Source of the DNA: Ancrocorticia populi
GTDB lineage: Bacteria; Actinomycetota; Actinomycetes; Actinomycetales; Actinomycetaceae
Direction of reading: 5' to 3'
DNA: 64,000 bases
Assembly (NCBI RefSeq): GCF_003123745.1
Contig: NZ_QETB01000001.1
Location: 992,001 to 1,056,000 of the forward strand
Shown here: positions 1 to 64,000 of the stretch, piece by piece
Layout of the letters: each line of letters begins with the position of its first letter
Position numbering within the stretch: position 1 is the stretch's first letter
Notes under the pieces: model-generated
Told to the model about the DNA's origin: nothing
Seen by the model: the letters and a program-made list of their open reading frames with translations, nothing else
The model's database searches: none
Translations under genes and position numbers: made by a program

Positions 1-7
1 TGGAACT

Positions 8-841
8 GTGGATCCAAAACTCACTCGCACCGCACTCGATCCTGTCCTGTGGCAGGAGCGTAGCGTCTCTACCGCCTACCGTTTGCTGTGCGGTCTTGGC
101 CAAGCGGAGTTGGTGTCCTACCATGCGAGCCCAATGTTCACCTTGACTGCGGTTGCCCACGGAGTGACACGTAGCGGCGATCTTGTTGTGGCCGTTTCGG
201 CGAACGATCCGGCGCTTGGTGATGAGTTGCCCACGGATATTCGCCTATCAATCGATAAGCAGGCGCCGCGGCTCGATGTACATATCGTTGCGTCTTCGGC
301 TCATCTGCTCGGGCAAGCTCGGTGGCTGGAAACTGCAGAGAAGGCTCTCGTTATTCCCGAGCTTCCCCAACGCGTGGCTATGCTTGCCGAAAGTGGATAT
401 CTTGCGGTCATTACCTACGATCGCGTCCTGCTCCACGACGTTTGTGGCGTTACGCCCCTATGTGCGGATGTGATCCTTGATGAGCATGAGCGGTGTCAGC
501 TGATCCAGGATGAGTCATTCTTCTGTGAGTTAGAACCAGACCTTTTCGTGTACCCCGAGCATGAGATATCCACTGTGGAAACCGTTAACAGCGAGCTGGA
601 TCTGCAGGCGGTTTATGACGGCCTCATGCTAGGTGAGGTCACGGGAGCCTTCCTCGCCTGTCAAGAACTGCAAGACAGTTGCGAACATATTCTTGGAGCA
701 ACGTGCCTCGATGTGGATCGCACGGGCATTACGCTCATGAGTATCGAGCGTGAGGGCGCCACAACTGCCTTCGTTCCGTTCAAACACCCTGTGTCCACTA
801 GACCTGATGTGATTAGAGAAGTCCGGCAACTCGGTAAATAA
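8..841 (+). CDS. Hypothetical protein, possibly DUF2470-like
   Basis: The frame is open to the window edge, so the true start may lie upstream; GTG at 8 is the first start visible and has no clear ribosome site. I do not recognise the whole protein. The region around residues 60-105 (many Asp/Val, then a HLLGQARWLE segment) looks like a split-barrel flavin/haem-type fold. The last 45 residues (LDVDRTGITL, then VPFKHPVSTRPDVIREV) resemble the C-terminal DUF2470 domain found with HugZ-like haem-utilisation proteins. That resemblance is from memory and weak. It is cytosolic, with no signal peptide or membrane segment. It is convergent with the DUF1540 gene across a shared terminator. Confidence 0.6.
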   Translation: MDPKLTRTALDPVLWQERSVSTAYRLLCGLGQAELVSYHASPMFTLTAVAHGVTRSGDLVVAVSANDPALGDELPTDIRLSIDKQAPRLDVHIVASSAHLLGQARWLETAEKALVIPELPQRVAMLAESGYLAVITYDRVLLHDVCGVTPLCADVILDEHERCQLIQDESFFCELEPDLFVYPEHEISTVETVNSELDLQAVYDGLMLGEVTGAFLACQELQDSCEHILGATCLDVDRTGITLMSIEREGATTAFVPFKHPVSTRPDVIREVRQLGK

Positions 842-868
842 AAATTGAGGGGTCTTCCGACCCCTCAA
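840..868 (-). terminator. Rho-independent terminator, probably bidirectional
   Basis: A perfect 10-bp stem (TTGAGGGGTC at 845-854, GACCCCTCAA at 859-868) with a 4-nt loop. On the minus strand it is followed by a T run (positions 844-840), so it should stop transcription of the DUF1540 gene. It also sits directly behind the stop codon of the plus-strand gene. Confidence 0.85.
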
Positions 869-890
869 CCTTGCCCCTTGCGCGTAGTGC

Positions 891-1169
891 TTAGCGTGCT
901 TCAAACGTGGTGCACAGGGCGGTGTCACCAGCGATTGCAACCTCACCTGCAGTGCAGAGAAGATCCTTGTTGTGAACGCATTCGAGGCGCTTGCATGCCC
1001 CGACGGTTCCTTGAGCGCCTTCCACGCCGCCGCGGGCATCGATCGTGGTGAAGGTTCCACATGCGGCCTTGTCGGCTCCGTCAACGGTGATGGCCAGTGC
1101 GTTGCAGCCACCGTGGTTAAAGGCGCATTCGGTTACTGTGCAAGAAGAAATAAGAGTTTGGGTTGCCAT
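891..1169 (-). CDS. DUF1540 domain-containing small cysteine-rich protein
   Basis: A 92-residue protein with two copies of the DUF1540 cysteine pattern: SSCTVTECAFNHGGCNA near residues 8-24 and ACKRLECVHNKDLLCTA near 58-74. Each copy has the spaced cysteines expected to bind metal or form disulphides. Further single cysteines occur at the end of each repeat (AACGTF, ALCTTF). No enzymatic function is established for the family. A good ribosome site (AAGGAG) lies 7-8 nt before the ATG at 1169. It is monocistronic, ending at the hairpin at 845-868. No signal peptide is present, so it should be cytosolic. Confidence 0.85.
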   Translation of the reverse strand: MATQTLISSCTVTECAFNHGGCNALAITVDGADKAACGTFTTIDARGGVEGAQGTVGACKRLECVHNKDLLCTAGEVAIAGDTALCTTFEAR

Positions 1170-1436
1170 GAGGGGCTCCTTAGAACGGCTAATTCGTTTA
1201 CACCATCAAAGTAGCGAACAAGGTCCAAGGTCTTCAGATGGGTAAGGCTTACCAAACCGCGTCGTAGGGCCGATAAACTGTTGCAACTTCGCCGATTTGA
1301 CATTTATGCGCAATTTTGGTTGTAAATATCTATTCTCTGCCCAGAGCAGAGATAAGATAGCTGCGCCATAGCTAGCTATGGACGAAATTCTATGGCGGCA
1401 CATGATCGGCGAAGAATTGAGGCGTCTGGGCCAACC

Positions 1437-2156
1437 TTCACGCACGCTAATGACGTGGTCAATTAGCCCGTACTCCCGTGCCTCGACCGGTGTAAAAACG
1501 CGATCGTGATCCGTGTCGCGATGGAGCTTTTCTGCGCTCTGCCCAGTATGGCGAGAAAGGATCTGTTCAAGTTCCGCACGTATTCTGACGGCCTCGTCCG
1601 CCTGCAAGATGAGATCGGGGATGTTGGCGCGCCGCTCCTGATTGCTCGGCTGATGAAGGACTATCCGCGTGTGGAGTAGAGCCAGACGGTGCCCTGCGGT
1701 GCCTGAGCCGAGCAGGATGGCTCCCACGCCAACGGCCTGCCCAACGTACGTCGTGCAGATTCTAGGGCGGATGTAGCTCATCGTGTCGTAGATGGCGAGC
1801 ATGGCGCTCGGATCCCCGCCCTCACAGTTGATATAGAAGCTGATATCCGCGTCCGGACTGGAGGATTCGAGAAACAGCAATTGAGCAATGATACTGTTGG
1901 CCACCCCAAAATCGATGAATCCATACTCTTTGGCTTCGTCTGCCGAATACCAATGATCGTGCAGGGAATCCTCGAATACTCGCTCAAGGGGTTGCCCAGT
2001 ATCCTCACTGGTTATGCCTAGAACGGTATCCCGTGTATGGCGAACATCTTCCGCCTGAAGCTCCACGTCCGTTGTTGAGCCGCCCATACCAGCTGAACCT
2101 TGGTGCATCAGAATGCGGCTATGAGGTAGCGCTCGGCGTTTGCCCGGTGTGCCTGA
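1437..2156 (-). pseudogene. Chimeric ClpP protease remnant (clpP1 tail fused to clpP2 core)
   Basis: Reading down from 2156, the frame gives SGTPGKRRALPHSRILMHQ and continues to EYGFID. This is the second half of a ClpP, starting after the nucleophile serine and including the active-site His. At about 1904 it switches in frame to VANSIIAQLLFLES, the interior of a second ClpP, which runs to DHVISVRE near 1437. The second unit has GQAVGVGA where active ClpP has G-x-A-S, so its nucleophile Ser is replaced by Gly; its His (LHQP) and Asp (RDTD) remain. Upstream of 2156 the frame stays open with unrelated residues until a stop beside the flavodoxin end. Downstream it runs about 75 non-homologous residues to 1206. 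The only ATG (2108) lies inside the conserved core. I infer a deletion between tandem clpP genes plus loss of the 5' half. Working clpP genes presumably lie elsewhere. Confidence 0.8.
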
Positions 2157-2212
2157 GGTTAGGCAAGGCGAAGCCAGCCCAGCCAGCAGCTCTGCTCCCG
2201 GCAGCGCTACCC

Positions 2213-2701
2213 TCAGCTACGCACGAGGCTTTTACCCCAATCTTGTGCGGCCTCCTCTTCGCCCTCGGCGAGCGGGCCTTCGGTTCCAGTCACAACGAAA
2301 GACATGACGTCAATAGTTCGCTTGCCAAGCTTCTTTGCCGCGGCCTTGGCAGCCGAGCCGCTCATCCAGTTCTTGCCCGTGACGGTATCGAAAATGGCAA
2401 TGTCCGTTCCCTCGGGAACTGAGAGCCGTGGAAGCCACTCGCGGACACCGGTCGCGTTGGGCTTTGTGTCAGCATTCAACCGGCTGGCTGCCTGCGACCG
2501 GCTGGCGGGAGTGGAGAGATTGCGGTTATGGGTGGGCGCGCCAATGACGAGCAGGTCGATGCCCTCGGGGATTGCGGTTGGGGCGTCTGCAACCGAATGG
2601 TACTCAACGCTTGCTCCGCCCGCTTCGAGGCCGCGAGCAATCCTTTGGCCGATGGTGTTTGTGTTGCCGAACCACGATTCGGTGACGATGAGTGTACGCA
2701 T
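2213..2701 (-). CDS. Flavodoxin family protein
   Basis: A 162-residue single-domain flavodoxin. The N-terminal MRTLIVTESWFGNTNTIGQRIA is the phosphate-binding loop for FMN (T/S-x-x-G-N-T). IGAPTHNRN near residues 53-61 and FDTVTGKNWMSGSAAK near 105-120 match the 50s and 90s loops. It should be a cytosolic one-electron carrier or quinone-reductase-like protein. It is transcribed divergently from a TetR regulator with 68 nt between starts, so TetR control is likely. Its 3' end abuts the decayed clpP remnant. Confidence 0.85.
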   Translation of the reverse strand: MRTLIVTESWFGNTNTIGQRIARGLEAGGASVEYHSVADAPTAIPEGIDLLVIGAPTHNRNLSTPASRSQAASRLNADTKPNATGVREWLPRLSVPEGTDIAIFDTVTGKNWMSGSAAKAAAKKLGKRTIDVMSFVVTGTEGPLAEGEEEAAQDWGKSLVRS

Positions 2702-2733
2702 ACCAATACCTTTCTAGGGTCGTTTAGTACTAA

Positions 2734-2763
2734 CCGTACCAACAACGGTACAGCATGTATAGT
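2734..2763 (+). promoter_or_regulatory. Putative TetR operator and tetR promoter
   Basis: An inverted repeat GTACC (2736-2740) / GGTAC (2747-2751) with a 6-nt spacer lies between the divergent flavodoxin and tetR genes. TATAGT at 2758-2763 is a good -10 for tetR. Transcription would begin near 2770, exactly at the tetR ATG. The repeat sits where a repressor would block this promoter and also covers the flavodoxin upstream region. Confidence 0.5.
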
Positions 2764-2769
2764 GTGGGT

Positions 2770-3585
2770 ATGGCACGAATGAGTGATCGAGAAACTGAGA
2801 AGCGGATGCTTGATACGGCCGTTTCGTTGATTAATGAGCGGGGAATCGCCTCCATCGCATTTGACGAGGTGATCCGCGAGGCGGGCGTTTCGCGAACGTC
2901 CGCATACCGCCGTTGGGCTGGGAAAGATCGTTTCTATGCAGACGTACTCATCAAGCTTGCTCACGGCGCTGGCCTGCCGGGGCCCGAAGCCCACCTGGGC
3001 CCGGTCCTTTCGCGGCTTGTTTTGGACCGCTCTGATAGCCTCGACTCTCCGGATGAGGTGCGGTCGCTCTTAGTCGAAATTCTCCGCGTCAGCATCACGG
3101 CGGACCTTGATCTTGTGAGTTCCTCTCCGCAGTGGCGCACGTACCAGCTGTTACTCGGTAGCTATCAGGGTATTGAGGATCCAGAGGTGAGAAGGGCTGT
3201 CACCGAAGCCTTAGCGGATACGGATCGCCGCGTTGCTGAGCTGCGGGCGCGGGTCTACGCCCAGTTCACCGCGCTGTTGGGATACCGGCTTCGGGCCCCG
3301 CTGAGTGGCCCCGAAGGTTTCGAGTTCATGAGCCGGGCATCGGGAGCTACGATGACCGGCGTTCTCGCGCGGAACTCTCTGGGGGATACTGAGATAAGAA
3401 CGCCGCGGCCCATGCGGGCATTTGGAGCCAACGTGGCTGCGGACTGGGCGCCAGGAGCCTATATGGTGGCAGCAACCGTGCTGGCCTACATCGAGCCCGA
3501 TCCCGGTGTTGTCTGGGACCGCCAGCGAATTGACGATATGGTGGCGGCTCTCAGAGACCTGCAGCACGCAGCTCCTCCACAGTAG
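2770..3585 (+). CDS. TetR family transcriptional regulator
   Basis: The N-terminal 60 residues form a TetR helix-turn-helix (LDTAVSLINERGIASIAFDEVIREAGVSR, then SAYRRWAGKDRFYADVL). The long, poorly conserved C-terminus is the ligand and dimer domain. I chose the ATG at 2770 because a -10 hexamer (2758-2763) lies immediately upstream. The in-frame ATG at 2755 would lie upstream of the predicted transcription start. The resulting mRNA would be leaderless. The product is 271 aa, longer than the usual 190-230. The 3' end overlaps the convergent PfkB gene by 35 nt. It probably controls itself and the divergent flavodoxin; the ligand is unknown. Confidence 0.85.
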   Translation: MARMSDRETEKRMLDTAVSLINERGIASIAFDEVIREAGVSRTSAYRRWAGKDRFYADVLIKLAHGAGLPGPEAHLGPVLSRLVLDRSDSLDSPDEVRSLLVEILRVSITADLDLVSSSPQWRTYQLLLGSYQGIEDPEVRRAVTEALADTDRRVAELRARVYAQFTALLGYRLRAPLSGPEGFEFMSRASGATMTGVLARNSLGDTEIRTPRPMRAFGANVAADWAPGAYMVAATVLAYIEPDPGVVWDRQRIDDMVAALRDLQHAAPPQ

Positions 3586-4414
3586 GTGCTCCCGTCCCGC
3601 CGGGAGCCTCCGTCGCGAGGCCCCCGGCAACACTCGCGGCCCGCATGGCCTCACGCAAGTCAGCACCGTCAAGGAGCGCCCATCCGAGGGCCGCGGAAAA
3701 AACGTCCCCGGCCCCCGTGGCGTCAATTGCCTTTGCGGGAAACGCCGGTATAGAGGTAACGGCGTGGGAGTCAGCCCCCACGCAGCCGTCAGCCCCGCGC
3801 GTGACCACCACGTGGGGCACCCGCTGCACGAGAGCCGCAGCAGCAGCTTCAGCGGATTCGGTGCGGGTGTAGGCGCGGGCCTCATCCTCGTTGGGAACGA
3901 ACACATCCGCTAGCGCCAACGGCTCGAGATCCGTAAGGCTCCAAACTCCCGATTCGTCCCACCCAACATCCGCAATCACTAGTGTCCCAGCCGCGCGCCA
4001 CCGCGCAACAACCTCACTATTAGCGGCAAGAGCACGCAGGTCCCCCATAAGAAGGTCAGGTGCCGGACCGGACAGCGGCGGTGCCTCATTGCTCCCATTG
4101 GAGACCATGGCGCGATCGCCCGCAAGGCTCATTGCCGCCGTGACCGCCTGACGCGGAATGGGGGCAAGGAGGGAGTGGGACACGTCGTCGTCGGCCAAAA
4201 TGGAGCGCACTAGCCGTCCTGGGGAGTCTTGGCCCACGTACGAACACAAACTCGTGTGGACTCCCAGCCGGGCGAGCGCACGGGCTTGGTTAGCGGCGCC
4301 GCCTGCGGTGATCTCGCACGTATCGCTCCAGAGTTCTTCGCCAGCGTGAGGGAGCCGTTCGAGGCCGGTGAAGATGACATCCAGAAACAGTGGGCCGATC
4401 ACTACGGCTCTCAT
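3551..4414 (-). CDS. PfkB family carbohydrate kinase (ribokinase-like)
   Basis: A 287-residue sugar kinase. The N-terminal strand MRAVVIGPLFLDVIF is followed by the PfkB signature 1 region GGAANQARALARLG near residues 37-50. The C-terminal signature contains DATGAGD, with the catalytic base Asp at about residue 237. It phosphorylates a sugar hydroxyl with ATP; the substrate cannot be read from sequence. I chose the ATG at 4414 over the upstream one at 4489 because the family starts at this beta strand and the longer form would run into the divergent GH4 gene. It is divergent from GH4 with a 64-nt gap, suggesting a shared sugar-catabolic role. Confidence 0.85.
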   Translation of the reverse strand: MRAVVIGPLFLDVIFTGLERLPHAGEELWSDTCEITAGGAANQARALARLGVHTSLCSYVGQDSPGRLVRSILADDDVSHSLLAPIPRQAVTAAMSLAGDRAMVSNGSNEAPPLSGPAPDLLMGDLRALAANSEVVARWRAAGTLVIADVGWDESGVWSLTDLEPLALADVFVPNEDEARAYTRTESAEAAAAALVQRVPHVVVTRGADGCVGADSHAVTSIPAFPAKAIDATGAGDVFSAALGWALLDGADLREAMRAASVAGGLATEAPGGTGAPTVEELRAAGL

Positions 4415-4478
4415 TGGGTCTCCTTCCGGTGTTACGATGCTGCGTACCATTATCACCCGCGGATGGAGGAAGCGCTCA

Positions 4479-5819
4479 ATGAAACTCACGATAATTGGAG
4501 GCGGAGGCTTCCGGGTCCCTCAGATTGTTGAGGCGCTCAGCCGCCGTGACGATCTAGATGTGAGCGAGCTGCGCCTCTACGATGTGTCCGCCGAACGCCT
4601 TGAAGTGATGGCGGACGTGTTGGAACAGCTCCCAATCGCGCGAAAGCCGCGGATTGTGACGGGAACGGACCTGCGCGAGGCTGTGCGCGGGGTAGATTTC
4701 GTTTTCTCAGCGATGCGCGTTGCCGGAACCGAAGGACGAGTAAGCGATGAGCTCATCGCGCTCAGCCACGGGATCTTGGGGCAAGAAACCGTAGGACCTG
4801 GCGGATACGCCTACGCGCTGCGCACGATCCCGGCGGCCTTGGATTTGGCGCGGGCCGTCAAAGAGGAAGCCCCGAACGCTTGGGTCATCAACTTCACGAA
4901 CCCTGCGGGGATCATCACTCAAGCGATGCGCGAGGTGCTGGGGCCACGGGTGATCGGCATTTGCGATACCCCGATCGGACTGGTGCGCCGGGCGGCCCGG
5001 GCGCTTGGAACCAGCGAATCCGAGCTGGACTATGACTACATCGGGCTTAACCACCTCGGCTGGCTACGGAGCGCCACGAAGGATGGCGAGGAACTTCTCC
5101 CGCGTCTTTTAGAGGACCCGGAGCTGCTCACCCAAATGGAGGAAGCGCGCCTCATCGGGTTGGACTGGGTGCGGAGCCTTGGCATGCTGCCCAACGAATA
5201 CCTTTTCTACTACTACCGTAACCGCGAGGCCGTGGCCCAGATCCGCGATGAGGCCCAGACCCGCGGGCAGTTCCTTTCGGCCCAGCAGGGGGATTTCTAT
5301 CAAGCCGCCCACAGCCAGCCGCAGGAGGCTGCGGCCCTCTGGGATCGCACGCATCGCGAACGCGAAGAAACGTATATGGCCGAGGCCCGCGAGGTTGCTG
5401 GCGCCGGAGAACGCGAAGAGGAAGATCTAGACGGCGGCTATCAGGAAGTTGCCTTGGACCTTATGACTGCCCTCTCGGGTGGACGGCCTGCCCGCATGAT
5501 CCTAGGTGTGGCAAACGCGGGTGTTATCCCGGCGCTCGCGGACAGCGCGATCATCGAAGTTCCGTGTACGGTGGACCAACGTGGTCCGGTAGCCGTGGCG
5601 CTGGCGCCGCTAGAAGGTGCCGAACTTGGCCTCGTGACGCAAGTAAAGGCGTGCGAAACGCTCGTGATCGATGCGGTTCGAACCAAGGATCGTGCGACGG
5701 CGTGGAAGGCGCTAGCGCTGCATCCACTCGTGGATTCGGTGGACGCGGCGAAGGAGATGTTAGATGAATACTGCGAGGCGATCCCCCAGGTTGCCGCGGT
5801 TTTCGAGGAAGGACGTTAG
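4479..5819 (+). CDS. Glycoside hydrolase family 4, 6-phospho-beta-glucosidase-like
   Basis: A 446-residue GH4 enzyme. These use NAD+ and a divalent metal to cleave phosphorylated (sometimes unphosphorylated) glycosides by a redox elimination mechanism. IIGGGGFRVP at residues 5-14 is the NAD loop and NFTNPAGI at 138-145 is a conserved motif. Cys162 (ICDTP) and His192 (GLNHLGW) are the expected metal ligands. The ATG at 4479 is preceded by GGAGGAAG at 4464-4471. The stop codon overlaps the start of the next gene by one base (TAGTG), so translation should be coupled to the PIG-L deacetylase. Exact specificity (6-P-beta-glucoside, chitobiose-6-P or other) is not readable; the deacetylase partner favours an N-acetylated substrate. 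Confidence 0.85.
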   Translation: MKLTIIGGGGFRVPQIVEALSRRDDLDVSELRLYDVSAERLEVMADVLEQLPIARKPRIVTGTDLREAVRGVDFVFSAMRVAGTEGRVSDELIALSHGILGQETVGPGGYAYALRTIPAALDLARAVKEEAPNAWVINFTNPAGIITQAMREVLGPRVIGICDTPIGLVRRAARALGTSESELDYDYIGLNHLGWLRSATKDGEELLPRLLEDPELLTQMEEARLIGLDWVRSLGMLPNEYLFYYYRNREAVAQIRDEAQTRGQFLSAQQGDFYQAAHSQPQEAAALWDRTHREREETYMAEAREVAGAGEREEEDLDGGYQEVALDLMTALSGGRPARMILGVANAGVIPALADSAIIEVPCTVDQRGPVAVALAPLEGAELGLVTQVKACETLVIDAVRTKDRATAWKALALHPLVDSVDAAKEMLDEYCEAIPQVAAVFEEGR

Positions 5820-6526
5820 TGGAACACGAGAGAGTGCTTGGAGTATTTGCCCATCCTGACGATGCAGACGTTGGCTCGGGTGGGGCGCTCGCTCAGTTCG
5901 TCGAAGCGGGCGCTGAGGTTGGACTAGTTGTGGCCACCGCGGGCGATGCCGGTGGTTTCAAGGAAGAGGGACAGGACCAGATCGCCGGCGTGCGTATGGC
6001 TGAACAGCGCGCTGCCGCTGCTTGCCTCGGGATCGATGACGTGACGTTCCTCGGCCACCTCGATGGCGAAGTTCGAGTCACATCGGAGTTAGTCCGCGAC
6101 ATTGTGGCCCAAATCCGTATCCACCGGCCCACCCTGGTGATCACCATGACTCCGGAACACAACTGGACGAACCTCGCGGCCTCCCACCCGGATCACCGCG
6201 CGGTAGGCGAGGCAGCGATCCAGGCGATATACCCAGCCTCCCGCAATCCTTTCGCCTTCCGTGAGCTCAAAGCCTCGGGATTGGATCCGTGGATGGTAGA
6301 GGAAGTGTGGCTACAGGGACACCACAATCCCAACCACTACGTTCAGCTAACGCCGGGGCAGGTGGAGAAGAAGGCACAAGCGGTCCAGTGCCACGCTACT
6401 CAGTTCGAGGACATGGCATTCATGACCCAATACGTGTGGGAGCTGGCGCGCCAAGGCGCGGTTAATGGCGGTTTAGGACGCGATCGGTACGCGGAGGAGT
6501 TCCTACGGTATTCGGCGCGCGAGTGA
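5819..6526 (+). CDS. PIG-L family zinc-dependent deacetylase
   Basis: A 235-residue LmbE/PIG-L protein. AHPDD at residues 11-15 and HPDH at 123-126 supply the zinc ligands and general base. The family removes acetyl groups from N-acetylglucosamine-type substrates (MshB, BshB, PIG-L). GTG at 5819 overlaps the GH4 stop, and its own TGA overlaps the GTG of the next gene. It therefore sits in the middle of a translationally coupled trio. In that setting it is more likely to act on an amino-sugar disaccharide or phospho-sugar than in mycothiol synthesis. That is inference; MshB-type activity cannot be excluded. Confidence 0.85.
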   Translation: MEHERVLGVFAHPDDADVGSGGALAQFVEAGAEVGLVVATAGDAGGFKEEGQDQIAGVRMAEQRAAAACLGIDDVTFLGHLDGEVRVTSELVRDIVAQIRIHRPTLVITMTPEHNWTNLAASHPDHRAVGEAAIQAIYPASRNPFAFRELKASGLDPWMVEEVWLQGHHNPNHYVQLTPGQVEKKAQAVQCHATQFEDMAFMTQYVWELARQGAVNGGLGRDRYAEEFLRYSARE

Positions 6527-7164
6527 GGAAAGCCCTAGCGCTCGCGATCTTGCTCGCACTAGGGGCCACCGCCTGTAGCACCTCGGCATCCGAACGGGCA
6601 GTTCCTCCGCAGGAAATCCCCGATCTGACCGACGAGACATGGATCGAGCGCACCGCAGAGGATACGGGCATTCCCGAGGGCGCCCTGCAGGCATACGCGC
6701 AGGCCGCTGTAGCGCTAGCCGAATGCGGAATCGGTTGGAACACTCTCGCGGCCATCGGCGCCACGGAATCTGGTCACGGCAGCCACGGCGGAGCGACGAT
6801 CGCCTCGGACGGCCTTGTGACCCCGGAAATCATCGGGATTGCCCTAGACGGCGGAGAATCGGTAGCGGCCGTCCCCGATACTGATGGCGGATCCTATGAC
6901 GGAGACACCGAGTGGGACCGCGCCGTTGGCCCCATGCAGTTCATCCCCGAAACGTGGGAGATCTACGCCCAAGACGGCAACGGTGATGGCGAAACCAACC
7001 CGCACCAGATCGACGATGCTGCCCTAACCGCGGCCACGCTCCTGTGCGAGCGCGGCGGTGACCTCACTACCGAAGAAGGCTGGTACTCGGCCATCTTGGC
7101 CTACAACGCATCCGAACAGTACGCCGCCGTGGTGGCCGACCGTGCCACGCGGTACGTAGAGTGA
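6523..7164 (+). CDS. Lytic murein transglycosylase lipoprotein
   Basis: A 213-residue lipoprotein. The signal peptide ends in the lipobox LGATAC with the lipidated Cys at residue 18. The SLT fold has the likely catalytic Glu82 in IGATESGHGSHG. It also carries the actinobacterial features GPMQFIPETW, DGNGDGETNPHQIDDAALTAA and AILAYNASEQY. It should cut peptidoglycan between MurNAc and GlcNAc at the outer face of the membrane, releasing anhydro-muropeptides. The GTG start overlaps the PIG-L stop (GTGA), so it belongs to the same operon as GH4 and PIG-L. This coupling is the main reason to suspect a wall-sugar recycling role for the cluster. Confidence 0.85.
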   Translation: MRKALALAILLALGATACSTSASERAVPPQEIPDLTDETWIERTAEDTGIPEGALQAYAQAAVALAECGIGWNTLAAIGATESGHGSHGGATIASDGLVTPEIIGIALDGGESVAAVPDTDGGSYDGDTEWDRAVGPMQFIPETWEIYAQDGNGDGETNPHQIDDAALTAATLLCERGGDLTTEEGWYSAILAYNASEQYAAVVADRATRYVE

Positions 7165-7168
7165 GACC

Positions 7169-8218
7169 ATGAAACTTAGCGTCCTAGACCTCATTCCACT
7201 GCGCCGCGGGCAGACCAGCCGCGATGCCCTCCTCGCCAGTCAGGCCCTCGCCCGCGAGGCCGATCGACTCGGCTACACCCGCTACTGGGTGGCCGAACAT
7301 CACAATATGGAAGCGATCGTCTCAACGGTTCCCGCCGTGCTCATCCCGTTCCTCGCTGAGGGAACCTCACAGATCCGCTTCGGCTCTGGCGGGGTCATGC
7401 TGGCCAATCACGCTCCATTTGCGGTGGCCGAACAGTTTGCACTGCTCTCCGAGATGATGCCGGGCCGCGTGGATCTGGGGCTCGGGCGCGCTCCCGGTTC
7501 GGATCAGCTCACTGCCGCGGTGCTGCGTCAGGCGCTACCGGGCGACGGAGTCCAGAACTACGTCCGTGACGTCACCCTGCTACGGGAGCTGCTCGGCGGC
7601 GGGGAAACGCCAGTGGGCGAGCGCGTACACGTGGAGATTTCCGGACGCCCCTTTGACCTGAGCGCCACTCCCGCCATGTCCACGGCTCCGGACATTTGGC
7701 TTCTTGGTTCCTCCGCCTACTCTGCCGAGGCCGCCGGCCAGCTCGGCCTGCCCTACGTGTTCGCCAATCACTTCGGAATGCCGGGCATCGACGAGACGCT
7801 TCGGCTGTACCGCGAGAGCTTTGTGCCCTCTGCGAGTTTCCCTGAGCCGAAGACGTTGGTGCCGGTGAACGTCGTCGTCGCCGAAAATGCGGAGGAAGCC
7901 AACAAACTGGCCCTTCCCCAGAAGCTGAGCAACGCGCGGCTGCGTAGCGGTGGGAAGATGGAGCCGCAGGCCACGGTGGACGAGATGGAAAACTACGACT
8001 GGGCCGCACGCGAATTCATGGCGCCCGCGCCCGGTCCCGATTCTATGTTCGTGGGGACGCCAGAGCATGTTGCCGAGGGGATTTCGGCGCTCGCGGCCCG
8101 TCTTGGCGCGGACGAGGTGATGGTCAGTCCCGTCGCCGGTGCCTACGCCGGGGACGATGTGGATCGCGGGGCCCGGCGCGAAGAGTCGCTTCGCCTGCTG
8201 GCTGGTGAGCTTTTTTAA
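7169..8218 (+). CDS. LLM class flavin-dependent oxidoreductase
   Basis: A 349-residue luciferase-like monooxygenase. It has the family landmarks RYWVAEHHNM near residue 44, FGSGGVMLANHAPF near 70-85, PGRVDLGLGRAPGS near 100, and a C-terminal FVGTPEHVAEGI. It would use reduced F420 or FMN; the substrate is unknown. It begins 4 nt after the lytic transglycosylase stop, so it may be the last gene of that operon. Its 3' end overlaps the convergent MFS gene by 4 nt. Confidence 0.85.
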   Translation: MKLSVLDLIPLRRGQTSRDALLASQALAREADRLGYTRYWVAEHHNMEAIVSTVPAVLIPFLAEGTSQIRFGSGGVMLANHAPFAVAEQFALLSEMMPGRVDLGLGRAPGSDQLTAAVLRQALPGDGVQNYVRDVTLLRELLGGGETPVGERVHVEISGRPFDLSATPAMSTAPDIWLLGSSAYSAEAAGQLGLPYVFANHFGMPGIDETLRLYRESFVPSASFPEPKTLVPVNVVVAENAEEANKLALPQKLSNARLRSGGKMEPQATVDEMENYDWAAREFMAPAPGPDSMFVGTPEHVAEGISALAARLGADEVMVSPVAGAYAGDDVDRGARREESLRLLAGELF

Positions 8219-9444
8219 CGACGACGAACCAGACTCACCGTCACAGGAACTAGCACAGCAAGGGCGATCAGGCAAAGCGCGGCGAAGCTGCTAACTGCAA
8301 GTAGGGGACCGGCGATGAAGGCCGCGATTGCTCCGGACAGGTTGGCCATCGCGTCCACGCCGCCTTGGGCTGATGCCCGGAGATCGGGCTCTACCGCCGT
8401 GGCGAAGAGCGCCGAGCCGGCAACGTTCATGAAGGACCAGCCGAGCCCGAGCAGGATCAGGGACGCCACGATAGCTGGCATGTAGTCGGGATAGATCGCC
8501 CCGATGAGCAGCGAGGCCGTCAGGATCGCGATACCAACAAACATCGGGGCGTGGTACCCGAAGCGGTCCACCATCCAGCCCGCCACGGGGGCCAGCAAAT
8601 ACATGCCAAGGATGTGCATACTGATCGTGATCCCCACCAACTCGATTGTGCCGCCGTGGTGAACCACGTGGACCGGGGTCATCGTCATGATGGCAACCAT
8701 GATGGCTTGTGCGGTGAGAATAGCGAGCATGCCCTGGCGCTGGCGCGTACTAGTGCGTAGCCCTGATGTCAGAACGCGGATGCGGTGCTTAGGGCGGGGT
8801 TGTTCGGCGGCGGCGGTACCCGCGCGTGCGGTCAGGAGGGGATCGGGCCGCAACAGGACGAAGATGAGGAGAGAGGCGAGTCCGAGGCAGGCAGCTGCGA
8901 TGAGGAACGCACTCGCATAGACCGTGAGCCCGGTGTGTGTGCCCACCACGCGCCCGGGCACCCCGAGATTTGGACCCAGCACGGAGCCGATCGTTCCCAC
9001 CCAGACAACGAGTGAGAGCGAACGGCCCTTGCGTTGAGGGCTGGCTAGGTCGGTCGCCGCGAATCGGGACTGCAGGCTCACAGCAGAGCCGGAGCCGATC
9101 AGTAGGAGTCCGGCGAATAGGGGGACCGTGAGGCTGAACTGCGCGGCGGGAACCAGAATGGCGCTGCCGATCGCTCCGATCAGCCAGCCGCTGGAAAGCG
9201 CGACGCGGCGGCCTTTGCGGGCCGCAAGATTTCCAAGGGGGATACCGAGCAGCGCGGCTCCCAGAGTGCTGGCCGTGCGGGCAAGACCGGCCCAGGCCTC
9301 ATTCTGAGTCACCTCGCTAGCGAGCAGAATGCCGAGCGAAGGTGCAGCGCCCACGCCGATAGTTCCAACTATCTGCGTCACGAGGAGAACGATCATTGTG
9401 CGGCGCTGGAAGTTCTGCATTGCCGATTCTGAGTTCGAGCCCAT
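8215..9444 (-). CDS. MFS transporter
   Basis: A 409-residue protein with about 12 hydrophobic segments. The loop after the second helix has the MFS signature GIPLGNLAARKGRR, and the second half repeats the pattern (GWMVDRFGYHAP). It resembles DHA1-type efflux carriers, so drug or metabolite export is the best guess. It begins 2 nt after the stop of the LysR gene, so the two form an operon. Confidence 0.8.
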   Translation of the reverse strand: MGSNSESAMQNFQRRTMIVLLVTQIVGTIGVGAAPSLGILLASEVTQNEAWAGLARTASTLGAALLGIPLGNLAARKGRRVALSSGWLIGAIGSAILVPAAQFSLTVPLFAGLLLIGSGSAVSLQSRFAATDLASPQRKGRSLSLVVWVGTIGSVLGPNLGVPGRVVGTHTGLTVYASAFLIAAACLGLASLLIFVLLRPDPLLTARAGTAAAEQPRPKHRIRVLTSGLRTSTRQRQGMLAILTAQAIMVAIMTMTPVHVVHHGGTIELVGITISMHILGMYLLAPVAGWMVDRFGYHAPMFVGIAILTASLLIGAIYPDYMPAIVASLILLGLGWSFMNVAGSALFATAVEPDLRASAQGGVDAMANLSGAIAAFIAGPLLAVSSFAALCLIALAVLVPVTVSLVRRR

Positions 9445-9446
9445 GG

Positions 9447-10355
9447 TTACTTCTGGGATGCCTGTGTGATCGATGCGAGGAAGGTTGCGCCCGTGGGCGT
9501 GGGGCGTTCACCAGCCCAGATTGCGGTTAAAGGACGCTGGGTGTTTAGGCCGCGAACGTGGATGCGAGCGAGGCGGCCGGACTGGGCATCCTCGGCGATG
9601 GCCAGAGAGCTGAGCGCTCCGGGGGCCGTGTTCGCCATGATGGAACTGCGTACCCCGAGGGTTGTGGGGATCACGGCGGCGGGCTCTGCCGTCAGTGGGC
9701 TGCCGGCTCGCTCGAGGGCCATCTCGAGGGCGCGGCGGGTACCGGAGCCCGATTCGCGGAGAACCAGCGGGGTGTGGGCGAGCTTTTCGCTGGAGATCGT
9801 TTTGGTTTGGGCCCACGGGTGGCTGGTGGAGGTGACAACCTCGATGGTGTCGTGCCCGACGGTTACAGAGCCGAGATCTGCTGGGATAGTGGGAGTTTCG
9901 ATGAACCCGAGGTCTACCGTTCCCTCGTTGACGGCCGCGATGACGGTTGTGCTATTGGCCGCGGTCAGCTTGGCAACAGTGCCGTCGTCTCCCAGCTGGC
10001 CGCGCCATCTGGCTATCCACTCGGGTAGGAGATGTTCGGCAATTGTCAGGCTAGCCATGATGCTCAGCGTGTTGTCGCGGCTATTGTGGAGAGAGGTCAG
10101 CGCCTGAGTGAAATCCTCCGCGGCACTGAGGACGGCGCGAGCCCAGCCAACTACGAGTTCACCGGACGGGGTGAGGTGTGAGCCACGCGGTGAGCGGGCT
10201 AGGAGACGCACATGAAGGTGCGATTCTAGGGCACGGACCCTTAGGGATAGGGCCTGTTGGCTCAATCCTAGGTGGTGGGAGGCCGCGGAAATGCTGCCGT
10301 GTTCCGCGATCATGGTGAGGGCGCGTAGGGCCGCTAGATCTGGTTCTGCATCCAT
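9447..10355 (-). CDS. LysR family transcriptional regulator
   Basis: A 302-residue regulator. The N-terminal winged helix-turn-helix is typical: LAALRALTMIAEHGSISAAS, then SQQALSLRVRALESHLHVRLL. A type 2 periplasmic-binding-like effector domain follows. It is divergent from a YeiH-type transporter across 78 nt and upstream of an MFS gene in the same operon. By the usual LysR arrangement it should activate or repress yeiH. CysB/Cbl-like or YeiE-like control is conceivable since YeiE partners YeiH in enterobacteria, but orthology cannot be shown here. Confidence 0.85.
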   Translation of the reverse strand: MDAEPDLAALRALTMIAEHGSISAASHHLGLSQQALSLRVRALESHLHVRLLARSPRGSHLTPSGELVVGWARAVLSAAEDFTQALTSLHNSRDNTLSIMASLTIAEHLLPEWIARWRGQLGDDGTVAKLTAANSTTVIAAVNEGTVDLGFIETPTIPADLGSVTVGHDTIEVVTSTSHPWAQTKTISSEKLAHTPLVLRESGSGTRRALEMALERAGSPLTAEPAAVIPTTLGVRSSIMANTAPGALSSLAIAEDAQSGRLARIHVRGLNTQRPLTAIWAGERPTPTGATFLASITQASQK

Positions 10356-10368
10356 GTAGGCTCCTCAG

Positions 10369-10387
10369 TAACAAGTAATGCTTGTAA
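10369..10387. promoter_or_regulatory. Putative LysR operator
   Basis: The inverted repeat ACAAG (10371-10375) - TAATG - CTTGT (10381-10385) lies midway between the divergent lysR and yeiH starts. It has the interrupted-dyad shape of LysR recognition boxes. Confidence 0.45.
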
Positions 10388-10433
10388 CCCTAACGTGAAC
10401 TGACTCTACTCTGCCGGGTTGATTCGGGAGATC

Positions 10434-11495
10434 ATGGACATCGTGAAAACTACCGAAGCCCTTTCAGAAACCGGAAGCCACCAAGCGCAAAAGGAAAGAT
10501 TCCGGCGCGTGCTTCCCGGCACGCTGCTTGCGCTTGCAGCTGCCGGGATCTCGTTTGGAGTGGGCCAGCTTGTTCCCGTCCTCAGCCCGGTGATCCTGGC
10601 GATCATCCTTGGGATTGTTTTGACCAACACCGTGCGGCTGCCCGCGAGTCTTGATCCAGGCATTCAGTTCGCCTCGAAGAAGCTGCTGCGGGCGGGGATT
10701 GTGTTGCTTGGACTGCGCCTCGTGCTCTCGGACATCGTTGATCTGGGGCTGCCGCTTATCCTCGTGGTGATCTGCGTGGTGGTTGGCGGGATCTTCGGGA
10801 CGATTCTGCTAGGTAAGCTGCTGCGGGTACCACCACGATTGACTCTACTCGTGGCGTGCGGATTCTCCATCTGTGGTGCCGCGGCGGTTGCTGGTGCGGC
10901 GGGGGTAACCGATCCCAATGACGAACACGAGAAGGACACCGTGACAGCCGTGGCCCTCGTGGTGATCTTCGGGACGCTGATGATTCCGTTAATGCCGTTC
11001 CTCACGGGTCTCATGGGTATGGATAGCGAGACGGCCGGTATGTGGGCCGGAGGTAGCACTCACGAGATCGCTCAGGTGGTGGCGATCGGGGAAATCCTTG
11101 GTGGAAGCGCACTGACGGTTGCCGTGATCGTGAAGCTCGCACGCGTCTTGCTGTTGGCACCCGTTGTCGCAGTGTTGAGCCTCCGTCAGCGCTGGACCTA
11201 TCGGGCGAATGGCGCGGTGGGCGGCAAGATGAAGCTCCCTCCGATCGTCCCTCTCTTTATCATTGGGTTCTTAGCGATGGTAGTTCTTCGTTCCTTTGTG
11301 GATCTGCCAGGCGCGGTGTTAAGCATCGGAAACGGCCTGCAAACCGCGCTTCTCGCGGCCGCCATGTTCGGGTTGGGATGCGGTGTAAAAATCCGGGAGC
11401 TGCTCGGAGTTGGCCTGCGGCCGTTCGCGCTAGCGGCGCTCGCGACGATACTAGTTGGCACCATCGCCTATACCGGGATTATGCTGATCGGGTGA
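10434..11495 (+). CDS. YeiH family putative sulfate/anion exporter
   Basis: A 353-residue membrane protein of the YeiH/UPF0324 family with about 10 hydrophobic segments. Recognisable motifs are ILGIVLTNTV, LLRAGIVLLGLRLVLSD, VACGFSICGAAAVAGA and MWAGGSTHEIAQVVA. I chose the ATG at 10434 because GGGAG at 10426-10430 precedes it closely; the TTG at 10419 is less likely. Family members have been proposed to move sulfate or related anions, but this is not well proven. The stop overlaps the GTG of the downstream GNAT gene (GTGA). Divergent LysR is the likely regulator. Confidence 0.85.
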   Translation: MDIVKTTEALSETGSHQAQKERFRRVLPGTLLALAAAGISFGVGQLVPVLSPVILAIILGIVLTNTVRLPASLDPGIQFASKKLLRAGIVLLGLRLVLSDIVDLGLPLILVVICVVVGGIFGTILLGKLLRVPPRLTLLVACGFSICGAAAVAGAAGVTDPNDEHEKDTVTAVALVVIFGTLMIPLMPFLTGLMGMDSETAGMWAGGSTHEIAQVVAIGEILGGSALTVAVIVKLARVLLLAPVVAVLSLRQRWTYRANGAVGGKMKLPPIVPLFIIGFLAMVVLRSFVDLPGAVLSIGNGLQTALLAAAMFGLGCGVKIRELLGVGLRPFALAALATILVGTIAYTGIMLIG

Positions 11496-12007
11496 CGATA
11501 GAGCTAAAGCGTTGCCGTGAGGCGGATGTTGACGTGTTGGTCGCGATCAGCGTGGATACGTTCGTCGAGGCCTTCGGAGACCAAAACACCCCGGAGAACA
11601 TAGAGATTTACATCCAGCAGTCCCTCACCCGTGATGTGCTCCTTGCGGAACTGCGGATGGCCGGAAGCGAGTTCTACCTGCTGGTGGCTGATAGCGCGGT
11701 AGCAGGTTACCTGAAGATCAACACCGGAGTGGCGCAGAGTGAGGCAATGGGGGACGCGGCACTAGAAGTTGAGAGGATTTACGCGCTTGCGGCCTTCAAG
11801 GGGCAAGGCCTCGGGGCGCTCATGATGAATCGCGCCGTGGCCATTGCAAAAGAACGCGGACTCGATACCGTGTGGCTGGGGGTCTGGGAACACAACGATC
11901 CGGCGCGCGGCTTCTATCGGCATCTTGGTTTCGAGCAGTTCGGTGAGCATTCATTCATGCTAGGGACAGATCCACAAACGGATCTGTTGATGAAGCTAGG
12001 TATTTAG
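11492..12007 (+). CDS. GNAT family N-acetyltransferase
   Basis: A 171-residue acetyltransferase. Motif A (VERIYALAAFKGQGLGALMMNRAVAIAKERG, residues about 88-118) carries the acetyl-CoA loop, here GQGLG. NDPARGFYRHLGFEQFGEHSFML is the typical C-terminal motif B. The overall shape resembles spermidine/protein acetyltransferases of the YuaI/PaiA type. GTG at 11492 overlaps the yeiH stop, so they are translationally coupled. A longer open frame upstream lies inside yeiH and is not used. Confidence 0.85.
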   Translation: MTIELKRCREADVDVLVAISVDTFVEAFGDQNTPENIEIYIQQSLTRDVLLAELRMAGSEFYLLVADSAVAGYLKINTGVAQSEAMGDAALEVERIYALAAFKGQGLGALMMNRAVAIAKERGLDTVWLGVWEHNDPARGFYRHLGFEQFGEHSFMLGTDPQTDLLMKLGI

Positions 12008-12127
12008 CTACCGGGCGCAGCCACAGCGGTCCGCTTCGGGAACGTCGGCTAGCGCTTCCTCGATGTGTTCTCCGCATCCCTCCCACGTGGGCTTACCGCA
12101 GGTGGCGCAGGTGACTCGTTTGCACAT
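12008..12127 (-). CDS. Small cysteine-rich conserved actinobacterial protein
   Basis: A 39-residue protein starting MCKRVTCATCGKPTWEGCGE and ending in ADRCGCAR. It has six cysteines in a probable zinc-knuckle arrangement (C-x4-C-x2-C, C, C-x-C). GGAG precedes the ATG at 12127 by 5 nt. A longer upstream start (12193) lacks a ribosome site and family support. Very similar tiny proteins occur across Actinobacteria, with no known role. It is convergent with the GNAT gene, with no gap between their stops. Confidence 0.75.
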   Translation of the reverse strand: MCKRVTCATCGKPTWEGCGEHIEEALADVPEADRCGCAR

Positions 12128-12229
12128 GGTGACTCCATAGCTAGGTGACGTAACGGGCAGCATTCTATCTGTAACAACCCGGGATTGCGTCAAACCTCGG
12201 GTAAGAGGTCCCCTTGTGAACTGCTGCTT

Positions 12230-12243
12230 AATCGTGAACGATT
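12230..12243. promoter_or_regulatory. Palindrome upstream of nitronate monooxygenase
   Basis: AATCGT-GA-ACGATT is a perfect 6-bp inverted repeat 31 nt before the next start codon. It is a possible operator; there is no nearby regulator gene to assign to it. Confidence 0.3.
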
Positions 12244-12274
12244 GAGTAGCACTTGCGCATGTGAAGGAGACCTT

Positions 12275-13309
12275 ATGTCCGTTGATCTACCGATCGTTGC
12301 CGCGCCGATGGCTGGAGGGCCTTCGACTCCCGCACTCGTACGGGCCGTTGCCGAGGCAGGAGGCTTCGGATTTCTAGCGGGCGGATACAAGTCCCGTGAG
12401 TCCCTTGCGGCGGAGATTTCTCACGTGCGTGAGCATACTGAGCGCTTTGGTGTAAACCTGTTTGTGCCCAGCTCGGCTTCTGTTGATCGAACGGCCTTCC
12501 AGAACTATGCTCGTCACCTTCAGCCTGAGGCAGAGGCATACGGGATCCAGCTTGATCTCGAACCAGTGGCCGATGATGATCGCTGGGCCCAAAAGCTTGC
12601 CCTTCTCATCGAGCAACCTGTGCCCGTAGTGTCACTGACGTTTGCGCTCCCGGAACCGGCGGTGATCGCGGCACTGCAGCAGGCCGGTTCACGTGTCTTG
12701 ATGACGGTCACGACGCCAACCGAGGCAAGACAGGCGGAAGCCGCGGGAGTCGATGGTCTCATCGTGCAGGGACCGCGTGCGGGCGGACACTCGGCAACAT
12801 TTGATCCGCCCCGCCGCATAGAGGATATCTCAACGCAAGATCTGGTTCTCCAGGTGAGGGAGGGCACCGAGCTACCCATCATCGCGGCGGGCGGCGTCGA
12901 TGGGCCAGCGGCCGTGAAGGAGCTTCTGGATGCCGGCGTTCAGGCCGTAGCAGTGGGCACCTTGCTTATGCGAACGGATGAGGCCGGAACCTCGGATATC
13001 CATCGGCGCGCACTCACTGATCCAGCCTTCACGGAGACTACTCTCACGCGTGCGTTCACCGGACGGCTCGCACGAGCCCTTCGAAATCACTTCATCGATT
13101 CCCATGACGCCTACGCCGTTGATGCATACCCGGCGGTGCATTATCTCACGAAGGATCTAAGGCAGGCCGCCGCAAAGGCCGGGGACGCTCAAGGGCTCCA
13201 CCTGTGGGCAGGCACTGGCCACCGAAGCGCGCCTAGGGGACCCGCAGCGGACGTGATCCGCTGGTTAGGTGGGATTCGTGCCGAGCCACTCGCTAGACTT
13301 CCGGAATGA
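12275..13309 (+). CDS. Nitronate monooxygenase family FMN enzyme
   Basis: A 344-residue TIM-barrel flavoprotein. The N-terminus has VAAPMAGGPSTPALVRAVAEAGGFGFLAGGY. GLIVQGPRAGGHSA near residue 163 and IIAAGGVDGPAAVKELLDAGVQAVAVGT near 196-223 are the FMN-phosphate binding segments of NMO/FabK-like enzymes. It probably oxidises alkyl nitronates or acts as a 2-nitropropane dioxygenase. A GAAGGAGA site precedes the ATG at 12275. Its stop overlaps the next start (ATGA), coupling it to the zinc-ribbon protein. Confidence 0.85.
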   Translation: MSVDLPIVAAPMAGGPSTPALVRAVAEAGGFGFLAGGYKSRESLAAEISHVREHTERFGVNLFVPSSASVDRTAFQNYARHLQPEAEAYGIQLDLEPVADDDRWAQKLALLIEQPVPVVSLTFALPEPAVIAALQQAGSRVLMTVTTPTEARQAEAAGVDGLIVQGPRAGGHSATFDPPRRIEDISTQDLVLQVREGTELPIIAAGGVDGPAAVKELLDAGVQAVAVGTLLMRTDEAGTSDIHRRALTDPAFTETTLTRAFTGRLARALRNHFIDSHDAYAVDAYPAVHYLTKDLRQAAAKAGDAQGLHLWAGTGHRSAPRGPAADVIRWLGGIRAEPLARLPE

Positions 13310-15246
13310 AAGCCAGCGTAGACCAACAGCTTCTGCTTCTTCGCCTAGAGCAGCTTGATACCGCGGAGCACGCGGCTCGGGCTGAGATGAGGCGATCAGC
13401 CCTGCCGCCGAATGCTAATGAAATGTACAAGCGGTACAAGAGCGAGGGCGTGGCACCTCTTGCCGAGGCACAAAAGGCACTTACGCGCTCCCTTGCTGTC
13501 TTAGGTAAGGCACAGCTAGATCTCGATAATCTCGCGAACAAGCTCGAGCGATACACCTCGGATCTCGCCATTCAGAAGAAGGAGAATCCGTACAGCGAGG
13601 CATTACGAAAGAAGATCGCGGCGGGCGAGGAGAGGCTGCCTCGGGCCCAGCGTTTTGTGGACCATCGAGAAGACGATGCCGCACGTGACCAAGCCCTTGT
13701 GGACGAGCGTCAGGCCATTGAGGAAGCCCTATGGGAGAGCATTCGTCCCTTTGACGAACAGATCGCGGCCCGGCGGCAATTCGGGGAGAACCGTGCAAAG
13801 CGACTCCACGCCTCGTTCTATCAGGTAAAGGCCCAGCTACCCTCAGAATTATTCGAAGAGTTCGAGCGGCTGCAATATCGCTATATGACACCGGCCGAGC
13901 GGGCCATAACGCACTTTCCAAAGTCCATCTGCGCCGTGGCTCCCCTCATCGAGGGCGCCTGCGGCAATTGCAAACAGGAGTTCAGTGTTCAGGCACCTGA
14001 AGATGAGCTTGTTTACTGCCCGGCGTGTGGATGCATGCTGGTGAGGGCGGTTCCACCGAAGATTGCCACCCCCGATACTGTTGAGCCAAATCCGCCGGAT
14101 TGGACAACCGAGGTGTGGCTGCCCATCGGGCGGTGTATCGCTGTTATTGACGATGAAGTCCAAGGAACCTCGGCCCAACTATTGGTTAACGGCGATATTC
14201 ACATCATTGACGAAGCCGCATATAACGCGTGGATAGGTCTGCAGAGGTTTCCGAGTAACTCGCTCTACGGCCCGACCACCGCGGAGATCTGCGCTCCCGA
14301 TCTACCACTGCCGTCGGATTTGGCCGCGCTGCACAAGTTGGGTCTCGTCGTTACCTACAACCATGAGGACTTAACCAGCGTTAATCAGCTCGTTCAATCC
14401 CTTCGGCTCGTTCCGATGCAGGCGATGTCAGGAGCCGCCTTGGACAAACGCAAGTTTGAGTTCCAGACCGGGGACGCTCGCACGGCCACCGTACGCGGAC
14501 CCGTTCGGGATGCAATCGGAGGTGCAGCGAAAGCGAGCAATATTGCCGAACTCTTTGACACCCGCTCGGTCCTCGCGCAGCGTGCCGATCGCAAACTCAC
14601 CAAACCGGCGCTGATCGAGGAACTGCTGCGAGCACTCCCGGAGCTGATCAAAGTACGTGCCGTTACCCTCGACTACGCGCAGCCCTCAGTGTTCCGGACT
14701 GTAAGCGGAGGAGGTTCGTCGTCGGCAAATCTATTCGCCGTGGGCTATCCGATGGGTGAGCGGCCAGATCTGGTGTCCCACGTTTATACTGTGAGCCTCG
14801 GCGGCGAGGAAATCTCGCTCGGGAGGGGCAACCTTCCGTGGTATGAATGGCAGGGCATACGCCGTGGTAGTGGGGCAACGGACCTGGTTGGCCGGCTGAT
14901 CGAACTGGGTGTGGTTGCTGGTCCGGCAACTGATGGTGAACTGTTTGAATTCGCGAGGAACTTCCAACTGAAGCCGCTGCAGGGCGTTGTGGCAACACCA
15001 GGTGTGGATCCCCATCACACCGCGCTAAGCCAATCGGCCGAGGATCGTGGCACGCCCGTATTTCTCTCGCAGGTTGAGTACTCGGTGTGGCGTGCCAGCC
15101 TCGCCGGGCAGTCTCTCCTAAGGGTTGCTCAGGCGCTCAAGATGGCGGATTCCGCGGATAAACTGAGGGAATTCCTCGCGCACGTACAGCACATCATGAG
15201 TCTGGACGCGGGTTATCTTGAGATGTCTAGCGCCGGTCAGCCGTGA
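13306..15246 (+). CDS. Coiled-coil zinc-ribbon protein fused to an unknown C-terminal region
   Basis: A 646-residue protein with two parts. Residues 1-250 form the actinobacterial C4 zinc-ribbon type (zf-RING_7): a long helical coiled coil (about 5-200), then Cys219-x2-Cys222 and Cys238-x2-Cys241. Such proteins usually stop here. The remaining 400 residues are not recognised. They contain a repeated aromatic motif: YNAW at 306-309 followed by LGLV at 345-348, WYEW at 512-515 followed by LGVV at 534-537, and YSVW at 592-595. This suggests repeated winged-helix-like units. The start overlaps the nitronate monooxygenase stop. The 3' end overlaps the convergent DUF6226-like gene by 20 nt. The function is unknown. 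Confidence 0.8.
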   Translation: MKASVDQQLLLLRLEQLDTAEHAARAEMRRSALPPNANEMYKRYKSEGVAPLAEAQKALTRSLAVLGKAQLDLDNLANKLERYTSDLAIQKKENPYSEALRKKIAAGEERLPRAQRFVDHREDDAARDQALVDERQAIEEALWESIRPFDEQIAARRQFGENRAKRLHASFYQVKAQLPSELFEEFERLQYRYMTPAERAITHFPKSICAVAPLIEGACGNCKQEFSVQAPEDELVYCPACGCMLVRAVPPKIATPDTVEPNPPDWTTEVWLPIGRCIAVIDDEVQGTSAQLLVNGDIHIIDEAAYNAWIGLQRFPSNSLYGPTTAEICAPDLPLPSDLAALHKLGLVVTYNHEDLTSVNQLVQSLRLVPMQAMSGAALDKRKFEFQTGDARTATVRGPVRDAIGGAAKASNIAELFDTRSVLAQRADRKLTKPALIEELLRALPELIKVRAVTLDYAQPSVFRTVSGGGSSSANLFAVGYPMGERPDLVSHVYTVSLGGEEISLGRGNLPWYEWQGIRRGSGATDLVGRLIELGVVAGPATDGELFEFARNFQLKPLQGVVATPGVDPHHTALSQSAEDRGTPVFLSQVEYSVWRASLAGQSLLRVAQALKMADSADKLREFLAHVQHIMSLDAGYLEMSSAGQP

Positions 15247-15682
15247 CGCGTCGCTTCGGCCAAGGTAGCCAATTGCCGTCGGGGCTGACACGCTTCAACG
15301 CCTTGAGCTGATCGCGGGCATTCTTCAGCACTGGCTTCGGTAAGTCCTTGGCTCGTGCCTGCTCGCCAGACCCGAGATGCCCATCGGCGGGGCCGAGCCA
15401 ATATGAGGTAGTCTGACCCATACCTTTCACGAATCCGATACCGCGGCTGTAGCTAAATCTTGGAGGGCGAAGTCTGCTTACCTCTTCTGTGAAGGCGCCG
15501 TTCACGATGGCGAACGTTTCCCATTCGAGGTCATCTGCAAGATCCTCCCAACGTTCGTCGCAGCCGTCGCACGCGCACGCAGGAAAGTCCTTGTCTGTCC
15601 AACGGTTGCCATAGTTTATGACACGACCTGAGTTATCGCGGAACACCATCGGTTCAATATGCGGCCGCGAATACTCCTTCAT
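15227..15682 (-). CDS. DUF6226-like hypothetical protein
   Basis: A 151-residue protein that looks like the DUF6226 family from memory: YSRPHIEPMVFRDNSGRVINYGNRW at the N-terminus, then a CACDGCDERWEDLADDLEW segment (residues about 36-54). The three cysteines may bind metal. No function is known. It is a stand-alone gene reading away from tRNA-Leu, separated from it by a terminator hairpin. It overlaps the 3' end of the convergent zinc-ribbon gene. Confidence 0.65.
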   Translation of the reverse strand: MKEYSRPHIEPMVFRDNSGRVINYGNRWTDKDFPACACDGCDERWEDLADDLEWETFAIVNGAFTEEVSRLRPPRFSYSRGIGFVKGMGQTTSYWLGPADGHLGSGEQARAKDLPKPVLKNARDQLKALKRVSPDGNWLPWPKRRVTADRR

Positions 15683-15697
15683 GCCGCCAGTCTAGTG

Positions 15698-15743
15698 GGA
15701 ATGGCCCCTGACCCGGTGATTTCCTCAGGTCAGAGGCCATTCC
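15698..15743 (-). terminator. Terminator-like hairpin after tRNA-Leu
   Basis: A long inverted repeat: 15698-15713 pairs with 15728-15743 (16 bp, one mismatch) across a 14-nt loop. It directly follows tRNA-Leu on the minus strand. No strong U run follows, so it may act as a processing or attenuation structure. Confidence 0.55.
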
Positions 15744-15746
15744 ATT

Positions 15747-15831
15747 TGGTGCGCGAAGGGGGACTTGAACCCCCACACCCGAAGGTACTAGAACCTAAAT
15801 CTAGCGCGTCTGCCAATTCCGCCACTCGCGC
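15747..15831 (-). tRNA. tRNA-Leu (UAG)
   Basis: On the minus strand the sequence starts GCGCGAG, pairing with TTCGCGC at the 3' end, discriminator A, and an encoded CCA. The anticodon loop TTTAGGT between CTAGA and TCTAG gives anticodon TAG. A long variable arm (class II) and the GGTTCAAGTCC T-loop are present. Confidence 0.95.
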
Positions 15832-15892
15832 GTGACAACTCATAAAGTGTAGCCCAAACGCGCGGCTTATGAACAACCTCGCGGGTGTGACC

Positions 15893-16369
15893 TTAGCTAT
15901 CGATACCCAGAATCTTGCGCAACCTGCCTACATGGCCGGTTGCCTTGACGTTGTATTGGGCAGAGGAGATCAAGCCGTCCTTGCCCACCACGAACGTGGA
16001 GCGGATAACGCCCTGCACGATCTTCCCGTAGTTCTTCTTCTCGCCGAAGGCTCCGTAGGCCTCCAGTACCTCGCGCTCCGGATCGGAAGCCAGCGGGAAG
16101 TTGAGATTGTCCCGGTCAACAAACTTCTGGAGCGACTCCACGGAATCTGGCGAAATGCCGATCACAGTGTAGCCGGCGCCCTTCAGGGAGTTCTCGGAAT
16201 CGCGGAAATCGCAGGCTTCGGTGGTGCATCCGGGCGTCATGGCCTTGGGGTAGAAGTAGACAACAACGCCCTTGTCCGCCTTCTCAAGCTCTTCGGCTAG
16301 GCTCACGGAGCCGTCGATTGTCTGAAGCGTGAATTCTGGAGCGAGATCGCCCTCTTGCAGTTTTGCCAT
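15893..16369 (-). CDS. bcp: Thioredoxin-dependent peroxiredoxin (Bcp/PrxQ type)
   Basis: A 158-residue thiol peroxidase. The peroxidatic Cys48 lies in PKAMTPGCTTEACDF and the resolving Cys53 is five residues on, the atypical 2-Cys Bcp pattern. RSTFVVGKDGLI near 120 is the conserved C-terminal strand. It reduces H2O2 and organic hydroperoxides in the cytosol using thioredoxin. The start at 16369 follows the small membrane protein gene by 16 nt, so they may be co-transcribed. Confidence 0.9.
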   Translation of the reverse strand: MAKLQEGDLAPEFTLQTIDGSVSLAEELEKADKGVVVYFYPKAMTPGCTTEACDFRDSENSLKGAGYTVIGISPDSVESLQKFVDRDNLNFPLASDPEREVLEAYGAFGEKKNYGKIVQGVIRSTFVVGKDGLISSAQYNVKATGHVGRLRKILGIDS

Positions 16370-16385
16370 AGGACTATGGTAGTTG

Positions 16386-16709
16386 CTACCACGTCATCTT
16401 GCCGCCGCTGGAATCCTGATAGGCGATCCAGAAGAACGCAACCGCCAGCACGATTCCGATGATCATGGGCCAGAGACCCAGCGGGGTGGGGCATAGCAAG
16501 AGAACGGTTGCCGTTCCAGCCCCTAGGTACCAGACGTTGCGGTGCCAATGCCCGAAATACATGACGGCTAAGCCCACCGTCGCAAGTACGATGGACGCTA
16601 TAAACTCGCGGCTGAATCCCGTTTGTCCAACGGCCACCCACCCAACGATTACCAACAAGGTGGAGTACGCAACCAGTGCGAGGGACAGCGGACGTACTGC
16701 TTTGTTCAT
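16386..16709 (-). CDS. Small membrane protein of unknown function
   Basis: A 107-residue protein with four hydrophobic segments (about residues 7-27, 36-52, 57-75 and 79-95) and a short polar C-terminal tail. I recognise no family. It lies immediately upstream of the peroxiredoxin in the same direction. Confidence 0.65.
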   Translation of the reverse strand: MNKAVRPLSLALVAYSTLLVIVGWVAVGQTGFSREFIASIVLATVGLAVMYFGHWHRNVWYLGAGTATVLLLCPTPLGLWPMIIGIVLAVAFFWIAYQDSSGGKMTW

Positions 16710-16769
16710 GCCCCCAGCCTAATCCCCTGAGCGGTTCACTGGAGGAGAACTCGAGAAATCGGCATAACA

Positions 16770-16788
16770 CCAGCTCCTCAGTAGCTGG
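16770..16788. repeat. Inverted repeat before the NUDIX/DUF4916 gene
   Basis: CCAGCT-N7-AGCTGG is a perfect 6-bp dyad ending 12 nt before the start codon at 16801. It could be an operator or a hairpin close to the ribosome site (GGAG at 16796-16799). Confidence 0.35.
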
Positions 16789-16800
16789 CATTATTGGAGT

Positions 16801-17331
16801 ATGAGTGAGATCGACTCGGCTGACATGGGACCGTGGCTTTCGCCTGAAGAACTCGAATTCGTCAGGCGGAAGGTGCCGATGGTCTATGTAGACGTTGTGC
16901 CTGTACGGCTGGACGAATATGGAAAGCTTGAGGCCATCGGCATGCTTCTGTGCGTGGATGGCGATACTATCCTTCGGTCGTTCCCCACGGGCCGGGTGCT
17001 GTTCCATGAGGGAGTTCGGGAGGCGCTTGTCCGACATATCGAGAAGGATCTCGGGGCAATGGCGCTACCTCAGATGCCATCGGCGATTGTCCCTTTCACT
17101 GTGACTGAGTACTTCCCAACGCCGGGCGCAGGATTCGTGGATCCCCGCCAGCACGCCGTTGCGTTAGCCTATATTGTCCCCATGCAGGGGGATTGCAATC
17201 CTGGATCGGATTCGCTTGAGTTCACCTGGTTCACTCCGGGGGATGCCCGCACGCCCGAACTGCAGGCAGAATTAAGCGAGGGCCATGCCGCGCTCTTGCG
17301 GCAGGCCCTCGCTAAAATAGGCGAACTGTAA
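16801..17331 (+). CDS. DUF4916 / NUDIX-related protein
   Basis: A 176-residue protein matching the actinobacterial DUF4916 family, a degenerate NUDIX fold. Landmarks are WLSPEELEFVRRKVPMVYVDVVPVRLDE, GRVLFHEGVREALVRHIEKDLG, PFTVTEYFPTPG and DPRQHAVALAYIVPMQGDC. No canonical NUDIX box (G-x5-E-x7-REUxEExGU) is present, so catalysis is uncertain. It converges with the C4-dicarboxylate carrier gene, with one base between stops. Confidence 0.85.
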   Translation: MSEIDSADMGPWLSPEELEFVRRKVPMVYVDVVPVRLDEYGKLEAIGMLLCVDGDTILRSFPTGRVLFHEGVREALVRHIEKDLGAMALPQMPSAIVPFTVTEYFPTPGAGFVDPRQHAVALAYIVPMQGDCNPGSDSLEFTWFTPGDARTPELQAELSEGHAALLRQALAKIGEL

Positions 17332-17332
17332 C

Positions 17333-18694
17333 TCAGTACAGGATGTGCGCCCAGGTGAAGCCAACCACGCACGAGGTGAACACGCAGATCAGCCCCGGAA
17401 TGATGAAGCTGTGGTTGATCACGTACTTGCCGATGTGAGTGGTACCAGAACGATCGAACCCAATCGCGGCAAGATCGGACGGGTAGGTTGGCAGCAGGAA
17501 GTATCCGTACGATGCGCCAAAGAAGCCAATAACTGTCACCGGATCTACTCCGAGGCCGAGAGCAACGGGGACCATGGCAACCACGGCAGCGGCCTGAGAG
17601 TTCAGCAGCTTCGAAACGATAAACAGAGCGAGCGCGTAGGCCCAAGGCGCGGACTGAACCACGCTACCCAACCAGCTCTCGATCTCCTCGAGATGTGCAC
17701 CGAAGAACGTCTCGCTCATCCACGCAACACCAAACACGCAGAAGATGGCGATCATTCCAGCCTTGAACACGCCCGATTCGGGAACGTCCTTCGCGTTAAC
17801 CTTGCAGAACAGCAAGATGAGGGCACCAGCAAAGAGCATGATGATTTGAATCGTGAGGTTCATGGATAGCGGAGCAGTGCCGCCATCGCCATCATCGAAC
17901 GCGGGGCGGAGCGACTCGAAGGCGCCAAGCACAACCACAACGGCGATCGCGATGAAGAAGATGGCGGTTGCCCGGTAGGCATCCTTGGAGGACTTCGTAT
18001 CGAGAAGAGTGGTGTCTCCACCGTAGATGTACTCGCGTTGAACCGGATCGGCGATGCGCTTCTGGAACGCTTCGTCCTTGTCCAGATCCTTCCCACGGCG
18101 TAGGGACCATAGGGCGCCCAGCAACACGCCACACAGGGACGCGGGGATGGACACCGCGAGGATCTGAGGAATCGAGAAGGACCGATCAATCGTGCCAGCG
18201 TTCTCAGCAAGAATCGAGCTGAGGGACACAACCGCCACGGACACGGGCGAAGCCGTAATTCCCATTTGGGCGGACACGGAGGAGATGGCCATCGGGCGCT
18301 CCGGCCGAATGTTCTTCTTCAGAGAGATATCGGCGATAATCGGGAGCATCGTGTACACCACGTGGCCAGTTCCGCACAGCACCGTGAGGAACCACGTGAC
18401 CAGTGGCCCGAGAATCGTGATCTGGTGGGGATGCTTACGCAGCAGCTTTTCCGCGAAACGCATCATGACGTCGAGGCCGCCAGAGGTCTGAAGTGTGGCA
18501 GCGCAGCCAATAACGGCCAGAATTGTGAGCATAACCTGAATTGGCGGCTCGCCGGGTACCAAGCGGAAGCCGAACACGAGGATTACGAGTCCGACACCGC
18601 CCATCAGGCCAAGGCTCATGCCTCCCTTGTGTGCTCCGACGAGCAAACAGGCAAGAACAATGAGGAATTGTACGGCCATCAAAAAGCCATCCAT
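17333..18694 (-). CDS. dcuB: Anaerobic C4-dicarboxylate transporter, Dcu family
   Basis: A 453-residue polytopic carrier (10-12 hydrophobic segments). DcuA/DcuB features include GGLDVMMRFAEKLLRKHP, the segment VLCGTGHVVYTMLPIIADI, RPERPMAISSVSAQMGITASPVSVAVVS and a C-terminal FLLPTYPSDLAAIGFDRSG. In E. coli these proteins exchange fumarate, aspartate or malate for succinate during fumarate respiration or fermentation. DcuA and DcuB cannot be told apart here. The upstream region carries two dyads (18711-18769), suggesting regulated expression. It points to an anaerobic lifestyle option. Confidence 0.85.
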   Translation of the reverse strand: MDGFLMAVQFLIVLACLLVGAHKGGMSLGLMGGVGLVILVFGFRLVPGEPPIQVMLTILAVIGCAATLQTSGGLDVMMRFAEKLLRKHPHQITILGPLVTWFLTVLCGTGHVVYTMLPIIADISLKKNIRPERPMAISSVSAQMGITASPVSVAVVSLSSILAENAGTIDRSFSIPQILAVSIPASLCGVLLGALWSLRRGKDLDKDEAFQKRIADPVQREYIYGGDTTLLDTKSSKDAYRATAIFFIAIAVVVVLGAFESLRPAFDDGDGGTAPLSMNLTIQIIMLFAGALILLFCKVNAKDVPESGVFKAGMIAIFCVFGVAWMSETFFGAHLEEIESWLGSVVQSAPWAYALALFIVSKLLNSQAAAVVAMVPVALGLGVDPVTVIGFFGASYGYFLLPTYPSDLAAIGFDRSGTTHIGKYVINHSFIIPGLICVFTSCVVGFTWAHILY

Positions 18695-18710
18695 GGTGGT
18701 TCCTTAAACG

Positions 18711-18769
18711 TGTGAATACGTTGCATCATCTGATTCAACTCGTTCAGTGTATTCACAGGTTCACTGTGA
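18711..18769 (-). promoter_or_regulatory. Two dyads upstream of dcuB
   Basis: TGTGAATAC (18711-18719) is perfectly inverted as GTATTCACA (18749-18757), 29 nt apart. The second arm overlaps another perfect dyad, TCACAG (18753-18758) - N5 - CTGTGA (18764-18769). The TGTGA/TCACA content recalls CRP/FNR-type sites, but the spacings differ from the classical N6. Confidence 0.45.
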
Positions 18770-18857
18770 GCATAAGGGTAGCAAGTCCTAAATTGACTCA
18801 GTCCACTCCCGATCTGCCCACATCGAGCCAGCCCCACACCCCAAAGGTCCCACGCCC

Positions 18858-19718
18858 CTAAGAGAACACGCGAGAGCGCACTACGTCCACGGGCATGGTC
18901 CGCCCGAACCAGATTTCCTCAGCGATAGCGGCCTGCCACAGGAGCATTCCCAACCCATCAATGGCAGTGGCACCGGCCTCCGCCGCGATTTTCAGCAGCT
19001 TCGTCTCGAGCGGGTGATAAACGGTGTCTACCACGGCCTGCCCGGCGTGGAGCCATTCACCCTGGACGTTGGACTGGTCTTCTAAGGGGGCCATGCCAAC
19101 ACGCGTTGCGTCCACTACCACGAGACTCTCGCCAATCTCCCGGGCCAGCACCTGTGTATCACCTAGGTCGTAAAGCTTCACATCAGCGCCAGTGCGTGAG
19201 GCCAAATCCCGAATGCGCTCCTCGGTTGCGTCAAAGAATTCGTCCCGTGCGTTGAACACAGAAATCTGGCCCACTCCATCAACGGCCGCTTGAGTAAACA
19301 CAGCTGAGCCAGCCCCGCCGGCCCCAATCACGGTCATCTTCTTGCCCACCACGTCGAAGCCGGCCTCTGCAACAGAACGCAGAAGTCCGGCCCCGTCCGT
19401 GTTGTGCCCGATGAGCTTGCCATCTTCTACTGCGATCGTGTTGACGGCTCCCATGATCTCGGCCGCCGGAGAGAGCCCATCAAGATGTTCGATCACCGCG
19501 TTCTTACACGGCATGGTCACGTTGAGACCCCAGAGCCCGAGCGCTCGCGCACCGGCAATTGCATCGCCCACGGTCTCGGGCGTTGCTTCGGCCACTAAGT
19601 ACACGGCATCGATCCCAAGTTCACCGAACGAGCAATTATGGATGGCGGGGGAGAGCGAATGCTCCACGGGAGAGCCGAGGAGTTCCACCAGCCCGGTGTG
19701 TCCGGAGATCTCTGCCAT
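18858..19718 (-). CDS. aroE: Shikimate dehydrogenase (AroE/YdiB family)
   Basis: A 286-residue enzyme reducing 3-dehydroshikimate to shikimate with NAD(P)H. SLSPAIHN near residue 22 binds substrate. NVTMPCKN near 66 holds the catalytic Lys, GHNTDGAGL near 105 the catalytic Asp, and VIGAGGAGSAV near 130 is the dinucleotide loop. The basic-rich NRT motif of NADP-specific AroE is replaced by FNARDEFFDAT, so NAD use (YdiB/quinate type) is possible. The ATG overlaps the stop of the acyl-CoA ligase gene (TAATG). Confidence 0.85.
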   Translation of the reverse strand: MAEISGHTGLVELLGSPVEHSLSPAIHNCSFGELGIDAVYLVAEATPETVGDAIAGARALGLWGLNVTMPCKNAVIEHLDGLSPAAEIMGAVNTIAVEDGKLIGHNTDGAGLLRSVAEAGFDVVGKKMTVIGAGGAGSAVFTQAAVDGVGQISVFNARDEFFDATEERIRDLASRTGADVKLYDLGDTQVLAREIGESLVVVDATRVGMAPLEDQSNVQGEWLHAGQAVVDTVYHPLETKLLKIAAEAGATAIDGLGMLLWQAAIAEEIWFGRTMPVDVVRSRVFS

Positions 19719-21520
19719 TACTTTTCCTTCCGGTTATCTTCATACAGTTCGTTGATGAGAGCACCGTAGCGCTCTAGAACCCGTTCGCGCTTCACCTTGA
19801 GCGAGGGCGTGAGAAGCCCGTTGTCCTCAGTAAAATCGCCGGGAACGATCGTAAATTTGCGGATCGATTCTGCCCGCGAAACCTGAGCGTTGGTCCGATC
19901 GATCGCGCGCTGGAGTGCGGCCAAAACCTCGGGGTCTCGCGCCGCCTCGTTCACGCCCATGGCCGGCAGTTCGTGGCTTGCCAGCCACCCGGGCAGCATC
20001 TCCGCGTCCACCGTGATGAGTGCGCCCACGAACGGGCGCTGATCGCCTACCACCACAACTTGCGAGACAAGCGGATGCCCGCGCAGCTTATCTTCTAGGA
20101 CGGCCGGGGCCACGTTCTTACCGCCCGCGGTGACGATGAGTTCCTTTTGCCGCCCGGTGATCGTCAGGAATCCGTGTTTATCAATCGTCCCCACGTCTCC
20201 CGTACGGAACCAGCCATCGGCATCCAAAACCTCGGCGGTGGCTTCCGGATTGCGGTGATAGCCCGGCATGATGTGTGGGCCGGCCAAGTAAACCTCGCCA
20301 GTTTCCGAGAGCTTAACCGCGGTCCCGGGAATCGGCTGGCCCACAGTGCCCATAACGAAATGCCCGGGGCGGTTGGCCGTTGCGGGTCCCGTTGTTTCCG
20401 TGAGCCCGTATGCTTCGATCACGGTTAGGCCGATTCCGCGAAACACGTGCCCGAGTCGCTTACCCATTGGCGCACCAGCGGACACAGCGAAACGGCAATC
20501 CTTCCCGAGCAGTTCCGTGAGTTTGGACCAGACGAGCTTATTCGCAATGAGGCGCTCGGCCCTAAACACGAGGCCGTGGTGCTTACGCCGGGAGTTCTGT
20601 TCGGCAATCTTCATCGCCCAACGGAAAATCTTGAGCTTCGTGCCGCCGCCGGACTTTGCCTCCGCTGCGTTATACAGCTTCTCCATGACGCGGGGGACCA
20701 CGAGCAGCGCCGTTGGCTTGAAAGTTCCGATGTCCGCGATAAGGTTTGCGGTTCCGCCCACATGCCCGATGCGTCCCTTCGAGCACAACCCGTAGAAGAA
20801 CACGATCCGGGCCATGATATGGGCCAGAGGCAGGAACAAGAGAACACGCGTTCCGGGTTCGTTGATAAGCTCCCGCTCGGACTTCATGATCGTCAGCGTG
20901 GAGAACACGAAGTTTCCGTGGGTGAGCTCCACGCCCTTTGGCTGCCCGGTTGTTCCCGAGGTGTAGATAATGGTCGCGAGACTATCCGAGGTGAGCGCCG
21001 CCCGATACCCGTCCGCTACTGAGGGCTGCACATCGTTGCCGGCTTGGTATATGGAGGAGAGGCCGTCGTCGTCCAAAATAACCGTGCTCAACAGGCCTTC
21101 AGTACGTACGGATTCCACAAGTCCTGCGTGAGCCGCCGTATCCGTGATGACGAGTTTGACTTCGGAATCCTCGAGTATCCACCGGATTTGTTCGGCGGAG
21201 TCCGATTCGTAAATTGGGACGACGACGATACCTACGCTCAACGCCGCCACATCTATCAAGCTCCACTCGTATGATGTGGCCGCAAAGATGGCGAGCGAAT
21301 CGCCCGGGCGTAGTCCAAGGCCAATGAGGCCGCGTGAGATCCGGTGCGCGTCCGTGTGGAACTCGGAGATCGTGACGGGAAGCCATCGTGAGCCGAAGCG
21401 AGACTTCTTCTCAATACACACATCGTCCGGTCGGTTCTTCAGGCGATGCTCAATCATCCACGGAATGGTCTTATGCGGTTCGAGCGTGACAGTGGCGGCT
21501 TCGCGCCAGGGGTCTTTCAC
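19718..21520 (-). CDS. Long-chain fatty acid-CoA ligase (AMP-forming)
   Basis: A 600-residue ANL enzyme of the FadD15 type. The ATP loop IIYTSGTTGQPKGVELTHGN lies near residue 170. YGLTETTGPATANRPG is motif A5, DGWFRTGDVGTIDKHGFLTITGRQKE is the hinge, and GGKNVAPAVLED is the C-terminal subdomain. It activates fatty acids to acyl-CoA with ATP. I chose GTG at 21520, preceded by an ideal AAGGAGG; upstream ATGs lack a ribosome site. It is divergent from the FAH gene (59 nt) and coupled to aroE downstream. Confidence 0.9.
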   Translation of the reverse strand: MKDPWREAATVTLEPHKTIPWMIEHRLKNRPDDVCIEKKSRFGSRWLPVTISEFHTDAHRISRGLIGLGLRPGDSLAIFAATSYEWSLIDVAALSVGIVVVPIYESDSAEQIRWILEDSEVKLVITDTAAHAGLVESVRTEGLLSTVILDDDGLSSIYQAGNDVQPSVADGYRAALTSDSLATIIYTSGTTGQPKGVELTHGNFVFSTLTIMKSERELINEPGTRVLLFLPLAHIMARIVFFYGLCSKGRIGHVGGTANLIADIGTFKPTALLVVPRVMEKLYNAAEAKSGGGTKLKIFRWAMKIAEQNSRRKHHGLVFRAERLIANKLVWSKLTELLGKDCRFAVSAGAPMGKRLGHVFRGIGLTVIEAYGLTETTGPATANRPGHFVMGTVGQPIPGTAVKLSETGEVYLAGPHIMPGYHRNPEATAEVLDADGWFRTGDVGTIDKHGFLTITGRQKELIVTAGGKNVAPAVLEDKLRGHPLVSQVVVVGDQRPFVGALITVDAEMLPGWLASHELPAMGVNEAARDPEVLAALQRAIDRTNAQVSRAESIRKFTIVPGDFTEDNGLLTPSLKVKRERVLERYGALINELYEDNRKEK

Positions 21521-21579
21521 GGTGCCTCCTTGTGATAGTCGCATGATGATCTTAGCGTGAAGTGACGTAGGCTTACGGC

Positions 21580-22320
21580 ATGAAGATCGCACGCATCAGC
21601 TTAGATCAGGGACCTCGATACGCCATTCTTGACGAGGACACTCACCAATACCTCGTTCTAACCGACGATCCCATGTTCGGCAAAGTAGAAGTTTCCGGCC
21701 AGCGCATTGCCCAGGACGAGGCTCAGCTGCTTTCCCCGATGATCCCACGCTCGAAGGTTGTGGGATACATCGGGTCCTACGGGAGTGCTGGCACGATCGA
21801 GGATCTGGACATGTTTCTTAAGCCCAACACCGCAGTGATTGGCCCGGACGATCCAGTGATCCTGCCATCGTGGGCACAAACCGTTCGGCACGAACCCGAG
21901 CTGGCCGTTGTGATTTCCCGGGCGTGTAAGGATATTCCTGCTTCGCGCGCGAGTGGCGTTATCTTTGGGTACACCGTTGCCAACGACGTGACGGCGGTTG
22001 CCGGGGACAAGGCGCGTGCTAAGGCCTTCGATACGGCGTTGCCTACCGGGCCGGTGATCGAGACCGATCTTGACGTGGCTGATCTGCACGTGGTTTCGCG
22101 AGTCAATGGCGAGGTTCGGCGCGAGGGGCGGACCAGTGAGCTGGCCTTTAGCGTGGACGAGCTAGTGGCCTACGCCTCCACCATTTTCACTCTGCTTCCG
22201 GGCGACATCATCCTCACCGGCGCGCCCGCCGGCGTTGGAGAGATTGAGGCGGGGGACTCCGTTGAGGTTGAGGTTGAGGGGATTGGCGTGGTGGCCAACC
22301 CCGTGATGCGCCGGGGTTAA
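21580..22320 (+). CDS. Fumarylacetoacetate hydrolase family protein
   Basis: A 246-residue FAH-fold enzyme. KVVGYIGSYGS near residue 60, the metal-site segment EPELAVVIS near 106, IFGYTVANDVTA near 127, KAFDTALPTGP near 148 and GDIILTGAPAGVGEIEAGDSVEVEVEG at the C-terminus are family landmarks. It probably hydrolyses or decarboxylates a beta-diketo acid (oxaloacetate decarboxylase or isomerase activity is common). In many Actinobacteria this gene precedes gltX, as here, apart from the convergent aminotransferase between them. It overlaps that gene by 4 nt. Confidence 0.85.
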   Translation: MKIARISLDQGPRYAILDEDTHQYLVLTDDPMFGKVEVSGQRIAQDEAQLLSPMIPRSKVVGYIGSYGSAGTIEDLDMFLKPNTAVIGPDDPVILPSWAQTVRHEPELAVVISRACKDIPASRASGVIFGYTVANDVTAVAGDKARAKAFDTALPTGPVIETDLDVADLHVVSRVNGEVRREGRTSELAFSVDELVAYASTIFTLLPGDIILTGAPAGVGEIEAGDSVEVEVEGIGVVANPVMRRG

Positions 22321-23480
22321 CCTAGCGCCGCCTCGATGCGATCCAGCGCCTCGGTGAGAACCGGCAGCGGCGTGGCGAAGATGATGCGAGCGAAGTTTGA
22401 GTAGTTCGCTCCGCACAGCCGTCCCTCGGTGAGAGCCACTTTGGCGTTCTCGCGGAGGAACTCGGCTGGACTCTGATCTCCAAATGCTCCCCGCTGGGCA
22501 AGCTCGGTGAAGTCCAGTAGCCCGATGTAGGTGCCTTCGAGCGGGGAGATGGAGACTCCGTCCCATCCGGCAACACGCTCTTCCAACACGTCGCGGTTGA
22601 TTCGCAGGTAATCGCGTACCTCGTCGTTCCAATCCTGCGACTGGGTGAAGCAGACGCCAGTGGCTCGCACGCCAACGGTGGAGGTGGGTTCGGAGGCCGC
22701 ATGAGCGAGCGGCTGGAACGCGTTCCAATCTTCCTCATTGTTAAAGATCAACTGTGCGCACTTCAGCCCCGGGATGTTCCAGCCCTTGGTTGAAGAAATC
22801 GCGGTGATCGTGTGGCTAGGGGCCTGCTCGGACACGGTCGCGAAAGGAATATAGGTACCGTCCAGAACGAGCGGAACATGGATGGCATCCTCGAACACGC
22901 GCGCCCCATGCTTAGTCACGATGGCGTCAAGCGCGGAAAGCTCATCGAAGGATAGGCAGCGGCCGGTTGGATTCCAGGGGTTACAGAGCACAACGGTCTC
23001 GGCTCCGGTAGCCAGAGCGGCGTCGATACCGTCCAGATCGAGGCGCCAATAGCCCTCTTCATCGCGGTTGGACGGCACTTCGATGATCTCGCGATCGAAC
23101 TCCTTGGGGATCGTGAGGAACGGCATGTAGGCCGGAGTTGGCACTACGACGGCCGAACCGGGCGAGGAGAAGTGTTCGATCTGAATGCGTAGGCCCGCAA
23201 GCACCTCGGGCAGCAGGAGCATGTGATCCGGGTTGGGAGTCCAGTTGAACCGGCCTAACCATTCGGAGGTAGCTTCGAGGACGCGGCGGCCATCGGCCGG
23301 AGGAAGGTACCCGAAGGATCCTCGGTTGGCTTCCGCGATGAGGTAGTCACGGATCTCGTCGCTCACCCCGAAGTCCATTTCGGCCACCCACATGCCGATG
23401 GCGCCGGGGTACCTGCTCCACTTGTGGGAGCCTTCGGAGATGAGCTGCTCTAGAGAGCGTGAGGAGAAATCGTAAGCCAT
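22317..23480 (-). CDS. MalY/PatB-type PLP aminotransferase (C-S lyase)
   Basis: A 387-residue fold-type I PLP enzyme. WVAEMDFGVSDEI near residue 31 and GYLPPADGRRVLEATSEWL are typical of MalY/PatB. NPWNPTGRCLS near 170 is the conserved Asn-Pro motif, and ISSTKGWNIPGLKCAQ carries the Schiff-base Lys. Such enzymes usually cleave cystathionine or cysteine conjugates. The start at 23480 is 84 nt from the divergent gltX, so the two share an intergenic promoter region. Confidence 0.85.
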   Translation of the reverse strand: MAYDFSSRSLEQLISEGSHKWSRYPGAIGMWVAEMDFGVSDEIRDYLIAEANRGSFGYLPPADGRRVLEATSEWLGRFNWTPNPDHMLLLPEVLAGLRIQIEHFSSPGSAVVVPTPAYMPFLTIPKEFDREIIEVPSNRDEEGYWRLDLDGIDAALATGAETVVLCNPWNPTGRCLSFDELSALDAIVTKHGARVFEDAIHVPLVLDGTYIPFATVSEQAPSHTITAISSTKGWNIPGLKCAQLIFNNEEDWNAFQPLAHAASEPTSTVGVRATGVCFTQSQDWNDEVRDYLRINRDVLEERVAGWDGVSISPLEGTYIGLLDFTELAQRGAFGDQSPAEFLRENAKVALTEGRLCGANYSNFARIIFATPLPVLTEALDRIEAALG

Positions 23481-23563
23481 AGATTCATCCTATAGCTTGG
23501 AGCGAGGCCCCGTTGCCGGCAAAATACTCAACCACGGGCTCAACGCGATATCCTTAGGTAATC

Positions 23564-25072
23564 ATGGCTATTACCACTGCATCGGGCTCAGACGTCCGCG
23601 TTCGCTTTTGTCCTTCTCCCACCGGCACACCCCACGTAGGTATGGTGCGTACGTGCCTGTTCAACTACGCGTACGCGCGGCACGTTGGTGGCACATTCGT
23701 ATTCCGCATCGAGGATACGGATGCCGCGCGCGATTCCGTAGAATCCTTCGACCAGATTATCGAGTCCCTCAAGTGGCTCGGTCTGGACTGGGACGAGGGC
23801 GTCGGCATTGGCGGGCCCCATGGGCCGTACCGCCAGTCTGAGCGCTCGGACATCTATCAGGACGTCGCGGCGAAGCTGCTCGCAGGCGGTTACGCATACG
23901 AATCTTTCTCCACCCCCGAAGAGGTTGAGGCCCGTCACAAGGCGAAGGGCGAGGATCCCAAGCTTGGTTACGACGGCTACGATCGGGACCTCAGCGAGGA
24001 CCAGAAGGCTGCCTTCCGCGCCGAGGGCCGCAAGCCGGTTTTGCGCATGCGCATGCCCGATGCGGACGTGACATTCGACGATCTGGTTCGCGGCGAGATC
24101 ACGTTTAAGGTGGGATCCGTCCCCGATTATGTGATCGTGCGTGCTAACGGCGATCCTCTCTACACGCTCACCAATCCCGTGGATGACGCCATGATGGAGA
24201 TCACCCACGTGCTGCGCGGAGAGGATCTGCTTTCTTCGACCCCGCGCCAGGTGGTGCTATACGCCGCGCTGGAGGAGCTTGGCGTTGCCAGCTTCACGCC
24301 GCGATTCGGCCACTTGCCCTACGTGATGGGCGAGGGCAACAAGAAGCTTTCCAAGCGCGATCCGAAGTCCAACCTCCTCATTCACCGCGAAAACGGCATG
24401 GTGCCCGAGGGCCTGCTCAACTACCTCGGGCTGCTCGGTTGGTCTATCGCCGCCGATCGGGACGTCTTCTCCAAGGAGGAGATGATTGAGGCGTTTGACA
24501 TCGAGGATGTGAACCCGAACCCCGCTCGTTTCGATGAGAAGAAGTGCATCGCCATCAACGCGGACCACATCCGCCTATTGGACGAAGACGATTTCCGCGG
24601 GCGGCTGGTGCCCTATCTTCATCGCGAGGGTGTGGTTTCCGCGAGCACTTACTCGGACTTGCCCGAGGGCGAGCGCGCCATTCTTGACGCCGCCGCACCC
24701 TTGGCTCAAACCCGCATGCAGCTTTTGGGGGAGGCTCCCGATCTGATGCGCTTCCTGTTTATTGGGGCGGAAGGGATCGAGTACAACGAGAAGGCCATCT
24801 CCAAGCTGCGCGACACCGCGCCGACCGTGCTTGAGGCCGCCGCTGAGGTGTTTGAAGGGCTGCAGGAGTTTGACGCCGAGCACGTCAAGGCCGCCCTAGA
24901 TGCCAAGCTCGTGGAGGAGATGGGCATCAAGCCCCGCTTCGCCTTCGGCCCGCTTTTCGTGGCGATGACGGGCACCAACGTGTCCCTGCCCGTGGTGGAT
25001 TCCATCGCCATTTTGGGTAAGGACGAGGCCATTAAGCGTATTCGCCAGCTTCAGCCAAAGCTCGGGGAGTAG
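23564..25072 (+). CDS. gltX: Glutamyl-tRNA synthetase
   Basis: A 502-residue class Ib synthetase charging tRNA-Glu. The HIGH motif appears as [11 protein letters not shown] (residues about 17-27), and the KMSKS motif as KKLSKRD near 262. [11 protein letters not shown] and the acceptor-binding RVRGE-like [15 protein letters not shown] are present. The ATG at 23564 gives the family-typical N-terminus. The stop overlaps the GTG of the decayed GNAT gene. tRNA-Gln and two tRNA-Glu genes lie 1.6 kb downstream. Whether this GluRS also charges tRNA-Gln cannot be read here. Confidence 0.95.
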
Positions 25073-25297
25073 TGTTTCTTCGGCCCTTATATGCCGACGA
25101 CGACGCCAACGTCCTCGCCGCCTTCTCCTCTAACCCGGCTATGGGCCGTTGCCCGCGCCGCTGGGTTCATCAAGGAAGGCACCGAGCGGGGCAAGTTTTT
25201 GATTGGCGGGCAACGCATCGACGTTGACACGTACGGCCGCCTGCGCACCGATCCGTTCCCGGACACGGCTCCGCTGGAAGTTCGGCAGTGGCGGTAG
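25072..25297 (+). pseudogene. Collapsed GNAT acetyltransferase remnant
   Basis: From GTG at 25072, overlapping the gltX stop as TAGTG, the frame reads [20 protein letters not shown]. This is a typical first strand and helix of a GNAT enzyme. It becomes nonsense after about residue 24 and stops. In the +1 frame from about 25140 the DNA reads WAVARAAGFIKEGTERG, then IDVDTYGRLRTDPFPD, a typical GNAT C-terminus, and ends at 25297. The central 90-100 residues with the acetyl-CoA site are missing. I infer an internal deletion that also shifted the frame. The open frame from 25091 (68 codons) is partly an artefact of this. Confidence 0.75.
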
Positions 25298-25307
25298 GCT
25301 AGCCCTT

Positions 25308-26597
25308 ATGTTTGAGAGCCGATCTGCCGAAGAGCCAACGTTAGTCAGCGTCTCCGATTGCCTGGTTCGTCCCGGCATTATTCAGCGGGCATGGTTGGTT
25401 GAGCTCGCAAAGAATCTTGCGAGCCTGTCCTCAGCAGAGGAATGGGGAAGTGGTCTCGCTAATCTGCGGGCGTTTGATATAGGCATTGCTCAGGCAGCCA
25501 GTCCGGGCGGGATGATGGTGCTGACGTCCAACGAGGTGGGGGATGAGGATGAACCTGAAATTCCCGAGGAAATGCGCGCGCCCGAGACGCGGGAGGAGCT
25601 GGCGGAAAAGTGTGAGGCGGCGGGGTTTGCAACGATCGAATGGATTGTTGCGGCGTTCGATGCTCCGGATGGCGTGCTCGCCGAAGGCGAGACAACTACG
25701 GCTGTCCTCGCGCGCCTAGCCCAGCGATCCTTGAACGATGTCACGTGCGCGTACGCGTTCGGCAACTTCGAAAAGTACATCGTGCGCGATGTCTTTTGGG
25801 GCCCTGACGTCCGCGAACGCCTTGACCGGCTCTCCCTCCGAATCATCGAACTGCCCGGATTGGAGTGGCTCACCGAGGAGTTCGCTCCGGAAAACTATGG
25901 TTACCACTGGGTTTTGGAAGAGTCCGAGGCGCCCCTATTATCGCAAGCGAGGCCCGGTGAGAAGCTCCCGGCCTCCGCGGTGCAGATGTACAGTCCACGC
26001 CGTCTCACCAAAGAGCGGCGTACTTTCGATCGCCAAGTCAAGACGATCGAAAAGGAACTCGTAGACTTCCCGCGCATCATCGGTGTTGGCTGGGATGCAG
26101 TTTCCCAGTCTGCGCTGCGCCTCGTTCCGAGCTACCGAACCACCTCGCCAACGTGGTTTTATGGCGGTGAGGATGACGAGACCGATTGGGAAACTTGCGT
26201 ATGTACGAATCAGGTTCTTGGCGACGACGCCGGAGACCTCTCCCTCTCATCCCTCACTCAAGCGGACCTGCCCAAGCGCCCCTACCGGATCGCCACGATT
26301 CACAGCGGGCAGGACTGGGTAGATCTGGTCCTCAAATACCCAATGATCGTGGTGCCAAACGGTGACACGCAGACCTTCGAAATGTGGAGCGGAACGGCTC
26401 ATGGCACTTGGGTGGTACTTGATTGGGAGGCGTTGGCAGAGGATCTAGATGGCGTATACCTAAGCGTGCTCGGGGCGCTCGATGCCGCCTACGTGCCGTA
26501 CGGTGTTAGCGTTGGCGGGCAGGAACTGTGGACGATGATGACGGGTTGGGTCCCGGGATCGGTCATGTGGGTGCGCGATCCATTGGCCGAGCTGTGA
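25308..26597 (+). CDS. Hypothetical protein, 429 aa, unrecognised
   Basis: The start is ATG at 25308, ten bases after the GNAT remnant. The protein is acidic and rich in Trp and Glu, with no signal peptide or membrane segment. An acidic Pro/Glu stretch (DEDEPEIPEEMRAPETREEL, near residues 83-102) separates an N-terminal part from the rest. RRLTKERRTFDRQVKTIEKEL near 230-250 is a short helical basic segment. The C-terminus has many aromatics (MWSGTAHGTW, MMTGWVPGSVMWV). I recognise no family or catalytic motif. It stands alone between gltX and the tRNA cluster. Confidence 0.7.
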   Translation: MFESRSAEEPTLVSVSDCLVRPGIIQRAWLVELAKNLASLSSAEEWGSGLANLRAFDIGIAQAASPGGMMVLTSNEVGDEDEPEIPEEMRAPETREELAEKCEAAGFATIEWIVAAFDAPDGVLAEGETTTAVLARLAQRSLNDVTCAYAFGNFEKYIVRDVFWGPDVRERLDRLSLRIIELPGLEWLTEEFAPENYGYHWVLEESEAPLLSQARPGEKLPASAVQMYSPRRLTKERRTFDRQVKTIEKELVDFPRIIGVGWDAVSQSALRLVPSYRTTSPTWFYGGEDDETDWETCVCTNQVLGDDAGDLSLSSLTQADLPKRPYRIATIHSGQDWVDLVLKYPMIVVPNGDTQTFEMWSGTAHGTWVVLDWEALAEDLDGVYLSVLGALDAAYVPYGVSVGGQELWTMMTGWVPGSVMWVRDPLAEL

Positions 26598-26697
26598 CTC
26601 ACGTATCAGCCTTTCCAGTTTGAAAGTCGAGGCGTGCAACGGTAGAGTTTCATGCTGTCGCCGATCGAGGTAGCGCCTCGAAAAGTGGCTAATCCCT

Positions 26698-26769
26698 TGG
26701 GGTATGGTGTAATTGGCAACACAACGGTTTCTGGTACCGTCATTCTAGGTTCGAGTCCTGGTACCCCAG
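26698..26769 (+). tRNA. tRNA-Gln (CUG)
   Basis: The acceptor TGGGGTA pairs with TACCCCA and the discriminator is G. The anticodon arm ACGGT-TTCTGGT-ACCGT gives CTG. The GGTTCGAGTCC T-loop is present. CCA is not encoded. Confidence 0.95.
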
Positions 26770-26809
26770 CGAACAAGGTCATACTTGGTTCAGGCGCTTA
26801 GGCGCGAGA

Positions 26810-26882
26810 GCCCCCATCGTCTAGCGGCCTAGGACATCGCCCTCTCACGGCGGTAACACCGGTTCAAATCCGGTTGGGGGTA
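26810..26882 (+). tRNA. tRNA-Glu (CUC), copy 1
   Basis: The acceptor GCCCCCA pairs with TGGGGGT (G1-U72 wobble) and the discriminator is A. The anticodon loop CTCTCAC gives CTC. It is identical over all 73 bases to the copy at 26915 but is followed by CGA rather than CCA. Confidence 0.95.
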
Positions 26883-26914
26883 CGAAGCTTCCAACTTATG
26901 TTGAAAGTAGCTAG

Positions 26915-26990
26915 GCCCCCATCGTCTAGCGGCCTAGGACATCGCCCTCTCACGGCGGTAACACCGGTTCAAATCCGGTTGGGGGTACCA
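26915..26990 (+). tRNA. tRNA-Glu (CUC), copy 2
   Basis: Same sequence as copy 1, 32 nt downstream, with CCA encoded at 26988-26990. It is followed at once by a terminator. Confidence 0.95.
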
Positions 26991-26993
26991 CGG

Positions 26994-27021
26994 TCCCGTG
27001 CGGTTACGCACGGGATTTTTT
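26994..27021 (+). terminator. Rho-independent terminator of the tRNA cluster
   Basis: A perfect 9-bp stem TCCCGTGCG / CGCACGGGA with a GTTA loop, followed by six T (27016-27021). Confidence 0.9.
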
Positions 27022-27100
27022 GCGTATTGGACAGCAGTGCCATTGCTCGTCACATGTACACCCGAAGTATTCCCCACCATCAGACGCTGCGTGAAAGAAA

Positions 27101-27142
27101 TTGCTGCAAATTACTTGCAATCGGTGTGACCTCCGATATAGT
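27101..27142 (+). promoter_or_regulatory. Promoter and possible operator of the amylopullulanase gene
   Basis: TTGCAA (27115-27120) and TATAGT (27137-27142), 16 nt apart, form a good -35/-10 pair about 70 nt before the start codon. The -35 overlaps a dyad-like stretch of TTGC/GCAA elements (TTGC at 27101 and GCAA at 27117-27120). This resembles LacI/MalR-type maltose operators. Confidence 0.5.
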
Positions 27143-27212
27143 AGTGACATCCAGCTCTGACAAATGTTTGTGAGAGTGTTGATAAATCACCATTAAGTGC
27201 GAAGGGGCATGA

Positions 27213-30200
27213 ATGCAACAGATGAAACGAAAGTCTGGCAAACGCAGCATTTGGGGCAAAATCGTCGCTGGGGCTGCAAGTGTTGCAGTGGCGACGGCCG
27301 GGCTTATCTCAGGAATGCCCACCGCGCCAGCCGAGGCAAAGCTGGAAGCAGACAATGACGCGATCGCAGTGTTGTTCTCCTACCCATGGAACGATATTGC
27401 CGAACAGTGCGAGACCACACTCGGCCCTGCCGGCTACGGCTACGTGCAAACCTCACCGCCTCAAGAGCATATTCAGGGGGAGGCATGGTGGACGTACTAC
27501 CAGCCGGTCTCCTACGATCTCAACTCGCGGCTCGGCACTGAGGCAGAGTTCCAAGACATGATCGGCCGCTGCAAGGACGCAGGCGTTGGCGTGATCGCCG
27601 ACGTGGTGGTCAACCATATGTCGGGCCAACCCGAGGGCGGTAAGGGTTTTAATGGCACCAAATTCGAGTACGAGAATTACCCGGGCCTCTACGATCCTTC
27701 CGATTTCAACTCCTACAAGGGCGAAGGCGGGCCAGAGGAGCCTTGCTCTGAGAACATCGAGGATTACACGAACCGCTGGGAGGTCCAGACTTGCCGGCTC
27801 GTCGGCCTATCAGACCTGAATACCTCAAAGCCCGAAGTCCAAGACAAGATCGCGGGCTACATGAACGAACTCGCCGATATGGGCGTGGCGGGCTTCCGCG
27901 TGGACGCTGTGAAGCACATCCCGGCCACAGACATGGAGGAGATCTGGGGCAAGGTCAAGAACAACGATGACCTTTACATGGTCCAAGAGGTGATCCGCGG
28001 CGGCGGCGAGCCGATCGGCCCCGAGGAATACGCCAACATCGGCGATGTCCACGAGTTCGAATACGCCACCCAAATCCGCACGGCCTTTCAGAGCAATCAG
28101 GTGGGTGATCTCCTGAGCAAGGGTGGTATCGGAATCGGCTCGGACTGGGACATGCTAAACAGCGATCAGGCCGCAGTGTTCGTGGATAACCACGATACGG
28201 AGCGCAACGGCCAGACACTCTCCTATAAGGATGGCCGCACCTACGATCTGGCGCAGGCCTTCACTTTGGCGTGGAACTACAGCTCTCCCTCGATCCATTC
28301 GGGCTACGCGTTCACCGATTATGATGCGGGCCCGGCCCAAGACGCCGACGGCAAGGTCCTTTCGCCCTCCAAGGAAAACGGCTGGACCTTCAAGCATTCG
28401 CAGAACAACATCGCGAACATGGTGGGCTTCCACAATGAGGTCGCAGGCCAAGATGTGAACAATCAGTGGACGGACGAGGGCAACAACGCCATCGCCTTCG
28501 GCCGCGGCACCACTGGCTTCTTCGCCATGAATAACGGCGCCGAAGCACTCGACGTCACCCTCACAACCAACCTTGAAGACGGCATCTACTACAACGTCTT
28601 TGCTGCAACCCACAACAATGAAGACGACACGTGGACAGGCCCAACCGTCACGGTCAAGGACGGCAAGATCGCCGCCTCGATCGACGGCCAAAGCGCCATT
28701 GCTCTGTCCACAGATGCCATAGCGGACACTGAGTGCGCGGAAACATCCGCCCCGACCCAGCCCACCGGTCTCACGGGCACTGCAACCTACAGCTCGGTCA
28801 AGCTCTCGTGGAATGAATCCACCAACACTTGTGGTGGAATCACCTACCAGATTGAGCGCACGAACACCGCCACTGGCGAATCGGAAACTCTGACCGCACC
28901 TTCCGCCCAGCTGACGGACAAGAACCTTCCCGAATCCACCGAGTTCACTTACAAGGTCACGGCGAAGGACAAAGCCGGCCAGGTCTCGGCCGCCTCCGAT
29001 CGATTCACGATCACAACGGCCGCAAAGCCCGAGGGAACCTACACCACGGTGTACCTCAAGGCCCCCACCGGTTGGACGAATGCCAACTTCCACTACTCCA
29101 CAACGGGAGATAGTGGCTGGACAGACATGCCCGGTGTGGAGATGGATGCCTACGATGAGGTGCCCGGCTGGTTCGTGGTTGACGTCCTAACGGACGATGC
29201 CACCCAGATCGAAGCCAACTTCAACACCAACTCCGGCGGCGAATGGCTGAGCAAAGGAACGGGGAAGAACGGCAACTATCTGATCCCCGCTGGCGAAGGC
29301 CCACAGATGGTCAATGGTTCGAAGGTAACCGCGGGTACGCCTTCGTCCGATGAGACGGATCCCGGTACGGATGAATCGCGCTACGCCGTGGGCACCTTCC
29401 AGAAGGCTCTCGGCTGCGGGGATGATTGGGCCGCCGATTGTGAGGAAACAGCTCTGACCTACAACTCGGATTATGAGCTTTGGCTCGGCGAGCTCGATAT
29501 TGCCGTGGGTGATCACGAGCTGAAGATCACTGATGGAACGTGGGATAACAGCTGGGGAACGCCCGCCGGAGACAACATCGCCTTCACGGCAACGGCCGAT
29601 CCTACCCACATCATCCATTCGCCGGCTACGCACGAAACCGTTGCCGCCCCACAATCTGAGCTGTACACGGTTGCTGGCGATTGGCAAGGCGCCGTTGGCT
29701 GTGGCACCTGGGAGGAAAATTGTCTCGGATCGGTGATGTTCCCGCAAGATGATGGCACGTACCGCCTCACCACGGGCAATATCCCCGCAGGTAACTACGG
29801 ATTCAAGGTGGTTAAGGGCTTTAACTGGGACACCTCGTGGGGAGACAATGGCGGTAACGTCACTTTCTCAACCAACGAAGGGGAAAATGTGACCTTCATT
29901 TTCGATCCCGCCACGAAGCAGGTTTCCGTCGAGGTCTCCAATCCGCCGCTGGCAGGCACGGGCGAATCCCGCGCGTACTGGATTGGCCCCGATACGATCG
30001 CTTGGCCCACCTCCTTGGGTGGTAGCGAGTTTGGTTTAGTTGGGAACGACGACGACGTGACGCTCACGCCGGACGATCTGACCGACGAGCAGAAGGCGTC
30101 ATTCCCACGAATCAAGAGTGGTTATACCGCTCTGCGTGTGAGTACTGATGGAGATCTTGACGAAACGGTTCGCGAGATCCTCAAGGGCTCGGTCCAGATC

Positions 30201-32909
30201 GAGGCAACTGAAGACGGAGAGACGGTGGCTCAGACGGGCGCACAGATCGCCGGCGTGGTGGATGCCCTCTATCCGGGCGCTGCGGAGCGCGATCTCGGGC
30301 TGACTTGGGATGGAGATACCCCAACTCTCAGCGTGTGGGCACCCACGGCAACCGAGGTGACGCTTCAGCTCGAGGATCAAGAGATCGCCGCGGAGCGGGA
30401 CGAAGATGGCGTGTGGATGGTAGTGGGAGAGCCCTCGTGGAAGGGCGCTGGCTACCTCTGGAACGTTGACGTATTCGTGCCGTCCCAGGGCGAAGTGGTA
30501 ACTAACCAGGTGACAGATCCCTACTCGGTGGCACTCACAACCGATTCTAAGCAATCGGTGATCGCAGACCTCACCGATCCGGAGCTGTACCCGGAGGAGT
30601 GGAACAACAGCCCAGATGCTCCCGCCACACCGGCGGCAGAGACCATCTACGAGCTGCACGTGCGCGACTTCTCCATTGCCGATGAGACGGTTCCTGAGGA
30701 TCTTCGTGGAACTTACAAGGCCTTCACGCAGAGCAACTCGGACGGCGTCAAGCACCTGACCGAGCTCTCGGACGCGGGAATGACCACAGTGCACCTTCTC
30801 CCGACCTTCGACATCGCAAGCTCGTCAATCCCGGAGTCTCGCGAAAACCAACTGGTACCGGAAATCGGAGGCGGGGATCCGTCGTCGGAAAATCAACAAG
30901 CAGCCGTGGCTGCCGTACAAGATGAGGATGGCTTCAACTGGGGCTACGATCCCTACCACTGGTCAACACCGGAAGGTTCGTACGCGACCAATGGCCATCA
31001 GGACGGTGCGGCGCGAACCCGCGAGTACCGCGACATGGTTTCGGCCCTGCACGGGATGGGGCTGCGTGTGGTAGCCGATCAGGTGTTTAACCACACCTCA
31101 GCGTCCGGACAGGCGGATGAGGCGGTTCTGGATCGGATCGTGCCAGGCTATTATCACAGGCTGGATGCCAAGGGTGCGATCGAGACCTCCACCTGCTGCC
31201 AGAACATCGCAACCGAGAACGTGATGGCCGGCAAGATGATGGTCGATTCCGTGGAATTGTGGGCCACCCAGTACGGCGTGGACGGATTCCGGTTCGATCT
31301 CATGGGGCATCACACCCTTCAGAACATGGTGGATATTCGGGAGATGCTGGACGGCCTGACTCTTGAGAAGGACGGCGTAAACGGTAAGGAGATCTATCTT
31401 TACGGTGAGGGCTGGGACTTCGGCGAGGTTGAAGGCGATGCTCTGTTCAAGCAGGCAACCCAGGCAAACATTGGCGGTACCGGTATCGGTGCGTTCAATG
31501 ATCGGCTTCGCGATGCCGTGCGCGGGGGCGGCCCGTTCGATTCGGATCAGAGGACCTATCAGGGCTTCGGATCCGGGCTGTACACCGATCCTAATGAGGT
31601 GGCGGCGGAAACTGTGCCCGAGGATGAGCAGCTGGCCAGCCTCCTGCACCAGACTGATCTAGTGCGCATCGGGCTTGCCGGCAACGTCAAGGGCGTGCAG
31701 ATTTCTGCGGGAGATGGCGAATTCGTCAACTCCGAGGAGATCGATTACAACGGGGTGCCTGCCGCCTACGCGCTGGATCCAGATGAGAACGTCAACTATG
31801 TGGATGCCCACGATAATGAGACGCTCTTCGATAACCTCGTGTGGAAGCTGCCCACAGACGCCACGATGGACACGCAGATTCGCATGAACACGCTGAGTCT
31901 GGCCACCGCAACGCTGGGGCAATCACCCTCGTTCTGGCACGCAGGAACGGACATGCTGCGCTCGAAGTCTCTGGACCGCGATTCATACAACTCCGGCGAT
32001 CACTTCAACGCGATCGATTGGACGATGCAGACCAACGGGTACGCGAACGGCCTCCCGATGAAGGGCGTGAACGGCGAGAAGTGGCCGCTCATGACGCCAC
32101 TCCTAGAGAACGCATCGAAGGTGCCTGCGCCTGAGGATATTGAGGCGGCGAACAAGATGTCGCTTGATCTGCTCAAGGTGCGCAGCTCGAGCCCGCTGTT
32201 CAGCTTGGGCAGTGGAGAGTTGGTCAAGGAGCGCGTCAGCTTCCCGAACGGTGGAGCCGGGGCAACGCCCGGGCTGCTCGTGATGCAGATTGATGATGCG
32301 GCTCCCGGGGTCATGGGTAAGGCTCTCGAGGCCAACGTGGATCTGGATGTCACGTTCAAGCAGGACATCGATCCGGATGTGGATCGTCTGGTCGTGGTGT
32401 TCAATTCCTCAGCAGATGCAATCACCGAGGAGCTGGACGGCCTGAGCGGGCACGATCTGCAGCTCTCGCCGGTTCAAGCGAACGGCTTCGATGAAGTTGT
32501 GAAGGAGACGGCGTGGGATTCGAAGACCGGGACGCTCACGATCCCGGCGCGTACCGTGGCGGTGCTCGTGGAGCCTGCCGCTGGGACGGAGCCAGGGCCA
32601 GACCCGACCGATCCGCCAACCACAGATCCGACGGAGGAGCCAACTGGAGAACCCACTGATGGGCCCACTACGGGACCGAGCGGAGAGCCTACGGACGGCA
32701 CACCAGATCAGCCAACTACTGGCCCAAGCAATGGCGGTACGGATCAGCCGGGGAATGGCGCGACTGGTGGGGCAACCGCTGGCCCAGCGAATCCTGGCGA
32801 TGACCTAGCCAATTCGGGAGCCAACGTGCTCGCGTTCGCAGGCCTCGCAGTTCTGCTGCTTGCGGCAGGTGGCCTTGCGCTCTATGGACGTAGGAGCCGA
32901 GCGTCGTAG
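27213..32909 (+). CDS. Cell-wall-anchored amylopullulanase (alpha-amylase + pullulanase)
   Basis: An 1898-residue secreted starch/glycogen enzyme. Order: signal peptide to about 42; GH13 alpha-amylase 46-500 (nucleophile D231 in GFRVD, acid E259 in MVQEV, D328 in VDNHD); fibronectin III about 512-604; CBM25/26-like starch-binding domain 607-708; and two X25/pullulanase-associated domains, 722-808 and 816-909. These are followed by a pullulanase accessory domain and CBM48 (about 917-1150), then a GH13 pullulanase domain with D1362 (GFRFD), E1399 (YGEGWD) and D1534 (DAHDNE). A Pro/Thr/Gly linker and a sorting signal LANSG at 1865-1869 with a hydrophobic helix and RRSR tail follow. It should cleave alpha-1,4 and alpha-1,6 bonds outside the cell. 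The sorting motif departs from LPxTG. GAAGGGG lies 6 nt before ATG 27213; an ATG at 27222 is also in frame. Confidence 0.9.
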   Translation: MQQMKRKSGKRSIWGKIVAGAASVAVATAGLISGMPTAPAEAKLEADNDAIAVLFSYPWNDIAEQCETTLGPAGYGYVQTSPPQEHIQGEAWWTYYQPVSYDLNSRLGTEAEFQDMIGRCKDAGVGVIADVVVNHMSGQPEGGKGFNGTKFEYENYPGLYDPSDFNSYKGEGGPEEPCSENIEDYTNRWEVQTCRLVGLSDLNTSKPEVQDKIAGYMNELADMGVAGFRVDAVKHIPATDMEEIWGKVKNNDDLYMVQEVIRGGGEPIGPEEYANIGDVHEFEYATQIRTAFQSNQVGDLLSKGGIGIGSDWDMLNSDQAAVFVDNHDTERNGQTLSYKDGRTYDLAQAFTLAWNYSSPSIHSGYAFTDYDAGPAQDADGKVLSPSKENGWTFKHSQNNIANMVGFHNEVAGQDVNNQWTDEGNNAIAFGRGTTGFFAMNNGAEALDVTLTTNLEDGIYYNVFAATHNNEDDTWTGPTVTVKDGKIAASIDGQSAIALSTDAIADTECAETSAPTQPTGLTGTATYSSVKLSWNESTNTCGGITYQIERTNTATGESETLTAPSAQLTDKNLPESTEFTYKVTAKDKAGQVSAASDRFTITTAAKPEGTYTTVYLKAPTGWTNANFHYSTTGDSGWTDMPGVEMDAYDEVPGWFVVDVLTDDATQIEANFNTNSGGEWLSKGTGKNGNYLIPAGEGPQMVNGSKVTAGTPSSDETDPGTDESRYAVGTFQKALGCGDDWAADCEETALTYNSDYELWLGELDIAVGDHELKITDGTWDNSWGTPAGDNIAFTATADPTHIIHSPATHETVAAPQSELYTVAGDWQGAVGCGTWEENCLGSVMFPQDDGTYRLTTGNIPAGNYGFKVVKGFNWDTSWGDNGGNVTFSTNEGENVTFIFDPATKQVSVEVSNPPLAGTGESRAYWIGPDTIAWPTSLGGSEFGLVGNDDDVTLTPDDLTDEQKASFPRIKSGYTALRVSTDGDLDETVREILKGSVQIEATEDGETVAQTGAQIAGVVDALYPGAAERDLGLTWDGDTPTLSVWAPTATEVTLQLEDQEIAAERDEDGVWMVVGEPSWKGAGYLWNVDVFVPSQGEVVTNQVTDPYSVALTTDSKQSVIADLTDPELYPEEWNNSPDAPATPAAETIYELHVRDFSIADETVPEDLRGTYKAFTQSNSDGVKHLTELSDAGMTTVHLLPTFDIASSSIPESRENQLVPEIGGGDPSSENQQAAVAAVQDEDGFNWGYDPYHWSTPEGSYATNGHQDGAARTREYRDMVSALHGMGLRVVADQVFNHTSASGQADEAVLDRIVPGYYHRLDAKGAIETSTCCQNIATENVMAGKMMVDSVELWATQYGVDGFRFDLMGHHTLQNMVDIREMLDGLTLEKDGVNGKEIYLYGEGWDFGEVEGDALFKQATQANIGGTGIGAFNDRLRDAVRGGGPFDSDQRTYQGFGSGLYTDPNEVAAETVPEDEQLASLLHQTDLVRIGLAGNVKGVQISAGDGEFVNSEEIDYNGVPAAYALDPDENVNYVDAHDNETLFDNLVWKLPTDATMDTQIRMNTLSLATATLGQSPSFWHAGTDMLRSKSLDRDSYNSGDHFNAIDWTMQTNGYANGLPMKGVNGEKWPLMTPLLENASKVPAPEDIEAANKMSLDLLKVRSSSPLFSLGSGELVKERVSFPNGGAGATPGLLVMQIDDAAPGVMGKALEANVDLDVTFKQDIDPDVDRLVVVFNSSADAITEELDGLSGHDLQLSPVQANGFDEVVKETAWDSKTGTLTIPARTVAVLVEPAAGTEPGPDPTDPPTTDPTEEPTGEPTDGPTTGPSGEPTDGTPDQPTTGPSNGGTDQPGNGATGGATAGPANPGDDLANSGANVLAFAGLAVLLLAAGGLALYGRRSRAS

Positions 32910-32931
32910 CGGATCTCTCTAAGACGCCGCT

Positions 32932-32972
32932 GGGGGTAGGTAGTCACCTGTGGCGGGTGGCTGCCTACCCCC
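32932..32972. terminator. Hairpin terminator between amylopullulanase and MFS genes
   Basis: GGGGGTAGG(T)AG at 32932-32943 pairs with CT(G)CCTACCCCC at 32961-32972, with inner pairing CACC/GGTG. It lies between two convergent genes and probably serves both. There is no long T run. Confidence 0.65.
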
Positions 32973-33016
32973 TTGCGATCGGCCACCCCGAAATGCGGAC
33001 TCTGAGTGTTGTGACC

Positions 33017-34354
33017 CTAGGACAAGCTCTGGCCCCGGCGCTCGGGGAGCGCAAAGGTCGCTGCCGCAGCCACCACGAAGGCTCCAGCCAGCACGGGGAA
33101 GAGGAGGCCTTTGTTGCCGCCGGGAACTCCGCCCACGCCCAGCAGGAACGTCACCAAGAACGGAGCGGCGATCGAGGCCAGCCGTCCGAAGCCTGTGGCT
33201 GCGCCCGCTCCAGTTGCTCGAATGAAGGTTGGATAGATCTCCGGTGTGATCGCATAGAGAGCGCCCCACGCGCCTAGGTTAAAGAAGGAGAGGACGCATC
33301 CGGTCGCGATGATCGCGGCCGATGAATCGGCCATCCCGAACCCTATGGCGCCGATCGAAGAACCCACGAGGAACGTTGTGAGGGTGGCTCGCCGTCCCCA
33401 ATGCTCAATGAGATAGGCGGAGGTGGCGTACCCCGGGAGCTGCGCCAGCGTGATGATCAGGGTGAAACCGAAGGACTTAACCAGATCGTGGCCGTTGGCA
33501 TGCAGGATGGACGGTATCCAGATGGAGGAGCCGTAGTAACCCAGATTGACCATGAACCACACGGTCCATATACCGACCGTCCGCTGGCGGAGGGCCGGTG
33601 AGAAGAGCTTGCCCCACGTGGGCTTTTCGAGAGAGGCGGCTTCGGCCACTTCGTCATCGGTGGGAATAATGGGGTCGTGGCCGTCAGCCAGCTCGTCGGT
33701 GACACGTGCCGCCTTCTCATTTTCGCCCCGGTGCAGCAGGAACCTTACTGATTCCGGTAGATGCCATCGCAGGACAATGGCATAGAGGGCTGGGAGGGCC
33801 CCGATAGCGAAAGCGATGCGCCAGCCGTTATCGGATAGTGGCACAACGAAGTATCCGATGAGGGCCGCCACGGTCCAGCCGAGCGCCCAGAAGGCTTCCA
33901 GCCACACGGTGATCGACCCTCGAATCCGCCGCGGCGAAACCTCTTGCACCAATGTGGAGGCAACGGGCAGTTCTGCGCCTAGGCCCAGTCCCACGAGGAT
34001 TCGGAGGATGATGAGAGGGAGGACTCCGCCTACAAAGGCCGAAGCGCCGGTCGCGATACCGTACACCACCAGAGTCACCGTGAACACGGTGCGCCGCCCC
34101 ACCCGATCGGCTAGAGCGCCGCCGAATGTTGCACCCACGGCCATTCCAATGAAGCCGGCCGAGACGATGAGGGATTGCTCCGTTGCGCTGAGGCCCCACT
34201 GCTTCGTCAACACGGCGATAATGTAGGTAATGAGGCCAACGTCCATTGCGTCGAACGCCCACCCTAGGCCCGAGGCGAAGATGATCTTGCGATGCTTGCG
34301 AGTAAATGGCAGGTTATCGAGACGATCAAGAATCTCTGCCGGATTGTTGCTCAT
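33017..34354 (-). CDS. MFS transporter, sugar/organic-acid symporter type
   Basis: A 445-residue 12-helix carrier. GWAFDAMDVGLITYI in helix 1 (with Asp residues typical of aromatic-acid/SV2-like symporters), GGALADRVGRRTVF after helix 2, and the repeat EHWGRRATL in the second half identify the family. PEIYPTFIRATGAG is the sugar-porter-like motif after helix 10. The substrate is not readable. It converges with the amylopullulanase, so co-regulation is possible but unproven. Confidence 0.85.
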   Translation of the reverse strand: MSNNPAEILDRLDNLPFTRKHRKIIFASGLGWAFDAMDVGLITYIIAVLTKQWGLSATEQSLIVSAGFIGMAVGATFGGALADRVGRRTVFTVTLVVYGIATGASAFVGGVLPLIILRILVGLGLGAELPVASTLVQEVSPRRIRGSITVWLEAFWALGWTVAALIGYFVVPLSDNGWRIAFAIGALPALYAIVLRWHLPESVRFLLHRGENEKAARVTDELADGHDPIIPTDDEVAEAASLEKPTWGKLFSPALRQRTVGIWTVWFMVNLGYYGSSIWIPSILHANGHDLVKSFGFTLIITLAQLPGYATSAYLIEHWGRRATLTTFLVGSSIGAIGFGMADSSAAIIATGCVLSFFNLGAWGALYAITPEIYPTFIRATGAGAATGFGRLASIAAPFLVTFLLGVGGVPGGNKGLLFPVLAGAFVVAAAATFALPERRGQSLS

Positions 34355-34471
34355 TCAAGAAACGATAGCGGGCCGCTACGGTCAAGTCCCGCTTGGCCGA
34401 TGCTGGACACCTACTTGACTGCCACATAGTGCGCACTGTAAGGAAGGCGCGAGAAGAACGTCGTCGTCGTT

Positions 34472-35293
34472 CTAACCCAACGTCACCGCGCCGCTCGTAA
34501 GTGAGTGTCCAACGGATGGAGCTTCGGCCAGGGGTCCGCGCGCGTACTCGCGCACAAGATCGAGCAACTGGCCGCGCTGCCCCGCCTCATCGATCTTAGT
34601 AAACTGGCCCACCACAACGCCGGCGGCGCGCTCGAAGGAGCCGAGCGCCTCGTGATGACCCAACAGTGCCGCGACGGCCGTGAGTGACGGCCCCTGCCCC
34701 TCAAGCAGCAGCACGTGGCCGGCGAGGTCTGGCCACCACGGCGTTCCAGCAAGTTTGAGGAAGCAGCGGATGTTGCCGCCAGCCCAGGGCAGGCCGGTGA
34801 GGTGTGAAGTCTCGGCCGCGCCGCGCTTGGAAGGAGCAACGGGAACCAGCTCGGGGCGAACCACATCGCGAGCTAGGGCTTGATCGAGTTCTTCAAAACC
34901 CTCGGTGATCCCAACCAGTGGATTCCACAGGAGCGTGGGGAAGGGCAGAGCGCCTAGCACGCAGCTCATGTCCGAGTAGCCCACCATGAGCTTGGGGTGG
35001 GCGGAAACGGCCTCGAAATCGAGGTGAGGGAGGATTTCGTTCGCGAGGTCGCCACCGGAGATGTCAAGGATGGCGTCTACATCGGGGGCAGCGAAGGCCC
35101 GCTCCAAGATGCGAGCGCGCTCGCGAGGGTCCCAACGATCGGGGGTTTGCGCGGATTCGCGGGCTAGAGCCTCAACGGCCGACGTGTCGAGTATGTGGCC
35201 GGCAGCTTCAAGTGCTTGTACCAGCTTCGGAAGCTTGTCCTGGGCCCACGGCAGCGTGGGGTTAGAACACGAGGTCAGAGCAAAGTGAGTCAT
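34472..35293 (-). CDS. S66 family LD-carboxypeptidase (LdcA/MccF-like)
   Basis: A 273-residue cytosolic serine peptidase. The nucleophile Ser107 lies in VGYSDMSCVLGAL. GGNIRCFLKLAGTPWWPDLAGHVLLLEGQ holds the catalytic Glu, and the final GHSLTSGAVTLG holds the His. Family members trim the D-Ala from tetrapeptides during peptidoglycan recycling or detoxify microcin C-like compounds. It has its own promoter region of about 120 nt, divergent from a NUDIX gene. Confidence 0.85.
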   Translation of the reverse strand: MTHFALTSCSNPTLPWAQDKLPKLVQALEAAGHILDTSAVEALARESAQTPDRWDPRERARILERAFAAPDVDAILDISGGDLANEILPHLDFEAVSAHPKLMVGYSDMSCVLGALPFPTLLWNPLVGITEGFEELDQALARDVVRPELVPVAPSKRGAAETSHLTGLPWAGGNIRCFLKLAGTPWWPDLAGHVLLLEGQGPSLTAVAALLGHHEALGSFERAAGVVVGQFTKIDEAGQRGQLLDLVREYARGPLAEAPSVGHSLTSGAVTLG

Positions 35294-35415
35294 ACCGTGA
35301 GCTTACCTGTGGCGTACGCGGCACGTGTGGATCGGCACAGCCCCGCCATTTCGGTGTGGCTGGCGGGTAACATGCCGAACTAAGCAAAGCTAGTTCCGAG
35401 CACAGGGGAGGCCCC

Positions 35416-35841
35416 ATGGCTATTCGTGTAGGCGCAGTCGTATTGCGCAATTCCGAGGGCGACGTCCTGACAGTTCGTAAGCAAGGCGCCAGCCTGTTCC
35501 AGCTGCCCGGCGGCAAGCCAGAGGGTGAGGAAAGCATGCGGGAAACCGTGGTGCGTGAGGCGGCGGAGGAAGTTGGCATCCAACTCGATCCGGCGCAGCT
35601 GGAGTATTTGGGTGATTACACGGCTTCGGCCGCGAACGAACCCGGACATGACGTGTCTGGCGCCATCTATACCTACCCGAGCGAGCTGACGCAGAACATC
35701 GCCCCGCACTCAGAGATTCGTGAGCTCAAGTGGGCGGAGCCTGTTCCCGATTCGCCCGGGTATGCGCCTCTCTTGGCAACACGCGTTTTCCCGGCCTTGG
35801 AGCGCCAAGAGCGTTTGCGCGCCGGAGCACAAAGCGCCTAA
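35416..35841 (+). CDS. NUDIX hydrolase
   Basis: A 141-residue protein with a complete NUDIX box at residues 33-55 (GKPEGEESMRETVVREAAEEVG), fitting G-x5-E-x7-REUxEExGU. It should hydrolyse a nucleoside diphosphate linked to another moiety. The start at 35416 follows GGGGAGG closely. Confidence 0.9.
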   Translation: MAIRVGAVVLRNSEGDVLTVRKQGASLFQLPGGKPEGEESMRETVVREAAEEVGIQLDPAQLEYLGDYTASAANEPGHDVSGAIYTYPSELTQNIAPHSEIRELKWAEPVPDSPGYAPLLATRVFPALERQERLRAGAQSA

Positions 35842-35917
35842 TAGGGTGTGAAGAGACTGCTTCGGGTCATACCGTGAAGGCTGGCGAGCTCCCGGAATGG
35901 ATTCAAGCCGAGCCTTC

Positions 35918-35977
35918 GGGTAGAACCGAGCTGAAGCGGGTAGAAACGGGCTGAAGCGGGCAGAACCGAACTGAAGA
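35918..35977 (+). repeat. Three tandem imperfect 20-bp repeats
   Basis: Units at 35918-35937, 35938-35957 and 35958-35977 share the pattern GGG(T/C)AGAA(C/A)CG(A/G)(G/A)CTGAAG. They lie in the gap between the NUDIX gene and the membrane protein gene, ending 13 nt before its start codon. Confidence 0.75.
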
Positions 35978-35990
35978 AAGAACAATTGCA

Positions 35991-36815
35991 ATGGCGCATA
36001 TTATTACGCTCGTCCTCACATTTGGCATTACGGTATTTGTGCTGCTGCGATCAAGACGCGTGTATGCCAAGCCCGCGCCGCTGCGTCAACGGGTCTCCAA
36101 GATCATGCTCTTCGCCGGAATCCTCCTCCTTGTTGTGGGCCTGCTCATGGCTATCGTCATGCTTGGAACACCGGATGAGGGATGGACCGTGGGGCCGATC
36201 GTTTCCGCGTTGGGCATGGTGGCCGGCGGACTCTTCTTCGTCTATTACTACTCGAACTCTTTCGTGGACGTTTTTCCTGATCGCGTGGTGTATCGCGGGA
36301 TGGGACGCAAGGCCAAGACGTTTGAATATAAGGACATATGGAAGTACGACGTCTATCAGTATCAATCCCAAAAGACCCTGCGAGTTTGGGACCCGAGCGG
36401 GCGGAAGTACCGGCTGAACATCACGAACTTCAATGGTGGGGCACTGCTGAATTACATCCAATGGCTGCAAGACCTCAACGCCTACGCCCGCTCCAACTAT
36501 CCTGAGGCATCTCAGGACCAGATCCAGCAATGGGTCTGGGACAATCAGCAGGCGCGCGCTTCGGAGGAGCTCAAGCAGGCCCGAGCTGCGGCTGCATCGA
36601 TTGCCTCTGAGAGCCTCTCGCCTAGCGGCCAACAGCAGAACAACCCCCAACAGCCAAGCAATTCCACTACGGCCGATCCCCGCGCTACCTTTGGGGGCGC
36701 AGACGCCCTCGGAAGCGGGAAAGGCCGGAAAGCCCCCGGTAACTGGAATCCTCTTGGCGAAGGTAGTGCGGGCAATAGGGGAGCTGCGCCGCACAGTCCC
36801 TTCTACGACAAGTGA
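35991..36815 (+). CDS. Membrane protein with PH-like domain, unknown function
   Basis: A 274-residue protein. Hydrophobic segments lie at about residues 3-20, 38-60 and 68-86. A cytosolic region (about 88-165) follows that reads like a bacterial PH-type beta fold (VDVFPDRVVYRGMGRKAKTFEYKDIWKYDVYQ). A helical part and then a low-complexity Gln/Ser/Gly/Pro tail (215-274) complete it. There is no catalytic motif. Immediately upstream lie three tandem repeats. Confidence 0.7.
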   Translation: MAHIITLVLTFGITVFVLLRSRRVYAKPAPLRQRVSKIMLFAGILLLVVGLLMAIVMLGTPDEGWTVGPIVSALGMVAGGLFFVYYYSNSFVDVFPDRVVYRGMGRKAKTFEYKDIWKYDVYQYQSQKTLRVWDPSGRKYRLNITNFNGGALLNYIQWLQDLNAYARSNYPEASQDQIQQWVWDNQQARASEELKQARAAAASIASESLSPSGQQQNNPQQPSNSTTADPRATFGGADALGSGKGRKAPGNWNPLGEGSAGNRGAAPHSPFYDK

Positions 36816-36889
36816 TGGCCAATGGCCCCGGAACTTTCCCGGAGACCAGACGTTTGCGGAGATTTGACGCAAAACTCCGAGAGGGGACT

Positions 36890-38008
36890 CTAGGCCTCCA
36901 GCTCCTTCAGGAGCGGCTGAACCAAATGGCTCCACCGCCAGGCCTGATCCACCCATTGCTTGCCGGCTTGGCCCATCGCCTTCGCACGCTCGGGATCTTC
37001 TAGCAGGTAGCACACGGCGGACGCGGCGGCTTCCACCGATCGCCCGGCGGCAACAAGTCCGGTCTTCCCGGGAATCACGGCCTCGGGGGCGCCACCTGAA
37101 TCCCCGGCCACCACTGGCAGTCCCGCCGCGTAAGCCTCCAGATACACGATGCCGAGTCCCTCGATGTCCAGCCCGCCCCCGCGGGTTCGACACGGCATCG
37201 CGAACACGTCCCCGAGTGAGTAGTGCGCGGCAAGTTCGGGGAACGCCACTTCGCCCGTGAAGATAATGGATTCGTTGTTTCCGGCCATTTCCCGAAGTTT
37301 GGCTTCGTAAGGACCTTTACCGACGACGACGAGCTTCGCCTCGCCGAACCTCTCCGTGATTGCCGGCCATGCGGCAATGAGCGTGTCTTGGCCCTTGCGT
37401 TCGACTAAGCGGGAGATGCACACAACAACTGGCTCGTCGCCAATCCCGTACCGGGCGCGGAGCCGTTCCCGCCATTCTTGGGAAAACGCGAAGGCCTCGG
37501 GATTGATGCCGCCTGGCATGCGCACGTGATGTGTATCGCCCATGCACGGCTGGAGGCGGCGAAGGGTCGCGTTGGTCAGGTACGTGACCGTATCGGCGGT
37601 GTGGAAGATTCGCTTGAGGATCTGCCGGGTGCCAGGGAACATGGACCAGCCGATCTCGTGACCATGAGTGGTGGAGACGACCTTGCGGGCTCCGGCGGCG
37701 CGCGCGGCGTTCGCCATGATGCCCAGTGGCGCTGAGGCGCCAAACCACACAGCCTCGATCCTTTCCTCGCGGATGATGCGCTGCATTTCCTTCCGAACAG
37801 TCGGAATTGGCAGCATCATCGTGCCGGGGTAGCGGTAGGTTCGCCATGGATGCTGGGCATCGTATTCCTCCGCGCCGCCATCCGGCGGGCTAGAGGCGTA
37901 AACAACAAGCTGATCCGGGTCCAGCTCTTGTATGAACCCTTCTAGGTACGTCTGGATCCCTCCGCGTCGCGGTGGAAAATCATTCGTAACAAGAAGAGTT
38001 CGGAGCAT
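36890..38008 (-). CDS. pimB: GT4 glycosyltransferase, PimB-like phosphatidylinositol mannosyltransferase
   Basis: A 372-residue retaining GT-B enzyme. TNDFPPRRGGIQTYLEGF at residues 8-25 is the characteristic PimB N-terminus. STTHGHEIGWSMFPG is an acceptor-site segment, VVVCISRLVERKGQDTLI starts the C-terminal lobe, and GLGIVYLEAYAAGLPVVAGDSGGAPEAV is the E-x7-E donor site. In mycobacteria and corynebacteria PimB adds the second mannose to PIM1 from GDP-mannose. It begins 2 nt after the IclR stop, so the two are co-transcribed. Confidence 0.8.
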   Translation of the reverse strand: MLRTLLVTNDFPPRRGGIQTYLEGFIQELDPDQLVVYASSPPDGGAEEYDAQHPWRTYRYPGTMMLPIPTVRKEMQRIIREERIEAVWFGASAPLGIMANAARAAGARKVVSTTHGHEIGWSMFPGTRQILKRIFHTADTVTYLTNATLRRLQPCMGDTHHVRMPGGINPEAFAFSQEWRERLRARYGIGDEPVVVCISRLVERKGQDTLIAAWPAITERFGEAKLVVVGKGPYEAKLREMAGNNESIIFTGEVAFPELAAHYSLGDVFAMPCRTRGGGLDIEGLGIVYLEAYAAGLPVVAGDSGGAPEAVIPGKTGLVAAGRSVEAAASAVCYLLEDPERAKAMGQAGKQWVDQAWRWSHLVQPLLKELEA

Positions 38009-38010
38009 GC

Positions 38011-38763
38011 CTACATACTATGTGGTGCGAGGCCTTCGGTGGTTTGCAGGACATCGGTGAGCCGCTTGGCGGATGTCACTACGGCGGCAGCGTGTTGGCG
38101 CCCGGGTTGGCGGCCCATGCGCTCGATCGGCCCAGAGATGGACACGGCGGCGATCACGCGACCGGATGGCCCGCGCACCGGAGCGGAGATGGAGGCGACG
38201 CCAGGTTCGCGTTCGCCCACGGACTGTGCCCAGCCACGCCGGCGCACGGCGGAAAGATTGGTGGCGGTGAAGCTCGCGCCGTGCAGGCCACGGTGGAGGC
38301 GATCGGGTTCCTCCCAGGCGAGCAGGACTTGCGCTGCCGAACCAGCCTTCATGGAAAGTGTGGCCCCCACGGGAATGGAATCGCGAAGGCCCATGGTCCG
38401 CTCTGCGGCGGCAACGCAGATGCGCTGCTCGCCTTGACGGCGGAAGAGTTGCGCGGACTCGCCGGTGTGATCGCGTAGCGCGATAAGAACTGGGGTGGCT
38501 GCGGCAAGCAGACGGTCTTCGCCCGCAGAGGACGCAAGCTCGCCCAAGCGTGGCCCGAGCACAAAACGGCCCTGCATATCCCGAGCTACGAGACGGTGGT
38601 ATTCGAGGGCAACAGCCAAGCGGTGAGCGGTGGGGCGGGCAAGGTGGGTTGCCGTGACAAGTTGGGCCAACGTTTGGGGGCCGGATTCGAGCGCGCTTAA
38701 GACGGATGCCGCCTTATCGAGTACGCCTACCCCGGAGCCAGATTCCTCAGTAGAATTGTCCAT
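38011..38763 (-). CDS. IclR family regulator, NdgR/LtbR-like
   Basis: A 250-residue regulator. A winged helix-turn-helix (VLDKAASVLSALESGPQTLAQLVTATHLARPTAHRLAVALEYHRLV) precedes an IclR effector domain with GDSAQLF-like GESAQLFRRQGEQRICVAAAE. It is divergent from leuCD by 91 nt, the arrangement of LtbR/NdgR that controls leucine genes in Corynebacterium and Streptomyces. It is therefore likely to regulate leuCD. The gene reads directly into pimB. Confidence 0.85.
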   Translation of the reverse strand: MDNSTEESGSGVGVLDKAASVLSALESGPQTLAQLVTATHLARPTAHRLAVALEYHRLVARDMQGRFVLGPRLGELASSAGEDRLLAAATPVLIALRDHTGESAQLFRRQGEQRICVAAAERTMGLRDSIPVGATLSMKAGSAAQVLLAWEEPDRLHRGLHGASFTATNLSAVRRRGWAQSVGEREPGVASISAPVRGPSGRVIAAVSISGPIERMGRQPGRQHAAAVVTSAKRLTDVLQTTEGLAPHSM

Positions 38764-38811
38764 GACTTGATATTGTCATCCCAACAGGTGAGATGCAAGT
38801 GCGGAGACCTG
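38762..38811. promoter_or_regulatory. Possible IclR operators between iclR and leuC
   Basis: Two dyads lie in the 91-nt divergent gap: ATGAC-N8-GTCAT (38762-38779), overlapping the iclR start codon, and CAGGT-N17-ACCTG (38785-38811). Either could be the regulator site. Confidence 0.35.
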
Positions 38812-38854
38812 TGAGTTAGCGCGAATCTAGTGAGACGAGAGAGGGAGTCAGCAC

Positions 38855-40252
38855 ATGAGCCGCACCTTGGCTGAGAAGGTTTGGAGCGATCATATCGTGA
38901 AGCACGGGGATAATGGACGCCCTGATCTGCTTTACATCGATTTGCAATTGGTCCACGAAGTGACAAGTCCTCAGGCTTTTGAGGGGCTTCGACTAGCGGG
39001 CCGTCCGGTTCGACGGCCAGATCAGACTCTTGCCACCGAGGATCACAACACCCCCACTCTCAACATTGATCTGCCTATTGCGGATAAGACCTCCCGCGCT
39101 CAGATTGATCAGCTGCGCAAGAACTGTGAGGAATTTGGCGTTCCGATCTATTCACTAGGTAACGCCGATCAGGGCATCGTTCACGTGGTTGGCCCGCAGC
39201 TGGGCATCACCCAGCCAGGCATGACGATCGTGTGTGGCGATTCGCATACCTCCACGCACGGTGCTTTTGGGGCGCTCGCGTTGGGGATTGGTACCTCTGA
39301 GGTGGAGCACGTGCTTGCCACACAGACGCTCCCTCTTAACCCGTTCAAGACCATGGCCATCAATGTCAACGGCAAGCTCAAGCCGGGCACTACCGCCAAG
39401 GACATCATTCTGGCGATCATCGCGAAGATCGGAACGAACGGCGCCCAGGGCCACGTGATTGAATACCGTGGCGAGGCCATCCGCTCGCTCTCCATGGAAG
39501 CGCGCATGACCATCTGCAACATGTCGATTGAGGCAGGCGCGCGCGCCGGCATGGTGGCCCCGGATGAGACCACGTTCGAGTACATCAAGGGCCGTCCGAA
39601 CGCTCCCGAGGATTGGGACGCAGCCGTTGCCTACTGGAAGACGTTGCCCTCCGATGATGATGCTACGTTCGATACGGTTGTGGATCTTGACGCCTCTGAC
39701 TTGGAGCCGTTTGTCACGTGGGGGACTAACCCAGGCCAAGGAGTTCAGATCTCCGAGACCGTGCCTGAGCCCGCCGAGATGGGTGACGAGACAGAGCGCC
39801 ACGCCGCCGAGCGCGCACTCGAATACATGGGCCTAGTGCCCGGCACCCCAATGCGAGATATTGCCGTGGACACCGTATTTATCGGATCGTGCACCAATGG
39901 ACGTATTGAGGATCTGCGCAACGTGGCCGGCGTAATCAAGGGCCAGAAGAAGGCGGATAGCGTTCGCGTCATGGTGGTTCCCGGCTCCGCCCGTGTGCGC
40001 CTTCAGGCCGAGGCCGAGGGGCTTGACCAGGTCTTCCTTAATTTCGGAGCTGAGTGGCGTAACGCCGGATGCTCCATGTGTCTTGGCATGAACCCCGATC
40101 AGCTCACCCCGGGTGAGCGTGCGGCCTCCACATCCAACCGTAACTTCATGGGACGTCAGGGACCCGGCGGGCGTACCCACCTCGTTTCTCCGCTTGTTGC
40201 AGCAGCAACCGCCATCCGTGGCACTCTCTCAACACCGGCAGATTTGGACTGA
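38855..40252 (+). CDS. leuC: 3-isopropylmalate dehydratase large subunit
   Basis: A 465-residue aconitase-family subunit isomerising 2- to 3-isopropylmalate in leucine synthesis. The three Fe-S cysteines lie in [12 protein letters not shown] and [27 protein letters not shown] and [10 protein letters not shown] are conserved substrate segments. GAGAGGGAG precedes the ATG. leuD follows after 10 nt. Confidence 0.95.
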
Positions 40253-40262
40253 AAGGACCATC

Positions 40263-40919
40263 ATGGAGAAGTTCTCAACACACACCGGCATCGGCGTTCC
40301 ACTCCGGCGGTCCGAGGTGGATACCGATCAGATCATTCCAGCCGTTTATCTTAAGAGGATCTCCCGCACAGGATTCGAGGATGCTCTCTTTTCTTCCCTG
40401 CGCAAGGATCCTGACTTCGTCCTGAATCAGGAGGAGTACTCCCGAGGATCGGTCCTCGTGGCTGGCTCCGATTTCGGTACGGGCTCTTCCCGCGAGCACG
40501 CGGTATGGGCTTTGAAAGATTATGGCTTTAAGGCTGTCTTTGCCCCGAGGTTCGCGGACATCTTCCGTGGTAATTCCGGCAAACAAGGGTTGGTTGCCGG
40601 CGTCGTCGCCCAAGAAGATATAGAGCAACTGTGGAAGCTCCTCGAAAACGAGCCCGGCCTCGAAATCTCCGTCGACTTGCCGAACAAGTCTCTCACCTGC
40701 GGCGGCTTTACGTGTTCCTTCGAAATTGATGATTACACGCAGTGGCGGCTGATGGAGGGACTGGACGATATCGGCCTCACCCTTCAGGATGAGGCGGACA
40801 TTACGGCCTATGAGAAGACTCGCCCTTCCTACAAACCGAAGACTCTGCCAAAGAAGCACTTGCCCAGCGTGCCGGTGGTTTCGGCGCGTCCGGTGGGGGA
40901 GGAATCAGCGCTCAGCTGA
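40263..40919 (+). CDS. leuD: 3-isopropylmalate dehydratase small subunit
   Basis: A 218-residue swivel subunit. [26 protein letters not shown] at the N-terminus, [25 protein letters not shown] (the substrate-binding Ser loop) and [14 protein letters not shown] are diagnostic. The start ATG at 40263 has GAAAGGA upstream. Confidence 0.95.
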
Positions 40920-40959
40920 GCTGTGGTGACCTAACCGATACAAGCAACTCCCGAAGTCA

Positions 40960-40965
40960 TATAGT
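40960..40965 (+). promoter_or_regulatory. -10 element of the murA promoter
   Basis: TATAGT at 40960-40965, with a weak -35 (GATACA at 40937-40942). Transcription would begin near 40972, which argues against the GTG at 40971 as a start codon and for ATG 41001. Confidence 0.45.
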
Positions 40966-41000
40966 CTAGTGTGGTTAGGGAAGTGCCTGAAGGGACGGTT

Positions 41001-42323
41001 ATGGCTGCAAAGCTGCGCGTAGTTGGCGGTTCACCACTCACCGGTGAAATCAGCGTGAGAGGCGCGAAAAACTTCGTATCAAAAGCGATGGTTGCCGCGT
41101 TGCTCTCATCCGATACCTCCGTCCTGCGTAACGTACCGCTGATCCGGGATGTTGACGTTGTTTCCGATCTGTTGCGCTTACACGGCGTAGAGGTTGATTA
41201 CGATCAGGAAGAAGGCCGCCTTGCTATCACGCCCGGGCGTATCTCACTTCCGGATGATCCTGTGGAGATGGACCGCCTAGCCGGATCCTCCCGCATTCCG
41301 ATCCTTTTCGCGGGCCCGCTTCTTCACAACCTAGGCGAGGCGTTTATCCCCGATCTGGGCGGCTGCCATATCGGGGACCGTCCCGTAGATTTCCACATGC
41401 AGGTGCTCGAAGATTTCGGGGCCCGACGGGTTCAGGAAAAGGGCGGGATGCACCTAGTGGCTCCGCGCGGGCTTAAGGCTAAGCCCGTTCACCTCCCGTA
41501 TCCTTCCGTTGGTGCCACCGAGCAGACCCTGCTGACGGCCGTCATGGCTGAGGGTGTTACCGAGCTTTCGAACGCGGCCGTCGAGCCGGAGATTTACGAT
41601 CTTATTGCTGTGCTGCAGAAGATGGGTGCAATCATCTCTGTGGATACCGATCGCACCATCATGATCGAGGGTGTGGATTCGCTTCAGGGATACACGCACA
41701 CCGCGCTCGCTGACCGGATTGAGGCTGGTTCATGGGCTTCGGCGGCACTGGCCACGCATGGAGACATCATTATCCGTGGGGCCGAGCAGCAGAACATGAT
41801 GAGCTTCCTCAACGTGTTCCGCAAGGTTGGCGGCCAGTTTGAGGTGCGCGATGAAGGCATCCGCTTCTGGCATCCCGGTGGTGCTCTTCGTTCCATTCCT
41901 CTACAGACGGATGTTCATCCCGGTTTCATGACGGACTGGCAGCAGCCGCTGGTGGTTGCGCTGACTCAGGCCGATGGAATCTCCATCGTTCACGAGACCG
42001 TCTATGAGAATCGATTTGGATTCACAAAGGCGCTCACGGACATGGGTGCCCACATTCAAACCTACCGCGAGTGTTTGGGCGGGCTCCAATGCCGCTTCGG
42101 ACAGCGCAGCTTCTACCACTCGGCTGTGATTCAGGGGCCATCGCCTCTCCACGCGGCCGATGTTGAGGTGCCCGATCTTCGTGGCGGATTCTCTTACCTT
42201 ATTGCCGCGTTGGCTGCTGAGGGAACTTCCATCATCTCCGGAATCGACATCATCGATCGCGGGTACGAACACTTCATGCATAAGCTGCGGTGCCTAGGAG
42301 CTAATGCGGAGAAAATCGCCTAA
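41001..42323 (+). CDS. murA: UDP-N-acetylglucosamine 1-carboxyvinyltransferase
   Basis: A 440-residue enolpyruvyl transferase, the first committed step of peptidoglycan synthesis. The Lys-Asn pair (RGAKNFVSKAMVAALL, near 22-23) binds substrate. LGGCHIGDRPVDFH near residue 117 carries the catalytic, fosfomycin-target Cys, so no Cys-to-Asp resistance change is seen. TDWQQPLVVALTQADG is the C-terminal active-site segment. AGGGAC precedes ATG 41001. The plsC gene follows after 2 nt. Confidence 0.9.
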   Translation: MAAKLRVVGGSPLTGEISVRGAKNFVSKAMVAALLSSDTSVLRNVPLIRDVDVVSDLLRLHGVEVDYDQEEGRLAITPGRISLPDDPVEMDRLAGSSRIPILFAGPLLHNLGEAFIPDLGGCHIGDRPVDFHMQVLEDFGARRVQEKGGMHLVAPRGLKAKPVHLPYPSVGATEQTLLTAVMAEGVTELSNAAVEPEIYDLIAVLQKMGAIISVDTDRTIMIEGVDSLQGYTHTALADRIEAGSWASAALATHGDIIIRGAEQQNMMSFLNVFRKVGGQFEVRDEGIRFWHPGGALRSIPLQTDVHPGFMTDWQQPLVVALTQADGISIVHETVYENRFGFTKALTDMGAHIQTYRECLGGLQCRFGQRSFYHSAVIQGPSPLHAADVEVPDLRGGFSYLIAALAAEGTSIISGIDIIDRGYEHFMHKLRCLGANAEKIA

Positions 42324-42325
42324 TC

Positions 42326-43207
42326 ATGGTGGCGGAGGGGGCTAAACAGCCGCCGCTCATGCGGGTACTGGCGCCACCGGTGCGGTGGGCCATGCACGCG
42401 ATTCAGGATATGCAAGTGGAGGGCGCCGAGAATCTTCCGGCTGGGCGCCCCATCATTGCTGTGGGAAACCATACGTCGCACTTGGACGGGCCCGTGGCCG
42501 CTGTTGCCCTGTACGAGGCTGGGGTTATCCCACATACTGCGGCCAAAGCGGATCTTTTCACCATTCCGGTGCTTGGATGGGCTCTTAGGCAACTCGGGCA
42601 GGTGCCGGTGTATCGCCCGGGCGTTCTTAGCACTCCCGCTGATGGTAGTTCGCTCTCCACTCTGGGCGAGCTCTCGGATGTGATTGGCAGTGGCGGTAGC
42701 GTCCTCATGTTTCCCGAGGCAACCTTCACCCGGGACCCGGAGCAGTGGCCGATGCGCGCCAAGACGGGCGCTGTGCGCCTCGCTCTTGAGCACCCGGAGG
42801 CCGTAGTGGTTCCCTTTGCCCACTGGGGCAATGAGGAGCTCATCAATAAGTGGAGTGGCAAGATTGATTGGCGGGCGATTGGGTGCGGCCGCACGAGCGT
42901 GCGTGTGCGGTTCGGGCAGCCCGTGGATCTGAGTGGCTTCCGGGGGAGAGTGGTCACTCGCGACCTGCTGTCCGAGGCCACCGAATGCCTGATGGCTGCC
43001 ATTACCAGCGAACTTACGGAGTTGCGGCCGGGGGTGCCGCGCGAACCGCGATGGGACCGGGAGAAGAACGGGGATCCCTACAACAAGATTGATGCCCGCA
43101 ATCAGGCACGAGCCAAGAATCGCGGCACGCGCCTGCGCTCCTTTGGCGCAGCGGGACTTGGCTGCGTAGCATTAGCAGGGTATTACATGGGAAGGCGCAG
43201 AAAATGA
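42326..43207 (+). CDS. plsC: 1-acyl-sn-glycerol-3-phosphate acyltransferase
   Basis: A 293-residue membrane-associated acyltransferase. NHTSHLDGPV near residue 49 is the catalytic H-x4-D motif, and LMFPEATFTRDPE near 129 the FPEG/S-like substrate motif, here FPEA. A C-terminal hydrophobic stretch ends in MGRRRK. It makes phosphatidic acid. It is coupled to ddl by a 4-nt overlap. The gene gpsA, often found between these two in Actinobacteria, is absent here. Confidence 0.85.
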   Translation: MVAEGAKQPPLMRVLAPPVRWAMHAIQDMQVEGAENLPAGRPIIAVGNHTSHLDGPVAAVALYEAGVIPHTAAKADLFTIPVLGWALRQLGQVPVYRPGVLSTPADGSSLSTLGELSDVIGSGGSVLMFPEATFTRDPEQWPMRAKTGAVRLALEHPEAVVVPFAHWGNEELINKWSGKIDWRAIGCGRTSVRVRFGQPVDLSGFRGRVVTRDLLSEATECLMAAITSELTELRPGVPREPRWDREKNGDPYNKIDARNQARAKNRGTRLRSFGAAGLGCVALAGYYMGRRRK

Positions 43208-44301
43208 CAACACGGGTTAGAGTCGCACTCATCTACGGCGGCACTTCCGGGGAACACTCCGTTTCCTGCCTAACAGCGGCATCCGTGATGCGGGCGATGG
43301 ACCCGAACAAGTACGAGGTTCTGCCAATCGGCATTCGCAAGGATGGTACGTGGGTTCCCGGGACAGTTAATCCGGAGGAACTAGAACAGGCCGGTCCGCA
43401 CGGTGAAGTACCCGAGTCTACCGACCGTATGGTGATTGGAAGCGGCGAAGATGGCTGCGTGGTATACCGCGTGGGGACCGAGCGGGTTGATGCATACGCA
43501 GTGGACGTGGCATTTCCCCTTCTACATGGCCCTTTCGGGGAGGACGGTACCATTCAGGGGCTGCTCGAGATGGCTGGCCTTTCCTATGTGGGAGACGGCG
43601 TCTTTGCTTCAGCCGCTGGCATGGACAAGCACTATATGAAGGTTGTGCTTGAGGCTGCGAACCTTCCCGTTGTTCCCTATGTGTTGGCAACGTCCAAGCG
43701 TTGGCGTCACGAGCGTGATCTCATCCTGAGGGAAGCTCAGGATCTTCTCACGTGGCCAGTCTTTGTGAAGCCCGCTCGCGCGGGTTCCTCGCTTGGTATC
43801 AGCCGGGTGGAGCGCATCGAGGACCTTCCAGCCGCGGTTGAATCTGCCCAAAAAGTAGATCCCAAGGTTCTCATTGAGCAGGGTGTAGCCGGACGTGAAA
43901 TCGAGTGTGCCGTGTTGGGTGGTCACGGGGATGATCCTGCTCGCGCTTCAGTGCTTGGCGAGATCGCGCTTGATACTCAGTGGTATGACTACGAGACGAA
44001 GTATGTGGAAACAGAGGGCTTCCACATGGAGATCCCCGCTAACGTTCCAGAAGGGGTAGCCGACGCCATGCGAGCAATGGCGATCGCGGTATTCGATGCC
44101 TTCGAATGTGAGGGTATGACCCGCGTTGACTTCTTCCTGACGGAGGACGGGCAGATCTTCGTGAATGAACACAACACGATCCCTGGCTTTACAGCTTTCT
44201 CGATGTACCCCGTGCTCTGGGAGAAGACCGGGCTGGCATATACCGCGCTGATCGATGAACTCATTGATCTCGCTCTCGAGCGGCCCGTCGGCCTACGCTA
44301 A
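43204..44301 (+). CDS. ddl: D-alanine-D-alanine ligase
   Basis: A 365-residue ATP-grasp ligase. IYGGTSGEHSVSCLTAASVM is the N-terminal D-Ala site. HGPFGEDGTIQGLLEMAGLSYVG, VFVKPARAGSSLGISRV and TRVDFFLTEDGQIFVNEHNTIPGFTAFSMYP (metal site) complete it. It supplies D-Ala-D-Ala for the wall. There are no signs of a D-Ala-D-Lac variant, though that call needs structure-guided comparison. Confidence 0.95.
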   Translation: MTTRVRVALIYGGTSGEHSVSCLTAASVMRAMDPNKYEVLPIGIRKDGTWVPGTVNPEELEQAGPHGEVPESTDRMVIGSGEDGCVVYRVGTERVDAYAVDVAFPLLHGPFGEDGTIQGLLEMAGLSYVGDGVFASAAGMDKHYMKVVLEAANLPVVPYVLATSKRWRHERDLILREAQDLLTWPVFVKPARAGSSLGISRVERIEDLPAAVESAQKVDPKVLIEQGVAGREIECAVLGGHGDDPARASVLGEIALDTQWYDYETKYVETEGFHMEIPANVPEGVADAMRAMAIAVFDAFECEGMTRVDFFLTEDGQIFVNEHNTIPGFTAFSMYPVLWEKTGLAYTALIDELIDLALERPVGLR

Positions 44302-44416
44302 GAAGCTCTTGGCGCGATCGGCTCCCTATTCCCTCCTTCGATGATTGTTTGTATCCCCACTTTTTCGGAATTCGTTTTGGCGTGGAACTATTGAACCTTA
44401 AACTAATGTATGTAAC

Positions 44417-44443
44417 GGGGCCGGGAATTACTCTGGCCCCTTT
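44417..44443 (+). terminator. Terminator-like hairpin after ddl
   Basis: GGGGCC (44417-44422) pairs with GGCCCC (44435-44440) and is followed by TTT. It lies in an AT-rich gap between ddl and the FMN reductase. Confidence 0.55.
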
Positions 44444-44463
44444 GACTTTGAATAAGGTCGCCC

Positions 44464-44481
44464 GATGCCCGCGAGGGCATC
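44464..44481 (+). repeat. Perfect 7-bp hairpin in the leader of the FMN reductase gene
   Basis: GATGCCC-GCGA-GGGCATC, ending 39 nt before the start codon. It may be an operator or a leader structure. Confidence 0.4.
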
Positions 44482-44520
44482 GTGACCCTGTATCTCGTAA
44501 GAACAATCGAAAGGTTTGAT

Positions 44521-45060
44521 ATGAAGATCGGTTACATCATTGGAAGCCTGTCCGAACAGTCCCTGAACCGCGGACTATCCAAGGTTCTGGTTGAGGAGGC
44601 GCCAGAGGACGTGGAGTTTTTCGAGATCCCGATCAAGGATCTGCCACTCTACAATCGCGATTTCGATGCTAACTACCCGCAGATTGCCCTTGATCTGAAG
44701 GCTGAAATTGAGGGAGCCGATGGCATCATCTTCGTGACGCCCGAACACAACCGTACCTTCTCCGCTTCTCTACACAACGCCCTCGAGTGGGCCTCGCGGC
44801 CTTACGGCCAGCTCTCCCTTGCAGGTAAGCCCGTAGCGACGATCGGTGTTTCGCCTTCCGGTATCGGCACGGCCGTTGCCCAGCGCCAGCTTCGTTCCTC
44901 CCTGTTGTTCACTGGTGCGCTGGTGATGGGCCAGCCCGAGGCATACATCAGCGGCATACAGGCAGAGATCACCCCAGACGGTGGCATCAACGATGGCGGG
45001 CGCGAAGTCGTTTCCCAGTGGGTCAACGCCGCAGTCAAGTTCATTGAGGCTCACAAGTAG
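44521..45060 (+). CDS. NADPH-dependent FMN reductase family protein
   Basis: A 179-residue flavodoxin-fold reductase. IIGSLSEQSLNRGLSKVL at residues 5-22 binds FMN phosphate, and TPEHNRTFSASLHNALEWASRPYGQ near 72-96 is the family signature. It reduces FMN, quinones or azo compounds with NADPH. ATG 44521 is preceded by GAAAGG. An upstream in-frame ATG at 44482 sits just past the hairpin and is not used. Confidence 0.9.
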   Translation: MKIGYIIGSLSEQSLNRGLSKVLVEEAPEDVEFFEIPIKDLPLYNRDFDANYPQIALDLKAEIEGADGIIFVTPEHNRTFSASLHNALEWASRPYGQLSLAGKPVATIGVSPSGIGTAVAQRQLRSSLLFTGALVMGQPEAYISGIQAEITPDGGINDGGREVVSQWVNAAVKFIEAHK

Positions 45061-45117
45061 AGCCACGCGACACTTGATCGAATCGTCCTCGGGCAGGCCA
45101 GATGGCATGATGGAACC

Positions 45118-46140
45118 ATGTACGTCAGGGATCTGACCGAGGACGATTTGCTGTCCGTCATCACCCCACACCTTCCGCACGCGGAAGGTGTGATTGTGCC
45201 GTCCGGGGATGATTGCGCTGTGATTCCCGCCCCCGATGGGCGCTATGCTGTCTCAACGGACATGCTCGTGGAGGGACACCACTTTCGTCGTGATTGGTCC
45301 AGCGGGACCGATGTTGGCTGGCGTGCAGCCATGCAAAACCTCGCAGATGCGGCGGCTATGGGTGCTATGCCGCGCACTGTCGTTGTTTCTATGGGACTAC
45401 CTGGCAATCTTCCCGTTTCTTGGCTTGAGGGCTTCGCACGAGGGCTGGCCGAGGCCTGTGCCAGCACCGGGTGTGGCGTGGACGGTGGGGATCTCGTGGC
45501 TAGCGAGACGCTGACTGTGTCCGTCACCGTTATGGGGGATCTAGAGCGGCGCGAGCCTCGGCTGCGCTCCGCCGCCCGCCCTGGTCAGGCCCTCATCCAC
45601 TGCGGAGTTCTTGGGCGAGGCTGTGCGGGCTTGAAGCTGCTCGAGCGTGGTTATACGCGAGAAACGGGCGTCCTCCCGCCTACCCAGACTGGCCTCATCG
45701 ACGATTTCCTTCGCCCCAAGCCTCCGTTGGCGCAAGCACTCGATGCCTGCCGCGAGAACCGAATCGGCGCCATGATGGACGTGTCCGATGGCCTCATCCG
45801 GGATGCTCGGCGCATGGCAAAAGCCTCGAATGTCTGGATCGATATCCGGTCCAGCTACCTTGAACAGCACGTTGAGGTGCTGATCCCGGTTGCGCGCCGG
45901 CTGGGACTCTCCGATCCATGGGAGTGGGCGATGAAAGCGGTTTTGACCGGGGGCGAGGACCACGGATTCCTCGCCACCCTTGAGCGGCCAGCTGAGCGCG
46001 CCTGGGGGCCCCATACTCTGGCGCTGCCCGAGGGCTTCAGCCGCATTGGCGAGGTACGCGAGGCTCATGCCGGAGGGTTCATCACTGTGGATGGTCGCAC
46101 CGTGGAGTACGGCGGCGGGTGGGACCATTTCCAGGGCTAG
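45118..46140 (+). CDS. thiL: Thiamine-monophosphate kinase
   Basis: A 340-residue PurM-fold kinase converting thiamine phosphate to thiamine diphosphate. SGDDCAVIPAPDGRYAVSTDMLVEGHHFR (residues 28-56) contains the metal-binding Asp residues. QNLADAAAMGAMPRTVVVSMGLPG, GVDGGDLVASETLTVSVTVMGD and MMDVSDGLIRDARRMAKAS are diagnostic. It stands alone after the FMN reductase. Confidence 0.95.
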   Translation: MYVRDLTEDDLLSVITPHLPHAEGVIVPSGDDCAVIPAPDGRYAVSTDMLVEGHHFRRDWSSGTDVGWRAAMQNLADAAAMGAMPRTVVVSMGLPGNLPVSWLEGFARGLAEACASTGCGVDGGDLVASETLTVSVTVMGDLERREPRLRSAARPGQALIHCGVLGRGCAGLKLLERGYTRETGVLPPTQTGLIDDFLRPKPPLAQALDACRENRIGAMMDVSDGLIRDARRMAKASNVWIDIRSSYLEQHVEVLIPVARRLGLSDPWEWAMKAVLTGGEDHGFLATLERPAERAWGPHTLALPEGFSRIGEVREAHAGGFITVDGRTVEYGGGWDHFQG

Positions 46141-46290
46141 CCATCTACCGAGGGATCTGACGCGAACTCTATTTTTCGTTGGGCTCGGCTGCGAGGGAAG
46201 TCCCGTCGTGGTAATTAATACCGACGGCAACGTCAGCAACTCATCACCACTCAGGGATCTAACGCAATCGTGAGATGGCGCCAGACAACA

Positions 46291-46322
46291 AAAAGGCCGC
46301 ACCCTCTCAGGTACGGCCTTTT
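46291..46322 (-). terminator. Rho-independent terminator of rpmB (bidirectional shape)
   Basis: AAAAGGCCG (46291-46299) pairs with CGGCCTTTT (46314-46322), with inner pairs ACC/GGT. The A run and T run allow it to work on both strands, ending rpmB on the minus strand and thiL on the plus strand. Confidence 0.9.
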
Positions 46323-46334
46323 CTCAATACTCGC

Positions 46335-46526
46335 TCAGATTGCCCGCTGAACCTTGCCTGCCTTGAGGCATGAGGTGCAGACATTCAAACGCTTGGGAGC
46401 GCCCTTGACGATGGCGCGAACGCGCTGAATGTTCGGGTTCCAACGGCGGCTGGTACGCACGTGGGAGTGCGAGACGCTCTTGCCGAAGCTGGGATGCTTG
46501 CCACAGACGTCGCATACAGAGGCCAC
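46335..46526 (-). CDS. rpmB: 50S ribosomal protein L28
   Basis: A 63-residue L28. [37 protein letters not shown] is the family core. The CxxC near the N-terminus and [10 protein letters not shown] near the C-terminus form the zinc-binding (C+) version. GTG at 46526 is chosen because AAGGAG lies 8 nt upstream; the upstream ATG overlaps that site. It is divergent from recG, the usual actinobacterial neighbour. Confidence 0.95.
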
Positions 46527-46686
46527 GGTTTTCTCCTTCAATCGCTGACGGGACGCCAGCGGCGTCTCCTAAACGCCATTCTCACGAATGGCAACTGAAC
46601 TAGTATATGCGCGCGGGCGGAGAAGTTCCAAGCTGAGTTCCCAGTGGTATAGCGCACCTGTAAGATTGGCGCGGAAGGGAGCCGCG

Positions 46687-48774
46687 GTGGCAGGTGCAGT
46701 AGCAAGTGACGATTGGACGGGTATGTCCCGGCCTCTCGAACGGGTACTTGGCAAGCGAAGCGCGAATGCGCTGGCGAAGATCGGGCTCAAGACCGTTCGT
46801 GATCTCGTTTATCACTTTCCTTTCCGGCTGGCCAAGCGCGGTGAACTGATGCCGATTTCGCAGGTAACTGAGGGCGAATCGGTCACAGTGATTGCGCGCG
46901 TGCTTTCCGTGAACCTCCGCCCGATGAACTCGCGGCGCGGTTTCATCCTCACCATCGAGGTTACGGACGGCGAAAACGATCTGTCTCTGACATTCTTCGC
47001 GAAGAGTCCTCGGCCCCTTCAATATCACGAGCGGCGGCTGGCACCGGGCACCGTTGCAACGTTCTCGGGCACCGTGGGCTCGTACCGCGGCCAACTCCAG
47101 CTCTCGCATCCCGAATACGATGAGCCAGATTCGGAGAAGATGGGCCGGCCAATCCCGATCTATCATGCCGCGGAAAAGCTGCCGTCTTGGAAGATCGAGA
47201 AAGCGGTAGAGACCGTTCTGCCCACGTTGAGCGAAGCAGATTTTCCGGATCCTCTGCCCGCCGCCTACCGCGAAGCAAACGGACTGCCCGGGCTCTTCGA
47301 GGCGATCCAGATCCTCCATCACCCTCAGGATGTGGATCCATGGGAGCGCGCCAGGCTCCGGATGAAACACCAAGAAGCACTGGTGCTTCAGACGGCCCTC
47401 GCCGAACGGGGTAGGCGGGCCCGGGAACATGCGGTCAAGCCCTACGCGGATCAAGGCGGCAAGCTCTTGGAAGCCTTCGATGCCCAGCTTCCCTACACAC
47501 TCACGGACGGCCAGCGTGCGGTTGGCCGGGAGATCGCGGCGGACTTAGCGCGCCAGATACCAATGCAGCGCCTGCTTCAAGGTGATGTGGGCGCAGGAAA
47601 AACCGTAGTGGCGCTACGTGCGATGCTCCAAGTGATTGACTCTGGCGGTCAGGCGGCGCTGCTTGCGCCAACCGAAGTTCTCGCATGGCAGCATCTGCGC
47701 ACCATCGAAGCGTTGTTGGGCCCACAGCACGTCATGGACGTGGGTCTGGAGATCTTGACGGGATCGCTCACGGCCGCGACCCGGCGCCGTACCTTGGCGC
47801 GGATCGCCTCGGGGCAGGCGGGGCTCATTGTGGGCACGCACGCGCTCTTGTCCGAAGACGTTCAGATCCCGTTCCTTGGGCTTGCCGTCATTGACGAGCA
47901 ACACCGCTTTGGCGTGGATCAGCGTGATCGTTTGGCGTCCGGCGTTCATACCCTTGTCATGACGGCAACTCCGATCCCGCGCACCATCGCGATGAGTGTG
48001 TTTGGAGACCTGGACGTTTCGACGTTACGCGAGCTTCCTGCCGGGCGTGCTGGGATAACCACAACGATCGTCCCCGCGGCTAACCCCGTCTGGATGAATC
48101 GAGTTTGGCAGCGTGCCAGAGAAGAAGTGGACGGCGGCGGGCGTGCCTACGTGGTGTGCCCGCGCATTGACCCGGAGGAAGGCCAGGCCTCCGTCACGGA
48201 GACCGCCACGAACCTGCGCGCTGATTCTGCGCTAGCCGGCATTGGGATCGGCGTGATTCACGGTCAAATGGGCCAAGACGAGAAGGCCCAGGCGATGGAG
48301 GAGTTTGCGACTGGCCGAGTTCCCGTTCTAGTGTCCACCACCGTGATCGAGGTGGGCGTTGATGTTCGTCAGGCGACTCTCATGATCATCATGGATGCCG
48401 ATCGGTTCGGGCTATCCCAGCTTCACCAGCTCCGCGGGCGAATTGGCCGGGGCAGTGCTCCCGGGCTCTGCCTAGCTGTCACGGGCGTGCCTGATGGCAC
48501 ACTTGCCAGAGCCCGCCTTGATGCATTCGCCTCCACCACGGATGGCTTCGCTCTGGCCGAAGAAGATCTCCGCCTTCGCAGCGAGGGTGATGTGTTGGGG
48601 GCTAGCCAATCCGGCGGCGTCTCCCATCTCCAATTCCTCTCGGTCCTCAAAGATATGGACATCATCGAAGTGGCACGAACTGCCGCGCGCCACCTTGTTC
48701 TGGAGCCGCTTCCACCAGCACTGGCCGATGAAGTGGCGCTCCTCGAGCGTGCGGACTACTTAGAGAAGGGATAG
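46687..48774 (+). CDS. recG: ATP-dependent DNA helicase RecG
   Basis: A 695-residue branched-DNA helicase. The N-terminal wedge/OB domain spans about 1-200. QGDVGAGKTVVALRAM is Walker A and AVIDEQHRFGVDQRD the DEQH box. TATPIPRTIAMS, VSTTVIEVGVDV and LRGRIGRGSAPG are the later helicase motifs. It remodels stalled forks. GTG 46687 has AAGGGAG upstream; starts at 46588 or 46723 are alternatives. Confidence 0.9.
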   Translation: MAGAVASDDWTGMSRPLERVLGKRSANALAKIGLKTVRDLVYHFPFRLAKRGELMPISQVTEGESVTVIARVLSVNLRPMNSRRGFILTIEVTDGENDLSLTFFAKSPRPLQYHERRLAPGTVATFSGTVGSYRGQLQLSHPEYDEPDSEKMGRPIPIYHAAEKLPSWKIEKAVETVLPTLSEADFPDPLPAAYREANGLPGLFEAIQILHHPQDVDPWERARLRMKHQEALVLQTALAERGRRAREHAVKPYADQGGKLLEAFDAQLPYTLTDGQRAVGREIAADLARQIPMQRLLQGDVGAGKTVVALRAMLQVIDSGGQAALLAPTEVLAWQHLRTIEALLGPQHVMDVGLEILTGSLTAATRRRTLARIASGQAGLIVGTHALLSEDVQIPFLGLAVIDEQHRFGVDQRDRLASGVHTLVMTATPIPRTIAMSVFGDLDVSTLRELPAGRAGITTTIVPAANPVWMNRVWQRAREEVDGGGRAYVVCPRIDPEEGQASVTETATNLRADSALAGIGIGVIHGQMGQDEKAQAMEEFATGRVPVLVSTTVIEVGVDVRQATLMIIMDADRFGLSQLHQLRGRIGRGSAPGLCLAVTGVPDGTLARARLDAFASTTDGFALAEEDLRLRSEGDVLGASQSGGVSHLQFLSVLKDMDIIEVARTAARHLVLEPLPPALADEVALLERADYLEKG

Positions 48775-48778
48775 GACG

Positions 48779-49360
48779 ATGACTCGAGTGGTAGCGGGCC
48801 GTGCGAAAGGACGGATCCTCAAGGTGCCAGCGTCAGGAACTCGTCCAACCTCTGAGAGGGTACGCGAGGCCATGTTCTCTAGTCTGGAACATCGCGGGTT
48901 TATTGATGGCTGCGAAGTGCTGGACCTCTACGCGGGCTCCGGCGCGCTCGGCATCGAGGCCGCCTCGCGCGGGGCCATCTACGTTGAATGCGTGGAATCA
49001 GCGCCCAAGGCGGCCGCGCTGATCCGCCAGAATGCGGTTGACCTACCCGTTGTTGTCACAAATCAAAAGGCGGAAACGTGGGTGAAGCTCCCAGCCAACC
49101 GAGCCTACGACCTCGCGTTCCTCGATCCGCCTTACGATCTACCGGAAAACAAGCTCACGGAGGTGCTCGAGGGTCTCCTCCCACATCTGGCTCACGATGC
49201 GGCGATCGTGGTGGAGCGTTCCTCGCGATCCCCGGAGCCCACTTGGCCTGCCGGCATGGAACTCACCTCTGAGAAAAAGTGGGGCGATACCCGCGCCTGG
49301 ACGGGGCAGGTGACGCAACACCCATCAGTAAACAACAGGGTTACCGATACCTCCCAGTAG
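48779..49360 (+). CDS. rsmD: 16S rRNA (guanine-966-N2) methyltransferase
   Basis: A 193-residue SAM enzyme. MTRVVAGRAKGRILKVP and TRPTSERVREAMFSSL open the protein, VLDLYAGSGALGIEAASRGA is the SAM loop, and LAFLDPPYDLP the catalytic DPPY. It methylates G966 of 16S rRNA. It starts 4 nt after recG, and coaD follows after 9 nt. Confidence 0.95.
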   Translation: MTRVVAGRAKGRILKVPASGTRPTSERVREAMFSSLEHRGFIDGCEVLDLYAGSGALGIEAASRGAIYVECVESAPKAAALIRQNAVDLPVVVTNQKAETWVKLPANRAYDLAFLDPPYDLPENKLTEVLEGLLPHLAHDAAIVVERSSRSPEPTWPAGMELTSEKKWGDTRAWTGQVTQHPSVNNRVTDTSQ

Positions 49361-49369
49361 GCTGGAGAC

Positions 49370-49846
49370 ATGAGTATCGCCGTATGTCCCGGATCTTACG
49401 ATCCTTTGACGTTGGGTCATCTGGACGTAATCGATCGTGCAGCGGCCATGTTTGATGAGGTCATCGTTGTGGTGGCAGTTAATCACGTGAAGTCGTGTCT
49501 GTTCAGCGAAAATGAACGCGTGGAGCTTGCCGTGCGCGCCCTCGCGGATCGGCCGAACGTCTCGGTGCAGGCCCACTCCGGCCTGATTGCAGAGTTCTGC
49601 CGGCAGGTGGGCGCCTCGGCGATCGTCAAGGGCTTGCGGGGCGCGGCAGATTTTGATGGTGAGCAGGCCATGGCCCTGATGAACAGGCATCTGACGGGTA
49701 TTGAGACCGTGTTTGTCATGGGAAATCCTGCAATGGGACACATCGCCTCCTCGATGGTTAAGGACGTGGCCCATCACGGCGGTAAAATTGATGATCTAGT
49801 GCCTTCCCACGTGGCGGAGGCGCTCCACAAGAAGGAGAACCGATGA
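49370..49846 (+). CDS. coaD: Phosphopantetheine adenylyltransferase
   Basis: A 158-residue nucleotidyltransferase of coenzyme A synthesis. CPGSYDPLTLGHLDVIDRA holds the T/HxGH motif, here LGHLD, and KGLRGAADFDGEQAMALMNRHL the substrate loop. MGHIASSMVKDVAHHGG with SS(M)VK replaces the usual ISSSLVKE. Its stop overlaps the sepIVA start. Confidence 0.95.
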   Translation: MSIAVCPGSYDPLTLGHLDVIDRAAAMFDEVIVVVAVNHVKSCLFSENERVELAVRALADRPNVSVQAHSGLIAEFCRQVGASAIVKGLRGAADFDGEQAMALMNRHLTGIETVFVMGNPAMGHIASSMVKDVAHHGGKIDDLVPSHVAEALHKKENR

Positions 49847-50442
49847 ATAAGGAATCTGAGGGCGCCTCGCTCGTCGCGATCCTCGATGAGCTGACGGAAC
49901 TGGTGGAGAACGCCCGGGCGGTCCCGATGTCCGCTTCGGCCATGGTGAATCGTTCCGAAATCCTTGATCTTCTGGCAACGGCCCGAGATCAGGTGCCGGA
50001 TCAGATCCGCGTGGCGGATGGTCTCCTAGCCGACGCGGAGGGCATGCGCTCCCAGGCGCAGGGCCGCGCAGACGATATTTTGGAGCAGGCGCAGAAGGAC
50101 GCAGAAGAGGCCATTGCGCAGGCGCGGGAGCAGGCCGCACGCCTTGTTTCCCAGGATGCCATCACGATCGCCGCGAAGGCACGCGCACAGCGAATTGTTG
50201 ACGATGCAAAGTCTCACGCGGATAAGCTTGCTGCCGGCGCCGATACCTATTCGGATAATTCCCTCTTAGCACTCCAAGAGCAGGTCTCCTCGATCGGCAA
50301 TGAGCTCGATTCCCTCAACCAAACTGTTCAGGGGCGCATCGATTCGCTCGTCGGCCAGATCATGGCTGGGCGCAACGTGCTTTCGGACCGCGGTAGGGAA
50401 GAAGACGAAGAACTTACAGAGAAGGAAGAAGAATGGCAGTAA
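49843..50442 (+). CDS. sepIVA: DivIVA-like coiled-coil septation protein (SepIVA homologue)
   Basis: A 199-residue protein, almost wholly alpha-helical. Residues 1-50 contain the SASAMVNRSEILDLLATARDQVP segment typical of the mycobacterial Rv2927c/SepIVA family. An Ala/Gln/Asp-rich coiled coil follows (about 60-150), then a Glu-rich tail. The gene order with yceD and rnc matches mycobacteria. SepIVA is needed for septation there; the role here is inferred. ATG overlaps coaD by 4 nt, and the 3' end overlaps yceD by 10 nt. Confidence 0.8.
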   Translation: MNKESEGASLVAILDELTELVENARAVPMSASAMVNRSEILDLLATARDQVPDQIRVADGLLADAEGMRSQAQGRADDILEQAQKDAEEAIAQAREQAARLVSQDAITIAAKARAQRIVDDAKSHADKLAAGADTYSDNSLLALQEQVSSIGNELDSLNQTVQGRIDSLVGQIMAGRNVLSDRGREEDEELTEKEEEWQ

Positions 50443-51014
50443 CTGTTTCGGTTGCGAGCCTTCCACGCCAGGAGGGTTCGTCTCAGCCGTGGGTCAATGA
50501 CATCCCCGCACCTCCAGAGTTTGGCCTAGAGCTGCTCAAGGTTCCCGAAGGTTCCCCGATGCACATCGATCTGCTGCTGCAATCGGTATCTGAGGGCGTG
50601 CTGGTGCAGGGAACCGCGGATGTGCACTTGGTGGGCCAATGTGCCCGGTGCCTGCGCGATATTGAGGATGCCTACCGCGAGCAGATCACTGAACTGGTCT
50701 ACTATCCTGAGCGCAAGGCCGCTTTCTTGGAGGAAGGCGATGAGGAAGTGGAGGAGTCCCAAGAGATCGTTGACGATTCGTTCGATCTGGAAGCCATGCT
50801 CCGTGATTCCATCGTCCCGAACCTCCCGTTCCGCCCGTTGTGCCGTCCGGACTGCCCGGGGCTCTGCCCCGAATGTGGGGAGCGCTGGGATGATCTGCCC
50901 GAAGATCACCACCACGATCACTTCGATTCACGCTTTGATGGCCTCGCGGCCCTTCAGGCACAGATGGAAGCCGATCAGATGGGAGCCGATGAGAGCGAAC
51001 AGGATCAGGCGTGA
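50433..51014 (+). CDS. yceD: DUF177 family protein YceD
   Basis: A 193-residue protein linked to 23S rRNA/ribosome assembly in other bacteria. GTADVHLVGQCARCLRDIEDAYREQITELVYY and LPFRPLCRPDCPGLCPECGERWDD hold two cysteine pairs. The C-terminus is acidic. rpmF (L32), its frequent partner, is not here; rnc overlaps directly. Confidence 0.9.
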   Translation: MAVTVSVASLPRQEGSSQPWVNDIPAPPEFGLELLKVPEGSPMHIDLLLQSVSEGVLVQGTADVHLVGQCARCLRDIEDAYREQITELVYYPERKAAFLEEGDEEVEESQEIVDDSFDLEAMLRDSIVPNLPFRPLCRPDCPGLCPECGERWDDLPEDHHHDHFDSRFDGLAALQAQMEADQMGADESEQDQA

Positions 51015-51766
51015 GCTATCGGGACCTGATTGCCCGGTGGGGTATCGATATCAACCGCCCGCTCCTGCGCCGCGCCCTCACGCACCGCAGCTTTGCCTTT
51101 GAACACGATGAACCACACAACGAGCGCCTAGAGTTTCTGGGCGATTCGGTGCTCAACCTCATCGTTGCCGAACGCGCCTACCGCGATTTCCCGGACCTGC
51201 CCGAGGGCCACCTGACCCAGATCAAGTGGTACGCGGCCTCGGAGAAGGGGCTCGCGGACATTGCGCGAGAGTTGGAGTTAGGGCAGTTCATACGCCTGGG
51301 CAAGGGTGAGGACAAGAGCGGTGGCCGGGACAAGGATTCGATTCTTTCGGACACGATGGAAGCGCTGATCGCGGCAACGTACCTCCAGCATGGCATGGAG
51401 CCCACGCGGAAGGTCGTGGAGCGCCTGGTTGATCAGAAGATCAAGGATGCCAGCATGCTAGGGCCCAACCTCGATTGGCAAACCAGCTTCGAGGAGGTTG
51501 CCCATGCGCGTGGCATGGAGGGCACGATGTTGTTCGACATGACGAGCGAAGGCCCAGATCATGCGCTTGTCTTCACAGCAGTGGCCCAGATGGGCGGGCG
51601 CACGTGGGGGACCGGCACAGGTTCGAACCAGAAGAATGCGCGGCATGCCGCTGCGGAGGCTTCCTATCGGCTCTTGGTTCAGGACATTCCCGAGCAGTAC
51701 CCGGAGCAGGGCGCGCCAGTTCGCGCCGATCAAGTTGGGCCTTCAGGCCCAGAAATACCGGCTTAG
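51011..51766 (+). CDS. rnc: Ribonuclease III
   Basis: A 251-residue double-strand-specific endoribonuclease. HNERLEFLGDSVLNLIVAERAY near residues 37-58 is the RNase III signature with catalytic acidic residues. ILSDTMEALIAATYLQHG carries the second acidic site. A dsRNA-binding domain (about 155-225) ends with GTGSNQKNARHAAAEASYRLL. The GTG start overlaps the yceD stop. Confidence 0.95.
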   Translation: MSYRDLIARWGIDINRPLLRRALTHRSFAFEHDEPHNERLEFLGDSVLNLIVAERAYRDFPDLPEGHLTQIKWYAASEKGLADIARELELGQFIRLGKGEDKSGGRDKDSILSDTMEALIAATYLQHGMEPTRKVVERLVDQKIKDASMLGPNLDWQTSFEEVAHARGMEGTMLFDMTSEGPDHALVFTAVAQMGGRTWGTGTGSNQKNARHAAAEASYRLLVQDIPEQYPEQGAPVRADQVGPSGPEIPA

Positions 51767-51820
51767 ATCGTCCGAGTGTGGCACAATTCAGTGTGGTAGT
51801 TATTCTGAAAGAGGTAGAAC

Positions 51821-52459
51821 GTGGCAACTGACGATATCCGCGTCATGATTATTGACGATCACGAAGTTGTGCGGCGGGGAATCGCCGAGGTTGTTGATAG
51901 GGCGGAGGGGCTTTCCGTTGTGGCAGAGGCCGGCAGCGTGTCCGAAGCTGTACGCCGTGGAGAGCTGGTTCACCCCGAGGTGGCACTCGTTGATTTGAGG
52001 CTCCCGGACGGTACCGGAATCGATATTATTCAGCAACTGGCCGATATTTCGCCAACCACCCGTTGTATTGTTTTGACTTCTTTTGACGACGACGACGCCC
52101 TAGCTGAGGCGCTCACCGCCGGAGCGAAAGCATACCTGCTCAAATCGGTGCGGGGAGCTGAAATCACGGAAAATATCCGGGCGGTCGCGGCGGGGCGCAC
52201 CCTGCTTGATGAGCGCACGGTGTCACGCCGCAGGGCTGATCACGACGATCCCACAGCAGACCTCACCCCGTCCGAGCGCAAGGTGCTCGATCTCATCGGT
52301 GACGGACTCTCCAACCGCGAGATCGGCGAGAAGCTGGGCGTGGCCGAGAAGACGGTTAAGAACCACATCACCTCTCTGTTGTCCAAGATGGGCTTGCAGC
52401 GCCGCACGCAGGTGGCGGCGTGGGTTGCGGGCCAGCGGGCCGCAGGCTGGCGCAACTAA
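51821..52459 (+). CDS. devR: NarL/LuxR-type response regulator, DevR(DosR)-like
   Basis: A 212-residue regulator. Receiver domain: DDHEVVRRG, phospho-acceptor Asp58 in VALVDLRLPDGTG, and Lys at AKAYLLKS. The C-terminal LuxR domain reads LTPSERKVLDLIGDGLSNREIGEKLG, then VAEKTVKNHITSLLSKMGLQRRTQ. The KTVKN motif matches the DNA-contact residues of mycobacterial DevR, so a similar GGGAC-N4-GTCC target is expected. The GTG start is preceded by AAAGAGG. It converges with the GAF kinase at the end of the cyd operon, its likely partner. The symbol reflects similarity, not proven orthology. Confidence 0.85.
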   Translation: MATDDIRVMIIDDHEVVRRGIAEVVDRAEGLSVVAEAGSVSEAVRRGELVHPEVALVDLRLPDGTGIDIIQQLADISPTTRCIVLTSFDDDDALAEALTAGAKAYLLKSVRGAEITENIRAVAAGRTLLDERTVSRRRADHDDPTADLTPSERKVLDLIGDGLSNREIGEKLGVAEKTVKNHITSLLSKMGLQRRTQVAAWVAGQRAAGWRN

Positions 52460-52477
52460 CCCCTTCACCCCGGGGTT
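52458..52477. terminator. Hairpin between convergent devR-like and kinase genes
   Basis: AACCCC (52458-52463) and GGGGTT (52472-52477) form a 6-bp stem in the 36-nt gap, overlapping the regulator stop codon. Confidence 0.45.
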
Positions 52478-52495
52478 GCGTCGAATCTCGGGGAG

Positions 52496-54115
52496 TTAAG
52501 CGACTGTGGCCGTCCACTCCACCCTTGTGCCCGGACCCTCCTGATTCGGGCGTATGGAGAAAGTACCGTGGTGGCGCCTAGCGCGTGCGGCCAGGTTTGA
52601 GATACCAGAGCGCCGTGAGAGTTCCGCTTTCACACCCTGCCCGTTATCGGTAATGCGGATTTCGATCCGGTGATTCTCGATGCGGATATCTACGTCCGCC
52701 GCCGTGGCATGAGCGTGCCGCGCCACGTTGGATAGGCACTCGCGAATTACGGCGACCACATCATCGGCCAGGTCCGAACCCAGCTCGTCATCAACCTCCG
52801 TATGGAGGCCGGATGTGATGGTCTCGCCTAGGTTGATGAGGGTTAGCGTGGGGTGATAGCCGAGGGACCCGGCGGCATTGGTGATCTCGCGGTGGATGCG
52901 CTCCACCACGGGGATTGTCGCCTGAGGGTCACGGAGAGAATAGATAATCTGCCGAATCTGATGCACGGACTCGTCGATCGAATTGATCGACTTATCGAGG
53001 CCGTCAAGCACCGAGGTAGGCACGCCCTGATCCGCCAGATCGTTGCGCACTGCGGACAGCTCCATCCCTGAGGCAAAGAGCTGTTGAATGGCAAAATCAT
53101 GCAGATCGCGGGAGATCTGGGCGCGATCCTCTAGTTGATCGGCCTTGGCCTGCGTGAGGCGTGCCCCCGCCAGTTCTAGGGCCAGCGCAGCCTGACGCGC
53201 TACGTTCTCTGCCATTGACAGATCCGCAAGATCGAACTCCGGCTTGCCGATCTCGCGAAGAAGGACTATCACACCTTCGGGAGTGCCCTTGGACATCATG
53301 GGGGCATACAGCGCGGCGCCGAAATGCGCAATCTCGGGAACCAGCAGGTTCTTCTGACGGGTCATGGCGTCCACGATGAGGCCGGTACCTTCGCGGATGA
53401 CGGTTTGGGCACGCCCCGCTGGGGGAAACTCCACGCCGATCAAGTTCTTAGCGTACTCGCCGTCGCAAATCTCGCATGCCCACGTATCGCCTACTGACGG
53501 CAGGATGATAAGGGCGGCATCGGCCTTGGATACCCTGCGCATCTGCTTGGCGATGAGCTGGAGAGCTTCTTCCTCGTCAGTTCCTTCTAGCAGCGCGGTG
53601 GTGATGGCACGGGATGCGGCGATCCACTGCGCGCGCGTGTTGGATTCGGCGTACAACCGGGAGTTCTCCACGGCAATTGCAGCCGCTTGGGCGAGGAGGA
53701 GCATGTTGTTGCCGTCGTCGTCCGTAAACCCACCGTCTTTATCGGACAAATAGAGCCTGCCAAACACGCGATCCTGAATCCGGATGGGAACACCGAGGAA
53801 GTTGTGAAGGTGGGGATGGTTCGGAGGGTAATCGCCGCCTTTAAGATCGTTGACGATGAGGTATCGATCATCCGGGATATCGCCCAATAGCCCGTGCCCT
53901 TTGGGAGGCGTGCCGATCTTGTCCGCGAGCCAGGGCTCGATACCGGAGAAGACGAATTGGAGGGTTTCGCCGCGCGAATCGAGTACGGCCAATGCGCCGA
54001 ACTTGCAGCTGGTGACCTCGATGGCTGAATCTACGAAGGTCTGGAGAGCGGATTGCTGATCTAGACGCGTGGTGAGTTCGAGGGCTCGGGTAATCACTCG
54101 GGCGAGGTCAGCCAT
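52496..54115 (-). CDS. devS: GAF-domain sensor histidine kinase, DevS/DosS-like
   Basis: A 539-residue soluble kinase: GAF-A (about 20-150), GAF-B (about 165-315), a HisKA_3 dimer domain with His339 in ISRDLHDFAIQQLFASGMELS, and a HATPase with NVARHAHATAADVDI and TDNGQGV. In GAF-A, PPNHPHLHNFLGVPIRI aligns with the mycobacterial DosS segment holding the proximal haem ligand His149; the equivalent is His100. This suggests a haem-based oxygen/redox sensor. ATG 54115 has AGGAAA upstream. The first 8 nt overlap the end of cydC, so the kinase is the last gene of the cyd operon. Confidence 0.85.
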   Translation of the reverse strand: MADLARVITRALELTTRLDQQSALQTFVDSAIEVTSCKFGALAVLDSRGETLQFVFSGIEPWLADKIGTPPKGHGLLGDIPDDRYLIVNDLKGGDYPPNHPHLHNFLGVPIRIQDRVFGRLYLSDKDGGFTDDDGNNMLLLAQAAAIAVENSRLYAESNTRAQWIAASRAITTALLEGTDEEEALQLIAKQMRRVSKADAALIILPSVGDTWACEICDGEYAKNLIGVEFPPAGRAQTVIREGTGLIVDAMTRQKNLLVPEIAHFGAALYAPMMSKGTPEGVIVLLREIGKPEFDLADLSMAENVARQAALALELAGARLTQAKADQLEDRAQISRDLHDFAIQQLFASGMELSAVRNDLADQGVPTSVLDGLDKSINSIDESVHQIRQIIYSLRDPQATIPVVERIHREITNAAGSLGYHPTLTLINLGETITSGLHTEVDDELGSDLADDVVAVIRECLSNVARHAHATAADVDIRIENHRIEIRITDNGQGVKAELSRRSGISNLAARARRHHGTFSIRPNQEGPGTRVEWTATVA

Positions 54116-55853
54116 AGACGTTTCCTTCCTGACGAATTGACCACCGATACTCGGGAACCAACTCTGCCAGCTCCTCGTGCGTTCCCGCAGTAGCAGATTC
54201 CTTGGAGAGCATGATGATTCGGTCGGCTGCATCTAGAGGCGCCAGACGGTGTGTCACAAGGACCACCGTACGCGCCTTCGCCGGGTCTTGGTGATGTCCG
54301 GAGCGTAGCAGATCTCGGATGAGCGAATCGGCGGTTTCGGGATCGAGGTGTTCGCCGGGCTCGTCGATCAGTAGGTATTCGCCGGGCGCGGCCAGCGCTC
54401 GTGCGAGGAGGAGCCGCCGGCGCTCACCGCCGGAGACTGTGGCTGCCTGCGATCCGAGGGAGGTGTGGACTCCATGGGGGAGTTGGGCGATCCATTCCCC
54501 GAGGCCCACGCGCGTCAGCAATTCTTGGGCTTCGGCCTCACTTACCGACGCGCGGGCCATCCGGATGTTCTCAAGCACGGAGCTCTCGAAAAGGTGGGCG
54601 TCCTCCGTGGTGAGGGTGAGCGACCGGGATACCTCTTGCCGGGGCAGGTATGCGATCTCGCGCCCGTCTAGACGGACGTGGCCAGAGTGTGGGTACAACA
54701 TGCCTGCGAGTGTGTAGAGCAGCGTGGTTTTGCCGATACCTGATGGTCCGACAATTGCGAGGGACTGCCCGTGCTGAATCTCAAGATCGATCGGGCCGGC
54801 AACCTCCGCGCCGCCCGGCCAACCGATAACGAGGTCGTGAGCGGCCAGGCCCCTATCCTCGGTATCCGCGGGACGTGGTGGGACATCCTGCGGGGCATCC
54901 GCCTTGTCGAGGAGCGAAAAGATTCGATCCGCCGCGCTGGAGGAAACCACCAGCTGTACGCCGGCCTTGGCCAGAGCCTGAGTGGCCTCGAATGCGGAGA
55001 GCGGGGTTAGGACTACCACCGCCAGCTCGATGGGTGTGAGCGTTCCGGCAGCCACCTGCTGCGTGCCGATGATAATGGCAAGAGCGGTCGTGATGCCCAT
55101 GCCGAGCAGGTCTAGCACCGGTGCCAGCGCGGCTGGCTTCGCGGCGCGATCCCGATTGGCGAAGATCCGGGTTTCGGTGGAGGCAGCGGCAGCTTCCATG
55201 GAAGCGAGGCGACCCGAGACCCGTAATTCCTCGGCGGACTCGAGCATGGCCAGCGACTGGGCCGCGAGATCTGCCTGATCGTTGATTTGTGCTTTCTCGG
55301 CGAGGCGCGCGCCCCGCATGGCGAAATAGGGGCCAACTAGCCCGGAGATGAGAAGGCCGCCGGCAACAACCACGCCGATCGCAGGGGAGAGCCAACCGAC
55401 GATTCCCACGGAAAAGATCGAAACCACAAGGGCAACCGCGGCGGGTTGGAGCGCTCGCACCACAATATCCCCCACAGAATCCACGTCTCGGCCGGTGCGC
55501 GCGAGCAGATCGCCGCGACGAATGGAAGTGACAACATCGGTGGGTGAATCGGCGAGCGAATCGTAGACGTTCGAGCGGAGGTTGGCCATGCCGTACAGCG
55601 CCACGCGATGGGCAGCGATCTGATTGAGGTAGCGGAACACAGCCTTACCTACTCCGAGTGCACGCACGGAGGTGGCCGCGACGGCTAGATCAAGCACCGG
55701 GGGCATTTGGGATGCCCGAGCGATCAGCCAAGCGGAGATCGCAGCCAGCCCCACCGAACACATGAGGCCCGCGGATCCTGCCAGCACGGACAGGAAGAAG
55801 CCCATCTTGGAGATGCCGAGGAGCCGGGTAGCCCGGCGGATCGTCGTAATCAC
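54108..55853 (-). CDS. cydC: Thiol exporter subunit CydC (ABC transporter)
   Basis: A 581-residue half-transporter: six membrane helices (about 15-290), then an ATPase with Walker A GPSGIGKTTLLY near residue 374, the signature VSGGERRRLLLARAL, and Walker B LLIDEPGEHLD with Glu replaced by Pro-Gly-Glu spacing typical of CydC. With CydD it exports glutathione/cysteine-type thiols or haem needed to assemble cytochrome bd. It overlaps cydD by 4 nt and the kinase by 8 nt. Confidence 0.85.
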   Translation of the reverse strand: MITTIRRATRLLGISKMGFFLSVLAGSAGLMCSVGLAAISAWLIARASQMPPVLDLAVAATSVRALGVGKAVFRYLNQIAAHRVALYGMANLRSNVYDSLADSPTDVVTSIRRGDLLARTGRDVDSVGDIVVRALQPAAVALVVSIFSVGIVGWLSPAIGVVVAGGLLISGLVGPYFAMRGARLAEKAQINDQADLAAQSLAMLESAEELRVSGRLASMEAAAASTETRIFANRDRAAKPAALAPVLDLLGMGITTALAIIIGTQQVAAGTLTPIELAVVVLTPLSAFEATQALAKAGVQLVVSSSAADRIFSLLDKADAPQDVPPRPADTEDRGLAAHDLVIGWPGGAEVAGPIDLEIQHGQSLAIVGPSGIGKTTLLYTLAGMLYPHSGHVRLDGREIAYLPRQEVSRSLTLTTEDAHLFESSVLENIRMARASVSEAEAQELLTRVGLGEWIAQLPHGVHTSLGSQAATVSGGERRRLLLARALAAPGEYLLIDEPGEHLDPETADSLIRDLLRSGHHQDPAKARTVVLVTHRLAPLDAADRIIMLSKESATAGTHEELAELVPEYRWSIRQEGNVYG

Positions 55854-57526
55854 TGGGACCTCACTGTGTTTGCTTGCACCTCTATGACGTTGTCCGCCAG
55901 TTCGAGGATGGCGTTTCGGTGTGCGATCACCAGTACTGTGGTTCCTTCAGCGGCGAGTGCACGCACAGCGGCGGATACGAACGTCTCACTCATCGCATCG
56001 AGGTGAGCCGAAGGTTCGTCCAGAATCACGAAGGGGCGCGGCGTGACGAGCGCTCGGGTGAGGGCGAGCCGCTGGCGTTGGCCCACAGAAAGGCCGACGC
56101 CGCCTTGGCCGATCAGGGTGTTCCAACCATCGGGCAGTGAAGCCACTACATCGTCAAAGCCGGTGAGCTTGGAGGCATTGAGCAGAGCGGGAGAATCCTC
56201 CGAGTGTTCCCGACTAAGTTCGAGGTTTTCAAGAATGGTGCCGGGTACGATCACTGGCTGCTGCGGAACCCACGTGACCTGTTCCCACAGTGACTCCTTG
56301 TTGATTTCAGCAAGGTCTATCCCGCCTATTGTCACGCTGCCGCCGGAAGGCTGTACCAGCTTGAGGATGACGGAGGTGGTAGTGGACTTTCCTGAGCCAG
56401 ACGGCCCCTTGAGGGCTGTTATCGTTCCCGGCTCGATGCGGGCGCTGAGAGAATCGGGAGCAATCGTGGCACGGCCGGGCGCTTCGACGCTCAACTCGGT
56501 GATGTCGATGGCGGAGCGCCGCAGATCCGGGGCCAGCTTCGGAGAGGTGCTCGAATCACCCGCGAGCAACGGCGGCTCATCCAGAATCTCAAAGGCGGAT
56601 TGACAGGCGGCTACACCGTCCGCCGAAGCGTGGAACTGCGAACCCACCTCCCGCAGAGGTTTAAACACCTCTGGCGTGAGCATGATAATGGCGAGCCCGG
56701 CGAAAAGGCCTATGTTGCCGTACACCAGCCGTAGGCCAACCTCCACTGCTACGAGGGCGGTGGAGAGAGTTGCGAGGAACTCCAAGACCGCGCCCGAAAG
56801 GAAAGCGACGTACAGGGTGCGCATGGTTTTATCAGCGTAGTCCTCGCCCAGATCCTTGACTCGGCGGCGTGGGGACTGCTCGCGGCCGAGCGCCTTGAGC
56901 GTGGCGAGCCCGGCGAGTAGATCGAGGAGCTGCTGGCTAAGGCGCTCCATTGAGGATAGGCGGGCCTGAGAGTTGGACTGAGTCATCCGTCCCACCAAGA
57001 TCATGAAGATCGGGATGAGGGGAAGGCAGATCAGGATGGCTATCGCGCTGATCCAATCGAGCCAGAGGATCACACCGAGGGTGAGGGGCGTGACCGTAGC
57101 GGTCAAGATCATTTGCGGAAGGAACTTGACGAAGTACGGTTCCAGATCGTCTAGAGCCTCGGTTGCTAACGTGACGGTGGAAGCGGTTCGGCCCTGAGAG
57201 AGCCAGCGCGAACCTTGATCGCCCGCGCGCCGAATCACTTGCGTCCTCAGGTCCGCAATCACGCGGAGCGCTGCGCGGTGCCCGTAGGCTTCCTGTAGGT
57301 AGGTGACGAGCAGGCGAAGGGCGAACACGAGGGCAAGAATGCCCACCAATCCCGCCACATCTGCAAATGTCTTGGATCCGTCAATAACGGGGGAGATACT
57401 TCCAGAGATCAGGAGACACTGAGCGATAACAAGGCAGGCGGAAACGAGGCCTGTGACGGCGAGGAGCCCGATATAAGATCGGGCTCCTCGTGCGTAGGCA
57501 AGTAAGCGCTTATCTAGTGGCTTCAC
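55850..57526 (-). CDS. cydD: Thiol exporter subunit CydD (ABC transporter)
   Basis: A 558-residue half-transporter: six membrane helices (about 15-310) and an ATPase with GPSGSGKSTTTSVIL near residue 375, VGLSVGQRQRLALTRAL (signature) and FVILDEPSAHLDA (Walker B). WLSQGRTASTVTLATEALDDLEPYFVKFLPQ near 105-135 is typical of CydD. It lies 3 nt after cydB. Confidence 0.9.
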   Translation of the reverse strand: MKPLDKRLLAYARGARSYIGLLAVTGLVSACLVIAQCLLISGSISPVIDGSKTFADVAGLVGILALVFALRLLVTYLQEAYGHRAALRVIADLRTQVIRRAGDQGSRWLSQGRTASTVTLATEALDDLEPYFVKFLPQMILTATVTPLTLGVILWLDWISAIAILICLPLIPIFMILVGRMTQSNSQARLSSMERLSQQLLDLLAGLATLKALGREQSPRRRVKDLGEDYADKTMRTLYVAFLSGAVLEFLATLSTALVAVEVGLRLVYGNIGLFAGLAIIMLTPEVFKPLREVGSQFHASADGVAACQSAFEILDEPPLLAGDSSTSPKLAPDLRRSAIDITELSVEAPGRATIAPDSLSARIEPGTITALKGPSGSGKSTTTSVILKLVQPSGGSVTIGGIDLAEINKESLWEQVTWVPQQPVIVPGTILENLELSREHSEDSPALLNASKLTGFDDVVASLPDGWNTLIGQGGVGLSVGQRQRLALTRALVTPRPFVILDEPSAHLDAMSETFVSAAVRALAAEGTTVLVIAHRNAILELADNVIEVQANTVRSQ

Positions 57527-57529
57527 AAG

Positions 57530-58660
57530 CTACACGTTATCGAATGTGCGAATCTGCTTGTAGTCGATACCCGATGCTTCCTCGGGAATGTCGTCAACAT
57601 TGATCCTCCGAGCGAACACCTTGTACGCCCAGATCGTGTACCCGAGGATGATCGGCACGAAGACCACGGCCGCGATGGTCATGATCGTTTGCGTGGGTGC
57701 AGTGGCGGAGGCTTGAGCAAGCGTGAGCGAGTACGCCGGATCGATAGAGGACTTCATGGCGTCCGGGAAGATCGTGAACCAGATGAACACGACGGCCAGA
57801 GCCAGCCCCACGAAGTGTGCAACGAAGGCCTTGACCTCGCTGCCGTTCTGAATGAATATCCAAGCGGCCACGAAGGCAACCGCAGTTAGGCCGAGCGGGA
57901 GCCACGAGATTGCATTGTTCGTGTAGCTGAGCTGTGCCCACAGGGCCCAGACAACAACCAGAATGATGGCAACCCCCATGGACTTCTTGGCGAGCGCCTG
58001 CGCACGGTTGTGGAAATCTCCGGTGGCGGTCTTAATCGAGATGAAAAGCGCTCCATGAGAGATGAAGAGCGCGAGCATCATGACGCCACCCAGAATGGTG
58101 AACGGTGTCAGCAGTGAGAAGAAGCCGCCCGTGAGGAAGTGCTTGTCCACCGCATCAAGTGATGTATTGACCTGATCGGCCGGGACGGCCTGGAAGACGC
58201 CGTCTTCGTAGTGGCCAACCTCGATCTTCATGCCCTGCACAAAGTTGGAGAATGCCACGCCCCACAGAATGGAGACAACAAAGCACACGGTCGCGTTGAT
58301 CCAGTCCCAAGTATTGCGCCAGCGCGGGGAGTTGATCATCTTGCGCCATTCGAGGGCACAGATACGGAAGATCAGGCACACAAGTATCACCACGAGCGCG
58401 AGATACATGCCCGAGAACATCGTTGCGTACCATTCGGGGAAGGCCGCGAAGGTGGCGCCACCAGCGGTGATCAGCCATACCTCGTTGCCGTCCCAGTGCG
58501 GGCCGATGGCGTTCAGAGAAGCGCGCCGCTCCTTTTCATTGCGCGCCAATCCCTTGAGCAGGATGCCTACTCCAAAGCCGAAGCCCTCGAGCGCTATATA
58601 TCCCATCCAAAGAACGCCGATGAGAATGAACCAGAGAAGTTGAATGAATGAAAGATCCAT
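57530..58660 (-). CDS. cydB: Cytochrome bd ubiquinol/menaquinol oxidase subunit II
   Basis: A 376-residue membrane subunit with about 9 helices. FILIGVLWMGYIALEGFGFGVGILL is the N-terminal signature with the conserved GFDFG-like stretch. GPHWDGNEVWLITAGGATFAAFPEWYATMFSGMYLAL and FFSLLTPFTILGGVMMLALFISHGALF follow. ATG at 58660 gives the family start; an upstream ATG reaches into the gap to cydA (13 nt). Confidence 0.95.
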   Translation of the reverse strand: MDLSFIQLLWFILIGVLWMGYIALEGFGFGVGILLKGLARNEKERRASLNAIGPHWDGNEVWLITAGGATFAAFPEWYATMFSGMYLALVVILVCLIFRICALEWRKMINSPRWRNTWDWINATVCFVVSILWGVAFSNFVQGMKIEVGHYEDGVFQAVPADQVNTSLDAVDKHFLTGGFFSLLTPFTILGGVMMLALFISHGALFISIKTATGDFHNRAQALAKKSMGVAIILVVVWALWAQLSYTNNAISWLPLGLTAVAFVAAWIFIQNGSEVKAFVAHFVGLALAVVFIWFTIFPDAMKSSIDPAYSLTLAQASATAPTQTIMTIAAVVFVPIILGYTIWAYKVFARRINVDDIPEEASGIDYKQIRTFDNV

Positions 58661-58673
58661 GAGGCTGCCCCGA

Positions 58674-60143
58674 TCAGTAAACGAAGTTCGGTTGTGCTTC
58701 AGTTGTGGAATCGTATTCCACAACCTTGCTCTTGGTATTGATGCCTTCTAGCGCATAGCGCCGCAACAGGGCGATCCAGACCACGCCCAGTCCCGTGTAA
58801 AGCAGTGTGAACACGAGCATGGAGGTGAGAACCGAAGCTGCGCTCACCGAGCTGGAGACTCCAAAATCAGTCAGAAGGAAGACGTTGTTTTCACCTGGTA
58901 CAACAACCCACGGTTGGCGTCCCATCTCCTGGAGAATCCAGCCGAAGGAAGAAGCGATGAACGGCATGGGGATCATCCACAGCCAGAACTTACCCCAGCC
59001 CTCGGACCTGCTGATCTTATCCCCTCTAATGAGCCAGAACCCGAGCAGGGAAACTCCCAGCATGAGGAAGCCCAGCCCCATCATGATCCTGAACGAGTAG
59101 AAGGCCACTGTCAGGTTCGGGCGATAATCTTGATCTGGGCCGTAGACGTCCGCGTACTTTTCCTGAAGCTCTGCATTCACATCATCGAGACTCGGCAGGA
59201 ATGATTCCTCACCGGCAAAGTGGTTGGTGGCCATGAAGGATTCGAGCCCGGGGATCGGAACGTCCAGCTGAAAGCCGTCCGTGTCCCTAGTATCCATGAT
59301 CAGTGTGAGGTTGTGGGATTCGCCCGATTCCATAGTTCCCATCATCGCTGCAGCCTTAGCTGGCTGGATATCACCGATGTGCTGGCCCATGAAGTGGCCC
59401 GAGCCGATCACGACGATAGAGGAGATAAGCATGGACGTCAGGCCGATCTTGGCGACAGGCTTCCAGTATCCACGTGCCTCTTTCTCATCACCCGTGATCC
59501 GGATGGAGCGAGCCATCCACCAGATAGAGATAGCCGCAACAACGGTTCCGGCAACAAGGAATGCTGCGGACATCGTGTGGACAAACTGGAAGAGCGAAGT
59601 CTCATTAAAGAGCACCTTCAAGAATCCGCCCATTCCGTCCAGCTCTGCACGGCCGGTATCGGGGTTAACTGACGCACCCTTGGGATACTGCATAAAGGCG
59701 TTTGCGGCAAGAATGAAGAACGCAGAAATAGCGGTGCCAGCAGCGAAGAGCCAGATGGTGAGGTTATGTACCTTCGGGGATAGCCGGCCCTTGCCAAATA
59801 TCCACAGTCCCAAGAAGGTGGATTCGAGGAAGAACGCGAGGAGCGCTTCGAAGGCCAGCGGGGCACCAAAGATGTCACCCACGAATCGGGAGTATTCAGA
59901 CCAGTTCATACCGAACTGGAACTCTTGGACGATGCCCGTAGCAACTCCGAGAGCGAAGTTGATGATGAGGATCTTGCCAAAGAAGTCAGTGACCCGCTGC
60001 CACTTTGGGTCACCAGTCTTACGAGTCTTCGTTTGCATGATGGCCACGAGGGTGGCGAGTCCGATTGTCAACGGGACCTGCAAGAAGTGGTAAACCGTTG
60101 TGATTCCGAACTGCCACCTGGCGAGGTCGAGGGCGTCTAACAC
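58674..60143 (-). CDS. cydA: Cytochrome bd oxidase subunit I
   Basis: A 489-residue quinol oxidase subunit carrying haems b558, b595 and d. His ligand in ITTVYHFLQVPLTIGLA near residue 20 (haem b595/d side), FVHTMSAAFLVAG (b558 His) and GWILQEMGRQPWVV with the quinol-site GRQPW. It uses a short Q-loop. It reduces O2 with high affinity, supporting microaerobic life. GTG 60143 has GAAAGGTG upstream; the longer ATG form would cross the predicted promoter. It is the first gene of cydABDC-kinase. Confidence 0.95.
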   Translation of the reverse strand: MLDALDLARWQFGITTVYHFLQVPLTIGLATLVAIMQTKTRKTGDPKWQRVTDFFGKILIINFALGVATGIVQEFQFGMNWSEYSRFVGDIFGAPLAFEALLAFFLESTFLGLWIFGKGRLSPKVHNLTIWLFAAGTAISAFFILAANAFMQYPKGASVNPDTGRAELDGMGGFLKVLFNETSLFQFVHTMSAAFLVAGTVVAAISIWWMARSIRITGDEKEARGYWKPVAKIGLTSMLISSIVVIGSGHFMGQHIGDIQPAKAAAMMGTMESGESHNLTLIMDTRDTDGFQLDVPIPGLESFMATNHFAGEESFLPSLDDVNAELQEKYADVYGPDQDYRPNLTVAFYSFRIMMGLGFLMLGVSLLGFWLIRGDKISRSEGWGKFWLWMIPMPFIASSFGWILQEMGRQPWVVVPGENNVFLLTDFGVSSSVSAASVLTSMLVFTLLYTGLGVVWIALLRRYALEGINTKSKVVEYDSTTEAQPNFVY

Positions 60144-60174
60144 GTGAGCACCTTTCGGACGGCCGGTAAAGTTA

Positions 60175-60187
60175 GGGACTATTGTCC
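60175..60187 (-). promoter_or_regulatory. DevR(DosR)-box-like site upstream of cydA
   Basis: GGGACTATTGTCC has the GGGAC-N4-GTCC core of the mycobacterial DevR box. By my alignment 16 of 20 positions fit the published consensus TTSGGGACTWWAGTCCCSAA. Its centre is 38 nt before the cydA start. Confidence 0.55.
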
Positions 60188-60189
60188 GC

Positions 60190-60218
60190 ATTACTCTAAC
60201 AGAATAACGTGGTGGCAA
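60190..60218 (-). promoter_or_regulatory. Candidate cydA promoter
   Basis: On the minus strand TTGCCA (60218-60213) and AGTAAT (60195-60190) are 17 nt apart. Transcription would begin near 60183, inside the DevR-box-like site. Confidence 0.4.
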
Positions 60219-60601
60219 GCCGCTATTTCCTTCGGAAACTCGGGACTTGTCTCGCTGGATAACAATCCTAAACTTGGATCTTCCCAGCTACCATACCGAG
60301 AAGCTTGCTAGGTGGCTTCCCGGGCGTCTAGGACTCTGGCCCCAGATAATGTGACGAGCGAAACGGGCAACGAGGTGTTAGGCCATATCGATGGCGGTGT
60401 GAGAGAATGGGGCCAGTGTCAGGCGTACCCGCATCGTCTGGCAACCCGACCGCTGGTCCTACTGAGCGCCGCATAAGCGTTGCTGCCGGTGGTGGATATC
60501 GGTTCGGGAGACAGAGCTTTCCGCGGTAGAACGCGATTATTGGCCCGTACAGGCCTCGTAGATGTGGGAACGGACCTGCGGGCAGGAAAGTGCGCGCACG
60601 T

Positions 60602-63382
60602 ATGGCTGACAAGGCCACGACGTCGGAACACCCAGAGGGTGCCGGCACAGGCAAAAAGAATAACCAGGCACAAGAGGCCATTGCTGAATCACTCGCGGAG
60701 CTCAAGCGTGATGCTCCAGAGCGGACGGCAAGGCGCAAGACGGCGTCAAAGGCCTCAACCGATGACCTTTTCAAGGCGATCCCTTCTCGCGAGACGAGTG
60801 AAGACCAGCCCAAAACCCCCAAAGCTAAGGCCAAGACTTCCACAAAGAAGACCTCTAACGAGAAGGCTGACTCCGCCGATATCTTTAGCGGGAACGATAC
60901 CCAGGCCGATGAGCGTCCATCGAAGAGTTCGGTGGCGCCGCCGATGACCGCATTGCTCTTCCAGGAGCCGGATGTGGCACGAGCGCAAACTCGTCGTCGT
61001 TCTTCTTCTCAGGAATCAGAACCTAGCGAAGCCACCAATAAAAGTGAGGCGTCAACCGAGGACTCCAGGGAGGAGAACAAGGGGAAGCGCCGCGGCTCAC
61101 GCGGCCGGAAGAAGTCCCAGCCCGAGCCTGACAACGCCGCCGAACACGCTGAGGACGCTACCACTGCCAAAGAGCAAAACGAGAAGCCTGCCGAGCAGAG
61201 CAAGGAACAAAAGGGTAAGGCACCTCAGGACAAAGACCAGGGTAATAAGGACAAGGACGCGGATCAGAACGTCACCACGAGGCGCCGGCGCCGGCGGCGC
61301 TCATCCGAACCTACGGATGAAGTCGCGGCGCCCAAGGGTTCAACACGGCTAGAGGCCAAGCGTCAGCGCCGGAAGGAAGGCCGCGAGGCCGGACGTCGCC
61401 GCCATACGATTACCGAGTCTGAGTACTTGGCACGCCGTGAATCCGTCAAGCGCGACATGGTGGTGCGTGAGCAGGACGGCCTCAACCAGATTGCCGTTCT
61501 TGAGGATGACGTGCTGGTGGAGCATTACGTAGCCCGCCACACCCAAGTTTCCATGGTGGGAAACGTTTATCTGGGCCGGGTACAGAACGTGCTGCCTTCG
61601 ATGGAGGCAGCTTTCGTTGACATCGGCAAGGGCCGCAACGCCGTGCTCTACGCCGGTGAGGTTAACTGGGAAGCCGCCGGGATGGAGGGCAAGCCTCGCA
61701 AGATCGAGCAGGCGCTGAAGTCCGGCGACACCGTTCTTGTGCAGGTCACCAAGGATCCGATCGGCCACAAGGGCGCTCGCCTGACCGCGCAGATCACCTT
61801 GGCTGGCCGCCACCTCGTGCTGGTGCCCTCGGGCGCCATGACCGGTATTTCCCGCAAGCTTCCCGAGAAGGAGAGGCAGCGGCTGAAGAAGCTTCTCAAG
61901 CAGATCGTTCCTTCCGAACACGGAGTGATTGTTCGTACCGCCGCAGAAGGCGCCACGGAAGAGCAACTGCGTTCCGATGTGGAGCGGCTCACGGAAACGT
62001 GGGCGGACATCCAGAATAAGTCCAAGGCATACAAGTCCGCGCCCACCCTCCTCAAGGGAGAACCTGAGCTTGCAGTCCGCGTTGTACGTGACATCTTTAA
62101 TGAGGACTTCTCCTCCTTGAAGATTCAGGGTGACGGCGCGTGGAAGACTCTCTCCGAGTACGTAGGTAAGCTTTCGCCCGAGCTTTCGGAGCGCTTGGAG
62201 CACTGGACGTCCTCGGAAGATATCTTCGCCGCGAACCGGGTGGACGAACAGCTTGCCAAGGCGTTTGACCGCAAAGTGTGGCTACCCTCTGGTGGCACGC
62301 TGATCGTTGACCGTACCGAGGCTATGACCGTCATTGATGTCAACACCGGTAAGTTCACCGGGGCAGGCGGGACGCTCGAAGAGACGGTCACCAAAAATAA
62401 CCTTGAGGCCGCCGAGGAAATCGTCCGCCAGCTTCGCCTGCGGGATATCGGTGGAATCATCGTTGTGGACTTCATCGATATGGTGCTCGAGGCCAACCGC
62501 GAGTTGGTGCTCCGGCGGCTCATCGAGTGCCTAGGCAGGGACCGGACACGCCATCAGGTGGCTGAAGTGACCTCGCTCGGGCTGATCCAGATGACGCGTA
62601 AGCGCGTGGGACAGGGCCTTGTCGAGGCGTTCTCCACCACGTGCGAGGCGTGCGACGGCGCCGGGTACATCACTCACTCCCATCCTGTTGAACGGACGGA
62701 CGGCCCTGATACAGGCGTGCGGCGCGGTAAGAAGCAGCAGCAGGCTCCTGCTCAAGATCACTCCGGGAACGATCCCAAGCGTGATGGCGTGAAGAACGCT
62801 CTCAACTCCATCGCCGCGGCCGGCACGAAGGGGCACGAGGATCAGTCCGATGAGGCTGGGAGCGCTGGCGGTGCCGGGACCGGGGCCGCTGGTGAGTCCC
62901 GCGATTCGGGCGATCATGGTCAGGAATCCGGCGGGTCCAAAAAGTCTAAGAAGGCGAAGAAGGGTAAGAGCTCCAGCGGCGATTCCGGCAAGGATTCCGG
63001 CAAGAAGTCTGGCCGATCTGGCGGCAGCAAGAAGTCTGGGCAAAGCGCGAAGTCTGGCCAAAGCGCGAAGTCCGGTAAGGACTCCGCTTCGACTGCGCAG
63101 AAGAGCGAGACTCCCTCCGAGACGAAGAACGAGGCTCCCTCCCAGAGCGTCGTGAAGAAATCGGCTGCTGCGTTGGAAAAGCCGATTGAGCGGCCGGCTG
63201 CGTTGCAGCGGGCAGCAAACGCACCCGTGGGTAAGGTAGGGGCGCCAAGTACGCCCGGAGCCGAGCCAGCCGACAAGGCGAAGGAGACGAAGCCTCGTAA
63301 GGTTCGGCGCGTGTCCTCTTCGGGAACAATTACGCCAGGGGCAGGTACCTCAGGCGCGATCATGAGCTTCCCCGCGAAGTGA
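60602..63382 (+). CDS. rne: Ribonuclease E/G
   Basis: A 926-residue endoribonuclease. An N-terminal disordered Lys/Glu/Ser region (1-265) precedes the catalytic core: S1 domain (GNVYLGRVQNVLPSMEAAFVDIGKGRNAVLYAGEV), RNase H/5'-sensor parts, and the DNase I-like site SGGTLIVDRTEAMTVIDVNTGKFTG. GGIIVVDFIDM and a Zn-link CEACDGAGYI follow. A Lys/Ser/Gly C-terminal tail (about 700-926) contains short repeats (SGQSAKSGQSAKSG). It initiates mRNA decay. ATG 60602 is chosen, with AGGAAAG upstream; GTG 60590 overlaps that site. Confidence 0.95.
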   Translation: MADKATTSEHPEGAGTGKKNNQAQEAIAESLAELKRDAPERTARRKTASKASTDDLFKAIPSRETSEDQPKTPKAKAKTSTKKTSNEKADSADIFSGNDTQADERPSKSSVAPPMTALLFQEPDVARAQTRRRSSSQESEPSEATNKSEASTEDSREENKGKRRGSRGRKKSQPEPDNAAEHAEDATTAKEQNEKPAEQSKEQKGKAPQDKDQGNKDKDADQNVTTRRRRRRRSSEPTDEVAAPKGSTRLEAKRQRRKEGREAGRRRHTITESEYLARRESVKRDMVVREQDGLNQIAVLEDDVLVEHYVARHTQVSMVGNVYLGRVQNVLPSMEAAFVDIGKGRNAVLYAGEVNWEAAGMEGKPRKIEQALKSGDTVLVQVTKDPIGHKGARLTAQITLAGRHLVLVPSGAMTGISRKLPEKERQRLKKLLKQIVPSEHGVIVRTAAEGATEEQLRSDVERLTETWADIQNKSKAYKSAPTLLKGEPELAVRVVRDIFNEDFSSLKIQGDGAWKTLSEYVGKLSPELSERLEHWTSSEDIFAANRVDEQLAKAFDRKVWLPSGGTLIVDRTEAMTVIDVNTGKFTGAGGTLEETVTKNNLEAAEEIVRQLRLRDIGGIIVVDFIDMVLEANRELVLRRLIECLGRDRTRHQVAEVTSLGLIQMTRKRVGQGLVEAFSTTCEACDGAGYITHSHPVERTDGPDTGVRRGKKQQQAPAQDHSGNDPKRDGVKNALNSIAAAGTKGHEDQSDEAGSAGGAGTGAAGESRDSGDHGQESGGSKKSKKAKKGKSSSGDSGKDSGKKSGRSGGSKKSGQSAKSGQSAKSGKDSASTAQKSETPSETKNEAPSQSVVKKSAAALEKPIERPAALQRAANAPVGKVGAPSTPGAEPADKAKETKPRKVRRVSSSGTITPGAGTSGAIMSFPAK

Positions 63383-63545
63383 CGCGATTGGCGCGTGGTG
63401 TATCCCATAGCCGAAACCTCCCGCTAGGGGGCGTTCGGACTTGATTGGATTGCTTCAAAGTGAGTAACCTTGAGAGTCGGCGCGTGAAACCGCGCCCATT
63501 AGTCAGTAATGCTCCGCATCAGCGAGAGCAGCCGGATCAACAGAG
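63383..63545 (+). other. Leader region of the rplU-rpmA operon
   Basis: A 163-nt gap with a possible promoter (TTGATT 63441-63446, TAACCT 63465-63470, 18-nt spacer) and a small hairpin GGCGCG-N6-CGCGCC (63479-63496). It may carry an L21-type leader structure; sequence alone does not decide. Confidence 0.35.
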
Positions 63546-63863
63546 ATGAGCAAGAACGTGGTTTACGCGATCGTCAAGGCCGGCGGCCGTCAGGAGAAGG
63601 TGTCCGTTGGGTCCGTCGTCGTAGTGGACAAGATGGATGGACAGGCAGGCGACACCGTCGAGCTCGAACCCATCATGCTCGTTGACGGTGACAAGGTCAC
63701 CACGGCTGCCGATGGCATTTCAGCAAAGGTAACGGCCGAAGTTGTGCGGGACGATAAGGGTCCGAAGATCAACATCGTCAAGTACAAGAACAAGACGGGT
63801 TACCGCAAGCGCATGGGTCATCGCGCCAAGTTGACCCGCCTGAAGGTCACCGGCATTCAGTGA
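63546..63863 (+). CDS. rplU: 50S ribosomal protein L21
   Basis: A 105-residue ribosomal protein. [18 protein letters not shown], the central [14 protein letters not shown] and the C-terminal [31 protein letters not shown] are diagnostic of L21. It is followed by rpmA after 43 nt, the universal order. Confidence 0.98.
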
Positions 63864-63906
63864 GTATTCACTCCGTCAACGCATTACTAGAGAGCAGGTT
63901 CTAGAG

Positions 63907-64000
63907 ATGGCACATAAGAAGGGCGCCAGCTCCTCGCGCAACGGGCGCGATTCTAACGCGCAACGCCTCGGCGTTAAGCGCTTCGGCGGCGAGACCGTCA
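63907..64000 (+). CDS. rpmA: 50S ribosomal protein L27 (3' end outside window)
   Basis: The first 31 residues begin [20 protein letters not shown] and continue [11 protein letters not shown]. This is the L27 N-terminus, whose basic tail reaches the peptidyl-transferase centre. No N-terminal cleavage extension (as in Firmicutes) is present. The gene runs off the window. Confidence 0.97.

Follow-up and report, generated by a model that had tools for sequence, protein, structure and literature searches.

A PfkB/ribokinase-family sugar kinase (3551-4414, minus strand; PF00294, Pfam E 9.5e-36) and a glycosidase of the NAD-dependent family GH4 (4479-5819, plus strand) were identified as a divergent pair in the window, the whole 64,000-nucleotide stretch analysed here. 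The GH4 gene carries PF02056 and PF11975 as N- and C-terminal domains (E 7.5e-41 and 5.5e-47; 140.1 and 160.9 bits, with Pfam cut-offs of 23.2 and 24.1) and the motif GGGGFRVP / CDTP. It is followed by a stand-alone PIG-L/LmbE-type de-N-acetylase (5819-6526, plus strand; PF02585, Pfam E 1.1e-27; HPDD...H metal motif) and by an SLT_2 lytic transglycosylase (SLT) with a lipobox-like N-terminus (6523-7164, plus strand; PF13406, E 1.3e-8). One base is common to GH4 and PIG-L (TAGTG), four are common to PIG-L and SLT (GTGA), and the gene of a luciferase-like monooxygenase (7169-8218) begins 4 bp beyond SLT. The 64-bp divergent intergenic region (4415-4478) contains ribosome-binding-site-like stretches on both strands; since one is visible ahead of each, the ATGs at 4414 and 4479 were taken as the starts of PfkB and GH4, the mechanical open reading frames of both being longer. 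A conserved operator was sought in this gap, and only short inverted repeats were seen. The layout of four genes with one- and four-base overlaps and a divergent PfkB had been described in a sequence-only reading of the window, and the coordinates and Pfam domains agree with it. PfkB reached no NCBIfam equivalog cut-off, no ROK regulator was present among the flanking window genes scanned, and no sugar importer adjoins the window locus. At the search threshold, only one GH4 was matched in the genome (2.65 Mb, 8 contigs).

The nearest solved relatives of the window GH4 are 6-phospho-beta-glucosidases, then 6-phospho-alpha-glucosidases, and its AlphaFold model (pLDDT 95.1) gave Z 41.9-46.9 to 6-phosphoglucosidases, 37.0 to LplD and 31.8 to AglA. 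In sequence and model GH4 thus resembles the 6-phosphoglucosidases, with a putative 6-phosphoglycosidase activity; its CD.P and GLNH.GW motifs fit 6-phospho-alpha-glucosidases too, so either anomer is allowed. Nine pocket residues are named for Salmonella ChbF in the available part of PMC13197890, and E. coli ChbF has the same letters at these positions. Seven of the nine are identical in the window GH4 (R87, E103, T104, N141, C162, H192 and Y241), ChbF N173 corresponds to D163, and ChbF R282 has no aligned Arg. One alignment suggested R262 as the equivalent of R282, which three further alignments did not support, so that this candidate was rejected. MelA has no Arg at the R87 column. The combination of GGGGFR and CD[ST][PA] was common to 74 of 80 GH4 loci, two rows being too short, and was absent from the csn-like loci L193, L194 and L198 and from L196.

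For the window PIG-L, phmmer matched LnmX (1.7e-33), the archaeal diacetylchitobiose deacetylase Dac (8e-21), BshB (1.2e-8) and MshB (4e-7). Its AlphaFold model (pLDDT 94.3) was superposed on LnmX with Z 33.0 (1.6 A, 225 residues), on Dac with Z 30.4-31.5 (2.0-2.1 A, 226 residues, 28% identity), on BshB with Z 27.1 and on MshB with Z 22.2-22.7. As modelled, the enzyme is nearer LnmX and Dac than MshB, with LnmX closest. The HXDD + H metal motif is intact, with H12-P-D14-D15 and H126 all invariant in 30 sequences, and no signal peptide was visible by eye in the window PIG-L; both PIG-L and GH4 are predicted to be cytosolic.

The sequence-only reading had set its proposal against the case that PIG-L is the mycothiol enzyme MshB. 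This identity was ruled out, since PIG-L scored 45.6 bits with an MshB cut-off of 224.35, its fold lies farther from MshB than from Dac, and no MshC in the genome exceeded its cut-off (best match 254.8 vs 485.1 bits). More broadly, PIG-L could serve thiol biosynthesis as a deacetylase (MshB, BshB), or be a conjugate amidase, and stand beside GH4 by chance, a notion to which the shared fold superfamily, a BshB1 score of 86.7 bits and the Z of 27.1 to BshB would lend some weight. It is nevertheless most improbable, because all the NCBIfam cut-offs were missed (BshB1 182.5, BshB2 195.25, MshB 224.35, Mca 277.15), MshC was below cut-off as above, and PIG-L is linked to GH4.

This linkage was surveyed in 213 genomes of the family, with a GH4 threshold of E up to 1e-30. 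GH4 was present in 79 and PfkB in 82 of them; 77 had both, within 10 kb of each other in 76, and the near pairs stood on opposite strands in 75/77. The PIG-L search gave 31 genomes, nine of which (62-115 bits, none within 20 kb of GH4) were set aside. Among the 22 with a stand-alone PIG-L of at least 137 bits, 19 also had GH4 (Fisher p 7.7e-7, the 213 genomes treated as independent), and in 12 of these 19, belonging to four genera and including the window genome, PIG-L lay within 10 kb of GH4; second pieces of split matches in two genomes (G031 for PIG-L, G026 for PfkB) were omitted from the linkage count. From these proximity counts the PfkB-GH4 and PIG-L-GH4 pairings are more than chance, and there is strong reason to regard GH4, PfkB and PIG-L as functionally linked. 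The earlier proposal that the three form a set is thereby borne out. In the class as a whole, 394 genomes were sampled, and 98 of them have the GH4 subfamily.

A fuller locus was revealed in relatives when the loci of the window and 40 relatives were mapped and genes were tallied by tblastn in 42 loci of the family and 38 class loci, the latter picked by hand for spread from class-wide matches. In the family loci PfkB was found in 40, permeases in 27, SBP in 25, DeoR in 19, stand-alone PIG-L in 5, GH38 in 5, SLT in 1 (the window) and NagB in none. The class loci had PfkB in 32, permeases in 24, SBP in 23, DeoR in 16, GH38 in 5, GH29 in 5, NagB in 2 (L181 and L184, beside the GH4 locus) and stand-alone PIG-L in none. 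A second PIG-L form, C7, in which PIG-L is fused to NPCBM_assoc and CBM9 domains and which in some members has a signal-peptide-like N-terminus by eye, occurred in nine class loci and in seven of the 42 family loci; it had scored in eight, but the score of L042 (54 bits) came from its own stand-alone PIG-L and was removed. C7 was present in 13/213 family genomes, always at 213-5315 bp from GH4 (13/13), and never in the same genome as stand-alone PIG-L. In class locus L196, PfkB-GH4-SBP-permease-permease-C7 lie on one strand, its GH4 being of a different subfamily, 32% identical to the window GH4.

The importer could also be followed from the PIG-L side, among the best 80 of at least 406 PIG-L relatives. 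All six Actinomycetaceae-type loci in this set (L083 to L088) had permease-permease-SBP just upstream of PIG-L, and four of the six had GH4 and PfkB as well; L083, L086 and L088 are apparently the contigs of G012, G147 and G149 in the family set. The importer SBP is weakly NgcE-like. The other 74 of the 80 had neither the usual importer nor GH4 in the locus, from which the stand-alone PIG-L subfamily has other roles outside the family.

The lytic transglycosylase behaved differently from PIG-L. It was found in 11/213 family genomes including that of the window, and eight of the 11 also had GH4 (p 0.016, 213 family genomes), a mildly raised genome-wide co-occurrence that is read as shared ancestry. 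In none of the 10 other SLT-bearing family genomes was SLT within 50 kb of GH4 or near a strong PIG-L, and no SLT match was seen in the loci of the best 80 PIG-L relatives or in the other 79 GH4 loci of the tblastn tally. As SLT is close to GH4 in the window genome only, it was rejected as a partner and dropped from the system; by its position it would be co-transcribed, and it looks like a bystander. The idea that its coupling points to GlcNAc-MurNAc from the cell's own wall as substrate, put forward in the sequence-only reading, thus lost its basis. Salvage of peptidoglycan fragments, in which SLT would free GlcNAc-anhMurNAc for deacetylation by PIG-L and cleavage by GH4, would suit the four-base overlap of PIG-L and SLT and the active-site-like ES motif of SLT when aligned to MltB-type enzymes, yet the absence of SLT from all these loci and its predicted place as a surface lipoprotein, with PIG-L and GH4 cytosolic as judged from sequence, make it decidedly improbable.

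A quick GH4 tree was made from 78 loci, with two short ones (L195, L197) left out and three long branches. The window GH4 pairs with L031 (99). With contig-cut loci counted as lacking PIG-L, its presence or absence over 75 rows takes a minimum of 17 changes to explain, so that the PIG-L/GH4 pairing recurs, acquired or lost on many occasions. PIG-L is missing from Streptomyces-like loci, which carry GH38 and GH29, so GH4 may act on a different substrate. This leads to another view of the locus, that the GH4/PfkB core has as its substrate a glycoside that is neutral or contains mannose/fucose, for example an N-glycan trimming product, and that PIG-L is an optional accessory which deacetylates a part of the substrate other than the residue cut by GH4. 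GH38 in five class and five family loci and GH29 in five class loci speak for it, as does the count of 54/79 family GH4 genomes with neither PIG-L form within 10 kb, where some contigs end early. A hypothetical N-glycan locus of Cutibacterium acnes (locus 2), in the available part of PMC6160142, likewise resembles the relatives in having a GH4 of 'unknown activity', GH38 and an ABC importer; it differs in its GH125, GH20 and ROK kinase, and no PIG-L is named in that part. However, both PIG-L forms are strictly linked to the locus, NagB stands in two operons, and the GH38 loci and PIG-L loci form separate branches on the GH4 tree, so this view is considered rather unlikely.

Instead, PfkB, GH4 and PIG-L would form the heart of a locus with which actinomycetes break down an N-acetylated amino-sugar oligosaccharide, with a chitobiose-type GlcNAc disaccharide as the likeliest case, an interpretation towards which the evidence leans somewhat and in which we infer the substrate, the step order and the role of PfkB, together with the phosphorylation step and the anomer. 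The ABC importer would bring the sugar in, and PIG-L would strip its N-acetyl group intracellularly. The C7 fusion with a signal-peptide-like N-terminus might do so in other genomes, presumably outside. PfkB would phosphorylate the sugar, or else the freed monosaccharide, GH4 would cut the de-N-acetylated, probably 6-phosphorylated glycoside by its NAD-dependent mechanism, and NagB would turn GlcN-6-P into fructose-6-P. A de-N-acetylated amino-sugar glycoside is the best but unproven reading of the GH4 substrate, and the earlier suggestion of a deacetylase acting before GH4, with PIG-L in the ChbG role, stands as the best reading on the recurring GH4/PfkB/PIG-L linkage.

The pathway is supported by the linkage counts, the strictness with which C7 accompanies GH4, the importer order with its weakly NgcE-like SBP, the recurrence of the pairing on the GH4 tree, NagB in L181 and L184, the folds, the ChbF pocket residues and NagA-like and NagB-like genes of the genome itself. 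The last two are adjacent, about 121 kb away (C1:868988-871035); the NagB-like gene is over its Pfam cut-off, and neither gene reaches its NCBIfam equivalog cut-off (168.4 of 225.65 and 206.1 of 236.9). The pathway is weakened by the many GH4 genomes without a near PIG-L, by NagB being near in only 2/38 class and 0/42 family loci, by the GH38 and GH29 loci without PIG-L, by the two ChbF pocket residues that differ (N173 and R282), by GH4 motifs that fit either anomer, and by the lack of an adjoining importer. The nearest own-genome importer to the usual type is C4 (permease 2 41%, permease 3 53% and SBP 42% identical). In addition, the genome has a GH20-ROK kinase-ABC importer cluster, which could serve chitobiose and counts against this reading of the GH4 locus. 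A wider idea, possible though tentative, is that GlcNAc oligosaccharides derived from chitin or the N-glycan core are used in actinomycetes by a deacetylate-first route not yet described, in which a cytosolic PIG-L or a secreted PIG-L/NPCBM/CBM9 fusion and an oligosaccharide-acting PfkB kinase would make the substrate ready for a GH4 of a distinct subfamily (GGGGFR...CD[ST]P). If true, it would give a function to this subfamily, with its 98/394 sampled class genomes, and to the fusion, and unrelated deacetylases would have been recruited on more than one occasion to act before a GH4 cut.

A known cluster with a comparable gene set is csnREFGHK of Streptomyces, for which the source, in its available part, gives an ABC importer, a GH4 and a sugar kinase. 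A route of this type, in which GH4 and the kinase process GlcN oligomers and PIG-L does no more than clear leftover acetyl groups, draws support from this analogous set and from the csnREFGHK-like locus L193, composed of a ROK regulator, SBP, two permeases, GH4 and a BadF-type kinase without PIG-L. It is improbable for the window, where the kinase is PfkB and DeoR is the regulator found in relatives, and where GH4 is only 36% identical to a csn-like GH4 of another subfamily with other motifs (GGGSTYTP, CNVA); from these motifs, this identity and the locus make-up, the window GH4 was ruled out as the csn GH4 orthologue.

ChbG of E. coli is of another fold than PIG-L. The chb operon has the deacetylate-first logic and GH4 cut proposed for the window locus, its ChbF being 30% identical to the window GH4, but it uses a PTS for uptake and phosphorylation, where an ABC importer and PfkB are proposed here; a scan of ten flanking window genes showed neither the PTS genes nor the ChbG-fold deacetylase expected beside GH4 in such an operon. 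According to the available parts of PMC13197890 and PMC12791066, GH4 cleavage by ChbF requires prior de-N-acetylation. In the archaeal Dac/GlmA route, as far as the available part of its source goes, a PIG-L/LmbE deacetylase acts on diacetylchitobiose, and GlmA is a GH35 glucosaminidase, whereas the window enzyme is a GH4; the PIG-L/LmbE enzyme type, with the Z of the window PIG-L to Dac given above, is common to both, as would be the deacetylate-first order proposed here. The claim of the sequence-only reading that no described pathway has this set therefore needs trimming, as Dac/GlmA and csnREFGHK are close analogues. No paper pairing PIG-L with GH4 was among the matches listed in open-licence PMC text. 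In the best reading, the proposed system would follow ChbG/ChbF or Dac/GlmA in its working while drawing on different enzyme families.

The lytic transglycosylase gene SLT (6523-7164, plus strand) was followed after only 4 bp by a gene of an MsnO8-family luciferase-like monooxygenase (7169-8218), and therefore the transcript may continue beyond SLT into the monooxygenase gene. Also in the window, a ClpP ORF of 300 aa was located on the minus strand (1206-2108), whose Pfam match stops at residue 221; the final 79 residues, without any match, are perhaps a frameshifted end.

In the own genome, a second amino-sugar cluster was observed on contig C6 (L192, 7124-13834), composed of GH20, ROK kinase, SBP and two permeases. 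As for PIG-L in other genomes, the locus was near-identical between L085, labelled Sanguibacter keddieii, and L086 of Schaalia odontolytica, and the L085 genome is perhaps mislabelled. In genome G031, PIG-L was made up of two abutting pieces (contig C16, 3871-4562), representing a broken gene or a sequencing error.

Large proteins of 897-1095 aa, combining PIG-L, NPCBM_assoc and CBM9, were identified in three relatives (L032, 5500-8787; L179, 14743-17436; L184, 14541-17396). This fusion type also occurred in L196 (7162-13697), where PfkB, GH4, SBP, two permeases and the fusion gene were arranged in this order on one strand; the GH4 belonged to another subfamily, 32% identical to that of the window, while the partner genes were the same. 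One of the three large proteins, searched against NCBIfam, gave zero matches, and these large proteins are a candidate new family of secreted deacetylases.
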